NCBI GenBank assembly: GCA_013044385.1
Contig: JABEUN010000049.1
Coordinates: 1-51,129, forward strand
DNA from: Acidimicrobiaceae bacterium
GTDB lineage: Bacteria > Actinomycetota > Acidimicrobiia > Acidimicrobiales > Acidimicrobiaceae
Length of the DNA: 51,129 nucleotides
Direction: 5' to 3'
Made by a program: the position numbers and the translations under genes
In this document: positions 1 through 51,129 of the stretch, in pieces
Position numbering within the stretch: position 1 is the stretch's first letter
How the letters are laid out: the number at the start of each line of letters is the position of its first letter
The notes under the pieces: generated by a model
The model's input: only the letters and a program-made list of their open reading frames with translations
Databases searched by the model: none
What the model was told of the DNA's origin: nothing

Positions 1-432
1 AACGATGGGCTTATTCAGAGTTATTGCGCCGGTCGAGCCGTAGAACTGCGCATCTCCGAAACTGAAGATTCCCCCGTCAGACGCGACCAGCCAGTAACCG
101 GCTCTATCCGCGGTCGCCGCCATGCCCACTATTGGCCGGTTGAGCGTGGTTCCGGCTAGTTGACCCCTGCTTGGAACGTTGAAGGCGTACACGGCCCCGT
201 TCTGGCCGACCATGTCGTACCCAGTGATACCGGTAAAACTTGCATTCGAGGCCGATCTGCTGAGACTTCGGGATGGGACGGTGGAGGAGTTTATCGTCTG
301 CAGTCCCGTAACGAGAGCCACAAGTAGGAAGGAGACCGGAGCAACCCTGGCCAGAGTTGCCCTTATCATTCGTAATGATCTCGAAATGGACGTACCTAAC
401 TTCAACTTCGACAGCTCCTCATCGTCAACCAT
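1..432 (-). CDS. Secreted repeat protein, N-terminal part (truncated by window edge)
   Basis: The minus strand is open from an ATG at 432 to the window edge, about 144 residues, so the C-terminus is missing. Residues about 20-48 read as a basic stretch followed by a hydrophobic core (VAPVSFLLVALVTGL), consistent with a signal peptide or N-terminal anchor, followed by a Ser/Thr-rich linker. Then come copies of a roughly 40-residue repeat: a divergent one (GYDMVGQNGAVYAF) and a canonical one (GYWLVASDGGIFSFGDAQF followed by YGSTG). This beta-propeller-like repeat is common in secreted proteins of Acidimicrobiia, often multi-copy and fused to lytic or cell-surface domains. The function cannot be told from this fragment. 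No strong Shine-Dalgarno is visible before the ATG; an in-frame GTG at 447 is the alternative start. Translation is directly seen; location outside the cell is inferred. Confidence 0.72.
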   Translation of the reverse strand, partial: MVDDEELSKLKLGTSISRSLRMIRATLARVAPVSFLLVALVTGLQTINSSTVPSRSLSRSASNASFTGITGYDMVGQNGAVYAFNVPSRGQLAGTTLNRPIVGMAATADRAGYWLVASDGGIFSFGDAQFYGSTGAITLNKPIV

Positions 433-626
433 GTTCCAAAACCGCACGATGGGTTATCGACTCGTTTCAACCCTTGCTGAACACCGTAAATGATGAACGC
501 GCAAATTTATGACGTAGTTGATGTATTTCTGAAGATTCTCATCTCTAGTTGGGTTCGCGCTCCCTGACTTGTCATGGGCGCTGTGAGCGGTAATGCAAGG
601 CACTTCAATCGATGCGGAGGATTCTT

Positions 627-1967
627 CTAGTTGTCTATGAGGAGTTCTGCTACTCGGTATGCGAGATCGAGGCTCTGCTTGGCATTCAACCTAGGATCGC
701 AGATTGTGTTGTAGTTGGAGTCGAGCTCCTCCATCATCACCTCTGCCGATCCGCCAAGACATTCGGTTACGTCGTCACCGGTTAGTTCGATGTGAACACC
801 CCCTGGCCATGTACCGAGCGCCCGGTGCACCTCGAAGAACCCCTTTATCTCATCGAGTACCTCCTCAAGCCGTCTGGTCTTGAAGCCGTTATCGGAGACA
901 AAAGTGTTGCCGTGCATCGGGTCACAGGCCCAGACGACAGGGAAACCCTCCTTCCTCACCGCTTCAACGAGGGGAGGAAGGACCTCCCTAATCTGATTGT
1001 GGCCCATTCGGGATATGAGTGTGAGTCGACCCGGTCTCTGTTTCGGATCGAGAATCGAGCAGAGATCAATCAGTTCTGAGGTGGTGGTCTTCGGCCCCAC
1101 TTTGCAGCCAATTGGATTCGAGATCCCCGACAGGAAACGTATGTGGGCACCGTCGGGCTGACGGGTGCGTTCTCCCACCCAGAGCATGTGGGCCGAGAGA
1201 TCATAAAAGCTATCGGTGTTGGGCTCCTGTTGGGTGAGAGCCGACTCGTATCCGAGGAGCAGCGCTTCGTGGCTGGTCCAGAAGTCGACCTGTCCTAGTG
1301 CCCTCTCTGCACCGAGGTCGATCCCGCAGGCGGCCATAAACTTCAAAGCTCGGGTTATCTCAGACGCAACAACTTCGTACCGCTCTCCCTCGGGTGAGGC
1401 TGCAACGAACTCCTGGTTCCAGTTGTGTACTTGGGAGAGGTCCGAGAACCCCCCTTTGGTGAAGGAGCGCAGCAAATTGAGCGTTGCAGCGGAGATGTCG
1501 TAGGCCTGGAGCAGGCGTTGAGGGTCGGGTCGTCGAGCCTCAACGTCGAAAGCATCATCGTGAATGATATGTCCCCTGAAGCTCGGGAGCTCGAGGTCCC
1601 TGAATTTCTCGGTCGGAGACGACCTCGGCTTGGCGTACTGTCCAGCCATCCTGCCCAATTTGATCACCGGTACGCCGGACGAGTAAGTGAGAACGACGGC
1701 CATCTGCAGGATTACCTTCAATCGCCGTTTTACAGACGAGGCGGAATGGTCGTAGAAGGATTCGGCGCAGTCACCAGCCTGGAGAAGGAACGCTCTACCT
1801 CTGGCTGCCCCGGCGAGAGCCTCGGTCAGCGACCTGACCTCATTGGGGAAGACCAAGGGGGGATAGCTGGAGAGCTCCTTGGTGGCTGATTCAAGCGCGA
1901 CCGGGTCGGGCCAATCGGGTTGTTGAGCTGCGGGATACTCCGTCCAATCCCACGGTGTCCAAACCAT
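627..1967 (-). CDS. aroG: 3-deoxy-7-phosphoheptulonate synthase, class II (DAHP synthase)
   Basis: Catalyses condensation of phosphoenolpyruvate and erythrose 4-phosphate, the first step of the shikimate pathway, in the cytoplasm. The 446-residue protein has class II (plant/actinobacterial) signatures: PAAQQPDWPDP near residues 12-22, FLLQAGDCAESF near 60-71 with the conserved metal-ligand Cys, GRMAGQYAKPRS near 106, and later GPKTTTSEL, SRMGHNQIR, ACDPMHGNT and HIELTGDDVTECLGG. The length fits the family. I chose the ATG at 1967 because AGGAAGAG lies about 7 bases upstream; the frame stays open to an ATG at 2027 (20 more very basic residues), but that one has no visible ribosome site. It is divergent from the LLM oxidoreductase gene. 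The gene symbol varies between annotations (aroG/aroF). Confidence 0.95.
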   Translation of the reverse strand: MVWTPWDWTEYPAAQQPDWPDPVALESATKELSSYPPLVFPNEVRSLTEALAGAARGRAFLLQAGDCAESFYDHSASSVKRRLKVILQMAVVLTYSSGVPVIKLGRMAGQYAKPRSSPTEKFRDLELPSFRGHIIHDDAFDVEARRPDPQRLLQAYDISAATLNLLRSFTKGGFSDLSQVHNWNQEFVAASPEGERYEVVASEITRALKFMAACGIDLGAERALGQVDFWTSHEALLLGYESALTQQEPNTDSFYDLSAHMLWVGERTRQPDGAHIRFLSGISNPIGCKVGPKTTTSELIDLCSILDPKQRPGRLTLISRMGHNQIREVLPPLVEAVRKEGFPVVWACDPMHGNTFVSDNGFKTRRLEEVLDEIKGFFEVHRALGTWPGGVHIELTGDDVTECLGGSAEVMMEELDSNYNTICDPRLNAKQSLDLAYRVAELLIDN

Positions 1968-2124
1968 CTTTGGTCTCTTCCTTTTCCTCTGCGATACAGC
2001 AGATCTGCGGCGCGGGTTGCTATCCATCGTAGTGGTTTGTTGTCCACACCCTGAATTTCCTTGTGCTCATCCGAGTTCGCCGTGGTGATGCAGCCTGAAC
2101 GGTTCAGTGGCTTAGATTGATCCC

Positions 2125-3054
2125 ATGCCAGCGTTTAGATTCGGGGTGCAGTTGAACGCTGCATCCTCCGGGAGAGATTGGATCCAGTTGACGAGGCGGG
2201 CAGAAGAACTCGGCTTCTCTACCTTCATGGTTCCCGATCATTTCGATTCCCAGCTCTCACCGATTTCAGCACTCGCCTACGCAGCAGCGACGACCAACAT
2301 GATCAACCTTGGTCCTTTGGTAATGTCGAATGACTACCGACACCCTCTGGTGCTTGCAAGGGAGGCGGCAACACTCGCCTCGCTGAGCGGGGGGAGACTG
2401 GAGCTAGGAATTGGTGCGGGGTGGATGAAATCGGACTACGAACAGTCCGGATTACTGTTCGATCCGCCCGGACGACGAATCTCGAGACTGGTTGAGTCGA
2501 TCGAAGTTATGAAGGCGTTGTGGGATGGTGGGCCGGTCGACTACCAAGGGGAGTTCTATAGTCTCGCTGCGGCGACCAGTTATCCAGAGGTGCCTCTTTC
2601 GGAGCGACCAAGACTCACCATTGGCGGTGGCGGTAGGAGAGTACTGGACGTAGCTGCACGTTATGCCGACGTGGTAGGTATAAATCCAAATCTGGCGGCT
2701 GGGAAGATAGGAACTGATCTGCTCGAAGAGGTGACGCCCGACAAGTTCGATGAGCGTGTAGCTCATGTGAAAGAGAGTCTGGACAAATATGGGAGGGCGG
2801 CAGAGCTCCAATGTCTTACCTTCATGAGCGCTGTGGTCGATGATTCCAAGGGCTGGATCGAGTCGATGTCAACAGCCGTCGGTGTCGATCCGGACGTTGC
2901 CTCAGCGGTGCCAATCATTTTGTATGGCAGCATTGAACAGATTATCGATCAGATCGAGCGCCGACGTGAGCGCTACGGGTTCTCCTACTGGGTGGTACAC
3001 CAGCATGAGATGGAATCCTTCGCCCCGGTTGTCGGGGCATTGACAGGGCGGTAG
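2125..3054 (+). CDS. LLM-class F420-dependent oxidoreductase
   Basis: A 309-residue TIM-barrel protein of the luciferase-like monooxygenase superfamily. Visible features are the N-terminal FRFGVQLN strand, the early helix AEELGFSTFMVPDHF with the conserved Asp-His, the central block LASLSGGRLELGIGAGW followed by Y and G residues typical of the F420-binding subgroup, and FDPPGRRISRLVE. In actinobacteria such proteins usually use coenzyme F420 rather than FMN; the substrate cannot be told. The stop at 3052-3054 is followed three bases later by the nadD start, so the two are probably cotranscribed. F420 dependence is inferred from family resemblance only; no F420 biosynthesis genes are in the window. 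Confidence 0.85.
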   Translation: MPAFRFGVQLNAASSGRDWIQLTRRAEELGFSTFMVPDHFDSQLSPISALAYAAATTNMINLGPLVMSNDYRHPLVLAREAATLASLSGGRLELGIGAGWMKSDYEQSGLLFDPPGRRISRLVESIEVMKALWDGGPVDYQGEFYSLAAATSYPEVPLSERPRLTIGGGGRRVLDVAARYADVVGINPNLAAGKIGTDLLEEVTPDKFDERVAHVKESLDKYGRAAELQCLTFMSAVVDDSKGWIESMSTAVGVDPDVASAVPIILYGSIEQIIDQIERRRERYGFSYWVVHQHEMESFAPVVGALTGR

Positions 3055-3056
3055 GA

Positions 3057-3662
3057 GTGGCCAGAATCGGTGTCTTTGGCGGGACCTTCGACCCAATTCA
3101 CTACGGTCACCTCGCGGCCGCCGTGAACGCCCGACACGCTGCGGGACTTGACCGGGTCCTCTTGGTTGTGGCGAACCTACCCTGGCAGAAGGAGGGAGAC
3201 CGGGATCTCACCTCGGCCGTTGCGAGATTCGGTTTGGTCAGAGAGGCGGTAGTGGGGGTAGCCGGCCTGGAAGCGTCGGACATAGAGATCATCCGCGGCG
3301 GGACCTCTTACACCATAGACACCCTCGTGGAGTTACGAGAGAAGTCGGCCGAAGACGAGTACTTCTTAATTGTCGGTGCGGATGCAGCTGCGGGGATCAC
3401 TTCGTGGGAGCGGTGTGAGGACCTTCCCAAGTTCGCTCGTCTTGTAGTTGTGAACCGGCCAGGTCATCCAAAACCGTCAAACATAGGCGAATTTGACTCT
3501 CCAATATTTGCCGAGATTCCGTCACTTGCAATCTCGTCAACCGACATCAGGCAGAGGGTAGCTGATGGTAGACCGCTGGAGTATCTGCTTCCACCGGGGG
3601 CGGTGGAATATATACGTCGAAACGGACTATATCGGGTGGGTTCTCGGTTGTATAGTGAGTGA
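3057..3662 (+). CDS. nadD: Nicotinate-nucleotide adenylyltransferase
   Basis: Adenylates nicotinate mononucleotide to deamido-NAD in the de novo and Preiss-Handler NAD routes. The 201-residue protein has the nucleotidyltransferase signature GGTFDPIHYGH near residues 7-17 with the HxGH-type histidines, the mid-protein LIVGADAAAGITSWERCEDL, and the C-terminal ISSTDIRQRV motif, followed by LEYLLPPGAVEYI. The length is normal for NadD. The GTG start at 3057 sits two bases after the stop of the oxidoreductase gene, with GGTAGGA acting as a close ribosome site. In actinobacteria nadD is commonly followed by rsfS, as here, though with a 406-base gap. Confidence 0.95.
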   Translation: MARIGVFGGTFDPIHYGHLAAAVNARHAAGLDRVLLVVANLPWQKEGDRDLTSAVARFGLVREAVVGVAGLEASDIEIIRGGTSYTIDTLVELREKSAEDEYFLIVGADAAAGITSWERCEDLPKFARLVVVNRPGHPKPSNIGEFDSPIFAEIPSLAISSTDIRQRVADGRPLEYLLPPGAVEYIRRNGLYRVGSRLYSE

Positions 3663-4068
3663 ATTGACATTCCGGCGGCGATACCCGAGACCGAGTGCAC
3701 CATGGTCGTGACGTTTGGTGCTGGCTCTTGACTCCTGTTGGTGACCACTTTTTGGCCCATGCCGGAGTGGGTGATCGCCGATTGTCCAGGTACTGGCCCT
3801 CCTATCCGATCGGAATCCTTGGCTCAATGCAGACACTTGGGCAAGTAGACTGCTTCGGCGCGGAGATTTGCCTTACCGGTATCAAAGGGCGTTCGCCGGT
3901 AGCGGATGTGACGAAGTAGATGCCATTGGGAATCGACTCCGCTTCCGAATCTCGTACAGACGATCTGATCGTGGTTCTTAGCCTGCAACGTCTGGTTCTG
4001 GGTCTGGTTACGAATAGTGCCAGAGGTTTCGTACTAACCGTGAAGTAGCGAAGGAAAGGTGGAAGTAG
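3663..4068 (+). other. nadD-rsfS intergenic gap, no convincing gene
   Basis: About 400 bases separate nadD and rsfS. A 74-codon frame (3695-3919, +) and a 42-codon frame (3920-4048, + ) exist, but neither has a convincing ribosome site or a recognisable sequence. The minus-strand frames also look non-coding. An AG-rich block at about 4049-4066 (GGAAAGGTGG) serves as ribosome site of rsfS. The space could hold the rsfS promoter or the remnant of a lost gene; I see nothing stronger. Confidence 0.4.
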
Positions 4069-4566
4069 TTGAGCGAACGACCTAGGTCAGGGCGTAACAG
4101 AGCGTCCCGCGTGGTGTTTCTGCACCCCGAGGCGGTTAAAGTCCAGGACGTGGATCTGGACTTGAGTCAGGTCGCAATCCTTGCAGCCGACGCAGCGTCT
4201 TCGAAGAAGGCTCGGGCAACTCGGGTTCTCGACGTGTCCAAGCTGCATAGCCTGGTTGATCTGTTCGTTATAACGTCGGCTTCCAATCCTCGCCAGATTC
4301 GTTCGATTGTGGACGCAGTCGAGGAGACCATTCGTCTTGCCGGCGGAGGTAGCCCCATGTCAAAAGAGGGCTTAGAAGGTGCTGAGTGGATCCTGCTCGA
4401 CTACGCCGGAGTTGTGGTGCACGTGTTCTCCGAGGAGGCACGGAAGTTTTACGACCTCGAGAGGCTCTGGTCAGATGGCGAAGTCGTCTACTCTCCGGTG
4501 TCTGATGAGGACGGCGAGTCCGATTTCAAAGATCCTGAACTCCTCTTCGACGAGGTCGTCTCCTAG
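4069..4566 (+). CDS. rsfS: Ribosome silencing factor RsfS (Iojap family)
   Basis: Binds ribosomal protein L14 and blocks 30S-50S joining, lowering translation in starvation. Residues about 45-145 carry the Iojap/DUF143 domain: ATRVLDVSKLHSLVDLFVI, TSASNPRQIRSIVDAVEE, GAEWILLDYAGVVVHVF and the C-terminal EEARKFYDLERLW. The TTG at 4069 has a purine-rich GGAAAGGTGGAAG upstream and gives an unusually long, basic N-terminus of about 27 residues. The GTG at 4150 would give a typical-length protein but has a poorly placed ribosome site (AGGAC directly before it). The acidic C-terminal tail is longer than usual. Family assignment is firm; the exact start is not. Confidence 0.92.
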   Translation: MSERPRSGRNRASRVVFLHPEAVKVQDVDLDLSQVAILAADAASSKKARATRVLDVSKLHSLVDLFVITSASNPRQIRSIVDAVEETIRLAGGGSPMSKEGLEGAEWILLDYAGVVVHVFSEEARKFYDLERLWSDGEVVYSPVSDEDGESDFKDPELLFDEVVS

Positions 4567-4761
4567 GCTGTGACTCCCGCCTCTTTCTGATCGACTTGAG
4601 AGTTGGCCATCCACTAGCACGGACTGGGCCGTCGAGCGGGCTCGTTTGGTGAGGAGTTTGTTCGCTCCTTTGCATCCATATCTGTTCGCGCTGAGTCGAT
4701 CGGTCGGCGAGGCAAATAGGTTGTGCATCTGGGAGAGTCCGATTTGAGAGGGTGAAGGTAA

Positions 4762-5580
4762 TTGAGGTTCGCAACACTGCGTCATAATGGGTCCAACGCT
4801 GCAGCCGTGCGAGAAGGTGACGAATATTCGATCCTTCCATACGGTGACGTGTCGGAGTTGCTCCGCTCAGGAGTCAGCCTGGACACACTTACCCCAATAG
4901 CAAAGGTTCCGGTCAGTGCCGCCGACTATGCCCCGGTAGTTACAACTGCGAGCAAGGTGATCTGCCTCGGTTTGAACTACCAGGACCATGTTGCTGAGAT
5001 GGGTAGGAAAAGCGCCGGAGTGCCAACGCTCTTTGCTAAGTATTCCGAGACCCTGATGGGGGCTTTCGACGATCTCGTGCTACCCCCAATCTCGGCCACG
5101 GTCGATTGGGAGGTCGAATTAGGGGTGATCATAGGTCGAAAAGCCAGGAATGTGTCTTTAGAGGAGGCAGAGAGCCACATCGCCGGTTTCACCGTGGTAA
5201 ACGATGTTTCTATGAGGGACTTCCAGAGGCGCACCTCACAGTTTTTGCAGGGGAAGATGTTCGAGGCGACCACTCCAGTTGGCCCTGAAATGGTGACGCC
5301 GGACGAGGTAGACCTCGCAAGGGACCTTAGAGTTACAACTGAACTCGATGGCGAGATCATGCAGGACTCACGTACATCCCACCACATCACCACTGTGGCC
5401 GAAGCCATCTCATACATCAGTTCCATCATCACCCTTCAGCCGGGGGACTTAATCCTGATGGGTACACCTGGTGGAGTCGGAGACGGTAGGGACCCGAAGG
5501 TCTTCATGAAGCCCGGTCAGACTTTGGTGACCAGGATTGAGGGAATCGGCGAGATGCGAAACAGTGTGATTGCTGGCTAG
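4762..5580 (+). CDS. Fumarylacetoacetate hydrolase family protein
   Basis: A 272-residue member of the FAH superfamily, which cleaves or hydrates beta-diketo acids and related compounds using a divalent metal. Visible landmarks are KVICLGLNYQDHVAEMG (about 73-89), FAKYSETLMG, the metal-binding DWEVELGVIIGRKARNV (about 115-131, Glu ligands), VVNDVSMRDFQRR (Asp ligand), and the closing GDLILMGTPGGVGDG. Substrate range in this family (fumarylpyruvate, acylpyruvate, homoprotocatechuate derivatives, oxaloacetate) cannot be read from sequence alone. The TTG at 4762 follows GAGGGTGAAGG at good spacing. The 195 bases upstream hold no gene. The stop codon overlaps the stop of the opposing small gene. 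Confidence 0.9.
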   Translation: MRFATLRHNGSNAAAVREGDEYSILPYGDVSELLRSGVSLDTLTPIAKVPVSAADYAPVVTTASKVICLGLNYQDHVAEMGRKSAGVPTLFAKYSETLMGAFDDLVLPPISATVDWEVELGVIIGRKARNVSLEEAESHIAGFTVVNDVSMRDFQRRTSQFLQGKMFEATTPVGPEMVTPDEVDLARDLRVTTELDGEIMQDSRTSHHITTVAEAISYISSIITLQPGDLILMGTPGGVGDGRDPKVFMKPGQTLVTRIEGIGEMRNSVIAG

Positions 5581-5771
5581 CTTGCTAGGGCTATCGCTTT
5601 CACCCTTGCTAGAGGGAGGAAGGAGTCGGTCTCGCCACTTAGAAGCCAAAGCGTCTGACGGGTTCCCCGGCATGCCGAGACGAGTAGGGCGTCGATCGTC
5701 TGATCCTCTGTTCTGACAATTACCTGCTGGCCCTCGAAGTGGCGGATATTCATGATTTCACTGTTGCCCAC
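5577..5771 (-). CDS. Small uncharacterised protein (64 aa)
   Basis: A 64-codon minus-strand gene starting at GTG 5771, chosen because a near-perfect ribosome site (AAGGAGG) lies six bases upstream. The product includes HFEGQQVIVRTEDQTIDALL (about 12-31), then WLLSGETDSFLPLARVKAIALAS, and has the look of a small beta-barrel: alternating hydrophobics, no membrane segment, no signal peptide. I do not recognise the family. It converges on the FAH-family gene, and their stop codons share a CTAG, leaving no room for a terminator between them. The strong ribosome site and sensible composition argue for a real gene; function unknown. Confidence 0.6.
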   Translation of the reverse strand: MGNSEIMNIRHFEGQQVIVRTEDQTIDALLVSACRGTRQTLWLLSGETDSFLPLARVKAIALAS

Positions 5772-6635
<864 letters not shown>

Positions 6636-6697
6636 CAGTTGTACACACAACACAAGGTGGTCCAGCGCCGCTCCCACCAGACGCTTGAGAGGCACGT

Positions 6698-8989
6698 TTG
6701 GACACGTCTGTATCACGGCTGAGAGAGGAACTCATCGGTCGAGAGGATCTGATCGGAAGGGCTTGGACGAAGGCATTTACCAAGGGGGTAGATGCTTGGT
6801 TGACTGGCCTCCTTCCGTCTGCTGGCCGGGTCGCACTGGTGGCAGTCGGCTCGTACGGCCGGCAGGAGCTGTGTCCCTACTCGGATCTGGATGTCATATT
6901 TCTCCACGCCGGGTTGAAGCGTGTCGAAGACGTCGCGTCTGAAGTCTGGTATCCAATCTGGGACAGCGGTGTCGGGCTCGACCACAGCGTCAAGACACCT
7001 AGGGAGGCCATCGCTGTGGCCAAGACAGATCTGCGAGCCATGCTCGGTTTGGTTGACGTCCGGTACATAGCGGGTGACAAGGGACTCGCTGCGGAGCTCG
7101 GCTCCAAGGTGAATGCACTTTGGCAGCGTGACTGGAAGAAGTTTCTCCCCGAGATATCGATCTCAATGAAGAGTAGGCACAACAGCTCGGGCGAGTTGGC
7201 GTTCCTGTTGGAGCCAGATCTCAAGGAGTCCAAAGGTGGGTTGCGCGACTTCACCATCTATAGCGCTCTGTTGAGGGCTAGGAGCTTCGATGCGATCCCG
7301 GAGCCAAACCTAATGGAGGCGTCTGAGTGTATTTTGGCATCACGTGTCGAACTGCACCGTCGGGCCAACAAGGCCGAAGACCGCCTTCTCTTACAGGAGC
7401 AAGATCAAGTTGCGGCGTCGCTGGGCTACGGCGATGCCGATCAGCTCATGATGCAGGTCTCGGAGTCCGGGAGACGTATTGGCTACTCCGTTGCAGGCCT
7501 TGCCCGTCACGATCGAGCGCCTAAGCCCAAGGTGACGCCGTCTCAATTGACGCGGAATCCAAAGGTCCGCTATTCGGTCCGAGAAGGGGAGTTGGCGGTC
7601 GAGGTCCCAGAGGACGCCCGCCTTGGAGTGGCGGATGTATTGGAGATCGCCTCGTTGGCTGCCCATTTGATGCTTCCGATCTCCACGGGTTCGCTGATCG
7701 GCATAAGGGATCGGATCGACTACTCCGGCCAGCCTTGGCCAGAGGGTGCAGTATCGCAACTGGTCTCGCTCCTCGGCACGGGCAAGGAGGCGATCGATGC
7801 CATCGAATCCTTAGAGCACGTAGGCATTTTCTCGATACTCTTCCCAGAGTGGCCCATGGTGCGGTCGAAGCCGCAACGAAATGCTTATCACCGATTCACG
7901 GTGGACCGACACCTTCTGGAGGCTGCGTCCAATGCGTCCAAATTCCGTCGGGAGGTACACAGACCCGACCTGCTTTTGCTGGGCGCTCTGCTCCACGACA
8001 TAGGCAAAGGTGTGAGTGGTAAGGACCATACCGAAGCCGGTATCGAACTGCTGGTTCCAATTGCCACCAGGTTGGGCCTTTCTGAGAGGGATCGGGAGGT
8101 ACTTATCAAGCTGATCGAGCACCACCTGCTTTTAGCGGACATGGCGATGAGACGGGACGTGACAGATCCATCCACGGTCGAGCGCGTCGCTACTGCGGTG
8201 GGTGATGTAGAGACCCTGGAGCTTCTTTGGCGTCTAACCGAGGCTGATTCGTTGGCTACTGGTCCCGCCGCTTGGAGCCACTGGAAGGAGGCGCTGATCG
8301 TCGAACTCGTCGAGGGTGTTAGGGCCTACCTCGCCGGCGACCGGGTAGAAAGTGGCGTATCCAAGTACGATTCCGAGTTCCTAGATGAACTGGTAGCGTC
8401 CTCTGGCGAGGGATGTGCGGTCAGTGTCCGACCGGAGGGGCTTTTCGTGGCGGCTCCGGATAGGCCAGGCCTCTTTGCGGCCGTCACCGCGACGCTTTCC
8501 ATGGTGGGATTCTCGATTGTCGCGGCCGATGTCTTTAATCACAATGGAGTTGCCGTCGAGGCATTCCAGACCTTTAGCGAGTGGGCGGACGAGTCAAATT
8601 GGGAGAGGTTCAGGCGGGAACTCCCAAGGGCCATATCAAAGCCGGAGGAGATCGAGAAGAAGCTCGGGGAGCGTAGGAAGCACTACAGGAAGCGCCAGTA
8701 TGCGGCGGAATCTGTTCAACTTCCGCCGAAGGTCGTAATAGAGGCTGACGCCTCTGAGAGGGCAACAGTAGTCGAAGTGTGGGGACCGGATCGAATCGGT
8801 CTGCTGCACGAATTGACCAGAACCATCGCCGAGTCTGGACTCGACATACGCCATGCAAAGGTGTTGACGATGGGTGATGATGTCATCGACACGTTTTACT
8901 TAGTGGATTCAGACGGATCGAGGATCGTCGATGTTGATCGACTCGGCCAATTGGAAGATGATCTCCTCAAGGTGATAGTCAAGCCGTAG
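6698..8989 (+). CDS. glnD: [Protein-PII] uridylyl/adenylyltransferase
   Basis: Modifies and de-modifies PII in response to nitrogen status. The 763-residue protein has the expected order: nucleotidyltransferase domain with GSYGRQELCPYSDLDV (about 49-64), a helical linker containing SGELAFLLEPDLKESKGGLRD, an HD hydrolase domain with LLGALLHDIGKG (about 425-436) and IEHHLLLADMAMRRD, and two C-terminal ACT domains (about 587-640 beginning APDRPGLFAAVTATLS, and about 690-763 including GPDRIGLLHELTRTIAES). The TTG start at 6698 has GAGAGG close upstream. In actinobacteria GlnD often adenylylates rather than uridylylates; which applies here is not visible. It is likely cotranscribed with glnB. Confidence 0.95.
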   Translation: MDTSVSRLREELIGREDLIGRAWTKAFTKGVDAWLTGLLPSAGRVALVAVGSYGRQELCPYSDLDVIFLHAGLKRVEDVASEVWYPIWDSGVGLDHSVKTPREAIAVAKTDLRAMLGLVDVRYIAGDKGLAAELGSKVNALWQRDWKKFLPEISISMKSRHNSSGELAFLLEPDLKESKGGLRDFTIYSALLRARSFDAIPEPNLMEASECILASRVELHRRANKAEDRLLLQEQDQVAASLGYGDADQLMMQVSESGRRIGYSVAGLARHDRAPKPKVTPSQLTRNPKVRYSVREGELAVEVPEDARLGVADVLEIASLAAHLMLPISTGSLIGIRDRIDYSGQPWPEGAVSQLVSLLGTGKEAIDAIESLEHVGIFSILFPEWPMVRSKPQRNAYHRFTVDRHLLEAASNASKFRREVHRPDLLLLGALLHDIGKGVSGKDHTEAGIELLVPIATRLGLSERDREVLIKLIEHHLLLADMAMRRDVTDPSTVERVATAVGDVETLELLWRLTEADSLATGPAAWSHWKEALIVELVEGVRAYLAGDRVESGVSKYDSEFLDELVASSGEGCAVSVRPEGLFVAAPDRPGLFAAVTATLSMVGFSIVAADVFNHNGVAVEAFQTFSEWADESNWERFRRELPRAISKPEEIEKKLGERRKHYRKRQYAAESVQLPPKVVIEADASERATVVEVWGPDRIGLLHELTRTIAESGLDIRHAKVLTMGDDVIDTFYLVDSDGSRIVDVDRLGQLEDDLLKVIVKP

Positions 8990-9188
8990 CGAGCTGATTC
9001 TGTTCGTTTAGGTACTCAGTTTTACTCGACTCCCTCCGACCCGGGATATGCCACATTCGAGCACTGTCTCAGCTGCAGCCAGTGAGTAAAGTTTGGCTGG
9101 TTGGACAGTCGCCAGCTCGCCGTGGGAGTTCAACCATCAGCAACCATTACCGAGGGACGAATGATGTATCAGATCCACCTGGGATCCA

Positions 9189-9226
9189 CCGCCAGCAGTT
9201 GTTCGAGATCGAATAACTGCTGGCGG
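9189..9226. repeat. Perfect 17-bp hairpin without U-tract
   Basis: Bases 9189-9205 pair with 9210-9226 over 17 positions (16 Watson-Crick and one G-U), leaving a four-base loop AGAT. The outer arms are CCGCCAGCAGTT and AACTGCTGGCGG. Neither strand has a run of T after the stem, so it is not a textbook intrinsic terminator. It lies 200 bases past glnD, before the convergent amtB. Possible roles are a bidirectional terminator, an RNA-processing or stability stem, or the trace of a small mobile element. I see no second copy in this window. Confidence 0.7.
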
Positions 9227-9430
9227 GCAGGCGGTTGAGGATTCGGAAATCAACATGCCCTACTTCTGGACTTCCATTTTGTGCCTATCTGATTTTATAA
9301 AAGGCTAACAGGGGTAATCAGGTGCCGAGGTTTGTTGACGGCCCTTTTGGAAGCAACGACTACTCATTGCCCTGTACGAACCCAAAGTGTGCAGACTTTG
9401 CTTGAGTACTTCGGAGCCTTAAACGACAAA

Positions 9431-9485
9431 GCCCCTGGGAACTGGTTGTCGCCTCGCATTGCAAGCGCAAACCAGACCCAGGGGC
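9431..9485 (-). terminator. Likely intrinsic terminator of amtB
   Basis: GCCCCTGGG (9431-9439) pairs with CCCAGGGGC (9477-9485), and ACTGGTT/AACCAG extend the stem inward. On the minus strand the stem is followed by TTTGTCGTTT, a broken T-tract. It begins about 30 bases past the amtB stop, the right place for that gene. The long apical part (about 20 bases) is unusual for a simple terminator. Confidence 0.7.
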
Positions 9486-9515
9486 CAGTCGATATCTAGG
9501 GGGTATATCCCTTGG

Positions 9516-10946
9516 TCATTCGAGTTTCATGCTCTGTACTGAGCTGTCGATAGCACTACCTGAGGCTGCGTGCTGCTCGTGCGCGTGGTCTGCCGCTGGC
9601 ACGAGCCGTCTAGCAGTCTCCGGAGGTTCCAGCTGTTCGGAGTGAATCTCGAGGTCACCGATCTCGAGCACTTCATCGGGCATTCGAAGTGGTATGAATA
9701 GACCGATTATCTTGAGCAGGATGAAGGTCACTACTGCGTCCCACACGATGATCGTCAGGCCAGCGAAGAGCTGAATCATGAACTGCCAGGGATGCCCATA
9801 GAAGAGGCCCTCCACGTACACGTTCGGCTGCTTTCCGAGCCCAAGGTAGACGATCATCTTGGGATCGGCGAACAGGCCAACCATCAGACCACCCATCAAG
9901 CCGGCAACACCGTGGGTGTGTATGACCCCCAATGCATCGTCGACCTTTGCGAAGATTCCCTTGGTGGACAGCTTGTTGAAGGAGAACCAGACGACCACGG
10001 AGGCGAGGATACCCATTACGAGTGCGCCCCAGCCGTTCACGTAGCCAGCCGCTGGGGTAATCGTAACCAGACCCACGATCATCCCGTTGACCGCACCTAG
10101 GAAGGTAGGCTTCTTCGGCTTCGCCGACATGTCCATCAACAGCCAGGTGAGAAGGGATGCAGCGGTAGCGAGGTTTGTGTTCAGGACTGCGGCCGACGCA
10201 TCGGCACTGGCGAAGTAGGGGTCTCCACCGTTGAATCCGTTCCAACCCATCCAGAGGATCCCAGCGCCTACAGCGACCAGCAGGAGGTTGTTGGGAGCTG
10301 TGTTCTCTCGGTCTCGCTTGAGCCTAGGTCCGACGACTGCAGCCGCCACGAAGCCTGAGACTCCGGCAGCCAGGTGGATTACGTATCCACCAGAGTAGTC
10401 CACCGCCCCTTTGGCCGCCCAGTATCCTCCACCCCATACCAGCATGGCGTTTACGGAGTATACGAATGTGGTCCACAGCGGCACGAATACCAGCCAAGCT
10501 TTGAAGTTCATTCTTCCCAGCACTGAACCGAGGAACAGTAGGGGAGTGATTCCCGCGAAGACGAACTGGAAGTAGACCAGGGACGACTGTGCGAACCGGA
10601 ACTTGGGCATCAAGCCAATTCCACTCAAAAGTGGGATGTTTGCCTGTGACTGCTCACCTAGGTGATCCAGAACTGGATGCGGGTGGCCAACAAATGAGCC
10701 AAGTATCCCCGGACCAACGTGTATCGGCGTGCCGAACCCCATGTTGAACGCCCACAGAACCCAGACGATGAGTACGGCCGAGAATCCAGAGAAGGCCATC
10801 AACATAGTGTTGACGGCCCACTTCTTCTGGACGATCCCGCCGTAGAGCACCGCCAATCCTGGGATGCTCATCAGCCCAACCAGGGTCGCCGCCGTCAACT
10901 GCCATGCGTTGTCACCCGCATGTAGCCAGGACGGATACGGTACCAA
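9516..10946 (-). CDS. amtB: Ammonium transporter
   Basis: Trimeric inner-membrane ammonium channel, gated by PII. The 476-residue protein has about 11 hydrophobic segments, starting with WQLTAATLVGLMSIPGLAVL, and keeps the twin pore histidines (GGYVIHLAAGVSGF and HTHGVAGLMGGLMVGLF) and the NxxxGGDP-type loop seen as WNGFNGGDPYF. The hydrophilic C-terminus (about 60 residues after IPLRMPDEVLEIGDLEIH) is the part that PII would contact. The TTG at 10946 is chosen because AAGGAGG lies five to six bases upstream; longer forms back to 11129 add non-family residues. It lies opposite glnB-glnD and is convergent with glnD. An ArsR-type gene lies upstream on the same strand. Confidence 0.95.
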   Translation of the reverse strand: MVPYPSWLHAGDNAWQLTAATLVGLMSIPGLAVLYGGIVQKKWAVNTMLMAFSGFSAVLIVWVLWAFNMGFGTPIHVGPGILGSFVGHPHPVLDHLGEQSQANIPLLSGIGLMPKFRFAQSSLVYFQFVFAGITPLLFLGSVLGRMNFKAWLVFVPLWTTFVYSVNAMLVWGGGYWAAKGAVDYSGGYVIHLAAGVSGFVAAAVVGPRLKRDRENTAPNNLLLVAVGAGILWMGWNGFNGGDPYFASADASAAVLNTNLATAASLLTWLLMDMSAKPKKPTFLGAVNGMIVGLVTITPAAGYVNGWGALVMGILASVVVWFSFNKLSTKGIFAKVDDALGVIHTHGVAGLMGGLMVGLFADPKMIVYLGLGKQPNVYVEGLFYGHPWQFMIQLFAGLTIIVWDAVVTFILLKIIGLFIPLRMPDEVLEIGDLEIHSEQLEPPETARRLVPAADHAHEQHAASGSAIDSSVQSMKLE

Positions 10947-11021
10947 TGCTGCCTCCTTTTCGATCCTCAGATGCTTTACATCCGTGGTAAGAACGAAGTT
11001 AGGACACCAGTGTTTCGAGTC

Positions 11022-11038
11022 GTTGTCACAATTGTTAC
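11022..11038 (-). promoter_or_regulatory. Possible GlnR-like operator upstream of amtB
   Basis: On the minus strand this reads GTAAC, six bases, then GACAAC (partly overlapping the usual half-site register), resembling the actinobacterial GlnR pattern gTnAc-n6-GaAAc with mismatches. It lies about 76 bases upstream of the amtB TTG, which suits a promoter operator. A further GTTAT lies just upstream. The match is imperfect and one such site is expected by chance in several kilobases. Confidence 0.25.
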
Positions 11039-11227
11039 GGGCAGAATAACTACAGGGTCGCTGCTCTAGATCGAATAGCGCGGTTTGACCTACGCCGTTT
11101 CGCGTGGTTAAGCAGGGTTTTTCCACCACTGCCAGATTTGATGCGGGGTTCCAGCTGTCTTGGTGGGTGACTGTTGTCTATCGGTTGCTCCAAGGTGGAG
11201 CCGAGCGGACAGGATCGGTCTGCTCTG

Positions 11228-11620
11228 TCAATTCTCCTGATAGGAGGTCGTGTCCCATTCATCGAGTACTAGATGGACGCCGGTGGATTTGGCGTATGCA
11301 AATGCCAAGACTTGACGTGCCGCGTCGAGGACTTGGAGCAGTTCTGGAAATGCAAGCGTATAGAGAATTCGGGTGCCACACCTTCGTCCGTCGATGAGCC
11401 CAGCAAGTTTCAGAATACTGAGCTGTTGGGAGAGGTGGGGGGGAGCAAGACCCAGCATCGGAAGTAGCTCTGAGACCGACTTCTCGCCGTCACGGAGTGC
11501 CTCGAGGACTCCGACTCTCGCCGGGTGGGCGAGGGCCTTGAAGAGGCTGGCCTCTACCTCATTGATAGGTCGGGTCCGGTAAGCACGGGCCAATCCGGTC
11601 TCTTGATCCTGCTCTAGCAT
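11228..11620 (-). CDS. ArsR-family winged-helix regulator
   Basis: A 130-residue DNA-binding repressor-type protein. The HTH region reads LFKALAHPARVGVLEALRDG (about 24-43), SVSELLPMLGLAPPHLSQQLSILKLAGLIDGRRCGTRILYTL, matching the ArsR/SmtB fold. The classic metal motif ELCVC is missing; the only cysteine seen is in RRCGTRILY, so metal sensing of the ArsR type is unlikely, and a redox or other signal is possible. AGGAAGG precedes a TTG (11623) and an ATG (11620); a longer frame to 11722 exists. It is divergent from the iron-sulfur module and upstream of amtB on the same strand, so either could be its target (inference). Confidence 0.85.
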   Translation of the reverse strand: MLEQDQETGLARAYRTRPINEVEASLFKALAHPARVGVLEALRDGEKSVSELLPMLGLAPPHLSQQLSILKLAGLIDGRRCGTRILYTLAFPELLQVLDAARQVLAFAYAKSTGVHLVLDEWDTTSYQEN

Positions 11621-11979
11621 CAAGCCACTGCCTTCCTGTCCGATGGGTAGGTCGATCTCTATTAATGATCCAATCGGTGGGATCTGTGAAATTAGGCCGA
11701 CACCCATATGACGCATTCGCATCTCAGATTGCCCGGTCGGAACCCCAACGGTTCAACGCCGAGCAGGTGGGAGCGCGCCTATTCCACCCTCGTCAATGAA
11801 ATGTGGCCATGATGACTCATATTAGATAAGGGCCGAAAGTCCCTAGTCCATGTGTGTAAGGGCCCTTGGATTCCGGGCCGGACCGCCCTTAGACAATAAG
11901 AGTGACTTCCGTCTCAAGACCAGAAGTAATAGATGGATTCGGTCGGGGTCAGTGTGACGAAGGTTGAAGGGAAGTAAGC
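11621..11979. promoter_or_regulatory. Divergent promoter region of arsR-like gene and Fe-S module
   Basis: About 360 bases between two divergent genes. It contains an AT-rich block CATATTAGATAAG near 11817-11829 and two copies of TAAGGGCC (about 11827 and 11858), the second inside a GGGCCC palindrome followed by TTCCGGGCCGG. These repeats are candidate operators or hairpins for the regulator gene, but no consensus can be assigned. A GAAGGTTGAAGGGAA run before 11980 is the ribosome site of the membrane ferredoxin gene. Confidence 0.4.
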
Positions 11980-13536
11980 GTGACCATACATCAGAGGGGA
12001 ATACCGGTTCGGAATGCCGACGCTCCACAGGGGGAGCACATTCCGAAGGTAAAGAACGACCCAATCTCAGTTGCAGTCAATCTGAGACCATATCAGGGGG
12101 AAAAAGCCAAGGAGCATTTTAAGACGACCGATCCTGGTGTCGACGTCACAAAGCTGCCCCTCATAGGAAAGCCACTAGCTAGGGCGATGAAGAGCAGGAA
12201 GTTCCAGTTCTTTCTCATCGTCCCTAATCAGATCATCTTCTGGATAGTGATCATCTCAGGAATTTTTGGGATCACCGACCCCGGTCGTAATTTTGGACCA
12301 GCGATCACGTGGTACCTGTGGTTCTGTCTCGTGTTCGTGATGATGGTTGTTGTCGGTAGGGCGTGGTGCTCGATGTGTCCATTCGGCGGCTTCGGTGAGT
12401 GGATCCAGAGGAGGGCACTCTTCCAGAGGACGCAGAAGGCACTTGGACTTGGCAAGAAACTCCCAGAGTCCTGGGCAGGTCACGGCCTAGTCATCTCGGT
12501 TGGTACCTTCCTGGTGCTTACATTCATCGAGGAGTACTTCAACATCGCCGGTCCCGGAGCACCGATTGCGACTTCTTTGATGGTGATTGGAATAGTCACC
12601 TTCGCACTTCTTTCCTTCCTTGTGTTCGAGAGAAGGACTTTCTGCCGGTACATCTGTCCACTCTCCTCCCTCATCGGCACGGTCGGTGCCATGGGTATGG
12701 TCTCGGGATTCCGGACTAGGGATCGTGAAGTATGCATGTCCTGCAGCACCAAGGACTGCATGAGGGGTTCTGAGGATGGCTACGGCTGCCCATGGTATAC
12801 CTGGCCAGGCAGCGCCGACACGAACTCTATGTGCGGACTCTGCTCTGAATGCTACAAGTCCTGCCCGTCGGACAACATTGGCCTCTTTGTCCAGTCCCCA
12901 CTGAAGTCTGTTATCGCACCGGTAAGGCGCAAGGCGGACGTCGGACTTGCAGTATCGATCCTGCTGGGTCTGGTCCTTTATCAGCAGTACAACGCTATGA
13001 GCTGGTACGCAACGCTTGACACCAAGCTCAACTCGTTCCTGCACTTCCCCCACTATCCGGACCCAATCGGCTACTTTGGTGGAATCGGACTGGGAGTCGT
13101 CGTCGTATGGCTGCTTGCCCTGGGTGTCAGGAAGGTTTCTGGTGCATTCACCACCGGCTCGAACAAGACAACTTGGTTCACGACCCTCTGCTATGCGTTG
13201 ATTCCGATAACCGGTGCCGACTACTTCGCACGACAGTTGCCGAAGTTCTTCAAGCACGTCCCCAGGGTCCTCTCCTCGATTGGACAGCCATTCGGACTAC
13301 ACCCAGGTGTCTACAATGTGCGACTACTCACCGATCCCCGCATTGTCACAGTGCAACTCATGGTCATGGGTCTCGGTACTGCGGCATCTCTATACGCGGC
13401 TTACAGGATCTCTGGACGGGATCTGGCGACTCAATCCCGCAGGCCGCAGGTTGCAGTTGCAGCCAGCCTGTTGATGGTGTTCGCCATCAGTGTTCTAGCA
13501 ACGCTGATCTACCTGCCGATGCACGCAGCATCGTAG
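11980..13536 (+). CDS. Membrane polyferredoxin (NapH/NosR-like 4Fe-4S protein)
   Basis: A 518-residue integral membrane iron-sulfur protein. After a hydrophilic N-terminus (about 70 residues) come hydrophobic segments such as FFLIVPNQIIFWIVIISGI and WYLWFCLVFVMMVVVGRAW, then the paired CxxxCP motifs typical of NapH/NosR/CcoG proteins: WCSMCPFGG (about 129) and FCRYICPLSS (about 223). A soluble loop follows with two ferredoxin-type cysteine sets, CMSCSTKDC with a later C, and CGLCSECYKSCP. About four or five further membrane helices close the protein, including an extended C-terminal half not found in NapH. It most likely passes electrons across or along the membrane to or from the downstream flavoprotein. 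GTG start, ribosome site GAAGGGAA. Donor and acceptor unknown. Confidence 0.85.
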   Translation: MTIHQRGIPVRNADAPQGEHIPKVKNDPISVAVNLRPYQGEKAKEHFKTTDPGVDVTKLPLIGKPLARAMKSRKFQFFLIVPNQIIFWIVIISGIFGITDPGRNFGPAITWYLWFCLVFVMMVVVGRAWCSMCPFGGFGEWIQRRALFQRTQKALGLGKKLPESWAGHGLVISVGTFLVLTFIEEYFNIAGPGAPIATSLMVIGIVTFALLSFLVFERRTFCRYICPLSSLIGTVGAMGMVSGFRTRDREVCMSCSTKDCMRGSEDGYGCPWYTWPGSADTNSMCGLCSECYKSCPSDNIGLFVQSPLKSVIAPVRRKADVGLAVSILLGLVLYQQYNAMSWYATLDTKLNSFLHFPHYPDPIGYFGGIGLGVVVVWLLALGVRKVSGAFTTGSNKTTWFTTLCYALIPITGADYFARQLPKFFKHVPRVLSSIGQPFGLHPGVYNVRLLTDPRIVTVQLMVMGLGTAASLYAAYRISGRDLATQSRRPQVAVAASLLMVFAISVLATLIYLPMHAAS

Positions 13537-13545
13537 GGAGTCGAA

Positions 13546-13614
13546 ATGCAAGCAGTCTCGTCAGACAACCGAAAGTCCAAGAAGACCTTGAAAATGATTT
13601 GGAGAGTTAGATGA
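13546..13614 (+). CDS. Possible 22-codon basic peptide coupled to the flavoprotein gene
   Basis: GGGAG at 13536-13540 lies six bases before an ATG at 13546; the frame encodes MQAVSSDNRKSKKTLKMIWR plus two residues and ends in TGA overlapping the next gene's ATG as ATGA. The peptide is strongly basic and has no known match that I recognise. It could be a real small protein, a leader that couples translation to the next gene, or a chance frame; the ribosome site and the stop/start overlap favour translation. Confidence 0.4.
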   Translation: MQAVSSDNRKSKKTLKMIWRVR

Positions 13615-15758
13615 CGTCAGTTTCAGATAGGACGGTATCGGGATCCCCCTCGGTGCAGTCACCAAGTCGCCCGAGCGTACACATTCTGGCAGACAGGTGC
13701 GCCGGTTGCCAAGAGTGCATAGTCCGTTGTCCCACTGCAGCCCTCTCGCTGGATACCGACCAATGGGTGGCAGTTGTGGATGAGGACCTGTGTGTCGGGT
13801 GCGGCCAGTGCCAAAGGTCGTGTCCATTCGCTGCGATCTTTGTCGAGGGGCCACAGATGGTAACCGCTGGGGTACTTCCGACCGATCTGTATCCGACCGA
13901 ACTCGTCGGATCGATCCACGAGGTGCGTCAGGGATTCGAATCAATGGAAGATGTCATGGCCGAAGCTTCACGATGCATAAGTTGCCCCGACCCAACTTGT
14001 GTTAGAGGCTGCCCAGCCCATAACGATATTCCCGGGTTTATCTCAGCACTGCTGGAGGGAGATCTGCAAGGGGCCAGGGAGATTCTCTCCCTAACCTCGT
14101 GTATGCCAGGAGCGTGTTCCCGGGTCTGTGACTGGCAGAGCCAGTGTGAGGGTTCTTGCACTTGGTCGCTAAGTGGTGGCAGGGGAGTCGCCGTCGGTCG
14201 GATCGAGAGATTCATTGCAGACGCCGTCCCGGCAGTCGAACTGGAGCCGAAGAGGTCCACCGATCTCAAAATAGCCGTTGTTGGTGCTGGCCCTGGTGGC
14301 ATCGGTGCCGCCTACGAACTGTTCCGGTCCGGAGCAAAGGTCACAGTGTTCGATTCGGAGGCCGAGCCCGGTGGAGTACTCCGCTGGGGAATCCCCGCCT
14401 ATGTGCTGCCCAACTCAGCGTGGCAGCCGACAGTTGCTCAACTACTTGATGCCGGAGTTGAGTTCAGGCTCGCAAGTCCGGTCTCCCCTGAAGATATGCC
14501 CAAACTTCTTGACAGTTTCGACGGTGTTGTAATTGCCGCAGGCGCGACCTCGGCGATTGTTCCAAAGATCTCAGGTGTAGAGATGGCAGGAGTTGTGGAC
14601 GCTACTACATTCCTGGAATCCGCCAAAGAGCAGCTGATCGACGGAACATCGGTGACTTCGATGACAGGCAAGCACGTTCTAGTCCTTGGTGCTGGTAACA
14701 CTGCAATGGACGTGGCACGGTCGGTACTGCGCCTAGGTGGAGTGGCGACATGCGTTGACTGGATGGATGAGAGGTTCTCGAGGGCACGCCCAGACGAGAT
14801 CAGGGAGGCTCGACACGAGGGAGTGCGTGTTGACTTCTGCACTACCGTTACGCAGCTGATCGACGTTGACGGTGTGGTCGGGCGGGCAGTGCTGAATGCG
14901 ACAGAACAGAACGAAGCGTCGCAGATTCCGAAGCTCATAGCTGGCAAAGTCACGGAGGTCGACGTTGATATGGTCGTCTTGGCCATGGGATATCGCCTCG
15001 ATCCGGGCTGGACGAGGATCTCCAAGCAGGTGGACTTCGGCAGGCTCCCGCAGGTAGTGGGGATTCCGGACCGAAGGTGGATGGCCAGCGGAATGTACGC
15101 AGGTTCTGAGAAGTTGGCATCTCTCGCCTTGACGCGGGAGCGGGTCCGACTCGATTCGGCATTCCAAGTAGCAGACCGGATCTGGTCGGTAGGTGATGTT
15201 CGTATCGGACCATCCACCGTTGTAACTGCAATGGCGCAGGGAATGAGTGCGGCTAGGGGAGTGATTGCTGAGATCGGAACTACGGCAGGCGGCCCCGCAG
15301 ATCACGCATACACGTCATCTCCGAAACTCCGTACGGCTGTAGTCATCTATGAGTCCGCTGGAGGCAATACCAAGAAGGCTGCTACTGTTGTGGCGCAGTC
15401 CCTGAGTACGAGGGGATTCGACGCAAGAGCGATCTCCACGACCCTTGCCAAGAGTTCGGACCTGTTGGATGCCGACCTTATCGTTTTTGGTACGTGGGTC
15501 GAGGGACTGCTCCTTGCAAAGGTGCATCCAGCCGAGAAGGCAACACGCTACATAGGTACCCTGCCTCCGCTGAACGGCAAGGATGTCGCCTGTTTCGTAA
15601 CTTTTGGGCTGAATCCGAAGCAGTCGGCCGGTGAGCTGTCGGAGGCCTTCGCTCGACTTGGTGCAAATGTTCTTGCTTCGGCGGCGATCAGTTCCAAGCA
15701 CCTGATATCGGGTGCTCAGGCGTTCGCCAGGTCCGTACAAGGAGCTGCGAAGCAGTAG
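13611..15758 (+). CDS. Ferredoxin / GltD-like flavoprotein / flavodoxin fusion oxidoreductase
   Basis: A 715-residue three-part electron-transfer protein. Residues about 20-85 are a 2[4Fe-4S] ferredoxin (CAGCQECIVRCPTAA and CVGCGQCQRSCPFAA). Residues about 105-560 resemble GltD/NfnB-type NAD(P)H-ferredoxin oxidoreductases: an N-terminal Fe-S domain (CISCPDPTCVRGCPAHNDIP and CMPGACSRVC...CEGSC), the FAD motif VVGAGPGGIGAAYEL with EPGGVLRWGIPAYVLP, the second nucleotide site VLVLGAGNTAMDVARS, and the closing WSVGDVRIGPSTVVTAMAQG. Residues about 570-715 are a flavodoxin-like domain (AVVIYESAGGNTKKAA, LIVFGTWVEGL). It follows the membrane polyferredoxin gene and ends in a terminator. Likely it moves electrons between NAD(P)H, Fe-S centres and FMN; the partner pathway is not visible. 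Confidence 0.88.
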   Translation: MTSVSDRTVSGSPSVQSPSRPSVHILADRCAGCQECIVRCPTAALSLDTDQWVAVVDEDLCVGCGQCQRSCPFAAIFVEGPQMVTAGVLPTDLYPTELVGSIHEVRQGFESMEDVMAEASRCISCPDPTCVRGCPAHNDIPGFISALLEGDLQGAREILSLTSCMPGACSRVCDWQSQCEGSCTWSLSGGRGVAVGRIERFIADAVPAVELEPKRSTDLKIAVVGAGPGGIGAAYELFRSGAKVTVFDSEAEPGGVLRWGIPAYVLPNSAWQPTVAQLLDAGVEFRLASPVSPEDMPKLLDSFDGVVIAAGATSAIVPKISGVEMAGVVDATTFLESAKEQLIDGTSVTSMTGKHVLVLGAGNTAMDVARSVLRLGGVATCVDWMDERFSRARPDEIREARHEGVRVDFCTTVTQLIDVDGVVGRAVLNATEQNEASQIPKLIAGKVTEVDVDMVVLAMGYRLDPGWTRISKQVDFGRLPQVVGIPDRRWMASGMYAGSEKLASLALTRERVRLDSAFQVADRIWSVGDVRIGPSTVVTAMAQGMSAARGVIAEIGTTAGGPADHAYTSSPKLRTAVVIYESAGGNTKKAATVVAQSLSTRGFDARAISTTLAKSSDLLDADLIVFGTWVEGLLLAKVHPAEKATRYIGTLPPLNGKDVACFVTFGLNPKQSAGELSEAFARLGANVLASAAISSKHLISGAQAFARSVQGAAKQ

Positions 15759-15777
15759 ATCTTAGGTCACGCTGAGA

Positions 15778-15820
15778 AACGCAGCCACCGGGGATTACCC
15801 TCCGGTGGCTGCGTTATTTA
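15778..15820 (+). terminator. Intrinsic terminator of the Fe-S/flavodoxin operon
   Basis: AACGCAGCCACCGG (15778-15791) pairs perfectly over 14 bp with CCGGTGGCTGCGTT (15802-15815); the loop is ten bases, and ATTTA follows. It starts about 20 bases past the stop of the fusion gene. On the minus strand the stem ends in GTTTCTC, so it may work weakly in both directions. Confidence 0.85.
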
Positions 15821-16565
15821 ACTGCACTTGATCGAGAGCCAAGAACCGGGGTTCACGATCTCGGTACGATAGGCAGGCTTTTGGTTCGTCTGGCGGATCA
15901 GGTCCCTGTCGGGACTGTCGTGTTCTGTTCATGGCGGCCAACTTGGTCCCATGGGCTCGACTATTGAAACCTGGCCGGGCTCCCTGATTTGTAGCCTTAT
16001 GGACCTAGCTGCCACGGAAAAAGCGTCGATTAAAACTGTCAACGGTCGTGTCTTGGATTCCAGGGTCGACAGATTTACAGTGACGCATTACGAGCCTTGA
16101 GAGGGTGACGTCGCCGAGTGCGACTCAATCAAATTGGTTTGTGCCAAGCTGCGGAGTGCCGCAAGGTTAATCACAGACATTCGGCCCACGCTATTCTCAA
16201 GTGCTTAGGGCTTCGGTCCGTTGGGGGACGAGCGAGTGGTAGTAACGACCCACCTGCTCGGTGACGACCACGAAGGACCAAATCGATCGGCACCGCGAAC
16301 TCAATTCACCCATTTCGGGTTACCTTTCCAGCGCGTCCAAATTCGCTAGATTGAGGCAAACCTCGTGTTCGAAGCAGTTGAGGCTCTCATCGAAATTGGC
16401 AACGCAATGCACCTTTTGCAGGACCGGACTTTTCAAATAGAACCGATGTCCAGGTCTGAAGGTCCTCCCTGGACATCAAGCCGATCAACACTGCGATGGT
16501 TGCCAACATCTCAATGTTCGAATGTGGGCGGTCACTTTTCCGCTAGTAAGATTCTTTATCGGAAT
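15821..16565. other. Gene-free stretch between convergent operons
   Basis: About 745 bases without a credible coding region. The frame 16365-16613 (+) has no ribosome site, crosses into the antisense of the LCP gene and has no recognisable sequence. No tRNA, repeat array or transposase remnant was seen. A terminator-like stem at 16445-16477 is listed separately. For a compact genome this is a long empty spacer; it could hide a small RNA or decayed gene. Confidence 0.4.
16445..16477 (-). terminator. Probable terminator of the LCP-family gene
   Basis: GATGTCCAGG (16445-16454) pairs over 10 bp with CCTGGACATC (16468-16477). On the minus strand the stem is followed by GGTTCTATTTG, a weak T-rich tail. 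It lies about 90 bases past the stop at 16566, so it is well placed but not ideal. Confidence 0.5.
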
Positions 16566-18086
16566 CTACGCGGGACAGGCCCTTGGATCCCAGGGTTGCA
16601 GCGGTGTGTGTGACAGTGTCGACGGTACCGTGATCGGAATGGTTGTTGGGGTGGTGACCGAACTGGAGGAGCTACTCCCTGCGGAGCCGGTCTGTGCCGT
16701 GGTGGTTTGAGTCGTCTGTACCGTGTTTACGACGGTCAATTGATTTCCCGTCACCACTTCTACCTTCGCGCCCGACAAGGTGGGAGCCTGCCCCATGATC
16801 ACGGAGCCCGACATGGTGGAACGCAATGCGATGGCGGTGGAGATGTAGCCTGGCTCATACCTGATGATCGTCTCGGACGGGGTCGACTGGACGGTGGCGT
16901 TACCTATCTTTGCAATTTTGAATCCGTCTTGTCGCAAAGTCGCACTCACCTGTGCGGCCTGGCCGGCGATGCCACTTCCATTTAGGACAGCGACGGGTAC
17001 CGCTTTAGCCGAGGCTGGCTCATTGAAGTTGATTCCGAGCGACTGAGAGATCAACTGGCTGTCCTGTGGCTCAGTCGGGAAGACCACGTCGCCGTAGGAG
17101 GCACCCTGGTAGGTGAAGTTGTTCACCAGCGAAATGGGAAGGGTCGAGGTGGCGACTGTATTGGGATTGGCGTGACGGAATTTTGATGCAATTCCGATCA
17201 TGTTTGACAGGGTGAAACCGCTATCCACCTGGAGGTACGGTACGATGCTAGATATGATTGAGGTGAGTGTGAAGGGGTTTGAGATGCCCCTCTGCTTGAC
17301 CTGGTCGGCAAGTACCTTCAGGAATTCGTGATCCCTCCGTATCCTGCTGAGGTCGCCTAAGGGATCCTCGATCCACACGCCATTCTTCTCGTAGTACAGA
17401 TGTCGGGCTCGTACGACCTCGAGTGCTTGGAATCCGTTTAGAAGAATGCATCCGGGTGTTGTGATGTTGAGGCCGGAGTAAGCGTCCTTGACTGGCATCG
17501 GAAAGTACATCTTTAGACCACCGAGTGACTGAACTACCTTCTGGAACGTATCGAAATTCAGCTCGACGAAGTGCTGGATCGGGATGCCGAGATCCTGCTC
17601 CACGGTATTTACGAGTTGGGATGGCGAGACATTCAGCGCATCGTCAACCCTGTTGGCTATGTGTTTTCCCGGTATTGGGACGAATAGGTCCCTGGGGATC
17701 GAGAGGATGCTGACCTGACCAGTCTTCGGATCTAGGTGGGCGATCATCGTAACGTCGCTCCTGGCCCCGCCTACCTGCGCGCCCGAGCCGAAGTACTTTG
17801 CCTCGCTTGCACTGAGCACCTGACGCGAGTTGGAGCCAACGAGGAGTATGTTGATCGGCTGACTCGAATCGGTGTTGACTGTCAGATTTCCCACATTTAG
17901 TTTGTGGATTTGGCCGTAGAGGTGGAAGAAGTAGTACGCGACGCTTCCAGCAAGAAGGACGATTACGAGACCAAGAACTATCGAGCCCCTGGCGACCTTC
18001 TGCCGGCCACTGAGCCTGGCTTTGGCTTTTCTGTGCCTAGCACTGCCTTTCCGAGTAGTGCTTGACGTTGGATTGTCTCCGACCAT
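16566..18086 (-). CDS. LytR-CpsA-Psr (LCP) family protein with LytR_C domain
   Basis: LCP enzymes attach polymers such as arabinogalactan or teichoic acids to peptidoglycan on the outer face of the membrane. The 506-residue product has a basic cytoplasmic N-terminus (RKGSARHRKAKARLSGRQKVARG), one membrane helix (SIVLGLVIVLLAGSVAYYFF, about 36-55), and the LCP catalytic domain (about 75-255) with ILLVGSNSR, GGARSDVTMIAHLDPKTG, SIPRDLFVPIPG and a late RARHLYYEKNG and RIRRDHEFLKVL. A LytR_C domain follows (about 345-430, starting VAVLNGSGIAGQAAQV), then a Ser/Thr-rich tail. The ATG at 18086 is preferred over an in-frame ATG at 18188 because the latter would run through the pyrR leader. It is divergent from the pyr operon. 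Confidence 0.9.
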   Translation of the reverse strand: MVGDNPTSSTTRKGSARHRKAKARLSGRQKVARGSIVLGLVIVLLAGSVAYYFFHLYGQIHKLNVGNLTVNTDSSQPINILLVGSNSRQVLSASEAKYFGSGAQVGGARSDVTMIAHLDPKTGQVSILSIPRDLFVPIPGKHIANRVDDALNVSPSQLVNTVEQDLGIPIQHFVELNFDTFQKVVQSLGGLKMYFPMPVKDAYSGLNITTPGCILLNGFQALEVVRARHLYYEKNGVWIEDPLGDLSRIRRDHEFLKVLADQVKQRGISNPFTLTSIISSIVPYLQVDSGFTLSNMIGIASKFRHANPNTVATSTLPISLVNNFTYQGASYGDVVFPTEPQDSQLISQSLGINFNEPASAKAVPVAVLNGSGIAGQAAQVSATLRQDGFKIAKIGNATVQSTPSETIIRYEPGYISTAIALRSTMSGSVIMGQAPTLSGAKVEVVTGNQLTVVNTVQTTQTTTAQTGSAGSSSSSSVTTPTTIPITVPSTLSHTPLQPWDPRACPA

Positions 18087-18154
18087 TCGCCTGGGAGTTC
18101 CTCTCGATTGATCTGTTATGCCATGGAACAGAATAGGATCGATTTCCGAAGATT

Positions 18155-18195
18155 CCGTGAAGTGAGTCCTGTGAGGCTTACACGGCACAAGGAGG
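18155..18195 (+). promoter_or_regulatory. PyrR-binding loop overlapping the pyrR translation start region
   Basis: AGTCCTGTGAGGCT (18165-18178) matches the published PyrR anti-antiterminator loop consensus ARUCCNGNGAGGYU at every specified position. Flanking bases fold into the expected stem: CCGTG (18155-18159) with CACGG (18181-18185), a purine internal bulge on the 5' side, and an upper stem of T163-A180 to T167-G176 type pairs. The pyrR ribosome site AAGGAGG follows at 18189-18195. There is no terminator behind it, so UMP-bound PyrR most likely blocks ribosome access, as described in mycobacteria. Consensus match is seen; mechanism is inference. Confidence 0.75.
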
Positions 18196-18200
18196 GTAGT

Positions 18201-18830
18201 TTGTCTGCGGACGCCATTCGGCCATCGCCATCCCCTTCTTCGTCATTACCAAAGGCAACTGTACTCAACTCCTCGGACGTGTCGCGTGCGGCCACCAGGA
18301 TTGCACATGAGATCTCCGAGAGGAATCATGGCTCACAGGAGATCTCCCTTGTGGCCCTGGCAAACGGTGGAGTCTGGCTGGCCGAGTTCATAGCCAGCGC
18401 GCTCGAGAAGATTGACGGAGCTGGGCCACCGGTCGAGGTGCTTGATGTGACCCCGTACCGCGACGACCGTCCGTTTGTGGCCCTAAAAGGTATTCCCGAG
18501 TTCAAGGTGCCCATCCAGGCAAGAGTCGTGATTCTGGTCGACGACGTCATATTTACTGGAAGGACGGCTAGGGCGGCGCTCGAGGCGATCAATTTTGCTG
18601 GCCGGCCGAGGGCAGTTCAGCTCGCTGTTCTCGTAGATAGGGGACACAGAGAGCTCCCTATTCGACCTGACTATGTCGGCAAGAATCTCCCAACCTCGCA
18701 GTTCGAACATGTGGAGGCCGGTCCAGATGGAGTGCGGATACTGGAGTGTTTGGATCCGTCGGGGTCAGTCTCACAGACCCTCGATGCCCGACACGACGCC
18801 TCGAAGCATCGTATTGAGGAGGATCAGTAG
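18201..18830 (+). CDS. pyrR: Pyrimidine operon regulator / uracil phosphoribosyltransferase PyrR
   Basis: RNA-binding regulator of pyrimidine genes with a phosphoribosyltransferase fold. The 209-residue protein has SSDVSRAATRIAHEISERN (about 25-43), a GGVWLAEFI segment, DVTPYRDDRP and the PRPP-binding loop VVILVDDVIFTGRTARAAL (about 111-129), then AVLVDRGHRELPIRPDYVGKNLPT, all standard PyrR landmarks. The TTG at 18201 is chosen because AAGGAGG is five to six bases upstream; a longer frame back to 18108 would translate the PyrR-binding loop. The N-terminal 20 residues and the last 25 are extra compared with typical PyrR. It directly abuts pyrB and leads the pyr operon. Confidence 0.93.
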   Translation: MSADAIRPSPSPSSSLPKATVLNSSDVSRAATRIAHEISERNHGSQEISLVALANGGVWLAEFIASALEKIDGAGPPVEVLDVTPYRDDRPFVALKGIPEFKVPIQARVVILVDDVIFTGRTARAALEAINFAGRPRAVQLAVLVDRGHRELPIRPDYVGKNLPTSQFEHVEAGPDGVRILECLDPSGSVSQTLDARHDASKHRIEEDQ

Positions 18831-19802
18831 GTGTTGAATCGTGAAGTCGGTGCTGAGGCCATGCCCTCTGGCTCGTTGACCGAGATCTCGGAGTTGACCG
18901 ACGGAGAGATCTTTCAGATATTCGACAGGGCGAGCCACTTCAGGTCTATGGAGGAGGATGGTCAGCGGTTCACCTCATCGCTGGATTCAGCGGTAGTTGC
19001 AACACTCTTCTTCGAAGGTTCCACTAGGACGAGACTCTCCTTCACAATGGCCGGGGAGAGGCTAGGAGCCAAGGTCATCGATTTGGCAGTCATAGCTTCG
19101 TCGGTCTCCAAAGGAGAGTCGCTAAAGGACACCTGCAACACCGTCGCCTACTCCGGGGCGGATGCAATCGTAGTCAGACACCAGAGCGAGGGCGCGCCTC
19201 GTATGGTCTCTCAATGGACCGGCCTGCCGGTCATCAACGGTGGTGACGGGTGCCATGAACATCCCACCCAGGCCCTCTCGGACGCTTACTCCCTCGTGTG
19301 CAGGTTCGGTTCGGTGGAAGCTCTTGCTAACAGGAGGGTAGCTATCGTCGGCGATATTCTGCACTCCAGGGTGGCGAGATCGCTCTGCTCGCTTTTGCCG
19401 CGACTTGGAATGGAGGTCGTCCTCGTTGGACCCCACGCACTGATGGTCCCTAGGGCTTCGGCACTGTCGGCCGAGGTCAGCTACGAACTCGACGAGGTCC
19501 TGTCCGAAGTGGATGTCGTGTACCTGCTCAGGATTCAGAGGGAGCGGATACACGGAGCGGCCGGGGTCGACGGATCGTCGTACAGGCGCAGGTTCCAACT
19601 GGACCAGAGGCGACTGTCCGAGATGCGCCCCGATGGACTCGTTATGCATCCCGGTCCGGTGAATCACGGAGTTGAGCTGGGTGTGACCCTGCCAGATGAG
19701 CGGAGTCTCATCTCCGAACAGGTGCGAAACGGGGTCCTGATCAGGATGGCGGTGTTCGAGCGGGCGTTCGGTCTTGATGTGAAGGGTGGAGCTGTTGTCT
19801 AA
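18831..19802 (+). CDS. pyrB: Aspartate carbamoyltransferase catalytic subunit
   Basis: Makes N-carbamoyl-L-aspartate from carbamoyl phosphate and aspartate, the second pyrimidine step. The 323-residue protein has the carbamoyl-phosphate motif FFEGSTRTRLSF (about 62-73), SVSKGESLKDT, GGDGCHEHPTQALSDAYSL (HPTQ motif), LLRIQRERI and the aspartate-site MHPGPVNHGVEL. The GTG at 18831 follows the pyrR stop without a gap, with GGAGGA about eight bases upstream; an ATG ten codons inside is a weaker alternative. No pyrI regulatory subunit follows, as usual in actinobacteria, where PyrB works with PyrC or alone. Confidence 0.96.
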   Translation: MLNREVGAEAMPSGSLTEISELTDGEIFQIFDRASHFRSMEEDGQRFTSSLDSAVVATLFFEGSTRTRLSFTMAGERLGAKVIDLAVIASSVSKGESLKDTCNTVAYSGADAIVVRHQSEGAPRMVSQWTGLPVINGGDGCHEHPTQALSDAYSLVCRFGSVEALANRRVAIVGDILHSRVARSLCSLLPRLGMEVVLVGPHALMVPRASALSAEVSYELDEVLSEVDVVYLLRIQRERIHGAAGVDGSSYRRRFQLDQRRLSEMRPDGLVMHPGPVNHGVELGVTLPDERSLISEQVRNGVLIRMAVFERAFGLDVKGGAVV

Positions 19803-21150
19803 GGTTTCCGGCGTCATCAGGGGAGGACTCCTGGTGACCGAGAGAGGATTTAGAAGGTCCGATGTCGCCATCACCGATGGGATTGTAACCGAGATCGGCG
19901 ATTGTATCGCGGATTCCGGCGGCGAGACGGTTGACGCAGAGGGCCTGGTGGTCGCTCCTTCCTTCATCGATCTGCACACCCATACGAGGGTGCCCGGTGG
20001 GGAGGAGTCCGAGACACTGGAGTCGGTCGAGCAGGCGGCGATATTCGGCGGTTACCGCTACCTGCTTGCGATGCCGAATACGGACCCTGCGATGGATTCG
20101 GTCGGTGTCCTCCGTTCGATTACTGACCGCCTGGAAAAGCTACGTGTGACAGTTGAACAGAGTTCCGCGATCACCATTGGACGAGCTGGCGAGCAGCTGG
20201 TGGATATCTACTCCCTAGCGGAGGCTGGTGTTAGGTTCTTCACCGATGATGGCACCGGTCTCCGATCGCCTTCGCTGATGCGTGAGGCGCTCGAGATGTC
20301 GGCTTTGCTCGGAGTCGTTATCGCACAGCATTCGCAGGATCCGGAGCTGTCAAGTGGCGGCAGCATCAACGAAGGGACGGTTTCGGTCAGGCTCGGCCTT
20401 GGGTCGATACCTGAGTCGGCGGAATCGGTGATGGTCGCACGTGATATCGAACTGCTTAAAGCCTACGGCGGCAACCTGCACGTTCTTCACGTTTCAGCTC
20501 GAGAGAGTGTCAACCTGATTCGACACGCAAGGTCAGAAGGTCTGAGGATAACTTCGGAGGTTGCACCCCACCACCTGCTGCTCGACGATTCGCGAACAGG
20601 TGGATTCGATCCGATCTTCAAGGTAAATCCGCCACTGCGCTCGGTCGCAACGAGGATGGCGTTGGTGCAGGCTTGTATCAGCGGCGAATTCGACGCTATA
20701 GCCACCGATCACGCTCCTCACTCTGACCATGCAAAGCAAAAGCCATTTTCGGAGGCGGCATTTGGGATGCTCGGCCTCCAGACGGCCTTTTCTGCGGCAT
20801 GGACCGCGATGTTCAACCACCCTGGCTGGGACGAGTCGGAACTGGAGGCAGGGCTGGCTTGGGACCAGATCGATGGCCTCGAGCCTTGGCAGCTTGTTCG
20901 ACTTCATCGGGTGATCAGCCTGCTCTCGTTCGGTCCCGCGCGAATTGTCGGGATAGACGCTGGGATCCGGGTCGGCACCAATGCGAACCTGGTCCTAGTC
21001 GACCCCAGATCCGAGTGGGTTCCGTCGCCCGGAGATATCGTGTCGCGCTCCAGAAATCTCCCCTATCTGGGTATGGCGCTCAGGGGAAGGGTTGTTGGGC
21101 AGATCCTTGACGGATCGGTGGTCTTGAGAGAGGGAAAGCTTTGTTCTTGA
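19786..21150 (+). CDS. pyrC: Dihydroorotase (class I type)
   Basis: Cyclises carbamoyl aspartate to dihydroorotate. The 454-residue amidohydrolase carries DLHTHTRVPGGEE (zinc ligands His-x-His), LLAMPNTDPAMDS, the FFTDDG segment typical of class I enzymes in which Asp replaces the carbamylated Lys, AQHSQDPELSS, LHVLHVSARESVNLIR and ATDHAPHSDHAKQK with the catalytic Asp. Operon position separates it from the related allantoinases. Its reading frame overlaps the pyrB end by 17 bases from GTG 19786; a TTG at 19795 or a GTG at 19834 behind GGGGAGG are other possible starts, though the last would cut into the first beta strands. Confidence 0.93.
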   Translation: MELLSKVSGVIRGGLLVTERGFRRSDVAITDGIVTEIGDCIADSGGETVDAEGLVVAPSFIDLHTHTRVPGGEESETLESVEQAAIFGGYRYLLAMPNTDPAMDSVGVLRSITDRLEKLRVTVEQSSAITIGRAGEQLVDIYSLAEAGVRFFTDDGTGLRSPSLMREALEMSALLGVVIAQHSQDPELSSGGSINEGTVSVRLGLGSIPESAESVMVARDIELLKAYGGNLHVLHVSARESVNLIRHARSEGLRITSEVAPHHLLLDDSRTGGFDPIFKVNPPLRSVATRMALVQACISGEFDAIATDHAPHSDHAKQKPFSEAAFGMLGLQTAFSAAWTAMFNHPGWDESELEAGLAWDQIDGLEPWQLVRLHRVISLLSFGPARIVGIDAGIRVGTNANLVLVDPRSEWVPSPGDIVSRSRNLPYLGMALRGRVVGQILDGSVVLREGKLCS

Positions 21151-22268
21151 ATTCGCGGATGCAGGACCTGGGAGTGGAGCCGGGGTTTTTGGTTCTCTCT
21201 GATGGTTCGACCTATCAGGTCGGAATACTCGGATATGGAGAGGCGATGCCTAGCAGTGGGTATGTATCTGCAGAGTTTGTCTTCAACACCTCCCTCTCTG
21301 GCTATCAGGAGATTCTGACCGACCCCTCATACGCCGGCCAGGGCGTCGTGTTCACTTACCCCCACATCGGGAACTATGGAGTAACCACAGCGGACTTCGA
21401 GTCTAGGGGAGTCTTTGCAAAGGCGGTGGTGGTGAGGAACTACACAACAAGACCATCGAACTGGCGCTCGGAGATGCCACTGCACCAGATGCTCGAGTCC
21501 GAGGGTGTCCCGCTTGTGGTTGGTGCAGACACTAGGCGGCTCACAAGGCATTTGAGGACAAAGGGTGCTCTTGCCGGCGTTGTCGGGACACGTCCGATCG
21601 GGGAGCTGGAGAGGTTGGCTAAGAGCGCTCGAACGACGGACGGTATCGACATGGTGAGCGGTGTTTCAGCCTCTGAGTCGGTCGATCATGGGGGTTCGGG
21701 CAAAAAGGTGGTGGCGTTCGACTTCGGGATCAAGGCTTCGATGATCGAGCAGCTCAAAAATCGCTTTTCTCTGACTGTTGTCCCCGCGCATACCACTGCA
21801 GCAGAGGTTCTTGCGCTAAATCCGGATGGCGTCTTTTTCTCCAACGGACCTGGGGATCCTGAGCCCCTTGACTTTGCGACGGATGCGATCGCGGGGCTGG
21901 TCGGGGCGGTACCTAGCTTTGGAATCTGTCTTGGCCACCAACTTATGGCCAGAGCGCTCGGGGCTTCGACCTACAAGCTTCCGTTCGGACACCATGGAGG
22001 CAACCACCCCGTGTCGGATTCGGAAACCGGCAAAGTCGAAGTTACGGCTCAGAACCACAACTACGCAGTCTCCAGAGAGAGTCTGTCTATGGTCTCGACG
22101 AAGGTCGAGGTCACGCATGTAAACCTGAATGATGGCGTCATCGAAGGACTCGCATATCCGGAGAAGGCGGCATTCTCGGTTCAGTATCACCCGGAGGCCG
22201 GCCCCGGTCCGCACGACTCCTACTACTTGTTCGACCGTTTCGAGGAAATCATGGAAAGAGGTATCTGA
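21141..22268 (+). CDS. carA: Carbamoyl-phosphate synthase small subunit
   Basis: Glutaminase subunit that feeds ammonia to CarB. The 375-residue protein has the N-terminal CPSase domain ([54 protein letters not shown]) and a class I glutamine amidotransferase domain with the nucleophile in [33 protein letters not shown] and the catalytic His-Glu in [14 protein letters not shown]. It overlaps pyrC by 10 bases from TTG 21141; a second TTG at 21147 forms a TTGA overlap with the pyrC stop and may be the real coupled start. Confidence 0.95.
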
Positions 22269-22269
22269 C

Positions 22270-25200
22270 TTGGGAAAGAGGACCGACATAAGTTCGATCC
22301 TGGTGATCGGCTCCGGGCCGATCGTCATAGGCCAGGCCTGCGAGTTTGACTACTCGGGGGTCCAGGCGTGTCGTGTGCTGAAGCAGGAGGGTTTTCGGGT
22401 GATCTTGGTCAACTCAAACCCTGCCACGATCATGACCGATCCCGAATTTGCCGATGCTACGTACATAGAGCCCCTCGACAGGGATATAGTCGCCTCGATT
22501 ATCGAGAAGGAGAGGCCCGACGCTCTGCTTCCTACTCTAGGTGGCCAGACGGCGCTGAACCTTGCGATGTCGCTGTCGGACGCCGGGATACTCGAGAGGT
22601 TCGGTGTGGAGCTGATCGGCGCTTCCCGAGTGGCGATCGAGACCGCCGAGAATCGGGAGCAGTTCAAGGCGGCCATGGAGGAGATCGGTATGAAGGTCCC
22701 CTACTCCGGGTTTGCCCACAAGCTCGACGAGGCGAAAGAGGTTGCAGCCTCGATCGGGTATCCGGTGATAATCAGGCCATCGTTCATTCTCGGTGGCGCT
22801 GGGACCGGTATAGCTGAAGACGCCGAGCAGTTCAGCGAGTTGGCGTCTGTGGGACTCGACGCGTCCCCGATCTCCGAAATACTCATCGAACAGTCGATCG
22901 CTGGCTGGAAGGAGTATGAACTGGAGGTGATGCGCGACTCTAAAGATAACGCCGTCATCGTCTGTTCAATTGAGAATTTCGACCCTATGGGTGTTCACAC
23001 TGGTGATTCAATAACGGTTGCACCTGCACAGACTTTATCTGATTTTGAGTATCAAAAGATGCGTGATGCAGCGTTCAAGATTATTCGCCGCATCGGGGTC
23101 GAGACTGGTGGCTCCAATATCCAGTTCGCCGTCGATCCGGCCACCGGTGAGATGGTGGTTATAGAGATGAACCCAAGGGTGTCGCGTTCTTCGGCTCTGG
23201 CGTCGAAGGCGACGGGCTTCCCAATAGCGAAGATCGCAACTCTGCTTGCAATTGGCTACAGCCTGGACGAGATACGTAACGACATCACCAAAGTGACCCC
23301 GGCTAGCTTCGAACCTTCGATCGACTATGTGGTCACGAAGGTTCCACGGTGGGCTTTCGAGAAGTTTCCCGATGTCCAGGAGAGACTCGGGACGAGGATG
23401 CAGTCTGTGGGTGAGGCGATGGCCATCGGTCGCAGCTTCCTCGAATCCATCCAGAAAGCACTTAGGTCCATCGAGAAGGGTCGACTCGGACTGAACTGCG
23501 ACCCCGTCGAAGTGGAGTACGATCAACACACAGACGAAGAGCTGTTGGATTCGATCTCTTATGGATCCCCTGATCGGATCTTCAGAGTCGAGGCGGCATT
23601 GCGCAGAGGGATCACTGTCGAGCGTGTCTATCAGTTCTCGAAGATTGACCCGTGGTTCTTGGACCAGATCGCACAGATCTCCTTCGCAAGGCGAGTCTTG
23701 CTGGAACACTACTCAAAAACAGGACTCGACTCGATAGGTCGCGATCTGTTGTTCGAGGCCAAACAGATGGGATTCGGCGATGGCCAGCTCGCCTACCTTT
23801 TTGGCTTAGAAGAGGCCGAAGTGCGCAGACATCGCCATGCGCTCATGGTGCGTCCGAGCTACAAGGCTGTCGACACTTGCGCCGCTGAGTTCGAGGCGTT
23901 TACGCCTTACTTCTACTCGAGCTACGACGAGGAGAGCGAGACGACGGTCTCCGACAAAAAGCGGGTCGTAATCCTCGGGTCGGGTCCGAATCGAATCGGA
24001 CAGGGAATCGAATTTGACTACTGCTGCGTGCACGCCAGCTTTGCGCTTCGAGAGGCTGGCTATGAGACAATCATGGTCAACTGTAACCCCGAGACGGTCT
24101 CGACAGACTATGACACCTCGGACCGCCTCTACATGGAGCCACTTGTCAATGAAGAGGTGATGGAAGTTCTCGACGTGGAGTCGAAGTTGGACGGCTTCGT
24201 CGGCGTGATCGTATCGCTAGGCGGCCAGACGCCTTTGAAGCTGGCGAGCCACCTTCCGAGCCAGTGGGTGCTAGGTACGTCAGCCAGGTCGATCGACTTG
24301 GCTGAGGATCGTGAGCTGTGGTCCAGTCTTTGTGCCAAGGTTGGTATTCCACAGCCTCCAGGTGGAACGGTCACAAAGCTCGAGGAGGCGCTGGATGTCG
24401 CCCATAAGGTTGGATTTCCGGTGCTGGTACGCCCGAGCTACGTCCTTGGTGGTAGGGCAATGGAGATCGTCTACGACGACGCGCAGCTGGAGAGGGCGTT
24501 CAAGGCGCTGAAACAGCTCGATGCAGAGGGTGGTCAGAGCGTAGATCGGCCGATCCTGATAGACCACTTCCTAGAGGATGCTATCGAAGTCGACGTAGAT
24601 GCAGTAAGGGACTCAACCGGCGAGAGCTACATAGGCGGAATTATGGAGCACGTCGAGGAGGCAGGAATCCACTCTGGCGACTCTGCATGTGCGCTGCCGC
24701 CACAGACCCTTTCAGATGAGGTACTGAAGGAGATCAGGCGGCATGTCGGGTCTATAGCCGAAGAGCTAGCGGTTGTCGGTCTGATAAACGTCCAGTTCGC
24801 AGTCCAAAGCGGCCAGGTCTACGTGATCGAAGCAAACCCGAGGGCGTCTCGTACAGTGCCGTTTGTCGCCAAGGCGACAGGTGTACCGTTGGCCAAGATT
24901 GCGTCACTGGTGATGGTGGGAAAGACCCTCTCGGAGCTCAGGTCTACCGGGCTGCTTCCCGAGACGACATCTTTCGATCACGTGGCTGTCAAAGAGGCGG
25001 TCCTACCCTTCTCAAGGTTCCCCACTGCAGACACACTTCTCGGCCCGGAGATGAAATCTACTGGCGAGGTGATGGGCATAGACAGCAGTTTCCCACGCGC
25101 CTTCGCGAAGAGTCAGCTGGCAGCCGGTTCGAGGTTCGAAAAGACGGGAATGGTCCTGTTCTCATTGGCGGACAGGGATAAGGCTGCGGGAGTCGAAGTC

Positions 25201-25599
25201 GCAACGATGATGGCTGAGATGGGTTTCGAACTAGCTGCGACCACCGGCACCGCAGAGGCCTTTAGGGCCAATGGACTCGATGTCAAAGTCACCGTAGCCA
25301 AGGTTTCGGGGGAGCAGGAGTTGCTGGGAATGCCCGGGGTGGGCAACGAAGGATCTGATCAGGACGCTGTTGAGCTCATCTCCTCAGGAGGTGTGGTCCT
25401 CGTGGTGAATACTCCGAGGGGCAATAAGCCACGGTCCGACGGTTACAGGATCCGCAGCGCTGCACTTCGGAGCCACGTTCCATGCCTAACGACACTAGCC
25501 GCAGCTCGAGCGGCTGCAAGTGGGGTGCGAGACGTCGCCTCTACCCCACTGGATGTCAGATCGATCCAGTCCTTCCACGCCTCCATCGCCCGCACGTGA
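22270..25599 (+). CDS. carB: Carbamoyl-phosphate synthase large subunit
   Basis: Synthesises carbamoyl phosphate for pyrimidines and arginine. The 1109-residue protein shows the internal duplication expected: first ATP-grasp half with [17 protein letters not shown] (about 14-30), [13 protein letters not shown] and [20 protein letters not shown]; second half with [27 protein letters not shown] and [22 protein letters not shown]-terminal MGS-like allosteric domain closes it (about 950 on). The start is the TTG at 22270, one base after the carA stop, since the open frame upstream is antisense-like and runs inside carA. AAAGAGG lies upstream. The GTG start of pyrD overlaps its stop. Confidence 0.96.
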
Positions 25600-26618
25600 T
25601 ACAGCGGCGTTTCGTGAAATTCCTTCGCGAGCTGGGTGGTCAAAAGATCACAGGGTCCTGTGAGCGACTACCGGAACAGACACCGACCATCGAGGAGTTC
25701 CAGCTGGATCTTGGTACCACGGTTGGGGCGCTTGCTTTCAAGAATCCGGTCATGACTGCAGCTGGTACGTCGGGCTTCGGTTCAGAACTGGGGGCGTTCT
25801 TCGAACTGTCCGATCTCGGAGCGGTAGTTGTGAAGTCGATCTCTGCATTCAAGTGGGAGGGGAATCCGGGACCGAGGCTCGTACCGCTAGATGCAGGCAT
25901 GCTGAACTCGGTGGGTCTCCAGGGTCCAGGTGTTGATGCATGGATCAGTCACTATCTCCCACTACTGGAAAAGCACAAAGTAAATATAATCGTAAGCATA
26001 TGGGGTAGGACCGTAGACGAGTTTGCTGCAGCAGCCCAACTTCTTGCCCCAGTGGCGCAAAGGGTGGCGGCCGTGGAAGTGAACTTAAGTTGCCCCAATC
26101 TCGAGGAGAGATCCAAACTGTTCGCACACTCGGTTCAGCTGACATCGGCCGTCACCGAAGCGGTGGTAGCGGCCGGTATCCCGGTAGTTGCAAAGTTGTC
26201 CCCGAATACGCACCTCATCTCCGAGATCGCTGGCGCGGCAATAGGCGCCGGTGCGACGGCAGTGACCTTGACGAATACCCTCGTTGGAATCGCTATAGAT
26301 GTCCAGGGGCGCAAACCGATACTTGGTGGTGTGGGCGGCGGCCTGTCGGGTAAGGCTTTGGGGCCAGTGGCGCTTCGAGCAGTGTTTGATCTCCACAGGC
26401 ACAATCCCGAGATTCCGATTGTAGGTGTGGGTGGAATCTCAACTGGACGTGAAGCCCTCGCTATGATCATGGCAGGGGCATCTGCGATTCAAGTTGGAAC
26501 GGCGAATTTTGCCGACCCAAGAGCGCCGAGAACAGTGTTGGCGGAGCTCGTCAGTCTTTGTGCCGACTTGGGTATTTCGAGGATCAGCGACGTTGTGGGT
26601 GTAGCGAATAGGGCATAA
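25596..26618 (+). CDS. pyrD: Dihydroorotate dehydrogenase, class 1 type
   Basis: Oxidises dihydroorotate to orotate. The 340-residue FMN protein has [20 protein letters not shown]-type N-terminal strand, [32 protein letters not shown], the catalytic [11 protein letters not shown] with Cys, [32 protein letters not shown] and the FMN-phosphate loop [27 protein letters not shown]. These are class 1B-like rather than the membrane class 2 type. Class 1B enzymes normally need PyrK, yet no pyrK lies in the cluster, so the electron acceptor is uncertain. The GTG at 25596 overlaps the carB stop as GTGA; a second GTG at 25614 is possible. Confidence 0.92.
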
Positions 26619-26629
26619 GGAGAAGCTGG

Positions 26630-27322
26630 GTGGAAGAGATCGTAGCGAGGAATCGCTTGGCGTTGGCGTTGGACTATGACGACCTCGTTGTGGCCACGCG
26701 GATGTCGAAAGACCTCATCGACTACTTCGGGTTTGTCAAGGTCGGCCTCGAGCTTTATCTTGCTACTGGTCCGGAAGCTGTTGGCGCATTCGTCGAGCTC
26801 GGTTTCAAAGTTTTTTTGGATCTCAAACTCCACGATATTCCCACGACTGTGAAGAAGGCGGCGAGGGTGGTCGGGGGTCTGGGTGCCTCGCTTCTCACGA
26901 TGCACGCGTTTGGTGGCACAGAGATGCTCAGGGCCGGCGTGGAGGGGCTTATGGAGGGTGCACAGGCGGTTGGGGCTCCCGTTCCTGCAGCCCTAGGAGT
27001 GACAGTCCTCACCTCAGACGGAGGTGCACCTAGACATGTCCTGCCGGCCCGTATCGAGGCAGCGGCTCTAGGGGGGTGCAGGGGTTACGTCTGTGCGACT
27101 GAGGACGTCGCAGAGGGGAAGAGGATGCGACCTGACATGTACGCTGTGGTCGCCGGGATTCGTCCGACTGGAGTTGAAGCAAACGAACAGCGAAGTGCTA
27201 CACCGACCGAAGCAATCAGAGCAGGAGCCGATCTATTGGTGATCGGTAGGGCGGTGACCTTGGCAGACGACCCAATTGCCGCTGCAGAGTCCATTCTGGA
27301 GTCGGTGATTGAGGCCGCATAG
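26630..27322 (+). CDS. pyrF: Orotidine 5'-phosphate decarboxylase
   Basis: Last step to UMP. The 230-residue TIM barrel has LALALDYDD (first substrate Asp), FVKVGLEL (Lys), the catalytic FLDLKLHDIPTTV (Asp-x-Lys-x-x-Asp, about 63-75), TMHAFGG, VTVLTS, and the phosphate-gripping VVAGIRPTG and VIGRAVTLADDP. This is the bacterial type 1 pattern, not the short actinobacterial PyrF type. GTG start with AAGGAGAAG upstream. It follows pyrD after 11 bases and ends the pyr block; mihF follows after 164 bases. Confidence 0.95.
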   Translation: MEEIVARNRLALALDYDDLVVATRMSKDLIDYFGFVKVGLELYLATGPEAVGAFVELGFKVFLDLKLHDIPTTVKKAARVVGGLGASLLTMHAFGGTEMLRAGVEGLMEGAQAVGAPVPAALGVTVLTSDGGAPRHVLPARIEAAALGGCRGYVCATEDVAEGKRMRPDMYAVVAGIRPTGVEANEQRSATPTEAIRAGADLLVIGRAVTLADDPIAAAESILESVIEAA

Positions 27323-27486
27323 TCCGGCAGATGGGTAATCTTGGCACCCATGGTTACATTTTGAGTGGGCTCTGATCTGCGCCAAATCTGGGGATAACCT
27401 AGAAAACATGGCAATTTTCACGAAAAATACTGCATAAGTCGGCAAAATGGCTGTTAATTCGGCGCTGAGCCCCTTCGTTTCCGGTT

Positions 27487-27819
27487 ATGTTTCAAAATAT
27501 GCCATTGCCTCCATCTCTATCGCCTGAGCAGCGCCAAGCAGCGCTGGAAAAGGCTGCCATTGCACGTAAAGCCCGAGCCGAGCTCAAGGAGAAGCTCAAG
27601 ATGGGTTCCATCACGCTTGAGTCGCTGTTGGAGCGCTCAGCAAGCGAGGAGCTCGTTGGTAAAATGAAGGTCGTTTCGGTCCTTGAGAGCCTGCCGGGAA
27701 TCGGCAAAGTAAAGGCTCGGAAGATCATGGCCGAAGTCGGTATCGCCGAGACTCGTCGCCTCCAAGGATTGGGCGCAAATCAAAAAGAGCGCCTGATAAA
27801 GGATACAGCGAAGCCCTGA
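27487..27819 (+). CDS. mihF: Integration host factor, actinobacterial type (mIHF)
   Basis: Nucleoid-associated DNA-binding protein that bends DNA and is essential in mycobacteria. The 110-residue product has the helical N-terminus SPEQRQAALEKAAIARKARAEL, LKEKLKMGSITLESLLERS, and the helix-two-turn-helix VVSVLESLPGIGKVKARKIMAEVGIAETRRLQGLG. No Shine-Dalgarno is seen before the ATG at 27487, nor before the in-frame ATG at 27499; TTATGT at 27484-27489 followed by seven bases could be a -10 box for a leaderless message starting near 27499 (weak). The 164 bases upstream are AT-rich and probably hold a promoter, so mihF-gmk-rpoZ can likely be transcribed apart from pyr genes. The stop overlaps the gmk start. 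Confidence 0.93.
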   Translation: MFQNMPLPPSLSPEQRQAALEKAAIARKARAELKEKLKMGSITLESLLERSASEELVGKMKVVSVLESLPGIGKVKARKIMAEVGIAETRRLQGLGANQKERLIKDTAKP

Positions 27820-28370
27820 TCGTAGTCATATGCGGGCCGGGTGGCGTTGGTAAAGGTGCCATTGCCGCCCGGCTTGTAGACGCGATCGAGGGAATACACC
27901 TCTCTAAGTCTTGGACAACCCGCTCCAAAAGAGTAGGCGAGAGCGATGAAGCCTATGTGTTTGTCACCCGGGCGGAGTTCGAAGACGCTATTGCCAACGG
28001 GCGGTTTCTTGAGTGGGCAGAATTTTTGGGGAACCTATATGGGACCCCCATTCCCTCAGCCGAGTTTGTTGACGGAGACCTACTTTTGGAGATCGAAATG
28101 CAGGGTGCGCAGTCGGTTCGAACCGCGAGGCCCGATTCTCTACTAATTGGCGTAGCGCCCCCGTCGTTGGACGAGCTGGCTGCCCGAATGCGGCGCCGGG
28201 GTGACGACGATGCCCACATCAGACGACGGATAGCTATCGCTTCTGACGAGATGGAACTAGCCCGCAGGATTTGCGACCAGATTGTGGTCAACGACGATCT
28301 CGATGTGGCGATCGCTGAAATATCAGGGATCATTAGTACTAGACGAGCAGCCGGTACTGCCAGCGGGTAG
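27816..28370 (+). CDS. gmk: Guanylate kinase with non-canonical (CTG or ATC) start
   Basis: Phosphorylates GMP to GDP. The frame reads [19 protein letters not shown] (P-loop, residues 2-20), [46 protein letters not shown] and [16 protein letters not shown], all guanylate kinase landmarks, 184 residues. No ATG, GTG or TTG lies upstream of the P-loop in this frame; the first conventional start is GTG 27957, which would delete the nucleotide site. CTG at 27816 overlaps the mihF TGA as CTGA and gives the family's normal N-terminus; ATC at 27819 is the other option. AAAGGA lies about 12 bases upstream. The P-loop has GPGGVGKG instead of the common GPSGVGKS/T. Sequencing error cannot be excluded. 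Confidence 0.9.
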
Positions 28371-28435
28371 GGAGTACTTTTCGATTCCGGGTAGTAGGCT
28401 TAACTGGCCCCAGTCTTCAAGGAGTTTCGAGCAGT

Positions 28436-28747
28436 ATGGCAGAAGTAGTGACACGTTCAATGATGGTTCCACCGATCGAGACGCTGCTAGAAGCTGCTGG
28501 CTCGAAGTTCTCCCTGGTGAGTCTTGGTGCCAAGCGTGCACGTCAGATCAACTCCTACTACTCAAGATTGGGTGATGGTCTCGGTTCCATCGTCCCTCCA
28601 CAAGTGGATTCGACATCTACAAAGCCTCTTTCGATCTCCTTCGATGAGATTGCAGCTCACAAGATCGTTCCAAAGGAGCCCGAGGAGCCTGAAGAAGAGG
28701 TGGTCGTCGAGAGCTTGGTCCTCGAAGAGGAAATCCAGGAAGACTAG
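28436..28747 (+). CDS. rpoZ: DNA-directed RNA polymerase omega subunit
   Basis: Small RNA polymerase subunit that binds the beta-prime C-terminus and helps assembly. The 103-residue protein has the omega core [35 protein letters not shown] (about 9-43; longer than usual loop [17 protein letters not shown] follows), then [17 protein letters not shown] and a very acidic tail ([22 protein letters not shown]). Order mihF-gmk-rpoZ-coaBC-metK-priA is characteristic of actinobacteria. AGGAG lies about 10 bases before the ATG. Confidence 0.94.
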
Positions 28748-28762
28748 CTCCGGAGGTCGCTG

Positions 28763-30001
28763 TTGACTCCTTCAGAAGTTGACCTGCACCAGCAGGTGCA
28801 AAAGTCGGTGGTGCTCTGTGTCTGTGGTGGAATCGCAGCTTATAAGTCCGTAGAGTTGGCACGCAGATTTATGGATGCTGGCTACCGGGTGATTCCGGTG
28901 ATGACCGACGACGCAAAGCGTTTCGTCGGCGAAGTCACATTCTCGGCCCTTTGCTCAGAGCCGGTGCGATCATCGCTCTGGTCTCAAAGTGATCCCGTGC
29001 CGCACACCTCGCTAGCAAGACGAGCCGACCTGATAGTTGTGGCCCCGGCCACAGCCAACATCATCTCGAAGTATGCAAATGGCGCCTCTGATGACCTGGT
29101 GAGCGCTGTTCTAAGTGCGGCTACTTCCAAGGTACTGCTGGCTCCCGCTATGCATACAGAGATGTGGGAGAACCGTTCTGTCCAGCGCAATGTCAGCTGG
29201 CTGATCGACGGTGGTGTGGACTTCGTCCAGCCTGGAGTCGGTCGACTGGCGGGAGGGGACTACGGAGCGGGCCGCATGGCGGAGCCAGCTGAGATCTTCG
29301 ACGTGGCATCCCGTCTTCTTGGAGCCCCCACTTCAGGTGATGAATCGACACTCGGGGGCATAAGGGTGCTTATCACGGCAGGGGGGACTAGGGAGCCGAT
29401 CGACCCGGTGAGATATGTAGGGAACCGCTCCTCAGGTAGGCAAGGCTACGCGTTTGCGCAGTACGCCGCCGAACAAGGTGCGAGTGTGACGCTGGTTACC
29501 TCCTCGGAACTTCCAGTCCCGCCCGGTGTGGCCGTCGACAAAGTGGAGACTGCTTCCGAGATGTTCGAGGCGGTCAAAAAGCACTTTGAAGGTTCGGATA
29601 TTGTGGTGATGGCCGCCGCGGTCGCGGACTTCGCCCCAGCGCGAGTTGCCGACGACAAGATCAAAAAGGCTGATGGAGTACCGGAGATAAGACTCGTTCC
29701 TACGGCGGACATTCTGGAGTACCTCGGGTCCAATCGGCGGCCGGAACAGGTGGTAGTGGGATTTGCGGCCGAAACGAGCAGGCTTGAGGAGAACGTTGCG
29801 ATCAAGCGCAGCAAGAAACAGGTGGATATCATGGTCGGCAACGATGTCACCAAAAAGGGCGCTGGGTTTGGAGTGGAAACCAACTCGGTTTATATTCTCG
29901 ACGGTGAAGTTTCCGGATCTTACCTGGATGGAGTCTCGAAACTGGAAGTTGCCCGGGTAGTCCTCACCAAAGCGGACGCAATTCGCAGGGCTAGACAGTA
30001 G
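28763..30001 (+). CDS. coaBC: Bifunctional phosphopantothenoylcysteine decarboxylase / phosphopantothenate-cysteine ligase
   Basis: Two consecutive steps of coenzyme A synthesis. The 412-residue protein has the CoaC flavoprotein half (VVLCVCGGIAAYKSVELARRF, about 12-32; APATANIISKYANGASDDL; the PAMHTEMWENRSVQRN motif) and the CoaB ligase half starting at GGIRVLITAGGTREPIDPVRYVGNRSSGRQG, with AAAVADFAP, KIKKADG and VVGFAAET. Fits the usual fused bacterial Dfp. TTG start at 28763 with GGAGG six bases upstream; 15 bases after rpoZ. Confidence 0.96.
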   Translation: MTPSEVDLHQQVQKSVVLCVCGGIAAYKSVELARRFMDAGYRVIPVMTDDAKRFVGEVTFSALCSEPVRSSLWSQSDPVPHTSLARRADLIVVAPATANIISKYANGASDDLVSAVLSAATSKVLLAPAMHTEMWENRSVQRNVSWLIDGGVDFVQPGVGRLAGGDYGAGRMAEPAEIFDVASRLLGAPTSGDESTLGGIRVLITAGGTREPIDPVRYVGNRSSGRQGYAFAQYAAEQGASVTLVTSSELPVPPGVAVDKVETASEMFEAVKKHFEGSDIVVMAAAVADFAPARVADDKIKKADGVPEIRLVPTADILEYLGSNRRPEQVVVGFAAETSRLEENVAIKRSKKQVDIMVGNDVTKKGAGFGVETNSVYILDGEVSGSYLDGVSKLEVARVVLTKADAIRRARQ

Positions 30002-30085
30002 TCAGATGGAGCCAGGAAAGGCCTAGGTTGTAGGTCAGGCTTGGCTCAGGATCCTTTGGTTGGTCCACCGAGGAAAGGATGAGGG

Positions 30086-31282
30086 TTGCAGAGGCGCTAT
30101 ACGTTCACGTCCGAGTCAGTGACGGAGGGCCATCCGGACAAGATGGCCGATCAGATATCGGATGCCATTCTCGATGCCATTCTCACCGAGGACCCTATGG
30201 GTCGGGTCGCATGTGAGACACTTTTGACCACAGGACTTGTGGTGGTGGCCGGGGAGATAAGTACCAAGAGTTACGTGGACATCCCCCGTCTGGTTCGCAA
30301 GACGATCTGTGAGATCGGTTACGACCGGGAGAGTTTCGGATTCGACGGAAACACCTGTGGTGTTGTGGTCTCCATCGACGAGCAGTCGCCAGACATAGCA
30401 CAGGGTGTCGACTCTGCCATGGAGGAACGAAGCGGATCCAGCGTCGACCTGCTCTCCGCACTCGGAGCGGGTGATCAGGGGATGATGTTCGGTTTCGCAT
30501 GCGACGAGACACCGGACCTGATGCCTCTTCCGATCTGGTTGGCACACCGGATGGCACAGAGACTTGCTGAGGTGAGACGTGCGGGAGTCCTTCCATACTT
30601 GAGGCCCGACGGCAAGACTCAGGTGAGCATCGACTACGAGGGGTATCGCCCAGTGAAGGTCAACACGGTACTGATCTCCACGCAACATCAGCCGGGAATT
30701 GACCTGAATACTCTTCTACTACCTGATCTGACCGACTCGGTCATTATGCCCATGCTTCCCCACGATCTGGACAGTTCGGGAATCAAGATTCTTGCTAACC
30801 CCACTGGCCGATTCGAACTGGGTGGACCACACGCCGATACCGGCCTTACGGGCAGGAAGGTGATCGTCGATACCTACGGAGGTGCTGCCCGTCACGGGGG
30901 AGGGGCCTTTTCGGGGAAGGACCCATCGAAGGTCGACAGATCGGCAGCATACGCTGCGCGGTGGGTTGCAAAACACGTTGTGGCTTCGGGTGCTGCAAGG
31001 AGGTGCGAGATACAGGTCGCATACGCCATCGGTGTAGCAAGTCCGGTGTCACTCATGGTTGAGACCTTCGGTACTGAGTCGGTCTCTCCGCAACAGATCG
31101 AGAAGGCGATCGAAGAGACCTTCGACCTTCGACCTGCGGCCATCATCAGGGATCTCGACCTCAGGAAGCCGATATTTCGGCGGACTGCAGCCTACGGCCA
31201 TTTCGGCCGAACCGAGAAGGGTTTCACCTGGGAGGTTCTCTCCCGGCTGGACGACTTCAAGTCCGCTATTGCAGCAAGCTGA
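30086..31282 (+). CDS. metK: S-adenosylmethionine synthetase
   Basis: Makes SAM from methionine and ATP. The 398-residue protein has [20 protein letters not shown] near the N-terminus, the hexapeptide-type block [16 protein letters not shown] (about 130-145), the metal/phosphate loop [21 protein letters not shown], and the C-terminal [18 protein letters not shown] and HFGR. Length is standard. TTG start at 30086 preceded by GGAAAGGATGAGG. The 84 bases upstream show no SAM riboswitch that I can recognise. Its end overlaps the proposed priA start by 14 bases. Confidence 0.96.
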
Positions 31283-33146
31283 ACTTCTGCTCCCAGAGGG
31301 GGTCCCGGAGATTGGTTACGTCGACGTCGTCGTCGACGTCTCCTCGATGCTTACACCGCTTACCTACTTCTATGATCCGCTTTCGGCAGAGATACCGATC
31401 TTCGGGGGTAGGTATGCGGTACCACTAAACAGTCGGAACGAGCAAGGGTGGGTGGTGGATATCTCTCCGCCGGCGCCACCCCAGCCGACCAGGTTGCGAC
31501 CGCTAGGTCGTCAGATCTCGGTCGGCCCGCCACCAGTGGTGGTTGAGGTATGCATTGCCGCTGCGAAGCTCTGGAGCTGTTCTCCAGCGCCATTTCTGAA
31601 GGCTGCGTCGCCTAAACGGAACATACGCCCAATCGACCTGGACTGGGCGGCGATCTCCAGACCAGAGGGTTCCGACGGTGTTGCCGAAGCGATGTTCGGT
31701 CGAGGCGGATCGCAGATATGGGAAGCTCCCAACTACGACGAGATCGGCTGGGTCAACTCGGCCTTTGTCCACTACAGAGCTCACAACCGGTCCGTGATAG
31801 TAGCTATGCCGAATGAGTCTCGAATCTCAGTGCTCCATTCCGAGCTGCGCAGGCTTGGGGTGCCTGTGCTCGAGTATCCGCGTGACTATCTGGCGATCGC
31901 ACACGGGAGGCACCCCGCCGTCATCCTGGGTGCTCGCTCAGCTCTACTTGCACCCAGTGTTGGGGTTGGTGCAATTGTCGTATTCGATTCGGTAGATCCT
32001 TCGATGAGGGAACAGGCATACCCACACTGGGAGGCCTGGCGTCTGGCCGAGTTGCGGGCTGGGGTCGAATGTTGCGAACTCCTGCTGGTAGGTGCGGCCC
32101 CGGCTGTGGAGACGCTGAACTCCTCCTTGGTTGTACGGCATCCTGAGCTCTCCAGATATAGAGGTGGCTGGAGCAGGATCGAGACGGTATCGATGGTGGA
32201 GGAACTCGACTCCGATCCGCTGTCCCGAATTGGAAGGTACCGGGATTTGGGTCGCAGGATTAGCTCGGAATCAGTAGCTACGCCTGACTTTGATCTCGTG
32301 GTGGTTCATAATGCAAAGGGCTTCTCCTCTCAACTCCTCTGTGCAAAGTGCGGATCGCTGCAACGGTGCGAGGCCTGTAACGGGGTGGTTTCTGCTGTGG
32401 GGGAACGACCTCTTGAAATGGTGCTTTCAAGGGTGGAGTCGCTCAGGCGAAAGGTCGTCCCGGCCCGGCTGACCTGTGGGACCTGTGGCCTTCAGCGGCC
32501 GGTGGTCTGCCAAGTGTGTGGTTCGCAAAGGATCCGACCGATCTCCTCTGGAGTGGATCGGCTGGGTCCTACCGTTGAGGGAATCCTCGGTGAGAAGGTT
32601 GCGGTGGTGGCGAAGGGTTCTGAGCCAACTACCGAGGATCAAATAAGAGTGGTTGTGGGAACTGAAGCCGCCCTGTTGAGGAGCATCACCTCCTCCGTGG
32701 TCGTCTTCTTGGAGTTCGACAGATGGGTCCACTCTGTGTCGGTCGACAGGCTGCAGCGGAGCCTCTATCAGATCGCAAGGGCATCCAAGTCCGTCTCAAT
32801 GGCAGCTGGAGTTGTCTACCTGCAGATGAGGGATGGTTCGGATCTGCTGTATGAAGCAATGAGGGATCGTAACCTACGGCAGCTGTATAGGACTGAACTC
32901 GATCAGAGGATGTCGCTCGGACTTCCTCCCTATAGGTATTTCGCAAGGGTCACGGGCCGACGAGTGGCGGAGATGCACGAACTCTCGGAGGTCTTGGCGG
33001 CGGATCTTCCGCACGAGCTTTTCGATATCGACGAGAAAACGACACTTATCTCTGCAGCTTCGGAAACTGAGCTGGCAGAGGTCGTTCTTCTGACTGCGGC
33101 GAGGGTGTCCTCACTCAAATACGAGATGTTCCCTCGGAACCTCTAG
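31269..33146 (+). CDS. priA: PriA-like primosomal protein lacking helicase motifs
   Basis: Replication-restart family protein, 625 residues. The N-terminal DNA-binding domain ([21 protein letters not shown] and [20 protein letters not shown]) and the eight zinc-binding cysteines ([28 protein letters not shown]) are kept, as is the C-terminal [12 protein letters not shown]. The helicase motifs are not: there is no GxGKT Walker A (region around [15 protein letters not shown]) and DEAH is replaced by FDSVDPS. This loss is known for actinobacterial PriA, so the protein may work as a loading scaffold rather than a helicase. Start TTG 31269 inside metK, as no conventional start follows the metK stop before the first domain. 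Confidence 0.9.
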
Positions 33147-33612
33147 GCTGCCGACTTGAGCTCTGCTCTTGCATCGACTCCGAGTGATCTAAAGCGATCA
33201 TTCAAGCCCCCTTCCCTGCGGGTGGCTCTTACGGTAGCCCCATTGTTCCCATGTCGACCTAGTTGGGTAGCTTTGTGTGTCGACGTGGGATTGACATTGC
33301 AACTGAAAACAGTTCGGTGTCAGGTGGAGACGGCCGTGGATCGGAGCCCGTAGACAACTACCTGGGAAGTCATACGGCACTATTTCCAGAGACAATCCGC
33401 CTGGCCTGGTCACTGTTGAAATTAGGTCAACGGATGCTATATCCGAGACTAAGCGATGTGGGACCTGCTCGCCGGTTACGCGGAATACATTGGCCTCACG
33501 TCCGCTGTCCGCCGTCCGCCGTTCTCGTTTCGTTACAGATGAAACTCTTAGGTGCGGCGGCAAAGTACCCATCCCGGCTGATGAGATTTGGAGCTGCGCC
33601 CCCCGGTCACAG
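33147..33612. other. Gene-free region between convergent priA and agmatinase gene
   Basis: About 466 bases. Open frames on both strands (such as 33263-33661 + and 33198-33572 -) lack ribosome sites and recognisable sequence. CCCATGTCGAC (33248-33258) pairs with GTCGACGTGGG (33279-33289) over 11 positions with one G-U and a 20-base loop; no T-run follows on either strand, so it is only a possible terminator of priA. Confidence 0.4.
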
Positions 33613-34563
33613 TCAGCTGCCGTTGGCCATTTTGATCGCCATGAGGGTGATCAGCTCGTAGACGACGTGTGACGCGGCTACGGAGGTTACTTCTGCGTGG
33701 TCATAAGCGGGTGAGACCTCGACGACATCTCCTCCGACGAGATCCAAGCCAGACAGGGCTCGAATGATCGTGAGAACCTCTCTAGAACTCAGTCCACCCG
33801 CCTCGGGGGTCCCCGTACCGGGAGCAAAGGCCGGATCCATAACGTCGATGTCCAGCGATAGGTATAGCGGGGAGTTGCCGACCCGTCTGATGATCTGGGC
33901 GGCCACCTCTTTCGGACCCATCTCGGCGACCATATCGGTCGTTATAACTTGGAAGCCGAGCCCAGCATCCTCGACCAGGTCTGACGAGCCGTACAGCGGA
34001 CCCCTGATGCCGATGTGCATACAACTCTCCTCGGCGAGGAGTCCCTCTTCGAAGGCCCGCCTGAACGGAGTTCCGTGGGTGTAGGGTGCACCGAAGTAGG
34101 TGTTCCAGGTGTCCAAGTGTGCGTCGAAGTGGACTAGCGCTATTCTGCCGTGCCTTGCGTGCATGGCACGAAGCAGCGGAAGGGAGATCGTGTGGTCGCC
34201 TCCTAGCGTGATCAGCCGTGAGTTCCCTGCAATCAATTGGGAGGCGTGGTTCGAGACCGCTTCGATCGCCTCTTCAATGTTGAATGGGTTTGCCGAGATG
34301 TCTCCACAATCTGCAACCTGCACGGTCTGGAATACGTCTATCTTCTGGGCCGGGTTATAAGGACGGAGCAGCCTGGACGCCTGCCTGATAGCCGAGGGGC
34401 CAAAGCGGGCACCGGGCCGGTAGGTGACGCCGGAGTCGAAGGGGACCCCGACGATCTTGATCTCGGCGTCTGCCACCTCGTCTATGCGTGGAAGTCGTGC
34501 AAATGTTGCGGCGCCGGAGTACCGGGGCTGTGTCAGTGAGTCCGTAGGACCAATAGGTGTCAA
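33613..34563 (-). CDS. speB: Agmatinase / ureohydrolase family enzyme
   Basis: A manganese enzyme of the arginase-agmatinase-guanidinobutyrase family that releases urea. The 316-residue protein has the binuclear metal ligands in order: GGDHTISL (His), HFDAHLDTW (Asp-His-Asp) and [19 protein letters not shown] (two Asp), plus [18 protein letters not shown] near the N-terminus. The overall pattern and the [20 protein letters not shown] block favour agmatinase or guanidinobutyrase over arginase; the substrate is uncertain. The start codon at 34563 is TTG, without a clear ribosome site. It is divergent from the next gene. Confidence 0.9.
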
Positions 34564-34721
34564 GAGCCAACTCGTTCTATGGGATTTGGGTGTTGCCCCT
34601 ACAATCTATTGAATGTGGACGAGAGCGGAATCTGCACGTTGTCCTTGCAACCTCAAGTTAACAAAGCTTGGGCCGTTTCGGCAGTTAATTTTTAGCGCGG
34701 CAAATGAGACAGGAGTGACCC

Positions 34722-35411
34722 TTGATGCAGTCGGTTGATGGTGAGCACTTTACCGAGCGCACGCGACTCCGACGCTTCCCTGAGAACGGCTCCCACAGCC
34801 GGGAGGATCTAACCGCGGTACTCGACGCCGCCTTTTATGGCCACCTTGCAGTGCAAGTAGACAGTGGTAGTCCATTTGTGGTCCCGACGATCTTCGGGTA
34901 CGTCGACAACCTCTTGTACGTCCACGGATCAGTCGCCTCGCAGAGCCTGAGGCAGGGGGCCAAGGGGGTCGAGGTCACTTTCGTAGTGACCGTGGTGGAT
35001 GCCTTTGTACTTGCACGCAGCGTGTTTGAGCACTCGCTAAATTACCGTAGCGCAGTGATCTACTCTCTGGCCGAGGAGGTCTCCGATCAAGCCGAGAAGG
35101 AGGTCGCATTGAGGGCGATCTCTGATCACGCCGTCCCGGGACAGTGGGGATATGCCCGGACCCCGAACGAGATGGAGCTGCGTAAGACGCGAGTTCTGCG
35201 CCTCACCCTCGATGAGTTCTCGGTGAAAGTGTCAGATGGCCCACCGGGGGATTCGGATTCAGATGACGCCGATTTGGATGTTTGGGCGGGGATCATTCCG
35301 ATCAGGATTGTTGCCGACGCTCCGGTGTCCGACCCAGCTCTGCGGTCTGGAATTGAGCTTCCATTGAGACTGGAGCAGATGGCACCGCCCGGGTCATCGA
35401 AGATCCGATAA
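34722..35411 (+). CDS. Pyridoxamine 5'-phosphate oxidase-fold flavin-binding protein
   Basis: A 229-residue protein of the FMN-binding split-barrel superfamily (DUF/'pyridoxamine 5-phosphate oxidase-related' type). Visible are the first strands YGHLAVQVDSGSPFVVPTIFGYVDNLLYVHGS, the ligand-binding VASQSLRQGAKGVEVTFVVTVVDAFVLARSVFEHSLNYRSAVIYS, and a C-terminal VPGQWGYARTPNEMELRKTRVLRLTLDEFSVK. Such proteins bind FMN, F420 or haem; the ligand is not clear. It starts at TTG 34722 or ATG 34725 after AGGAG. It lies between the agmatinase gene and def, 36 bases before the latter. Confidence 0.82.
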   Translation: MMQSVDGEHFTERTRLRRFPENGSHSREDLTAVLDAAFYGHLAVQVDSGSPFVVPTIFGYVDNLLYVHGSVASQSLRQGAKGVEVTFVVTVVDAFVLARSVFEHSLNYRSAVIYSLAEEVSDQAEKEVALRAISDHAVPGQWGYARTPNEMELRKTRVLRLTLDEFSVKVSDGPPGDSDSDDADLDVWAGIIPIRIVADAPVSDPALRSGIELPLRLEQMAPPGSSKIR

Positions 35412-35447
35412 GTACATAGCGTCGGAGCGGCCACTATTCTGTGAGCC

Positions 35448-35942
35448 ATGTCTTTGCAACCTATCAGAACCTATGGGGATCCCGTCCTCAAGACGAATGC
35501 TACGGACGTAACCGAGATCGACGGAAAGATAGCCAAGCTGGTAAGTGACATGATCGAGACGATGCGGGAGGCGCCAGGAGTCGGCCTTGCTGCCCCACAG
35601 GTCGGTGTCGAAAAGAGGATTTTCGTATACGACATAGGTGAGGGTCCTCGGACTGTTCTCAATCCTAAGCTCACCGAGTTCGACGGTGAATGGGTCTATG
35701 AAGAGGGCTGCCTCTCAGTTCCAGGACTCTACTGGGATATCGTCCGGCCCAACAAGGTTCACCTAGAGGGTATAGACATGGATGGTAATCCGCTCTCCAT
35801 CGAGGGGTCCGAGCTACTTGGTAGGGTGCTGCAACACGAGGTGGATCATCTCGACGGAATCCTGCTTTTGGAGAGGCTCGACGAGAGCCAGCGAAAGCAG
35901 GCCAAGAAGGCTCTTCGGAAAAGGGCACTCAAGCTCGATTGA
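35448..35942 (+). CDS. def: Peptide deformylase
   Basis: Removes the N-formyl group from nascent proteins. The 164-residue metalloenzyme has all three motifs: GVGLAAPQVG (about 45-54), EEGCLSVPG (about 88-96, Cys ligand) and QHEVDHLDG (about 127-135, two His and the catalytic Glu). Length is typical of the type 1 enzyme. It pairs with fmt 36 bases downstream, the usual def-fmt arrangement. Confidence 0.96.
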   Translation: MSLQPIRTYGDPVLKTNATDVTEIDGKIAKLVSDMIETMREAPGVGLAAPQVGVEKRIFVYDIGEGPRTVLNPKLTEFDGEWVYEEGCLSVPGLYWDIVRPNKVHLEGIDMDGNPLSIEGSELLGRVLQHEVDHLDGILLLERLDESQRKQAKKALRKRALKLD

Positions 35943-35978
35943 GTCCTCGAATGGATGGCGCCTTGAATCTGGGGTGGC

Positions 35979-36884
35979 GTGAGTTTTAGACTGGCCTACT
36001 ACGGGACGCCCGGACTATCTGCGCGCTACCTCGAGGCGATTGTCTGCGCGGGCCATGACGTACGCTACGTTGTGACCCGACCTCCGAAACGGAGGGGGCG
36101 CGGATCGGCCGTTTTGGCTTCACCGGTTGGAGAGGTAGCCGCCGATCTCGGTATCGTTACCGTCTTTTCGATCTCTGAAGCGGAAATGTTGTCTGATGCG
36201 GAACCGGTCGATGTGTCTGTCGTAGTCGCGTACGGAAGGATAATCCCGACTCCGCTCCTTGAAAAGAACCTCTTCCTCAATATCCACTACTCGTTACTTC
36301 CTAGATTTAGGGGCGCTGCGCCAATGGAGCGTGCGATCTTGGCCGGAGACGAGGTCTCAGGTGTCGCACTTATGAAGATGGAGGAGGGCCTCGATACTGG
36401 GCCAGTCTATGAGACTCTTGAGATGCCGATCGTGTCGCTGTCGCTGCAGCAGGTCTCAGATGGTCTTACAGAGCTGGGTATCGAACTGCTACTCAGCTGG
36501 CTCAGCAGGGATGATATCTTCACAGTTGAGCCATTACCACAAGCGGGGGAGGCTACCTATGCGAACAAGATTGCATCTGTTGAGTATCGGATTGAGCCAT
36601 CGATGACGACCGGGGATGCACTCGGCCGTGTCCGCCTTGGCCGGGGCTTTGTGGAAGTCGGCGGCAAAAAGGTGATCATCGAGGACGCCGCGAGAGGACC
36701 AGTGGGTGTAGGTGCTGATGGCCGCGAACCGGGTGCAATCGTTCGAATTGCAGGTGGCAGATGGGGGATCATCCTCCAGGACGGTTTGCTTGAGGTCAGC
36801 AGGGTTCGTCCTGAGGGAAAGTCAACCATGGACTTTTCGTCCTTCATGAACGGGATTAGGTCAGACCAGGCTGCGATAGTCTGA
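35979..36884 (+). CDS. fmt: Methionyl-tRNA formyltransferase
   Basis: Formylates initiator Met-tRNA. The 301-residue product has the hydrolase/transferase domain with LAYYGTPGLSARYLEAI, VVVAYGRIIPTPLLE, the catalytic NIHYSLLPRFRGAAPMERAI (Asn, His), LMKMEEGLDTGPVYE (Asp), and the C-terminal OB domain ending GKSTMDFSSFMNGIR. GTG start; GGGGTGG lies just upstream. Cooperates directly with Def, its neighbour. Confidence 0.95.
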   Translation: MSFRLAYYGTPGLSARYLEAIVCAGHDVRYVVTRPPKRRGRGSAVLASPVGEVAADLGIVTVFSISEAEMLSDAEPVDVSVVVAYGRIIPTPLLEKNLFLNIHYSLLPRFRGAAPMERAILAGDEVSGVALMKMEEGLDTGPVYETLEMPIVSLSLQQVSDGLTELGIELLLSWLSRDDIFTVEPLPQAGEATYANKIASVEYRIEPSMTTGDALGRVRLGRGFVEVGGKKVIIEDAARGPVGVGADGREPGAIVRIAGGRWGIILQDGLLEVSRVRPEGKSTMDFSSFMNGIRSDQAAIV

Positions 36885-36922
36885 CGGCCGTAGAGTACTC
36901 GGCTAGCTCAGGTGGGTTTGTT

Positions 36923-36956
36923 GAAGTGGCAATCGGCTGGGTAGATCGGCCACTTT
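36923..36956 (+). terminator. Weak hairpin after fmt
   Basis: AAGTGGC (36924-36930) pairs with GCCACTT (36949-36955), with ATC/GAT continuing inside the loop. TTCC follows but no real T-tract. It lies 40 bases after fmt and 50 before the MoaB-type gene, so could be a partial terminator or part of the riboflavin-operon leader. I see no FMN-riboswitch core in this leader. Confidence 0.3.
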
Positions 36957-37004
36957 CCGGCGTAGGGTTTTGGTAAATACGGGCGCGATCTGGAGGTTCC
37001 TCAC

Positions 37005-37514
37005 ATGGAGGTTTTGCGAAAAGCCAAGGTACTGACGGTCTCTGACGGGGTCGCCAGCGGTACTAGGGAGGACCGCTCCGGGGACGCGCTGGTGACGAGG
37101 CTGTCCGACATGGGATACATCGTGGTAGATCGACAGGTGACCAAGGACGGTTGCAACGAGGTGGCCGAGACCCTGATCAAGATGACAGAAGGATTCCATG
37201 GATTAGTGCTAACCACTGGCGGAACGGGCTTCTCGATGAGAGACCAGACTCCCGAGGGCACCTCAATGGTGCTCGAGCGGTTTGCACCCGGCCTGGCGGA
37301 GGCGGCCAGGGCTATAAATCCACTAGGGAGGCTGTCAAGGGGCTTGGCCGGAACAAGGGGAGGTGCGCTGGTGATCAATCTTCCGGGTTCTACATCGGGA
37401 TCACTCGAGTGCCTGTCTGCGGTTGAGGACGTGCTGGGACACGCAATTGACCTGATGGTCGACCCGGCATCACTGCATCCAGAGAGATCGACTATCTCCG
37501 ACGGCGGACGATAA
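37005..37514 (+). CDS. MoaB/Mog-type molybdopterin biosynthesis protein
   Basis: A 169-residue protein of the MoCF-biosynthesis (MogA/MoaB) fold: AKVLTVSDGVASGTREDRSGD (about 7-27), GYIVVDRQVTKDGCNEVAETL, the signature LTTGGTGFSMRDQTPEGT (about 69-86), and ALVINLPGSTSGSLECLSAVEDVLGHAIDL. These proteins adenylylate molybdopterin or bind it. No other moa/moe genes are near; its position at the head of the riboflavin cluster suggests cotranscription rather than shared function. GGAGG eight bases before ATG 37005. Confidence 0.92.
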   Translation: MEVLRKAKVLTVSDGVASGTREDRSGDALVTRLSDMGYIVVDRQVTKDGCNEVAETLIKMTEGFHGLVLTTGGTGFSMRDQTPEGTSMVLERFAPGLAEAARAINPLGRLSRGLAGTRGGALVINLPGSTSGSLECLSAVEDVLGHAIDLMVDPASLHPERSTISDGGR

Positions 37515-37516
37515 AG

Positions 37517-38599
37517 ATGGTAGGCGGGTGGTCTACTGAGAGCCAATCCCTTGCCGAGACGTCGATGTTTGAAGCTATAAAGTTCGGGGAGGATTCCCGT
37601 CGGATCTCTGGTCCGAATCCGTGGGTGGGAGCTCTGCTTGAGAGTGGTGGTCAGAAGCACTTTGGCAGGACGCAGCGTCCCGGCGGCCCCCACGCCGAGA
37701 TTGAGGCTCTCAGGCAGGTAACTTCTGCGAAGGGATCGGAGCTATTTGTCACCCTTGAGCCCTGCTCGCACTTCGGACGGACTCCGCCGTGCGCCTCCTC
37801 GATCGTTGAGGCCGGGGTGAAAAGGGTCAACATCGCGATACTCGATCCAGATCCGAAGGTGTTCGGTCAGGGAGTAAAGATTCTCTCAGACGGAGGAGTC
37901 GACGTGACAATTGGTGTGAGGGCGAGCGAAGCAGCACATTCGCTCGCCCCTTACATCAAGCATAGGAGTACTGGTCGACCGTGGGTCGTCCTGAAGCTAG
38001 CCATGTCGCTCGATGGAAAGGTAGCGGCGCCAGATGGTAGCTCCCGATGGATCACCGGGGCCGCATCACGCGCCCACGCCCACGCCCTCAGGGCGGACTC
38101 CGATGTCATCATCGTCGGAGCTGGGACGGTCCGGGTCGACGATCCAACTTTAACGGCCCGTTTGGACGACGTGGTGAAGCAACCAGAGCGAATAGTTCTC
38201 GGTGGAATACCAGAGGGAGCGAAGGTTCTCCCTGCCAGGAGCTACCGCGGAGACATCGAAGACCTGCTCGGCGAGCTGGGCGAGCGAGGCGTACTCCAAG
38301 TGCTCGTCGAAGGTGGTCCAACGGTCGCCTCGGAGTTCCATCGACTAGGTCTGGCAGACCAGTACTCGGCCTATATCGCCCCGGCGATCTTCGCAACAGA
38401 CCGGGCAAGAGCGGCTCTTTCGGGATCTTCTATGGAGTCGATGGAGGGGATCTGGCGTGGCGTCACTTCTAAGGTGGAAAGACTGGGAAATGACGTCTAC
38501 TTGGAGATCTTTTCGGAATCGGCGACGGGATTGCTCAACGGCCTCCAGCGGGAGGGAATAGAGATGGCGAAGCGACTCGGATTAGGCTTTTTGGAGTAA
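37517..38599 (+). CDS. ribD: Bifunctional diaminohydroxyphosphoribosylaminopyrimidine deaminase / 5-amino-6-(5-phosphoribosylamino)uracil reductase
   Basis: Second and third steps of riboflavin synthesis. The 360-residue protein has the zinc deaminase domain first (GPNPWVGALL, PGGPHAEIEALRQ, LEPCSHFGRTPPCASSI, ligands His-Cys-Cys, about 53-93) and the NADPH reductase domain after about residue 150 (VVLKLAMSLDGKVAAPDGSSRWITG, DVIIVGAGTVRVDDP, LQVLVEGGPTVAS). It starts two bases after the preceding gene. The last about 25 residues extend beyond the normal reductase end. Confidence 0.95.
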   Translation: MVGGWSTESQSLAETSMFEAIKFGEDSRRISGPNPWVGALLESGGQKHFGRTQRPGGPHAEIEALRQVTSAKGSELFVTLEPCSHFGRTPPCASSIVEAGVKRVNIAILDPDPKVFGQGVKILSDGGVDVTIGVRASEAAHSLAPYIKHRSTGRPWVVLKLAMSLDGKVAAPDGSSRWITGAASRAHAHALRADSDVIIVGAGTVRVDDPTLTARLDDVVKQPERIVLGGIPEGAKVLPARSYRGDIEDLLGELGERGVLQVLVEGGPTVASEFHRLGLADQYSAYIAPAIFATDRARAALSGSSMESMEGIWRGVTSKVERLGNDVYLEIFSESATGLLNGLQREGIEMAKRLGLGFLE

Positions 38600-38619
38600 A
38601 TAGAAACCAGGGAGGGACT

Positions 38620-39192
38620 TTGTTCACAGGGATTGTCGAGCAGCTCGGCGTCTTCCAGGGTTTTAGCGGCCCGGAGATGCGTGTGACTTGGCCAGGGCTG
38701 GAGTCGCTAGGCGAGGAGATTCCGATAGGTGCGTCGGTGTCCAATAACGGAGTCTGTCTCACCGTCATCGGGATAGATAAGGAGACTCTCTGCTACGAAG
38801 TGGTGGATGAGACCCTGTCTCGGTCGAACCTCGGTCGACTTAAGCCGGGGGACCCGGTGAATCTCGAACGGGCGGCAAGGGTATCAGACCGGCTCGATGG
38901 CCATATCGTTCAGGGCCACGTCGATCAGGTAGGTGAGATTGTGACTGCGGCCCCGGACCTGAGGATCAGGCTGTCGGGTTCGAATATGAGCTATCTCGTG
39001 GAGAAGGGTTCGGTCACGGTGGATGGAATAAGCCTGACCGTAGTCGAGCTGTTCGATGATGGCTTCAGCATTGCGGTAATACCGCATACGTCCAAGGTAA
39101 CTACACTTGGATACAAGGTTCGAGGCGACCTAGTGAATCTCGAGTTCGATGTTCTGGCAAAGTATGTCGAGCGCATGTTGGCTTTCCGCTGA
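38620..39192 (+). CDS. ribE: Riboflavin synthase alpha chain
   Basis: Dismutates 6,7-dimethyl-8-ribityllumazine to riboflavin. The 190-residue protein has the typical start FTGIVEQLG and two lumazine-binding repeats: GASVSNNGVCLTVIGIDKETL with VNLERA (about 38-88) and GSVTVDGISLTVVELFDDGF with VNLEFDVLAKYVER (about 128-186). GHIVQGHVDQVGEI joins them. TTG start 38620 behind GGGAGGG. Confidence 0.95.
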   Translation: MFTGIVEQLGVFQGFSGPEMRVTWPGLESLGEEIPIGASVSNNGVCLTVIGIDKETLCYEVVDETLSRSNLGRLKPGDPVNLERAARVSDRLDGHIVQGHVDQVGEIVTAAPDLRIRLSGSNMSYLVEKGSVTVDGISLTVVELFDDGFSIAVIPHTSKVTTLGYKVRGDLVNLEFDVLAKYVERMLAFR

Positions 39193-39246
39193 CAGCGAGG
39201 AGTTGACCCGGGGGACTTCCTCCGAGCCGTGACGGAGGAGCAGGTT

Positions 39247-40479
39247 TTGGCGTTATCGCCCATTGAGGATGCAGTTGCGGCGATCAAGCGGGGAGAACTC
39301 GTAATTGTCGTCGATGATGAGGATCGTGAGAACGAAGGCGACTTGATCATGTCAGCCGAGTTCGCTTCTGCCGAAAAGATTGCGTTCATCACTGCGCATA
39401 CTTCGGGCCTGATCTGTGTACCAATGACGGGGGATCGCCTCGACAAGCTCGGTATCCCGCTCATGGTGCAGAACAACACCGAGTCGAACAGGACCGCATT
39501 TACTATATCGGTGGACGTGACTAGGGGTACGACGACTGGCATCTCGGCCCACGACCGAGCTGCAACAATACTCGCGCTGGTGGACTCGGCGACCAAGCCG
39601 GACGATCTGGCAAGACCCGGTCATATCTTCCCCCTTCGTTACCGGGAAGGTGGAGTTCTAAAGAGGGCCGGTCACACTGAGGCGGCCGTTGACCTCTGTG
39701 TCCTGGCTGGCCTGGAGCCCGCCGGAGTAATCTGTGAGATCGTGAGCGAGGACAAGGGCCACATGGCACGCTTCGCAGAACTCTCCGAGTTCGCCGACCG
39801 GTATGGGTTAATCATGATCTCGATCGCCGATCTGGTCCGATATAGGAGTCGCAAGGACAAGCTCGTACGTAGAGTGGAGGGAGCTTCGGCCAGGATCCCA
39901 ACTGTCCACGGCGACTTCGACTGCATTGTCTACGAGTCGATACTCGATGGCGAGAACCACCTGGCTTTTGTGAAAGGTGACCCTTCAAGCGGCGAAGCGG
40001 TACTCGTCAGAGTTCACAGTGAGTGCCTGACGGGCGATGTCTTTGGCTCAATGCGTTGTGACTGCGGACCGCAGCTCGAAGCCGCTCTCGACCTCATCGA
40101 GAAAGAGGGCTCTGGTGTCGTTGTCTACCTGAGAGGCCATGAAGGCAGGGGGATCGGTATCGCCCACAAATTGAGGGCCTATTCACTGCAAGAAAAGGGC
40201 AGGGACACCGTCGACGCGAACGTAGAGCTCGGCCTACCGGTGGATTCACGGGAGTACGGAATTGGCGCCCAGATACTGGTGGATCTCGGCGTGACCAAGA
40301 TGAGATTGATCACCAACAATCCGGCAAAGTACGGTGGACTCGCTGGCTTCGGTCTCGACATAATCGAAAGGGTCCCGCTTCACACCGAACCGAATGTCAA
40401 CAACATCGACTATCTAAGGACCAAGCGGGATCGGATGGGACACTTGATCGAAGGCCTTGATTCATCCGAGATCGGCTAG
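39247..40479 (+). CDS. ribBA: Bifunctional 3,4-dihydroxy-2-butanone-4-phosphate synthase / GTP cyclohydrolase II
   Basis: Supplies both precursors of riboflavin. The RibB half (about 1-200) has [79 protein letters not shown]. The RibA half has [23 protein letters not shown] (zinc cysteines), [29 protein letters not shown] and [13 protein letters not shown] prefer the TTG at 39247, six bases after GGAGGAG (39234-39240); a GTG at 39229 adds six residues but has no ribosome site. 410 residues, standard length. Confidence 0.95.
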
Positions 40480-40524
40480 CTGCAAGGCGAGCGAGCCAAT
40501 AGCGAATACAGAGAGTGTGGAGGA

Positions 40525-41025
40525 GTGTTGAACGGTTCCCGAGAAGATCGGATTAGAGAGCTCAGCGGGGGATATTCCGGAGCCGGTCAGCGGATCGGTG
40601 TGGTCGTTTCACGTTTTAATGAGTTCATTACCAAGTCACTCCTCTCGGGTTGTGTCGAGTGTCTCGTCGGCCACGGAGTGTCTGATAGGGACATTGAAGT
40701 GGTCTGGGTCCCAGGTGCGTTAGAGCTCGGACTTGCGGTCTCACTGATGGCCAAGTCCGGGAAGTTCGACGCGATTATTGCCCTTGGAGCCGTAATCAGG
40801 GGAGAGACTGCTCACTTCGACGTAGTGGTGAACCAGAGCGCGGCGGCACTGGCAAAGGCGTCGGAGACCTATCTACTTCCGGTGCTCAATGGAGTACTCA
40901 CAACAGAGGACCTGGATCAGGCGATCTCTAGGGCCGGCGCCAAATCGGGGAACAAGGGTTTCGACGTTGCACTAGCAGCGATTGAAATGGTGAATATATC
41001 GAAGGATCTGTCCAAGACGGAGTAG
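40525..41025 (+). CDS. ribH: 6,7-dimethyl-8-ribityllumazine synthase
   Basis: Condenses the two riboflavin precursors; forms icosahedral or pentameric shells. The 166-residue protein has RIGVVVSRFNEFITKSLLSG, WVPGALELGLAVSLMAKSGKFDAIIALGAVIRGETAHFDVVVNQSA (the GAVIRGxTxHFD block with the catalytic His), and LPVLNGVLTTEDLDQAISRAGAKSGNKG. GTG 40525 or, better spaced from GGAGG, TTG 40528 is the start. Last gene of the rib cluster before hisG. Confidence 0.95.
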   Translation: MLNGSREDRIRELSGGYSGAGQRIGVVVSRFNEFITKSLLSGCVECLVGHGVSDRDIEVVWVPGALELGLAVSLMAKSGKFDAIIALGAVIRGETAHFDVVVNQSAAALAKASETYLLPVLNGVLTTEDLDQAISRAGAKSGNKGFDVALAAIEMVNISKDLSKTE

Positions 41026-41146
41026 CGCCGTGTGCGGGAGATTCGCCGAGCCACAGATCTTTCCCAAATGGAAGCCGATGGCAACGCAGGTGTCGAACGG
41101 GGCCTAGCATTCTCCTCGTCGAATCTGTCTGTTAGGGGATTTAGAG

Positions 41147-42022
41147 ATGTTGAGACTGGTTCTGCCAAAGGGTTCGCTTGAGCGAGCGACGCTCGATCTT
41201 TTCCAGAGCGCCGATCTGGGGGTAGAGCGATCCAGCGACGTTGACTACCGGGCGAAGATCGATGATCCACGCATTGAAGAGGTGCGGATACTCAGACCAC
41301 AGGAGATTCCACGCTACGTTGCCGAGGGGCTGTTCGACTTCGGCATCACTGGAAGAGACTGGATAGATGAGACTGAATCTGACGTCCACTCACTTGGTGA
41401 ACTGCACTATTCCAAAGCCACATCCAAGCCGATCAAGGTGGTCCTTGCAATTCCGCACGATTCGGGGATCACAGATCCCGCACAACTCCGAGATGGGGTG
41501 AGGGTGTCGACCGAGTACCCCACGCTGACCAAGCGGTACTTCGAGAGGCTCGACATTAAGGCCAGGGTCCTTCTCAGCTATGGAGCCACAGAAGCGAAGG
41601 TGCCAGATATCGCTGACGCGGTTGTGGAGATCACCGAGACGGGAAGGGCTTTAAGGGCGGCCGGTCTGAGGATAATTGACACATTGTTGGTATCAAACAC
41701 GGAGCTGATAGCCAACCGTGAATCGGCAGCTGATCCAGCAAAGTTACATGCGATGTCTCAGATCCTTACGCTGTTGGAGGGGACGCTCTCCGCTAGGGAC
41801 CGAGTGCTGGTGAAACTGAACGTCTCGGCCTCGGATCTGGACCGGGTGATTGCCGAGCTGCCGTCGATGAAGTCACCCACAGTTTCACAACTCTTTGGCG
41901 GCGAGGGATTCGCCATCGAGGCGGTCGTACCCAGAAGCGTCATCAACACCTTGATTCCGAGCCTCAAGGACCACGGTGCTACTGACATCTTGGAGATCCC
42001 GCTCTCCAAGATCGTTCCTTAG
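41147..42022 (+). CDS. hisG: ATP phosphoribosyltransferase, long form
   Basis: First enzyme of histidine synthesis, feedback-controlled by histidine. The 291-residue protein starts LRLVLPKGSLERATLDLFQSADL and has EIPRYVAEGLFDFGITGRDWIDE, ATEAKVPDIADAVVEITETGRALRAAGLRIIDTLL (PRPP loop), and a C-terminal ACT-like regulatory domain (about 215-290, VLVKLNVSASDLDRVIAELPSM and the end ATDILEIPLSKIVP). The C-terminal domain means it does not need HisZ. No hisE precedes it, though hisE-hisG pairs are usual in actinobacteria. AGGGGA lies before the ATG. Confidence 0.95.
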   Translation: MLRLVLPKGSLERATLDLFQSADLGVERSSDVDYRAKIDDPRIEEVRILRPQEIPRYVAEGLFDFGITGRDWIDETESDVHSLGELHYSKATSKPIKVVLAIPHDSGITDPAQLRDGVRVSTEYPTLTKRYFERLDIKARVLLSYGATEAKVPDIADAVVEITETGRALRAAGLRIIDTLLVSNTELIANRESAADPAKLHAMSQILTLLEGTLSARDRVLVKLNVSASDLDRVIAELPSMKSPTVSQLFGGEGFAIEAVVPRSVINTLIPSLKDHGATDILEIPLSKIVP

Positions 42023-42056
42023 AGTAGTTCCATGAGCTTGATGTCAATGCTTCGCC

Positions 42057-42359
42057 TTGAAGAGTACCCTTCTCGTGGTTGACCGGCCACCTGAGCCACA
42101 GGATGGGAACCTCGCAGTCTGGGGAAACTCTAGGCGACTCCCACAGCAGGGATTGGCAACGAACATCTTCGCAGTGGTGGAGCAGTTTTCGGAACATGCT
42201 GGGATCGGCACGGTCAGAGTGGGTGAGCTATTATTCCCCTTTCATTGCGCCGTCATCTCAGACGGCTCGAGAACAGTAGCTGACGGCTCCGACGTCGTTG
42301 TAATGCTCGGGGTCAGCAGGGCCGGCGGATACCAGGCGGTACTGGTGACGAAGGTCTAA
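42057..42359 (+). CDS. Cold-shock-domain-like small protein
   Basis: The second half of this 100-codon frame (about residues 38-100) reads AVVEQFSEHAGIGTVRVGEL, then LFPFHCAVISDGSRTVADGSDVV, then a last strand ending VLVTKV. This fits a divergent cold-shock domain of the actinobacterial type with FHC-x-x-ISDGSR in place of the usual FVHFSAI; the RNP1 KGFGFI is missing. The first about 37 residues look unlike any domain, so the real start may be later (TTG 42153 or GTG 42174) and the frame from TTG 42057 artificial. Possible nucleic-acid binding, not proven. Lies 34 bases after hisG. Confidence 0.6.
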   Translation: MKSTLLVVDRPPEPQDGNLAVWGNSRRLPQQGLATNIFAVVEQFSEHAGIGTVRVGELLFPFHCAVISDGSRTVADGSDVVVMLGVSRAGGYQAVLVTKV

Positions 42360-42818
42360 CCGGTAGTTCGGTTGGCGAATGTGCATAGCTCGGAAAGGGC
42401 CGACGCACCAGACAGCCTCATCCAGATTCGATGCGGCATTTCAATTTTTCGAGACCATTGCGCCGTATCCTTCGGGATTCATGGTGCCACTAGGGGTAGT
42501 TGTGTTACGGACACCATTCTGCCGGATAGATCCCACTTCCATCTTCTAGTCTTTGGCGACCTTGGAGCACCATTAGTAGGGTTGGTGATTCTTGGGTTGA
42601 CACAGCTGACAGCCGGGGACAGACACCTCTATTTTCCGGTCGGGCCGGGCGCTGGTTACCAAGACCCCGAGCGGTACGGGACTTTAAATGCGACGGAAAC
42701 TATTGCCCCGTCCGTCCACCGCGAAATGCCGGGGCACCAAGTGGGCCTCAAGCTGTCACTGGCTCAAGAACCCGGGTGTAGGCGGACGGTCCACTCTTTG
42801 GTTTTGGTAGCCCTAGGT
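42360..42818. other. Gap between CSD-like gene and DUF1844-like gene
   Basis: About 459 bases. A 153-codon plus-strand frame (42372-42833) with one hydrophobic stretch (HLLVFGDLGAPLVGLVILGL) fills it, but it starts at TTG without ribosome site, runs into the antisense of the next gene and has no recognisable sequence; I treat it as chance. GCCCCG (42705-42710) and CGGGGC (42730-42735) form a short stem that might terminate transcription. No RNA gene seen. Confidence 0.35.
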
Positions 42819-43232
42819 TTATTCGGTATCTGACGGGTTAGCGTCCTCAGCCTTGATGACGCTTATCTGAACGAATGCTAGTCTCAGCTGTGAGACCGCC
42901 TCTCTGATCTCAGCCTCGCCGTTGCCTAGTCTTCCCTGCAGGGCGTCGGTCAGGCCCGAGAGAGCGTCGATCGCAATGGTAGCGTCCTTCAATCTCGGGG
43001 GACTGGCAGAGAGATACAGGGCTGCAAGTTCGAAGAGTCCGTAGCAGTGGTTCGCCACCACCTCCTCCGCCTTGGTCTGCAACAACTCCTCTCGGAGCTT
43101 TTCCATGCGCTCCTCAGCGTCGCCGACTTCGGTGGCTGAGGGGTCGGAAACTGTAGATCTGCGATCGGTGCTATCGTGTTTTGGAGTGGCTCGAACGTGC
43201 CTCTCCCCGTCTGGTGTCCAAAGAGTGCTCAC
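42819..43232 (-). CDS. DUF1844-like conserved protein
   Basis: A 137-residue helical protein. The core VVANHCYGLFELAALYLSAS, DATIAIDALSGLTDALQGRLG and AVSQLRLAFVQISVIK resembles the DUF1844 family, small helical proteins encoded beside infC in many actinobacteria; their function is unknown. It diverges from infC here. The GTG start at 43232 has no Shine-Dalgarno, but TAGTCT eight bases upstream could serve as a -10 box for a leaderless message; an ATG at 43106 right behind GAGGAG is the shorter alternative and would keep the whole conserved core. Confidence 0.75.
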   Translation of the reverse strand: MSTLWTPDGERHVRATPKHDSTDRRSTVSDPSATEVGDAEERMEKLREELLQTKAEEVVANHCYGLFELAALYLSASPPRLKDATIAIDALSGLTDALQGRLGNGEAEIREAVSQLRLAFVQISVIKAEDANPSDTE

Positions 43233-43343
43233 AACTCGCTAGACTAGGCGCTCAGCGCTATAAGGAAAGCGGGGCGATGGCCCCCACCCGGCCGCAATTT
43301 TGCGAGCCAGGGTCTGTCGTTCAGGCGAGGTCTACTTCGCTTT

Positions 43344-43386
43344 CCCTCAAACGCGAGCAGTCGACGCGACTGAGTTTTGAAGGGAG
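43344..43386 (+). promoter_or_regulatory. Hairpin sequestering the infC ribosome site
   Basis: CCCTCAAA (43344-43351) pairs with TTTGAAGGG (43376-43384, one bulged A), and CAGTCG (43358-43363) with CGACTG (43367-43372) in the apical part. The right arm contains AAGGGAG, the only Shine-Dalgarno for infC. Folding would hide the ribosome site, suggesting translational control of the infC-rpmI-rplT operon, as is known with L20 in other bacteria by different structures. Pairing is seen; regulation is inferred. Confidence 0.5.
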
Positions 43387-43395
43387 TGATGCTAG

Positions 43396-44067
43396 ATATC
43401 CGCACCTAATGGGAATGAGCCGAGGGTAAACGAACGAATTAGGGCCAGAGAGGTCCGTTTAGTTGACCCCGAGGGAAACCAGCTTGGTATCAAGCTGGTG
43501 GCAGATGCCTTGGTATTGGCCAAGCAAATGGACTTGGACCTGGTCGAGGTTGCGCCCATGGCGAGCCCGCCAGTTGCACGCATCATGGACTACGGTAAGT
43601 TCAAGTTCGACGCCGCCCAGAAGGCCCGTGAGTCTAGGAGGCGGTCTTCCGCCGCTCAGATCAAAGAGATGAAGTACCGACCTAAGATCGGTGTCGGCGA
43701 CTTTGATACCAAGACGAAACAGGTAATCAGGTTCCTCAACGAGGGACACAAAGTCAAGATAACGATCATGTTTCGTGGACGTGAGATATACCATCCCGAG
43801 ATTGGAAAGTCGATCCTCGATCGCGTCGCTGAGAACGCCGCAACGGTCGGCAAGGTCGAGACAGCTCCAAAGTTGGATGGTCGGAACATGTTGATGGTTT
43901 TGGCACCGGATAAGCGTGTGGTGCCCAAGCCCGCAAGCGCTGATGCGGGTACGGACACCGATGTGGAGCCAGAAGAGAAGCTAGAGGTGACTCCGGTTGA
44001 AGCCGTAGTCGAACCTCCGCAGGTGGATATTGATCCACAGACGGATCAGAGTGAGGACGGGGAGTAG
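43396..44067 (+). CDS. infC: Translation initiation factor IF-3 with ATA start
   Basis: Binds the 30S subunit and rejects wrong start codons. From an ATA at 43396 the frame encodes [20 protein letters not shown] then [12 protein letters not shown], the standard IF-3 N-terminus (compare ISxEPRINDRIR in other actinobacteria), followed by [25 protein letters not shown] and the C-terminal domain [36 protein letters not shown] stop TAG directly precedes ATA, and no ATG, GTG or TTG occurs until GTG 43498, which would delete the N-terminal domain. Rare starts (AUU, AUC) are a known autocontrol feature of infC. AAGGGAG lies nine bases upstream. 223 residues with an acidic, longer than usual C-tail. 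Confidence 0.92.
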
Positions 44068-44069
44068 TT

Positions 44070-44264
44070 ATGCCCAAGATGAAGACTGACAAGGGAGCCC
44101 AGGCACGGTTCAAGGTGACCGGTACTGGCAAGCTTCGCAGGCGCAAAGCCTTCAAGTCGCACATCTTAGAGAAGAAGGCTTCTAAAAGGACGAGGAGATT
44201 GTCCAAAGAAGCAGATGTCGCTCCAGGCGATGCCAAGCGTATGAAGAGGTTATTGGGGATGTAG
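44070..44264 (+). CDS. rpmI: 50S ribosomal protein L35
   Basis: A 64-residue basic ribosomal protein: [42 protein letters not shown], ending RMKRLLGM, all family-typical. ATG two bases after the infC stop; part of the infC-rpmI-rplT operon. Confidence 0.96.
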
Positions 44265-44352
44265 TCGTCCTGTGTCTGATTTGGCGCAGGTTCGATTTAG
44301 ATCCGGGTTCGGGTGTCACCGGGCTTTAGAGATGTTTAGCAAGGAGTAGATC

Positions 44353-44727
44353 GTGGCAAGGGTTAAGCGTGCCGTACACGGTAAGAAGGGCCGTCGTAAG
44401 GTATTGGAGATGGCCAAGGGCTATTACGGCAACAAGAGCCGTAGTTACCGGGCAGCCAATGAGCAGGTCATGCACTCCCTGCAGTATGCGTACAGGGATA
44501 GGAGAGCCCGCAAGGGAGACTATCGCCAGCTTTGGATCCAGAGGATCAACGCCGCGGCCCGGGAGAATGGCATCAGCTACTCGAGACTGATCTTCGGTCT
44601 GAAGGCGGCTGGCGTCGAGGTCGATCGGAAGATCCTGGCAGACCTGGCCGTCAACTCGCCAGAGTCGTTTGCATCCTTGGTCACAGTTGCCAAAGAGGCT
44701 GCAGCGGCCAGCACGGAGGAAGAGTAG
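44353..44727 (+). CDS. rplT: 50S ribosomal protein L20
   Basis: A 124-residue 23S rRNA-binding protein needed early in 50S assembly. It has [72 protein letters not shown] and [19 protein letters not shown]. The GTG start at 44353 follows AGGAG. An 88-base spacer separates it from rpmI. The acidic tail [10 protein letters not shown] is slightly longer than the E. coli protein. Confidence 0.96.
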
Positions 44728-44730
44728 GAG

Positions 44731-45531
44731 TTGGACGAGCTGATCCGCTCGGTCTCAAATCCAGTAATCAAGTCAATCAGGAAGTTGTCTGAGAATCGGT
44801 CGGAACGTCGTCGCACCGGCCGATTTCTCATTGAGGGATACAAAGTCTGCATAGAGGCGCTCCGCAGACCCGGTCTGGTGGAGCTGGTACTTCTCTCAGA
44901 CGAGGCGAACGAGATGGAGGGTGCTCTACTCGCCGACGCCACAGCCCAGGCCGGTGTCGAACTCAGGTGGGTAACTGGTTCCGTCCTGCGCTCTGTGTCG
45001 GACTCGCAGTCTCCGCAGGGGGTGACGGCGAAGTGCATCGTCCCGCCACAGTTCTCCTTCGCACCAGACTCGAAAGGCCCCATCTTCTGGCTGGATCAGT
45101 TGCAGGATCCCGGAAATGTCGGAGCCGTAATCAGGGTAGCCAGTGCGATGGGCCACGTCGGGGTGCTGGTTTCGCAGGGTTCGGCCGATCCTTTCTCGCC
45201 CAAGGCGACGAGAGCATCTGCCGGACAGAACCTCGTGGTTCCAATTCTCACCGAGTTTGATCCACAGGCCGTCGCGATGCGTTGCAGAGAATCGGGTGGA
45301 AGGGTTCTGATTGCAGATTCGGCCGGCGGAATACCGATCTGGGAAGCCGGCGGACTGGGCAACTGTCTAGTGGTGCTCGGGTCCGAGGGAGCGGGGCCTT
45401 CCGCCGAAGTACGGGCTTTGGCTGACCGTACCGTTCTCATCCCGATGGACGGTGGGGTCGAGTCGCTCAATGTGGCGGTCTCGGCGGGGATAATTGCTTA
45501 TGAGGCGTATAGGTCGGCTCAGATCGGATAG
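44731..45531 (+). CDS. TrmH/SpoU-family RNA 2'-O-methyltransferase
   Basis: A 266-residue SAM-dependent RNA methyltransferase, with an N-terminal substrate-binding domain (NPVIKSIRKLSENRSERRRTGRFLIEG) and the knotted SPOUT domain: LDQLQDPGNVGAVIRVASAMG (motif 1), VVLGSEGAGPSAEV (motif 2), IPMDGGVESLNVAVSAGIIAYEAYR (motif 3). The likely target is 23S rRNA; the exact nucleotide is not visible. It follows rplT by three bases (TTG start behind AGGAG). In many genomes pheS-pheT come next; here they do not. Confidence 0.92.
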   Translation: MDELIRSVSNPVIKSIRKLSENRSERRRTGRFLIEGYKVCIEALRRPGLVELVLLSDEANEMEGALLADATAQAGVELRWVTGSVLRSVSDSQSPQGVTAKCIVPPQFSFAPDSKGPIFWLDQLQDPGNVGAVIRVASAMGHVGVLVSQGSADPFSPKATRASAGQNLVVPILTEFDPQAVAMRCRESGGRVLIADSAGGIPIWEAGGLGNCLVVLGSEGAGPSAEVRALADRTVLIPMDGGVESLNVAVSAGIIAYEAYRSAQIG

Positions 45532-45871
45532 CTGACTGTACTCGAAACAATCTTACGGAGATCCGTAGCCGTGGTTCGAACCCTTCTCCAAGTCTTCGGG
45601 AGCTGCGATGCCGCCTGAAGAGCTGTAACTGATACGGTCCCGCAAAAGGGCATGTGAAAGTGATCAAAAGCTAGCCGGGAGATGGGTTGTAACCGATGCG
45701 AGTCGGAGTTGCGCGTTCCGGTGATTCCGTACACGCCTCAGAGGTCGGAGGTTGAGAAGCAACCGACGCTGGTGCGAGTGGGGTGGTGTTGGCTTTATGC
45801 AATGGTCGCTAGCGGCAGCCCTCCAGGCCCAAGTTGTCCAGAGCACTTCACTCGCCCTTGTTATGCCTGTA
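45532..45871. other. Gene-free boundary between ribosomal operon and accessory stretch
   Basis: About 340 bases. TACGGA (45554-45559) and TCCGTA (45562-45567) form a small stem 20 bases past the methyltransferase gene, with no T-run on the plus strand: at best a weak terminator. GGTTCGAACC at 45573-45582 resembles a tRNA T-loop but has no supporting arms. Frames present are unconvincing. Confidence 0.4.
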
Positions 45872-46330
45872 TCAACTTGTGGATTCGGGGACGATGAGGT
45901 CCAGGGTCGGGAAGTAAGTTCGGTAGCGTGCCACGTCCCGGGTTAACAAGCGATACCCACGCACCGCTGCATGTGCACCGATGTAGAAGTCCGGGAGCGG
46001 GGCCCTCTTCTCGCCGCCTCGGCGGCGGTAAGCCAAGAACGCCTTGCCGGCTACGAATCCTGCCTCGAATGGTAGTTCTTCGCGCTGGAAGTCTTCGGCG
46101 GGAAGAACAACTTCTAGATCCTCGATCCTGTCGAACCCGATTGAGACCTCGGCATACACGATCGGGTTGATCACGATAGTGCCATCGTCTCGTGCCTTGG
46201 CAAGAGCGTCCCCCGACCACGTCGCCCAAGAAGGATCCTCCGTCACGATGTCGAGCAAGACGCTCGAATCCACCAACGTGATCAACCTTTCGCCGACGCG
46301 TGACAGGGTAGAACGAGGCTCAATCGCCAC
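45872..46330 (-). CDS. vapC: PIN-domain toxin VapC
   Basis: RNase toxin of a type II toxin-antitoxin pair. The 152-residue frame has the acidic PIN residues: LVDSSVLLDIVTED (Asp), PIVYAEVSIGF (Glu), LPDFYIGAHAAVRGYRLLTRDVARY (two Asp). GTG 46330 overlaps the end of the antitoxin gene by 11 bases and has GGAG about seven bases upstream; TTG 46285 would give the usual VapC length (about 137 residues), beginning just before LVDSS. Targets are unknown. It sits where pheST would be expected. Confidence 0.9.
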   Translation of the reverse strand: MAIEPRSTLSRVGERLITLVDSSVLLDIVTEDPSWATWSGDALAKARDDGTIVINPIVYAEVSIGFDRIEDLEVVLPAEDFQREELPFEAGFVAGKAFLAYRRRGGEKRAPLPDFYIGAHAAVRGYRLLTRDVARYRTYFPTLDLIVPESTS

Positions 46331-46547
46331 GCAGGAGCTCCAGAAGCTGATCAGTGTTCATCGTGGTGGTCGCCCTGCCTCGCATATGCCGCACCAGCCT
46401 CTGGCCGCGAGTCGGGCTTGTGTCTACTCGGACAATGCGCAAGTTTGCGCCATCCTCGACGACGTCCACCTCGTCACCCGGGTACAGGCCGTGTCGCTCA
46501 CGCAGCGGTGCAGGGATTGTGACCTGGCCCTTGCTGTTGAGTCGCAT
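46320..46547 (-). CDS. vapB: AbrB/SpoVT-type antitoxin VapB
   Basis: A 75-residue swapped-hairpin antitoxin that should bind VapC and autorepress the operon. The N-terminus MRLNSKGQVTIPAPLRERHG followed by LYPGDEVDVVEDGANLRIVR is the AbrB/MazE-like DNA-binding fold; the C-terminal third (VRHMRGRATTTMNTDQLLELLRGD) would wrap the toxin. The ATG at 46547 has GGAGG five bases upstream. It overlaps vapC. Confidence 0.9.
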   Translation of the reverse strand: MRLNSKGQVTIPAPLRERHGLYPGDEVDVVEDGANLRIVRVDTSPTRGQRLVRHMRGRATTTMNTDQLLELLRGD

Positions 46548-47176
46548 TGCCACCTCCTGATACGTAGTACCTGCGATACATACTACACGTGGTCTTGAGG
46601 TGCACATTCCGATGAGTCAGCGCGCCCGTTCCGGTCTTTACGCCCACCCCGGAGGGGGAGACCGTGGAACGGTCGACGGGTGTAGAGCGGGCCTCGTCGG
46701 AGAGTTGCAAGGCGGCGCTCGGGCGACCCATTCTGGCTTTCCCTTCTTAGCTAACTTCGACATCGCGACCAAGACCAGACTTTGATTCGTCGCCATTTGT
46801 GAGAATTGAGGTGGCACACTTTCGCACTGGTGCGCTCCATCCCTCAGAATGGTAGAACCCGATTGGTTTTGGGGAGTGTCACACGGACAGACCCACTGAT
46901 CAGAGCCGAGGATACTTTCCTTGGTCCGGGCGCTCCTATCACCCAGCGCCAGCCAGGACTTGGGACGTGGTGAGAGCAGCAGAGGGCTGGGAAAGGGCAA
47001 CGGCCGAACAGATCACCTGAAGTTTGTCCTGCCAGCCCAGAGCACGTAGAGCACGAAGAGCAAGTTGGTCATCCACGGTCACCTTCTGAATGCACCAGAT
47101 CTGTAGAGCGGGATGTAACCGGGCTTACCCCACCTACCTTCGAGTTCGTTTTGGTTGCATAAGGTACGATCTGGGG
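46548..47176. other. Gap with possible 47-codon minus-strand ORF
   Basis: About 630 bases. The upstream border carries the vapBC promoter. A frame on the minus strand from GTG 47082 to TGA 46939 (47 codons, MTVDDQLALRALRALGWQDK then LQVICSAVALSQPS) has AGAAGGTGA before it and plausible composition, but no known relatives; it may be a small gene or the tail of a decayed one. Other frames (46638-47000 -, 46600-46785 +) look random. TACGAT at 47165-47170 is listed with the next gene. Confidence 0.35.
47165..47170 (+). promoter_or_regulatory. Candidate -10 box for a leaderless message
   Basis: TACGAT ends six bases before the GTG at 47177, the spacing at which transcription would begin at the start codon itself. 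Leaderless genes are common in actinobacteria. The -35 region (around 47142) is not a good match, and no Shine-Dalgarno precedes the GTG. Confidence 0.35.
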
Positions 47177-48991
47177 GTGAAATCTACGTGGACGACCTTG
47201 CAGCGTCGCATTGGTGGGGAGATGGGGGTGGCCGCCCAGAGACGGCGCCGGATCGCCCTTGTCATCGTCGTGTTCCTCGTTCTGGTACTTACGTTGATTG
47301 ACCCAACCGGTCGTCCCCAAGCTGTCAGCTCTGGACAGGTAGGCATCGCCTTCTTCGCCGCTCTACTGACGGGCGGAGCGATCATCTTTGGGCTCTCCTT
47401 CAGTTCTGCCACGCTCTGGCCGTCCCTCAGGGAGATCAATGAGTACGTCGGGGTATCGGACTGGGTGACCGTAGCGTCGTTGGGGACCCTCGCACTAGCC
47501 GTCGGGGTCCTGGTAAATCTGGATTCCATGGTGAGCTTCGGCTCTACCGTTGTCATCTTCGGAGACCTGATGGGCCTCGTCTCCTTCCTCAGAATCCTGT
47601 CACTCGCCAGCCCTGATCGGCGCAAGGTCGTGCTCGCCCAGCGCCTCGGAGAGGAGTTCACGCTCGCAGCGACGCACTCGGAGCGGCCCACGCTGGTTGA
47701 GCACGGCAGTCGGGGTGTCCTTCATCGCTTCATCACAGAATTCGAATCCTCGCTCACCCGTTCCGACAGCACTACCCTCCGGGAACTGGTAGGAGAGGTC
47801 GAGCAGGCTACGTCGTCGCTGAGAAGTCGAGATCGGGGACTCCATGCTGGAGGCTCACCACTGCACCTTCCTACCGAGCTTGCATTCGATCTACTGCATC
47901 GACTCGCTCAACGTGCGTTGAACGGGGGACTGGATCCAAGAGGCGCCGTAGACCTTCAGACCCAGATCGCCGATGGCCTCATCGGATCTGCAGTTAATAT
48001 CTCCAAGGGTGCCAACGACTCTCAAGCGGCAGCGATTCTAGGACGATTGAGTCTTCACCTTGCCTGGACGGCGAGCACAGCCTGGACCATGGCAGCAAGG
48101 AACTCATTGGAGTCCACGACCGCTCGGAGCCTGATCGTTTCGTCGGGTGACCTCAGGGGCAGGATCCTCAGGTCGGTCGACCCCGACCCATCTGGACTCT
48201 TCAGTTTGGACGAGCAACTCGTGCGACCCATTTCGACTCCACTTGGCTGCCTCACCTGGCTTCGCTGCTTCGTGGAGTTTCATGGAGCCCCGATGACCGT
48301 TGCGTACTATCCAACCTTCCAACTGCTGAGCGGTGAGCGTTACAAGTACAACATCTGGGACGGTGCCCCGATTCTCGCCCAGCTCAGATTCCACCTGTAC
48401 TCGAGTCCTTCGAACACTGACGAAGCGGTGGCGACTCGCACTGCCTTTGGGTCGGCCAGTGATTTCGACCGTACGTTTCTAGCCCTGTCGGTCGGCCTGA
48501 TCGCCACGCTCAGGGATGCCCGGCTCAGATCTCCGACGACACTCGGACTCCCGGACCTTTCCGACGAACCACGTCGACTCGCCTACGAACTCTGGTCCTT
48601 CGCAACGCACCGATACTTTGACACGGCCATAGAAGGCCTGGAAACTCTGGCCCGTTACAGCTCCCAGCGACTTCCAAACGACCTCTGGTGCCAAAGCGGT
48701 GTCTCACTGTCCCAGATTGCTGCACCTGGACCACCGATCATCGATCCCATCTCCCGAATGAGTGCGCTCGGACTTGCAATAGCCCTGCGTCTGGCGCCGT
48801 TGGATCCGTTTGATTCGCCAACCGAGCTGCATGGTTTCCTCTCACGTCTCGATCCGAGCTACCTCAACACCATCCGACTGCTAACCGATCGGATCCTGCC
48901 GAATGCCACCGCCAAGGCACCGGTGGACGCAATAATTGAGCAGCTGTGCATCCTCCATGAGATGCCTAGTTCGGGGACTTTTACGTTATGA
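47177..48991 (+). CDS. Uncharacterised membrane-anchored protein (604 aa)
   Basis: I do not recognise this family. From GTG 47177 it has a basic N-terminus, a first helix RIALVIVVFLVLVLTLI (about 26-42), a second GIAFFAALLTGGAIIFGLSF (about 58-77), then two closely spaced hydrophobic stretches (VTVASLGTLALAVGVLVNLD and STVVIFGDLMGLVSFLRIL, about 96-140). The remaining roughly 450 residues are soluble and helical, with an unremarkable composition and no visible Walker, nuclease or protease motif. The alternative start ATG 47222 would remove 15 residues. It overlaps the next gene by four bases (ATGA), so the two are coupled and probably act together. Candidate sensor or anchor of an accessory system. 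Confidence 0.75.
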   Translation: MKSTWTTLQRRIGGEMGVAAQRRRRIALVIVVFLVLVLTLIDPTGRPQAVSSGQVGIAFFAALLTGGAIIFGLSFSSATLWPSLREINEYVGVSDWVTVASLGTLALAVGVLVNLDSMVSFGSTVVIFGDLMGLVSFLRILSLASPDRRKVVLAQRLGEEFTLAATHSERPTLVEHGSRGVLHRFITEFESSLTRSDSTTLRELVGEVEQATSSLRSRDRGLHAGGSPLHLPTELAFDLLHRLAQRALNGGLDPRGAVDLQTQIADGLIGSAVNISKGANDSQAAAILGRLSLHLAWTASTAWTMAARNSLESTTARSLIVSSGDLRGRILRSVDPDPSGLFSLDEQLVRPISTPLGCLTWLRCFVEFHGAPMTVAYYPTFQLLSGERYKYNIWDGAPILAQLRFHLYSSPSNTDEAVATRTAFGSASDFDRTFLALSVGLIATLRDARLRSPTTLGLPDLSDEPRRLAYELWSFATHRYFDTAIEGLETLARYSSQRLPNDLWCQSGVSLSQIAAPGPPIIDPISRMSALGLAIALRLAPLDPFDSPTELHGFLSRLDPSYLNTIRLLTDRILPNATAKAPVDAIIEQLCILHEMPSSGTFTL

Positions 48992-49521
48992 GTCAGATCT
49001 CCATCCAAGATTGGCCAGCTCAGATCCGCTCTAGTGGAGCCATTGGGGAGATACGGGTCATCCAATGCAGCCTCAAGTGGACTCAGCCCGAACAAGAATA
49101 CATAAGAGATGCGATCGACCTCGCCCTGATCGAGGTACTTCTACGTTCCACCGATCTCGTCGTTACCCGCTACATACTCCACGACGTACCACCAAGGGAC
49201 TCCGCGGGCATTCCGGTAGACCCAAGCAACCACCAGTCCCATCAGGAGTGGATCCGCCGCCTCGCATGCTCTCTCGCGTTGGTTCGAAAGGATGCAGCGG
49301 GGCCTCGGCTGAGGATCAACCGGGTACTGCGACCTAGCTCAGCTTGGTCCGCAGATCTGGTCGACACCATCGAGTTCCTTGAACATGAGGCTCCAACATC
49401 ACCGGAGGTTGCGCTGGCCGCAAGTGGGATCACATCCTCATTCGGGACCACCCCGCTTACTGCCACTGAAATTTCACTGGATGGACCCTATGGAGACGCG
49501 GAACCCCTCTACTACCTCTAG
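48988..49521 (+). CDS. Uncharacterised protein (177 aa), coupled to membrane protein gene
   Basis: Starts with ATG inside the stop of the previous gene (ATGA). The product is soluble; it begins SQISIQDWPAQIRSSGAIGE and contains RYILHDVPPRDSAGIPVDP, HQEWIRRLACSLALVRKDAAG and LVDTIEFLEHEAPTSPEV. I see no known catalytic motif, signal peptide or membrane segment. The tight coupling to the membrane protein suggests a complex or a shared role. The 12-base gap to the deaminase gene makes a three-gene operon likely. Confidence 0.72.
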   Translation: MSQISIQDWPAQIRSSGAIGEIRVIQCSLKWTQPEQEYIRDAIDLALIEVLLRSTDLVVTRYILHDVPPRDSAGIPVDPSNHQSHQEWIRRLACSLALVRKDAAGPRLRINRVLRPSSAWSADLVDTIEFLEHEAPTSPEVALAASGITSSFGTTPLTATEISLDGPYGDAEPLYYL

Positions 49522-49533
49522 TCTGCCAAAACT

Positions 49534-50034
49534 ATGGACCACCCTCAAACAGCGTTCGACCGACACGTGCACGAAACCTTTCTGAATCGGGCGATTGAGA
49601 TCTCCAGAGATGCCTTGTCGGTGCCGGGCGCCACACCATTTGGGGCCCTGGTTGTCATCGGTGGCGAGGTCGTCGCCGAGGGCATGAGTCTGGTGATACG
49701 TAAGCACGACCCCACTGCACACGCAGAAGTTCAAGCCATCCGGGCCGCTGCACTTCGAATGGGAAACCACCTCCTGGAAGAAGCGACACTCTACTGCAGT
49801 TCCGAGCCGTGCCCGCTCTGCCTCATGGCCTGCTACTGGGCTGAGATACCGACAGTGATCTTCGCCGCCCTCACCACCGACGTAGCGGAACACGGCTTCC
49901 AGGATCTCGCCTACTATCAACAGCTCAAACTCGCCACATCAGAGCGCTCCATATCTGAGGTGACTGCATCGGAGGAATTTCGTATTAACGCCGTCGATGT
50001 GCTTGACAAGTGGAGGGAGATCCACGGGGAGTAG
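49534..50034 (+). CDS. Nucleoside / guanine deaminase-like protein (CDA fold)
   Basis: A 166-residue zinc deaminase of the cytidine-deaminase superfamily. Key residues: PFGALVVIGGEVVAEG, the catalytic THAE-type motif TAHAEVQAIRAAA (His ligand and Glu acid, about 67-79) and SSEPCPLCLMACYWAEI (two Cys ligands, about 90-106). Length and the CPLCLMA block are closest to bacterial guanine deaminase and TadA-like nucleoside deaminases; it lacks the tRNA-binding tail of TadA. Housekeeping purine salvage is the default reading, but its place behind two unknown coupled genes beside VapBC raises a defence-type role. No Shine-Dalgarno before ATG 49534. Confidence 0.88.
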   Translation: MDHPQTAFDRHVHETFLNRAIEISRDALSVPGATPFGALVVIGGEVVAEGMSLVIRKHDPTAHAEVQAIRAAALRMGNHLLEEATLYCSSEPCPLCLMACYWAEIPTVIFAALTTDVAEHGFQDLAYYQQLKLATSERSISEVTASEEFRINAVDVLDKWREIHGE

Positions 50035-51129
50035 CGCGGTCACGGGGTGGCTACCATGAGCGGACTTCAGACGCGGGAACCATTGCCCAGCCGAGGCGTC
50101 TCGCTGCCCCTAGGAGAACTGGCAAGCAGGATCTCTGGCATCGTGCATCTGGATGAAGGCTCAGTTTTCAAGTATTCCTGCGATTTCCCCGGCAGCGGAA
50201 GTTGAGGAATACCGAGACTGTTTTGGCGGACGGGGACCCTTATTTGCCGGGATTTTCAAAACCTACGAGCCGAAGTTCCTGAACTCTGATGATTCGGGCG
50301 GCTTCAACTGTGGTATGAATCGATTAACTCGAACCGTGGCTGCCATTCGGAATCTGCGTGCCGGATTCCCATTTTGCCACGCAGTGAAGAGTTGGAATAG
50401 ATCGACTCGTTGCTTCGCCCAGAGGGACTGGGATCTCCATTGAGGTCCGAATTTACAGCGTTGAACTCGGTTCATGAACCCGGGAAAATGTAGACCTAGC
50501 ACCTTCTTCACCCATGAGCTTGGTGGTCAGGTTTATCACCGTCACCCACAGATACTGCCCATCGTCTGAACGTTGGGCTTGTCATATGTGATACGCGACT
50601 CTGCATGTAATTCAGTGATGGCAAGGTTTGAGTTCAGGAGGCGTTGATCAAGGTGGTGGGTCAGCGATTTTGTTTCATCAAGAGGACGGTCGCTTAGCCG
50701 GGTCTGGAGATGAGCGGTTTGGGCAGAGTACCTGGAGTGCTTCGTACTCGGTCGAGTTGCACCGGCTGCCCTTTCGGAGAGTCGCATTCGTTCTTGGCGA
50801 CCAGTCTGATGGCAGGCTGGACCAGGTGAGGTTCGGTTTCGCAATCTTCGATGGTGCGACTTTGACGATCGAGTCCACCGACCCAGGAAGGCCTTAGGTG
50901 TAGGCCCATCGGTCTTTTCAGAGCTACCTTTTCGAATGGAACGGTGAGTAGAAGACGAACAGGCTCCCACGCCACCGGTCCAGATTCTGGCTCAGGTCGA
51001 GTTTCTCAGTGCCTTTTCCCCTTTTCAGCAGGGATCCTCTTCCTTACTGAAGAGTACGTGAGAGATTTTCGCGATGTTTTCGGACTTTTGGATGGACACG
51101 TGAATCATTCATCTATAATCGATAATTGT
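50035..51129. other. Terminal 1.1 kb without convincing genes
   Basis: Possible frames are ATG 50056-50205 (+, 49 codons, MSGLQTREPLPSRGVSLPLG onward), 50153-50443 (+), 50628-50897 (+) and 50542-50970 (-); none has a good ribosome site or a recognisable sequence. GGCCT (50890-50894) and AGGCC (50902-50906), flanked by GACC/GGTC, form a short hairpin followed by TTTT at 50914, a possible plus-strand terminator. The last 30 bases turn AT-rich (ATTCATCTATAATCGATAA), compatible with a promoter for a gene beyond the window. Confidence 0.35.

Follow-up and report, generated by a model that had tools for sequence, protein, structure and literature searches.

The three genes described here constitute a real and previously undescribed mobile unit, a compact operon encoding a membrane protein, a small soluble protein and a zinc-dependent deaminase, which lies towards the end of the window (the whole stretch of DNA that was analysed, 51,129 nucleotides in length). 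The three genes have moved horizontally as one block between two species of a single uncultured actinobacterial genus, and both the mobility of the unit and the alteration of its deaminase are solid results of the sequence comparison. Statements on what the unit does have to be more tentative. The reading that we favour, at somewhat less than even confidence, is that of a mobile three-gene accessory operon which acts as one system, likely a conditional stress or anti-phage device that would control the deamination of purine-like nucleotides.

The open reading frames, their coordinates and both of their junctions were borne out exactly as the original prediction had given them when the sequence was re-read (Table 1). 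Genes 1 and 2 overlap in the sequence ATGA, the ATG of gene 2 at 48988 lying over the stop codon of gene 1 at 48989–48991, and gene 2 is separated from gene 3 by 12 bases (49522–49533). A longer in-frame start of gene 1 at 47090, which would yield a protein of 633 aa, is unsupported because the block of DNA that is conserved between the window and the only other copy of the unit begins at 47155. The hexamer TACGAT within this block ends 6 nt before the GTG start of gene 1 and is identical in the second copy; it is absent from the output of the promoter consensus scan, and as a candidate -10 element it would suit a leaderless actinobacterial promoter and a leaderless mRNA for gene 1. Near the unit no tRNA and no Rfam family was found, and repeats amount to weak two-copy matches. 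The ~1.1 kb that extend from the deaminase gene to the end of the contig (50035–51129) hold no convincing gene and no Rfam match.

Table 1. The three-gene unit, its candidate upstream signal and the adjoining toxin–antitoxin genes (positions in the window)
Feature	Position	Strand	Description
Gene 1	47177-48991	+	GTG start; 604 aa; four N-terminal TM segments; soluble C-terminal part of ~450 aa, predicted mostly helical
Gene 2	48988-49521	+	177 aa; soluble; ATG lies over the stop codon of gene 1
Gene 3	49534-50034	+	166-aa zinc-dependent CDA-fold deaminase, guanine-deaminase clade
Candidate -10 element TACGAT	47165-47170	+	within the conserved block; read from the sequence
Transferred block	47155-50140	+	DNA similarity to the sole other copy, 84.5% over 2990 columns
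VapC (PIN) and AbrB/MazE-type antitoxin	45872-46607	-	VapC gene overlaps antitoxin gene

Gene 1 was searched for in 147 relatives, in 396 genomes from across the phylum and in 397 from the order, overlapping sets that amount to ~870 distinct actinobacterial genomes, and also in viral contigs, plasmids and phages, and in 84,980 species genomes by a pattern scan that finds close relatives only. Gene 2 was searched for in 395 genomes of the class, and likewise in plasmids, phages and viral contigs. Across the ~870 actinobacterial genomes and the plasmids, phages and viral contigs, a single further copy of the unit was found; it is carried by a congener (G002, contig JAJZCF010000095.1 of the MAG Actinomycetes bacterium JA2.bin13) and has all three genes in the same order, with the same overlap and spacing. 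The sole homologues of genes 1 and 2 thus come with the deaminase. This outcome favours the unit, since it was homologues mostly lacking the deaminase that the original prediction had named as speaking against it. Neither gene 1 nor gene 3 has a match in the other three congeners (76–85% complete). Between the window and G002 the products of genes 1, 2 and 3 are 85%, 83% and 84% identical in amino acids, with dN/dS values of 0.18, 0.23 and 0.22, respectively; identities of 83–85% in one relative combined with such ratios identify the three open reading frames as real genes, and all three proteins are kept under purifying selection (dN/dS about 0.2).

DNA similarity between the two copies falls to background on both sides and covers the three genes together with about 20 and 105 flanking bases. 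Within these limits the Nei–Gojobori dS is 0.453 for gene 1, 0.418 for gene 2 and 0.426 for gene 3. The same comparison of the two genomes for 11 core genes of the neighbourhood, whose amino-acid identities are 47–94%, gives values at or near synonymous saturation (pS 0.72–0.83, dS 2.4 to infinite). Vertical inheritance cannot explain the unit, because its dS (~0.43) is low while the core genes are nearly saturated. Mis-binning of the second copy is likewise unlikely, because the flanks of its contig match congeners at 82–85% DNA identity and thereby place the contig in the genus; the window contig, for its part, holds the core operon of the genus beside the unit. The description of the locus as an uncharacterised accessory unit has therefore proved apt, and on much stronger grounds than the original prediction could offer, in that the block was transferred horizontally, its limits match the operon, and genes 1 and 2 belong to no known family. 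One transfer event was seen, and the functional linkage of the three genes rests on the limits of the block and on selection rather than on repeated co-occurrence.

The two copies occupy unrelated sites. In the window the unit comes after trmH and VapBC, and both the VapBC neighbour and the infC-rpmI-rplT-trmH run were confirmed. The accompanying expectation that pheST would follow did not hold: an FGGY kinase gene comes directly after trmH in all four congeners (G001–G004), and the unit is absent there. The best match to this kinase in the window genome, on contig C9, reaches just 28%; a close copy is thus absent, and the gene was either lost or never present (window 45531–51129). The VapBC genes are missing from the same site in the congeners and are probably a separate acquisition at a variable site. 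The second copy of the unit lies between a phytoene synthase gene and a polytopic membrane gene. The place after phytoene synthase is occupied by an intact FAD-dependent oxidoreductase gene in G001 (L078:5900-7402), by ~100 bases in G003 and by other genes in the window genome (G000), the unit being missing from this place in all three. In G002 the oxidoreductase gene that is intact in G001 survives as a decayed, frameshifted remnant of 284 bp (L004:1889-2172), which ends nine bases before the start of the unit (2181); because this remnant directly abuts the unit, the unit displaced the oxidoreductase gene. The remnant also shows that the slot from phytoene synthase to the gene for the large membrane protein is variable within the genus. 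The same hypervariable slot of G002 holds an ECF-type sigma factor gene that overlaps a gene for a protein of ~192 aa with one hydrophobic segment, likely an anti-sigma factor, on the opposite strand (L004:5407-6526).

Neither gene 1 nor gene 2 has a credible family in Pfam, NCBIfam, PADLOC, PHROGs or among PDB sequences, in line with the original prediction, which recognised neither of them. Hydropathy places four membrane segments in the N-terminal part of gene 1 (about residues 22–47, 52–78, 95–117 and 117–144), at the upper end of the three to four that had been expected for the 604-aa protein. AlphaFold models built from two-sequence alignments reached a pLDDT of 42.6 and 38.4, too poor for use, and the soluble remainder of gene 1 is predicted to be largely helical from a model that is itself unreliable. 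Weak matches to gene 1 at the level of the phylum proved, where inspected, to be MurJ-like segments, wrong-frame stretches or rhomboid-like TM pieces. Matches to gene 2 below E 0.01 are short, one of them reading through a stop, and its Foldseek list (EagT6/SciW, thioesterases and Bet v 1, with TM 0.2–0.4) derives from an unusable model and carries no weight.

The layout of gene 1, with TM segments at its N-terminus, resembles that of the DUF2254 proteins (PF10011) and prompted a comparison with a profile built from 12 of them. The best alignment covers residues 235–270 of gene 1 (LAFDLLHRLAQRALNGG-LDPRGAVDLQTQIADGLIG), where DUF2254 proteins carry their hallmark RALSPgxNDPxTA; here the stretch LLHRLAQRALNGGLDPRGAVDLQ of gene 1 resembles the motif DIALRALSPGINDPTTA of DUF2254, with an hhalign P of 0.018–0.024 and none of 200 shuffles scoring as high. 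The HH-suite probability, however, is just 2–3%, the C-terminal part of gene 1 is longer, and hmmscan against the Pfam DUF2254 model gave no match up to E 10. Kinship of gene 1 with DUF2254, a family of no known function, may thus serve as a lead only and does not amount to an assignment.

The third gene can be placed with far more precision. Its product matches PF00383 (E 2.7e-20) as a zinc-dependent CDA-fold deaminase, and the intact HAE and PCxxC motifs foreseen for it were found as H63-A-E65, with the catalytic glutamate, and P92-C93-P-L-C96. The nearest solved protein is the guanine deaminase GuaD of B. subtilis (E 2.4e-32), and gene 3 retains the GuaD-specific residues W102, D116, G121, F122 and D124. 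A tree was built from 42 sequences (the two copies of gene 3 and 40 relatives); its branch that splits TadA-like from GuaD-like proteins has a support of 100/99 and puts the product of gene 3 (P0003) and its homologue on the GuaD side. This position rules out that gene 3 is TadA, as does a separate TadA-like gene on another contig of the window genome (G000:C27:46187-46621, E 1.7e-30). In the guanosine deaminase of Arabidopsis (AtGSDA), Asn69, which is conserved in guanine deaminase, is key to substrate anchoring and catalysis, and the C-terminal Tyr185 caps the active site (PMC9739398). The anchoring position is Ser52 in both copies of gene 3 and Asn in all 40 other aligned sequences; the C-termini of the two copies, DKWREIHGE and DSWREIREE, have no tyrosine of the capping type, and the pair sits at the end of a long branch of 1.83 changes per column. 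Gene 3 is therefore probably not an ordinary guanine deaminase: with the anchoring Asn replaced by Ser, it would probably not act on guanine in the customary manner, though the zinc site is intact. Purifying selection and the intact metal site suggest that the enzyme is probably active, and the Ser52 pocket and the long branch, which both copies have in common, suggest adaptation to the unit.

This ancestry lends weight to a metabolic alternative, which is a serious possibility even if we doubt it: an accessory operon that would have spread as an ecological trait rather than for defence, in which the deaminase would help to salvage, break down or detoxify an unusual purine, a pterin or another heterocycle, and genes 1 and 2 would form a membrane anchor or a pair for uptake or regulation. 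The affinity to GuaD and the five retained residues are in its favour, as are the surroundings of the relatives of gene 3 elsewhere, which occupy metabolic settings devoid of genes 1 and 2, beside xanthine-dehydrogenase-like and allantoate-hydrolase-like genes, hydantoinases and transporters (the names at L082 being read from the open reading frames). The site of the unit in G002 contains metabolic genes, too. Against it stand the exchange of Asn for Ser, the lack of a guanosine-deaminase-type capping tyrosine, the fact that gene 1 matches no transporter family, and the extreme rarity of the unit, which would be unusual for a catabolic trait.

A membrane toxin or a module akin to toxin–antitoxin systems, with gene 1 or the deaminase harmful and gene 2 as the restraint, strikes us as improbable; gene 2 is indeed small, soluble and translationally coupled, and the unit is patchy, mobile and adjoined by VapBC in the window, but the order of a large gene, a small gene and a GuaD-like enzyme is unlike known toxin–antitoxin pairs, gene 3 is a full-length GuaD-type enzyme and not a polymorphic-toxin domain, and the site in G002 lacks VapBC. 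It is equally improbable that the deaminase is an unrelated neighbour of a pair formed by genes 1 and 2 only; gene 3 indeed does not overlap gene 2, and its family is common elsewhere by itself, but both genomes hold the exact three-gene block with its 12-bp gap and the same dS and dN/dS, and both copies share the altered pocket and the branch of 1.83.

To return to the favoured reading of one system under conditional control, the anatomy of gene 1 would make it an inner-membrane protein whose helical part reaches into the cytoplasm, and which may sense or scaffold, and gene 2, the product of coupled translation, would act as a soluble switch or partner for it. The substrate of gene 3 would be purine-like, whether a base, a nucleoside or a nucleotide, but distinct from guanine. 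A membrane signal might then license the deaminase, whereupon a nucleotide pool would be depleted or altered or a modified-nucleotide signal made; this is the least certain step. The more specific version, a new membrane-anchored immune or stress operon in which the four-TM protein and its partner gate an enzyme derived from guanine deaminase and retuned to another nucleotide, which it would deplete or turn into a deaminated signal, is in our view unlikely, if conceivable.

The anti-phage reading of the original prediction found little backing. PADLOC has no match for genes 1 and 2, and for gene 3 just a weak dCTPase match that covers ~50 residues within the deaminase domain (E 1e-5); against the NCBIfam model of the anti-phage dCTP deaminase (NF041025) gene 3 scores 20.9 bits, under the cut-off of 400. 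Apart from the one VapBC, the two sites are devoid of defence systems: the site in the window has VapBC as its only such neighbour, that in G002 has phytoene synthase, the sigma factor and the membrane gene, and neither is part of an island. A defence-type role is the leading guess, and an unproven one. At 3 kb the unit is small and thus directly testable in a laboratory host under either reading.

Among known proteins, the closest comparison is with GuaD of B. subtilis (PDB 1wkq/1tiy) and the plant guanosine deaminase (7dbf), with which gene 3 shares the fold family and the HAE/PCxxC zinc site, as well as the PF motif, W102, D116, the GF-D stretch and a place on the GuaD side of the tree. It differs from them in the Ser that replaces Asn, in the missing C-terminal Tyr and the very long branch, and in its position in an operon with two proteins of no known family, one of them a membrane protein; if the unit is metabolic, it marks a relative of guanine deaminase with a new substrate. 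Precedents for deaminases in anti-phage defence are the dCTP deaminase of AvcID (PMC10511110), RADAR (PMC9994260) and Cad1 (PMC11645235), the latter two of which use adenosine deaminases, and Kongming (reviewed in PMC12948488). The partner proteins of these systems are all missing from the unit, and the likeness is one of working principle only, that of a deaminase acting on free nucleotides in a compact accessory locus. Should the unit turn out to be a defence or stress system, it would enlarge this small group of deaminase-based immune systems by a new partner set, two proteins that belong to no known family, and by a new lineage of deaminases marked by the diagnostic change of Asn to Ser.
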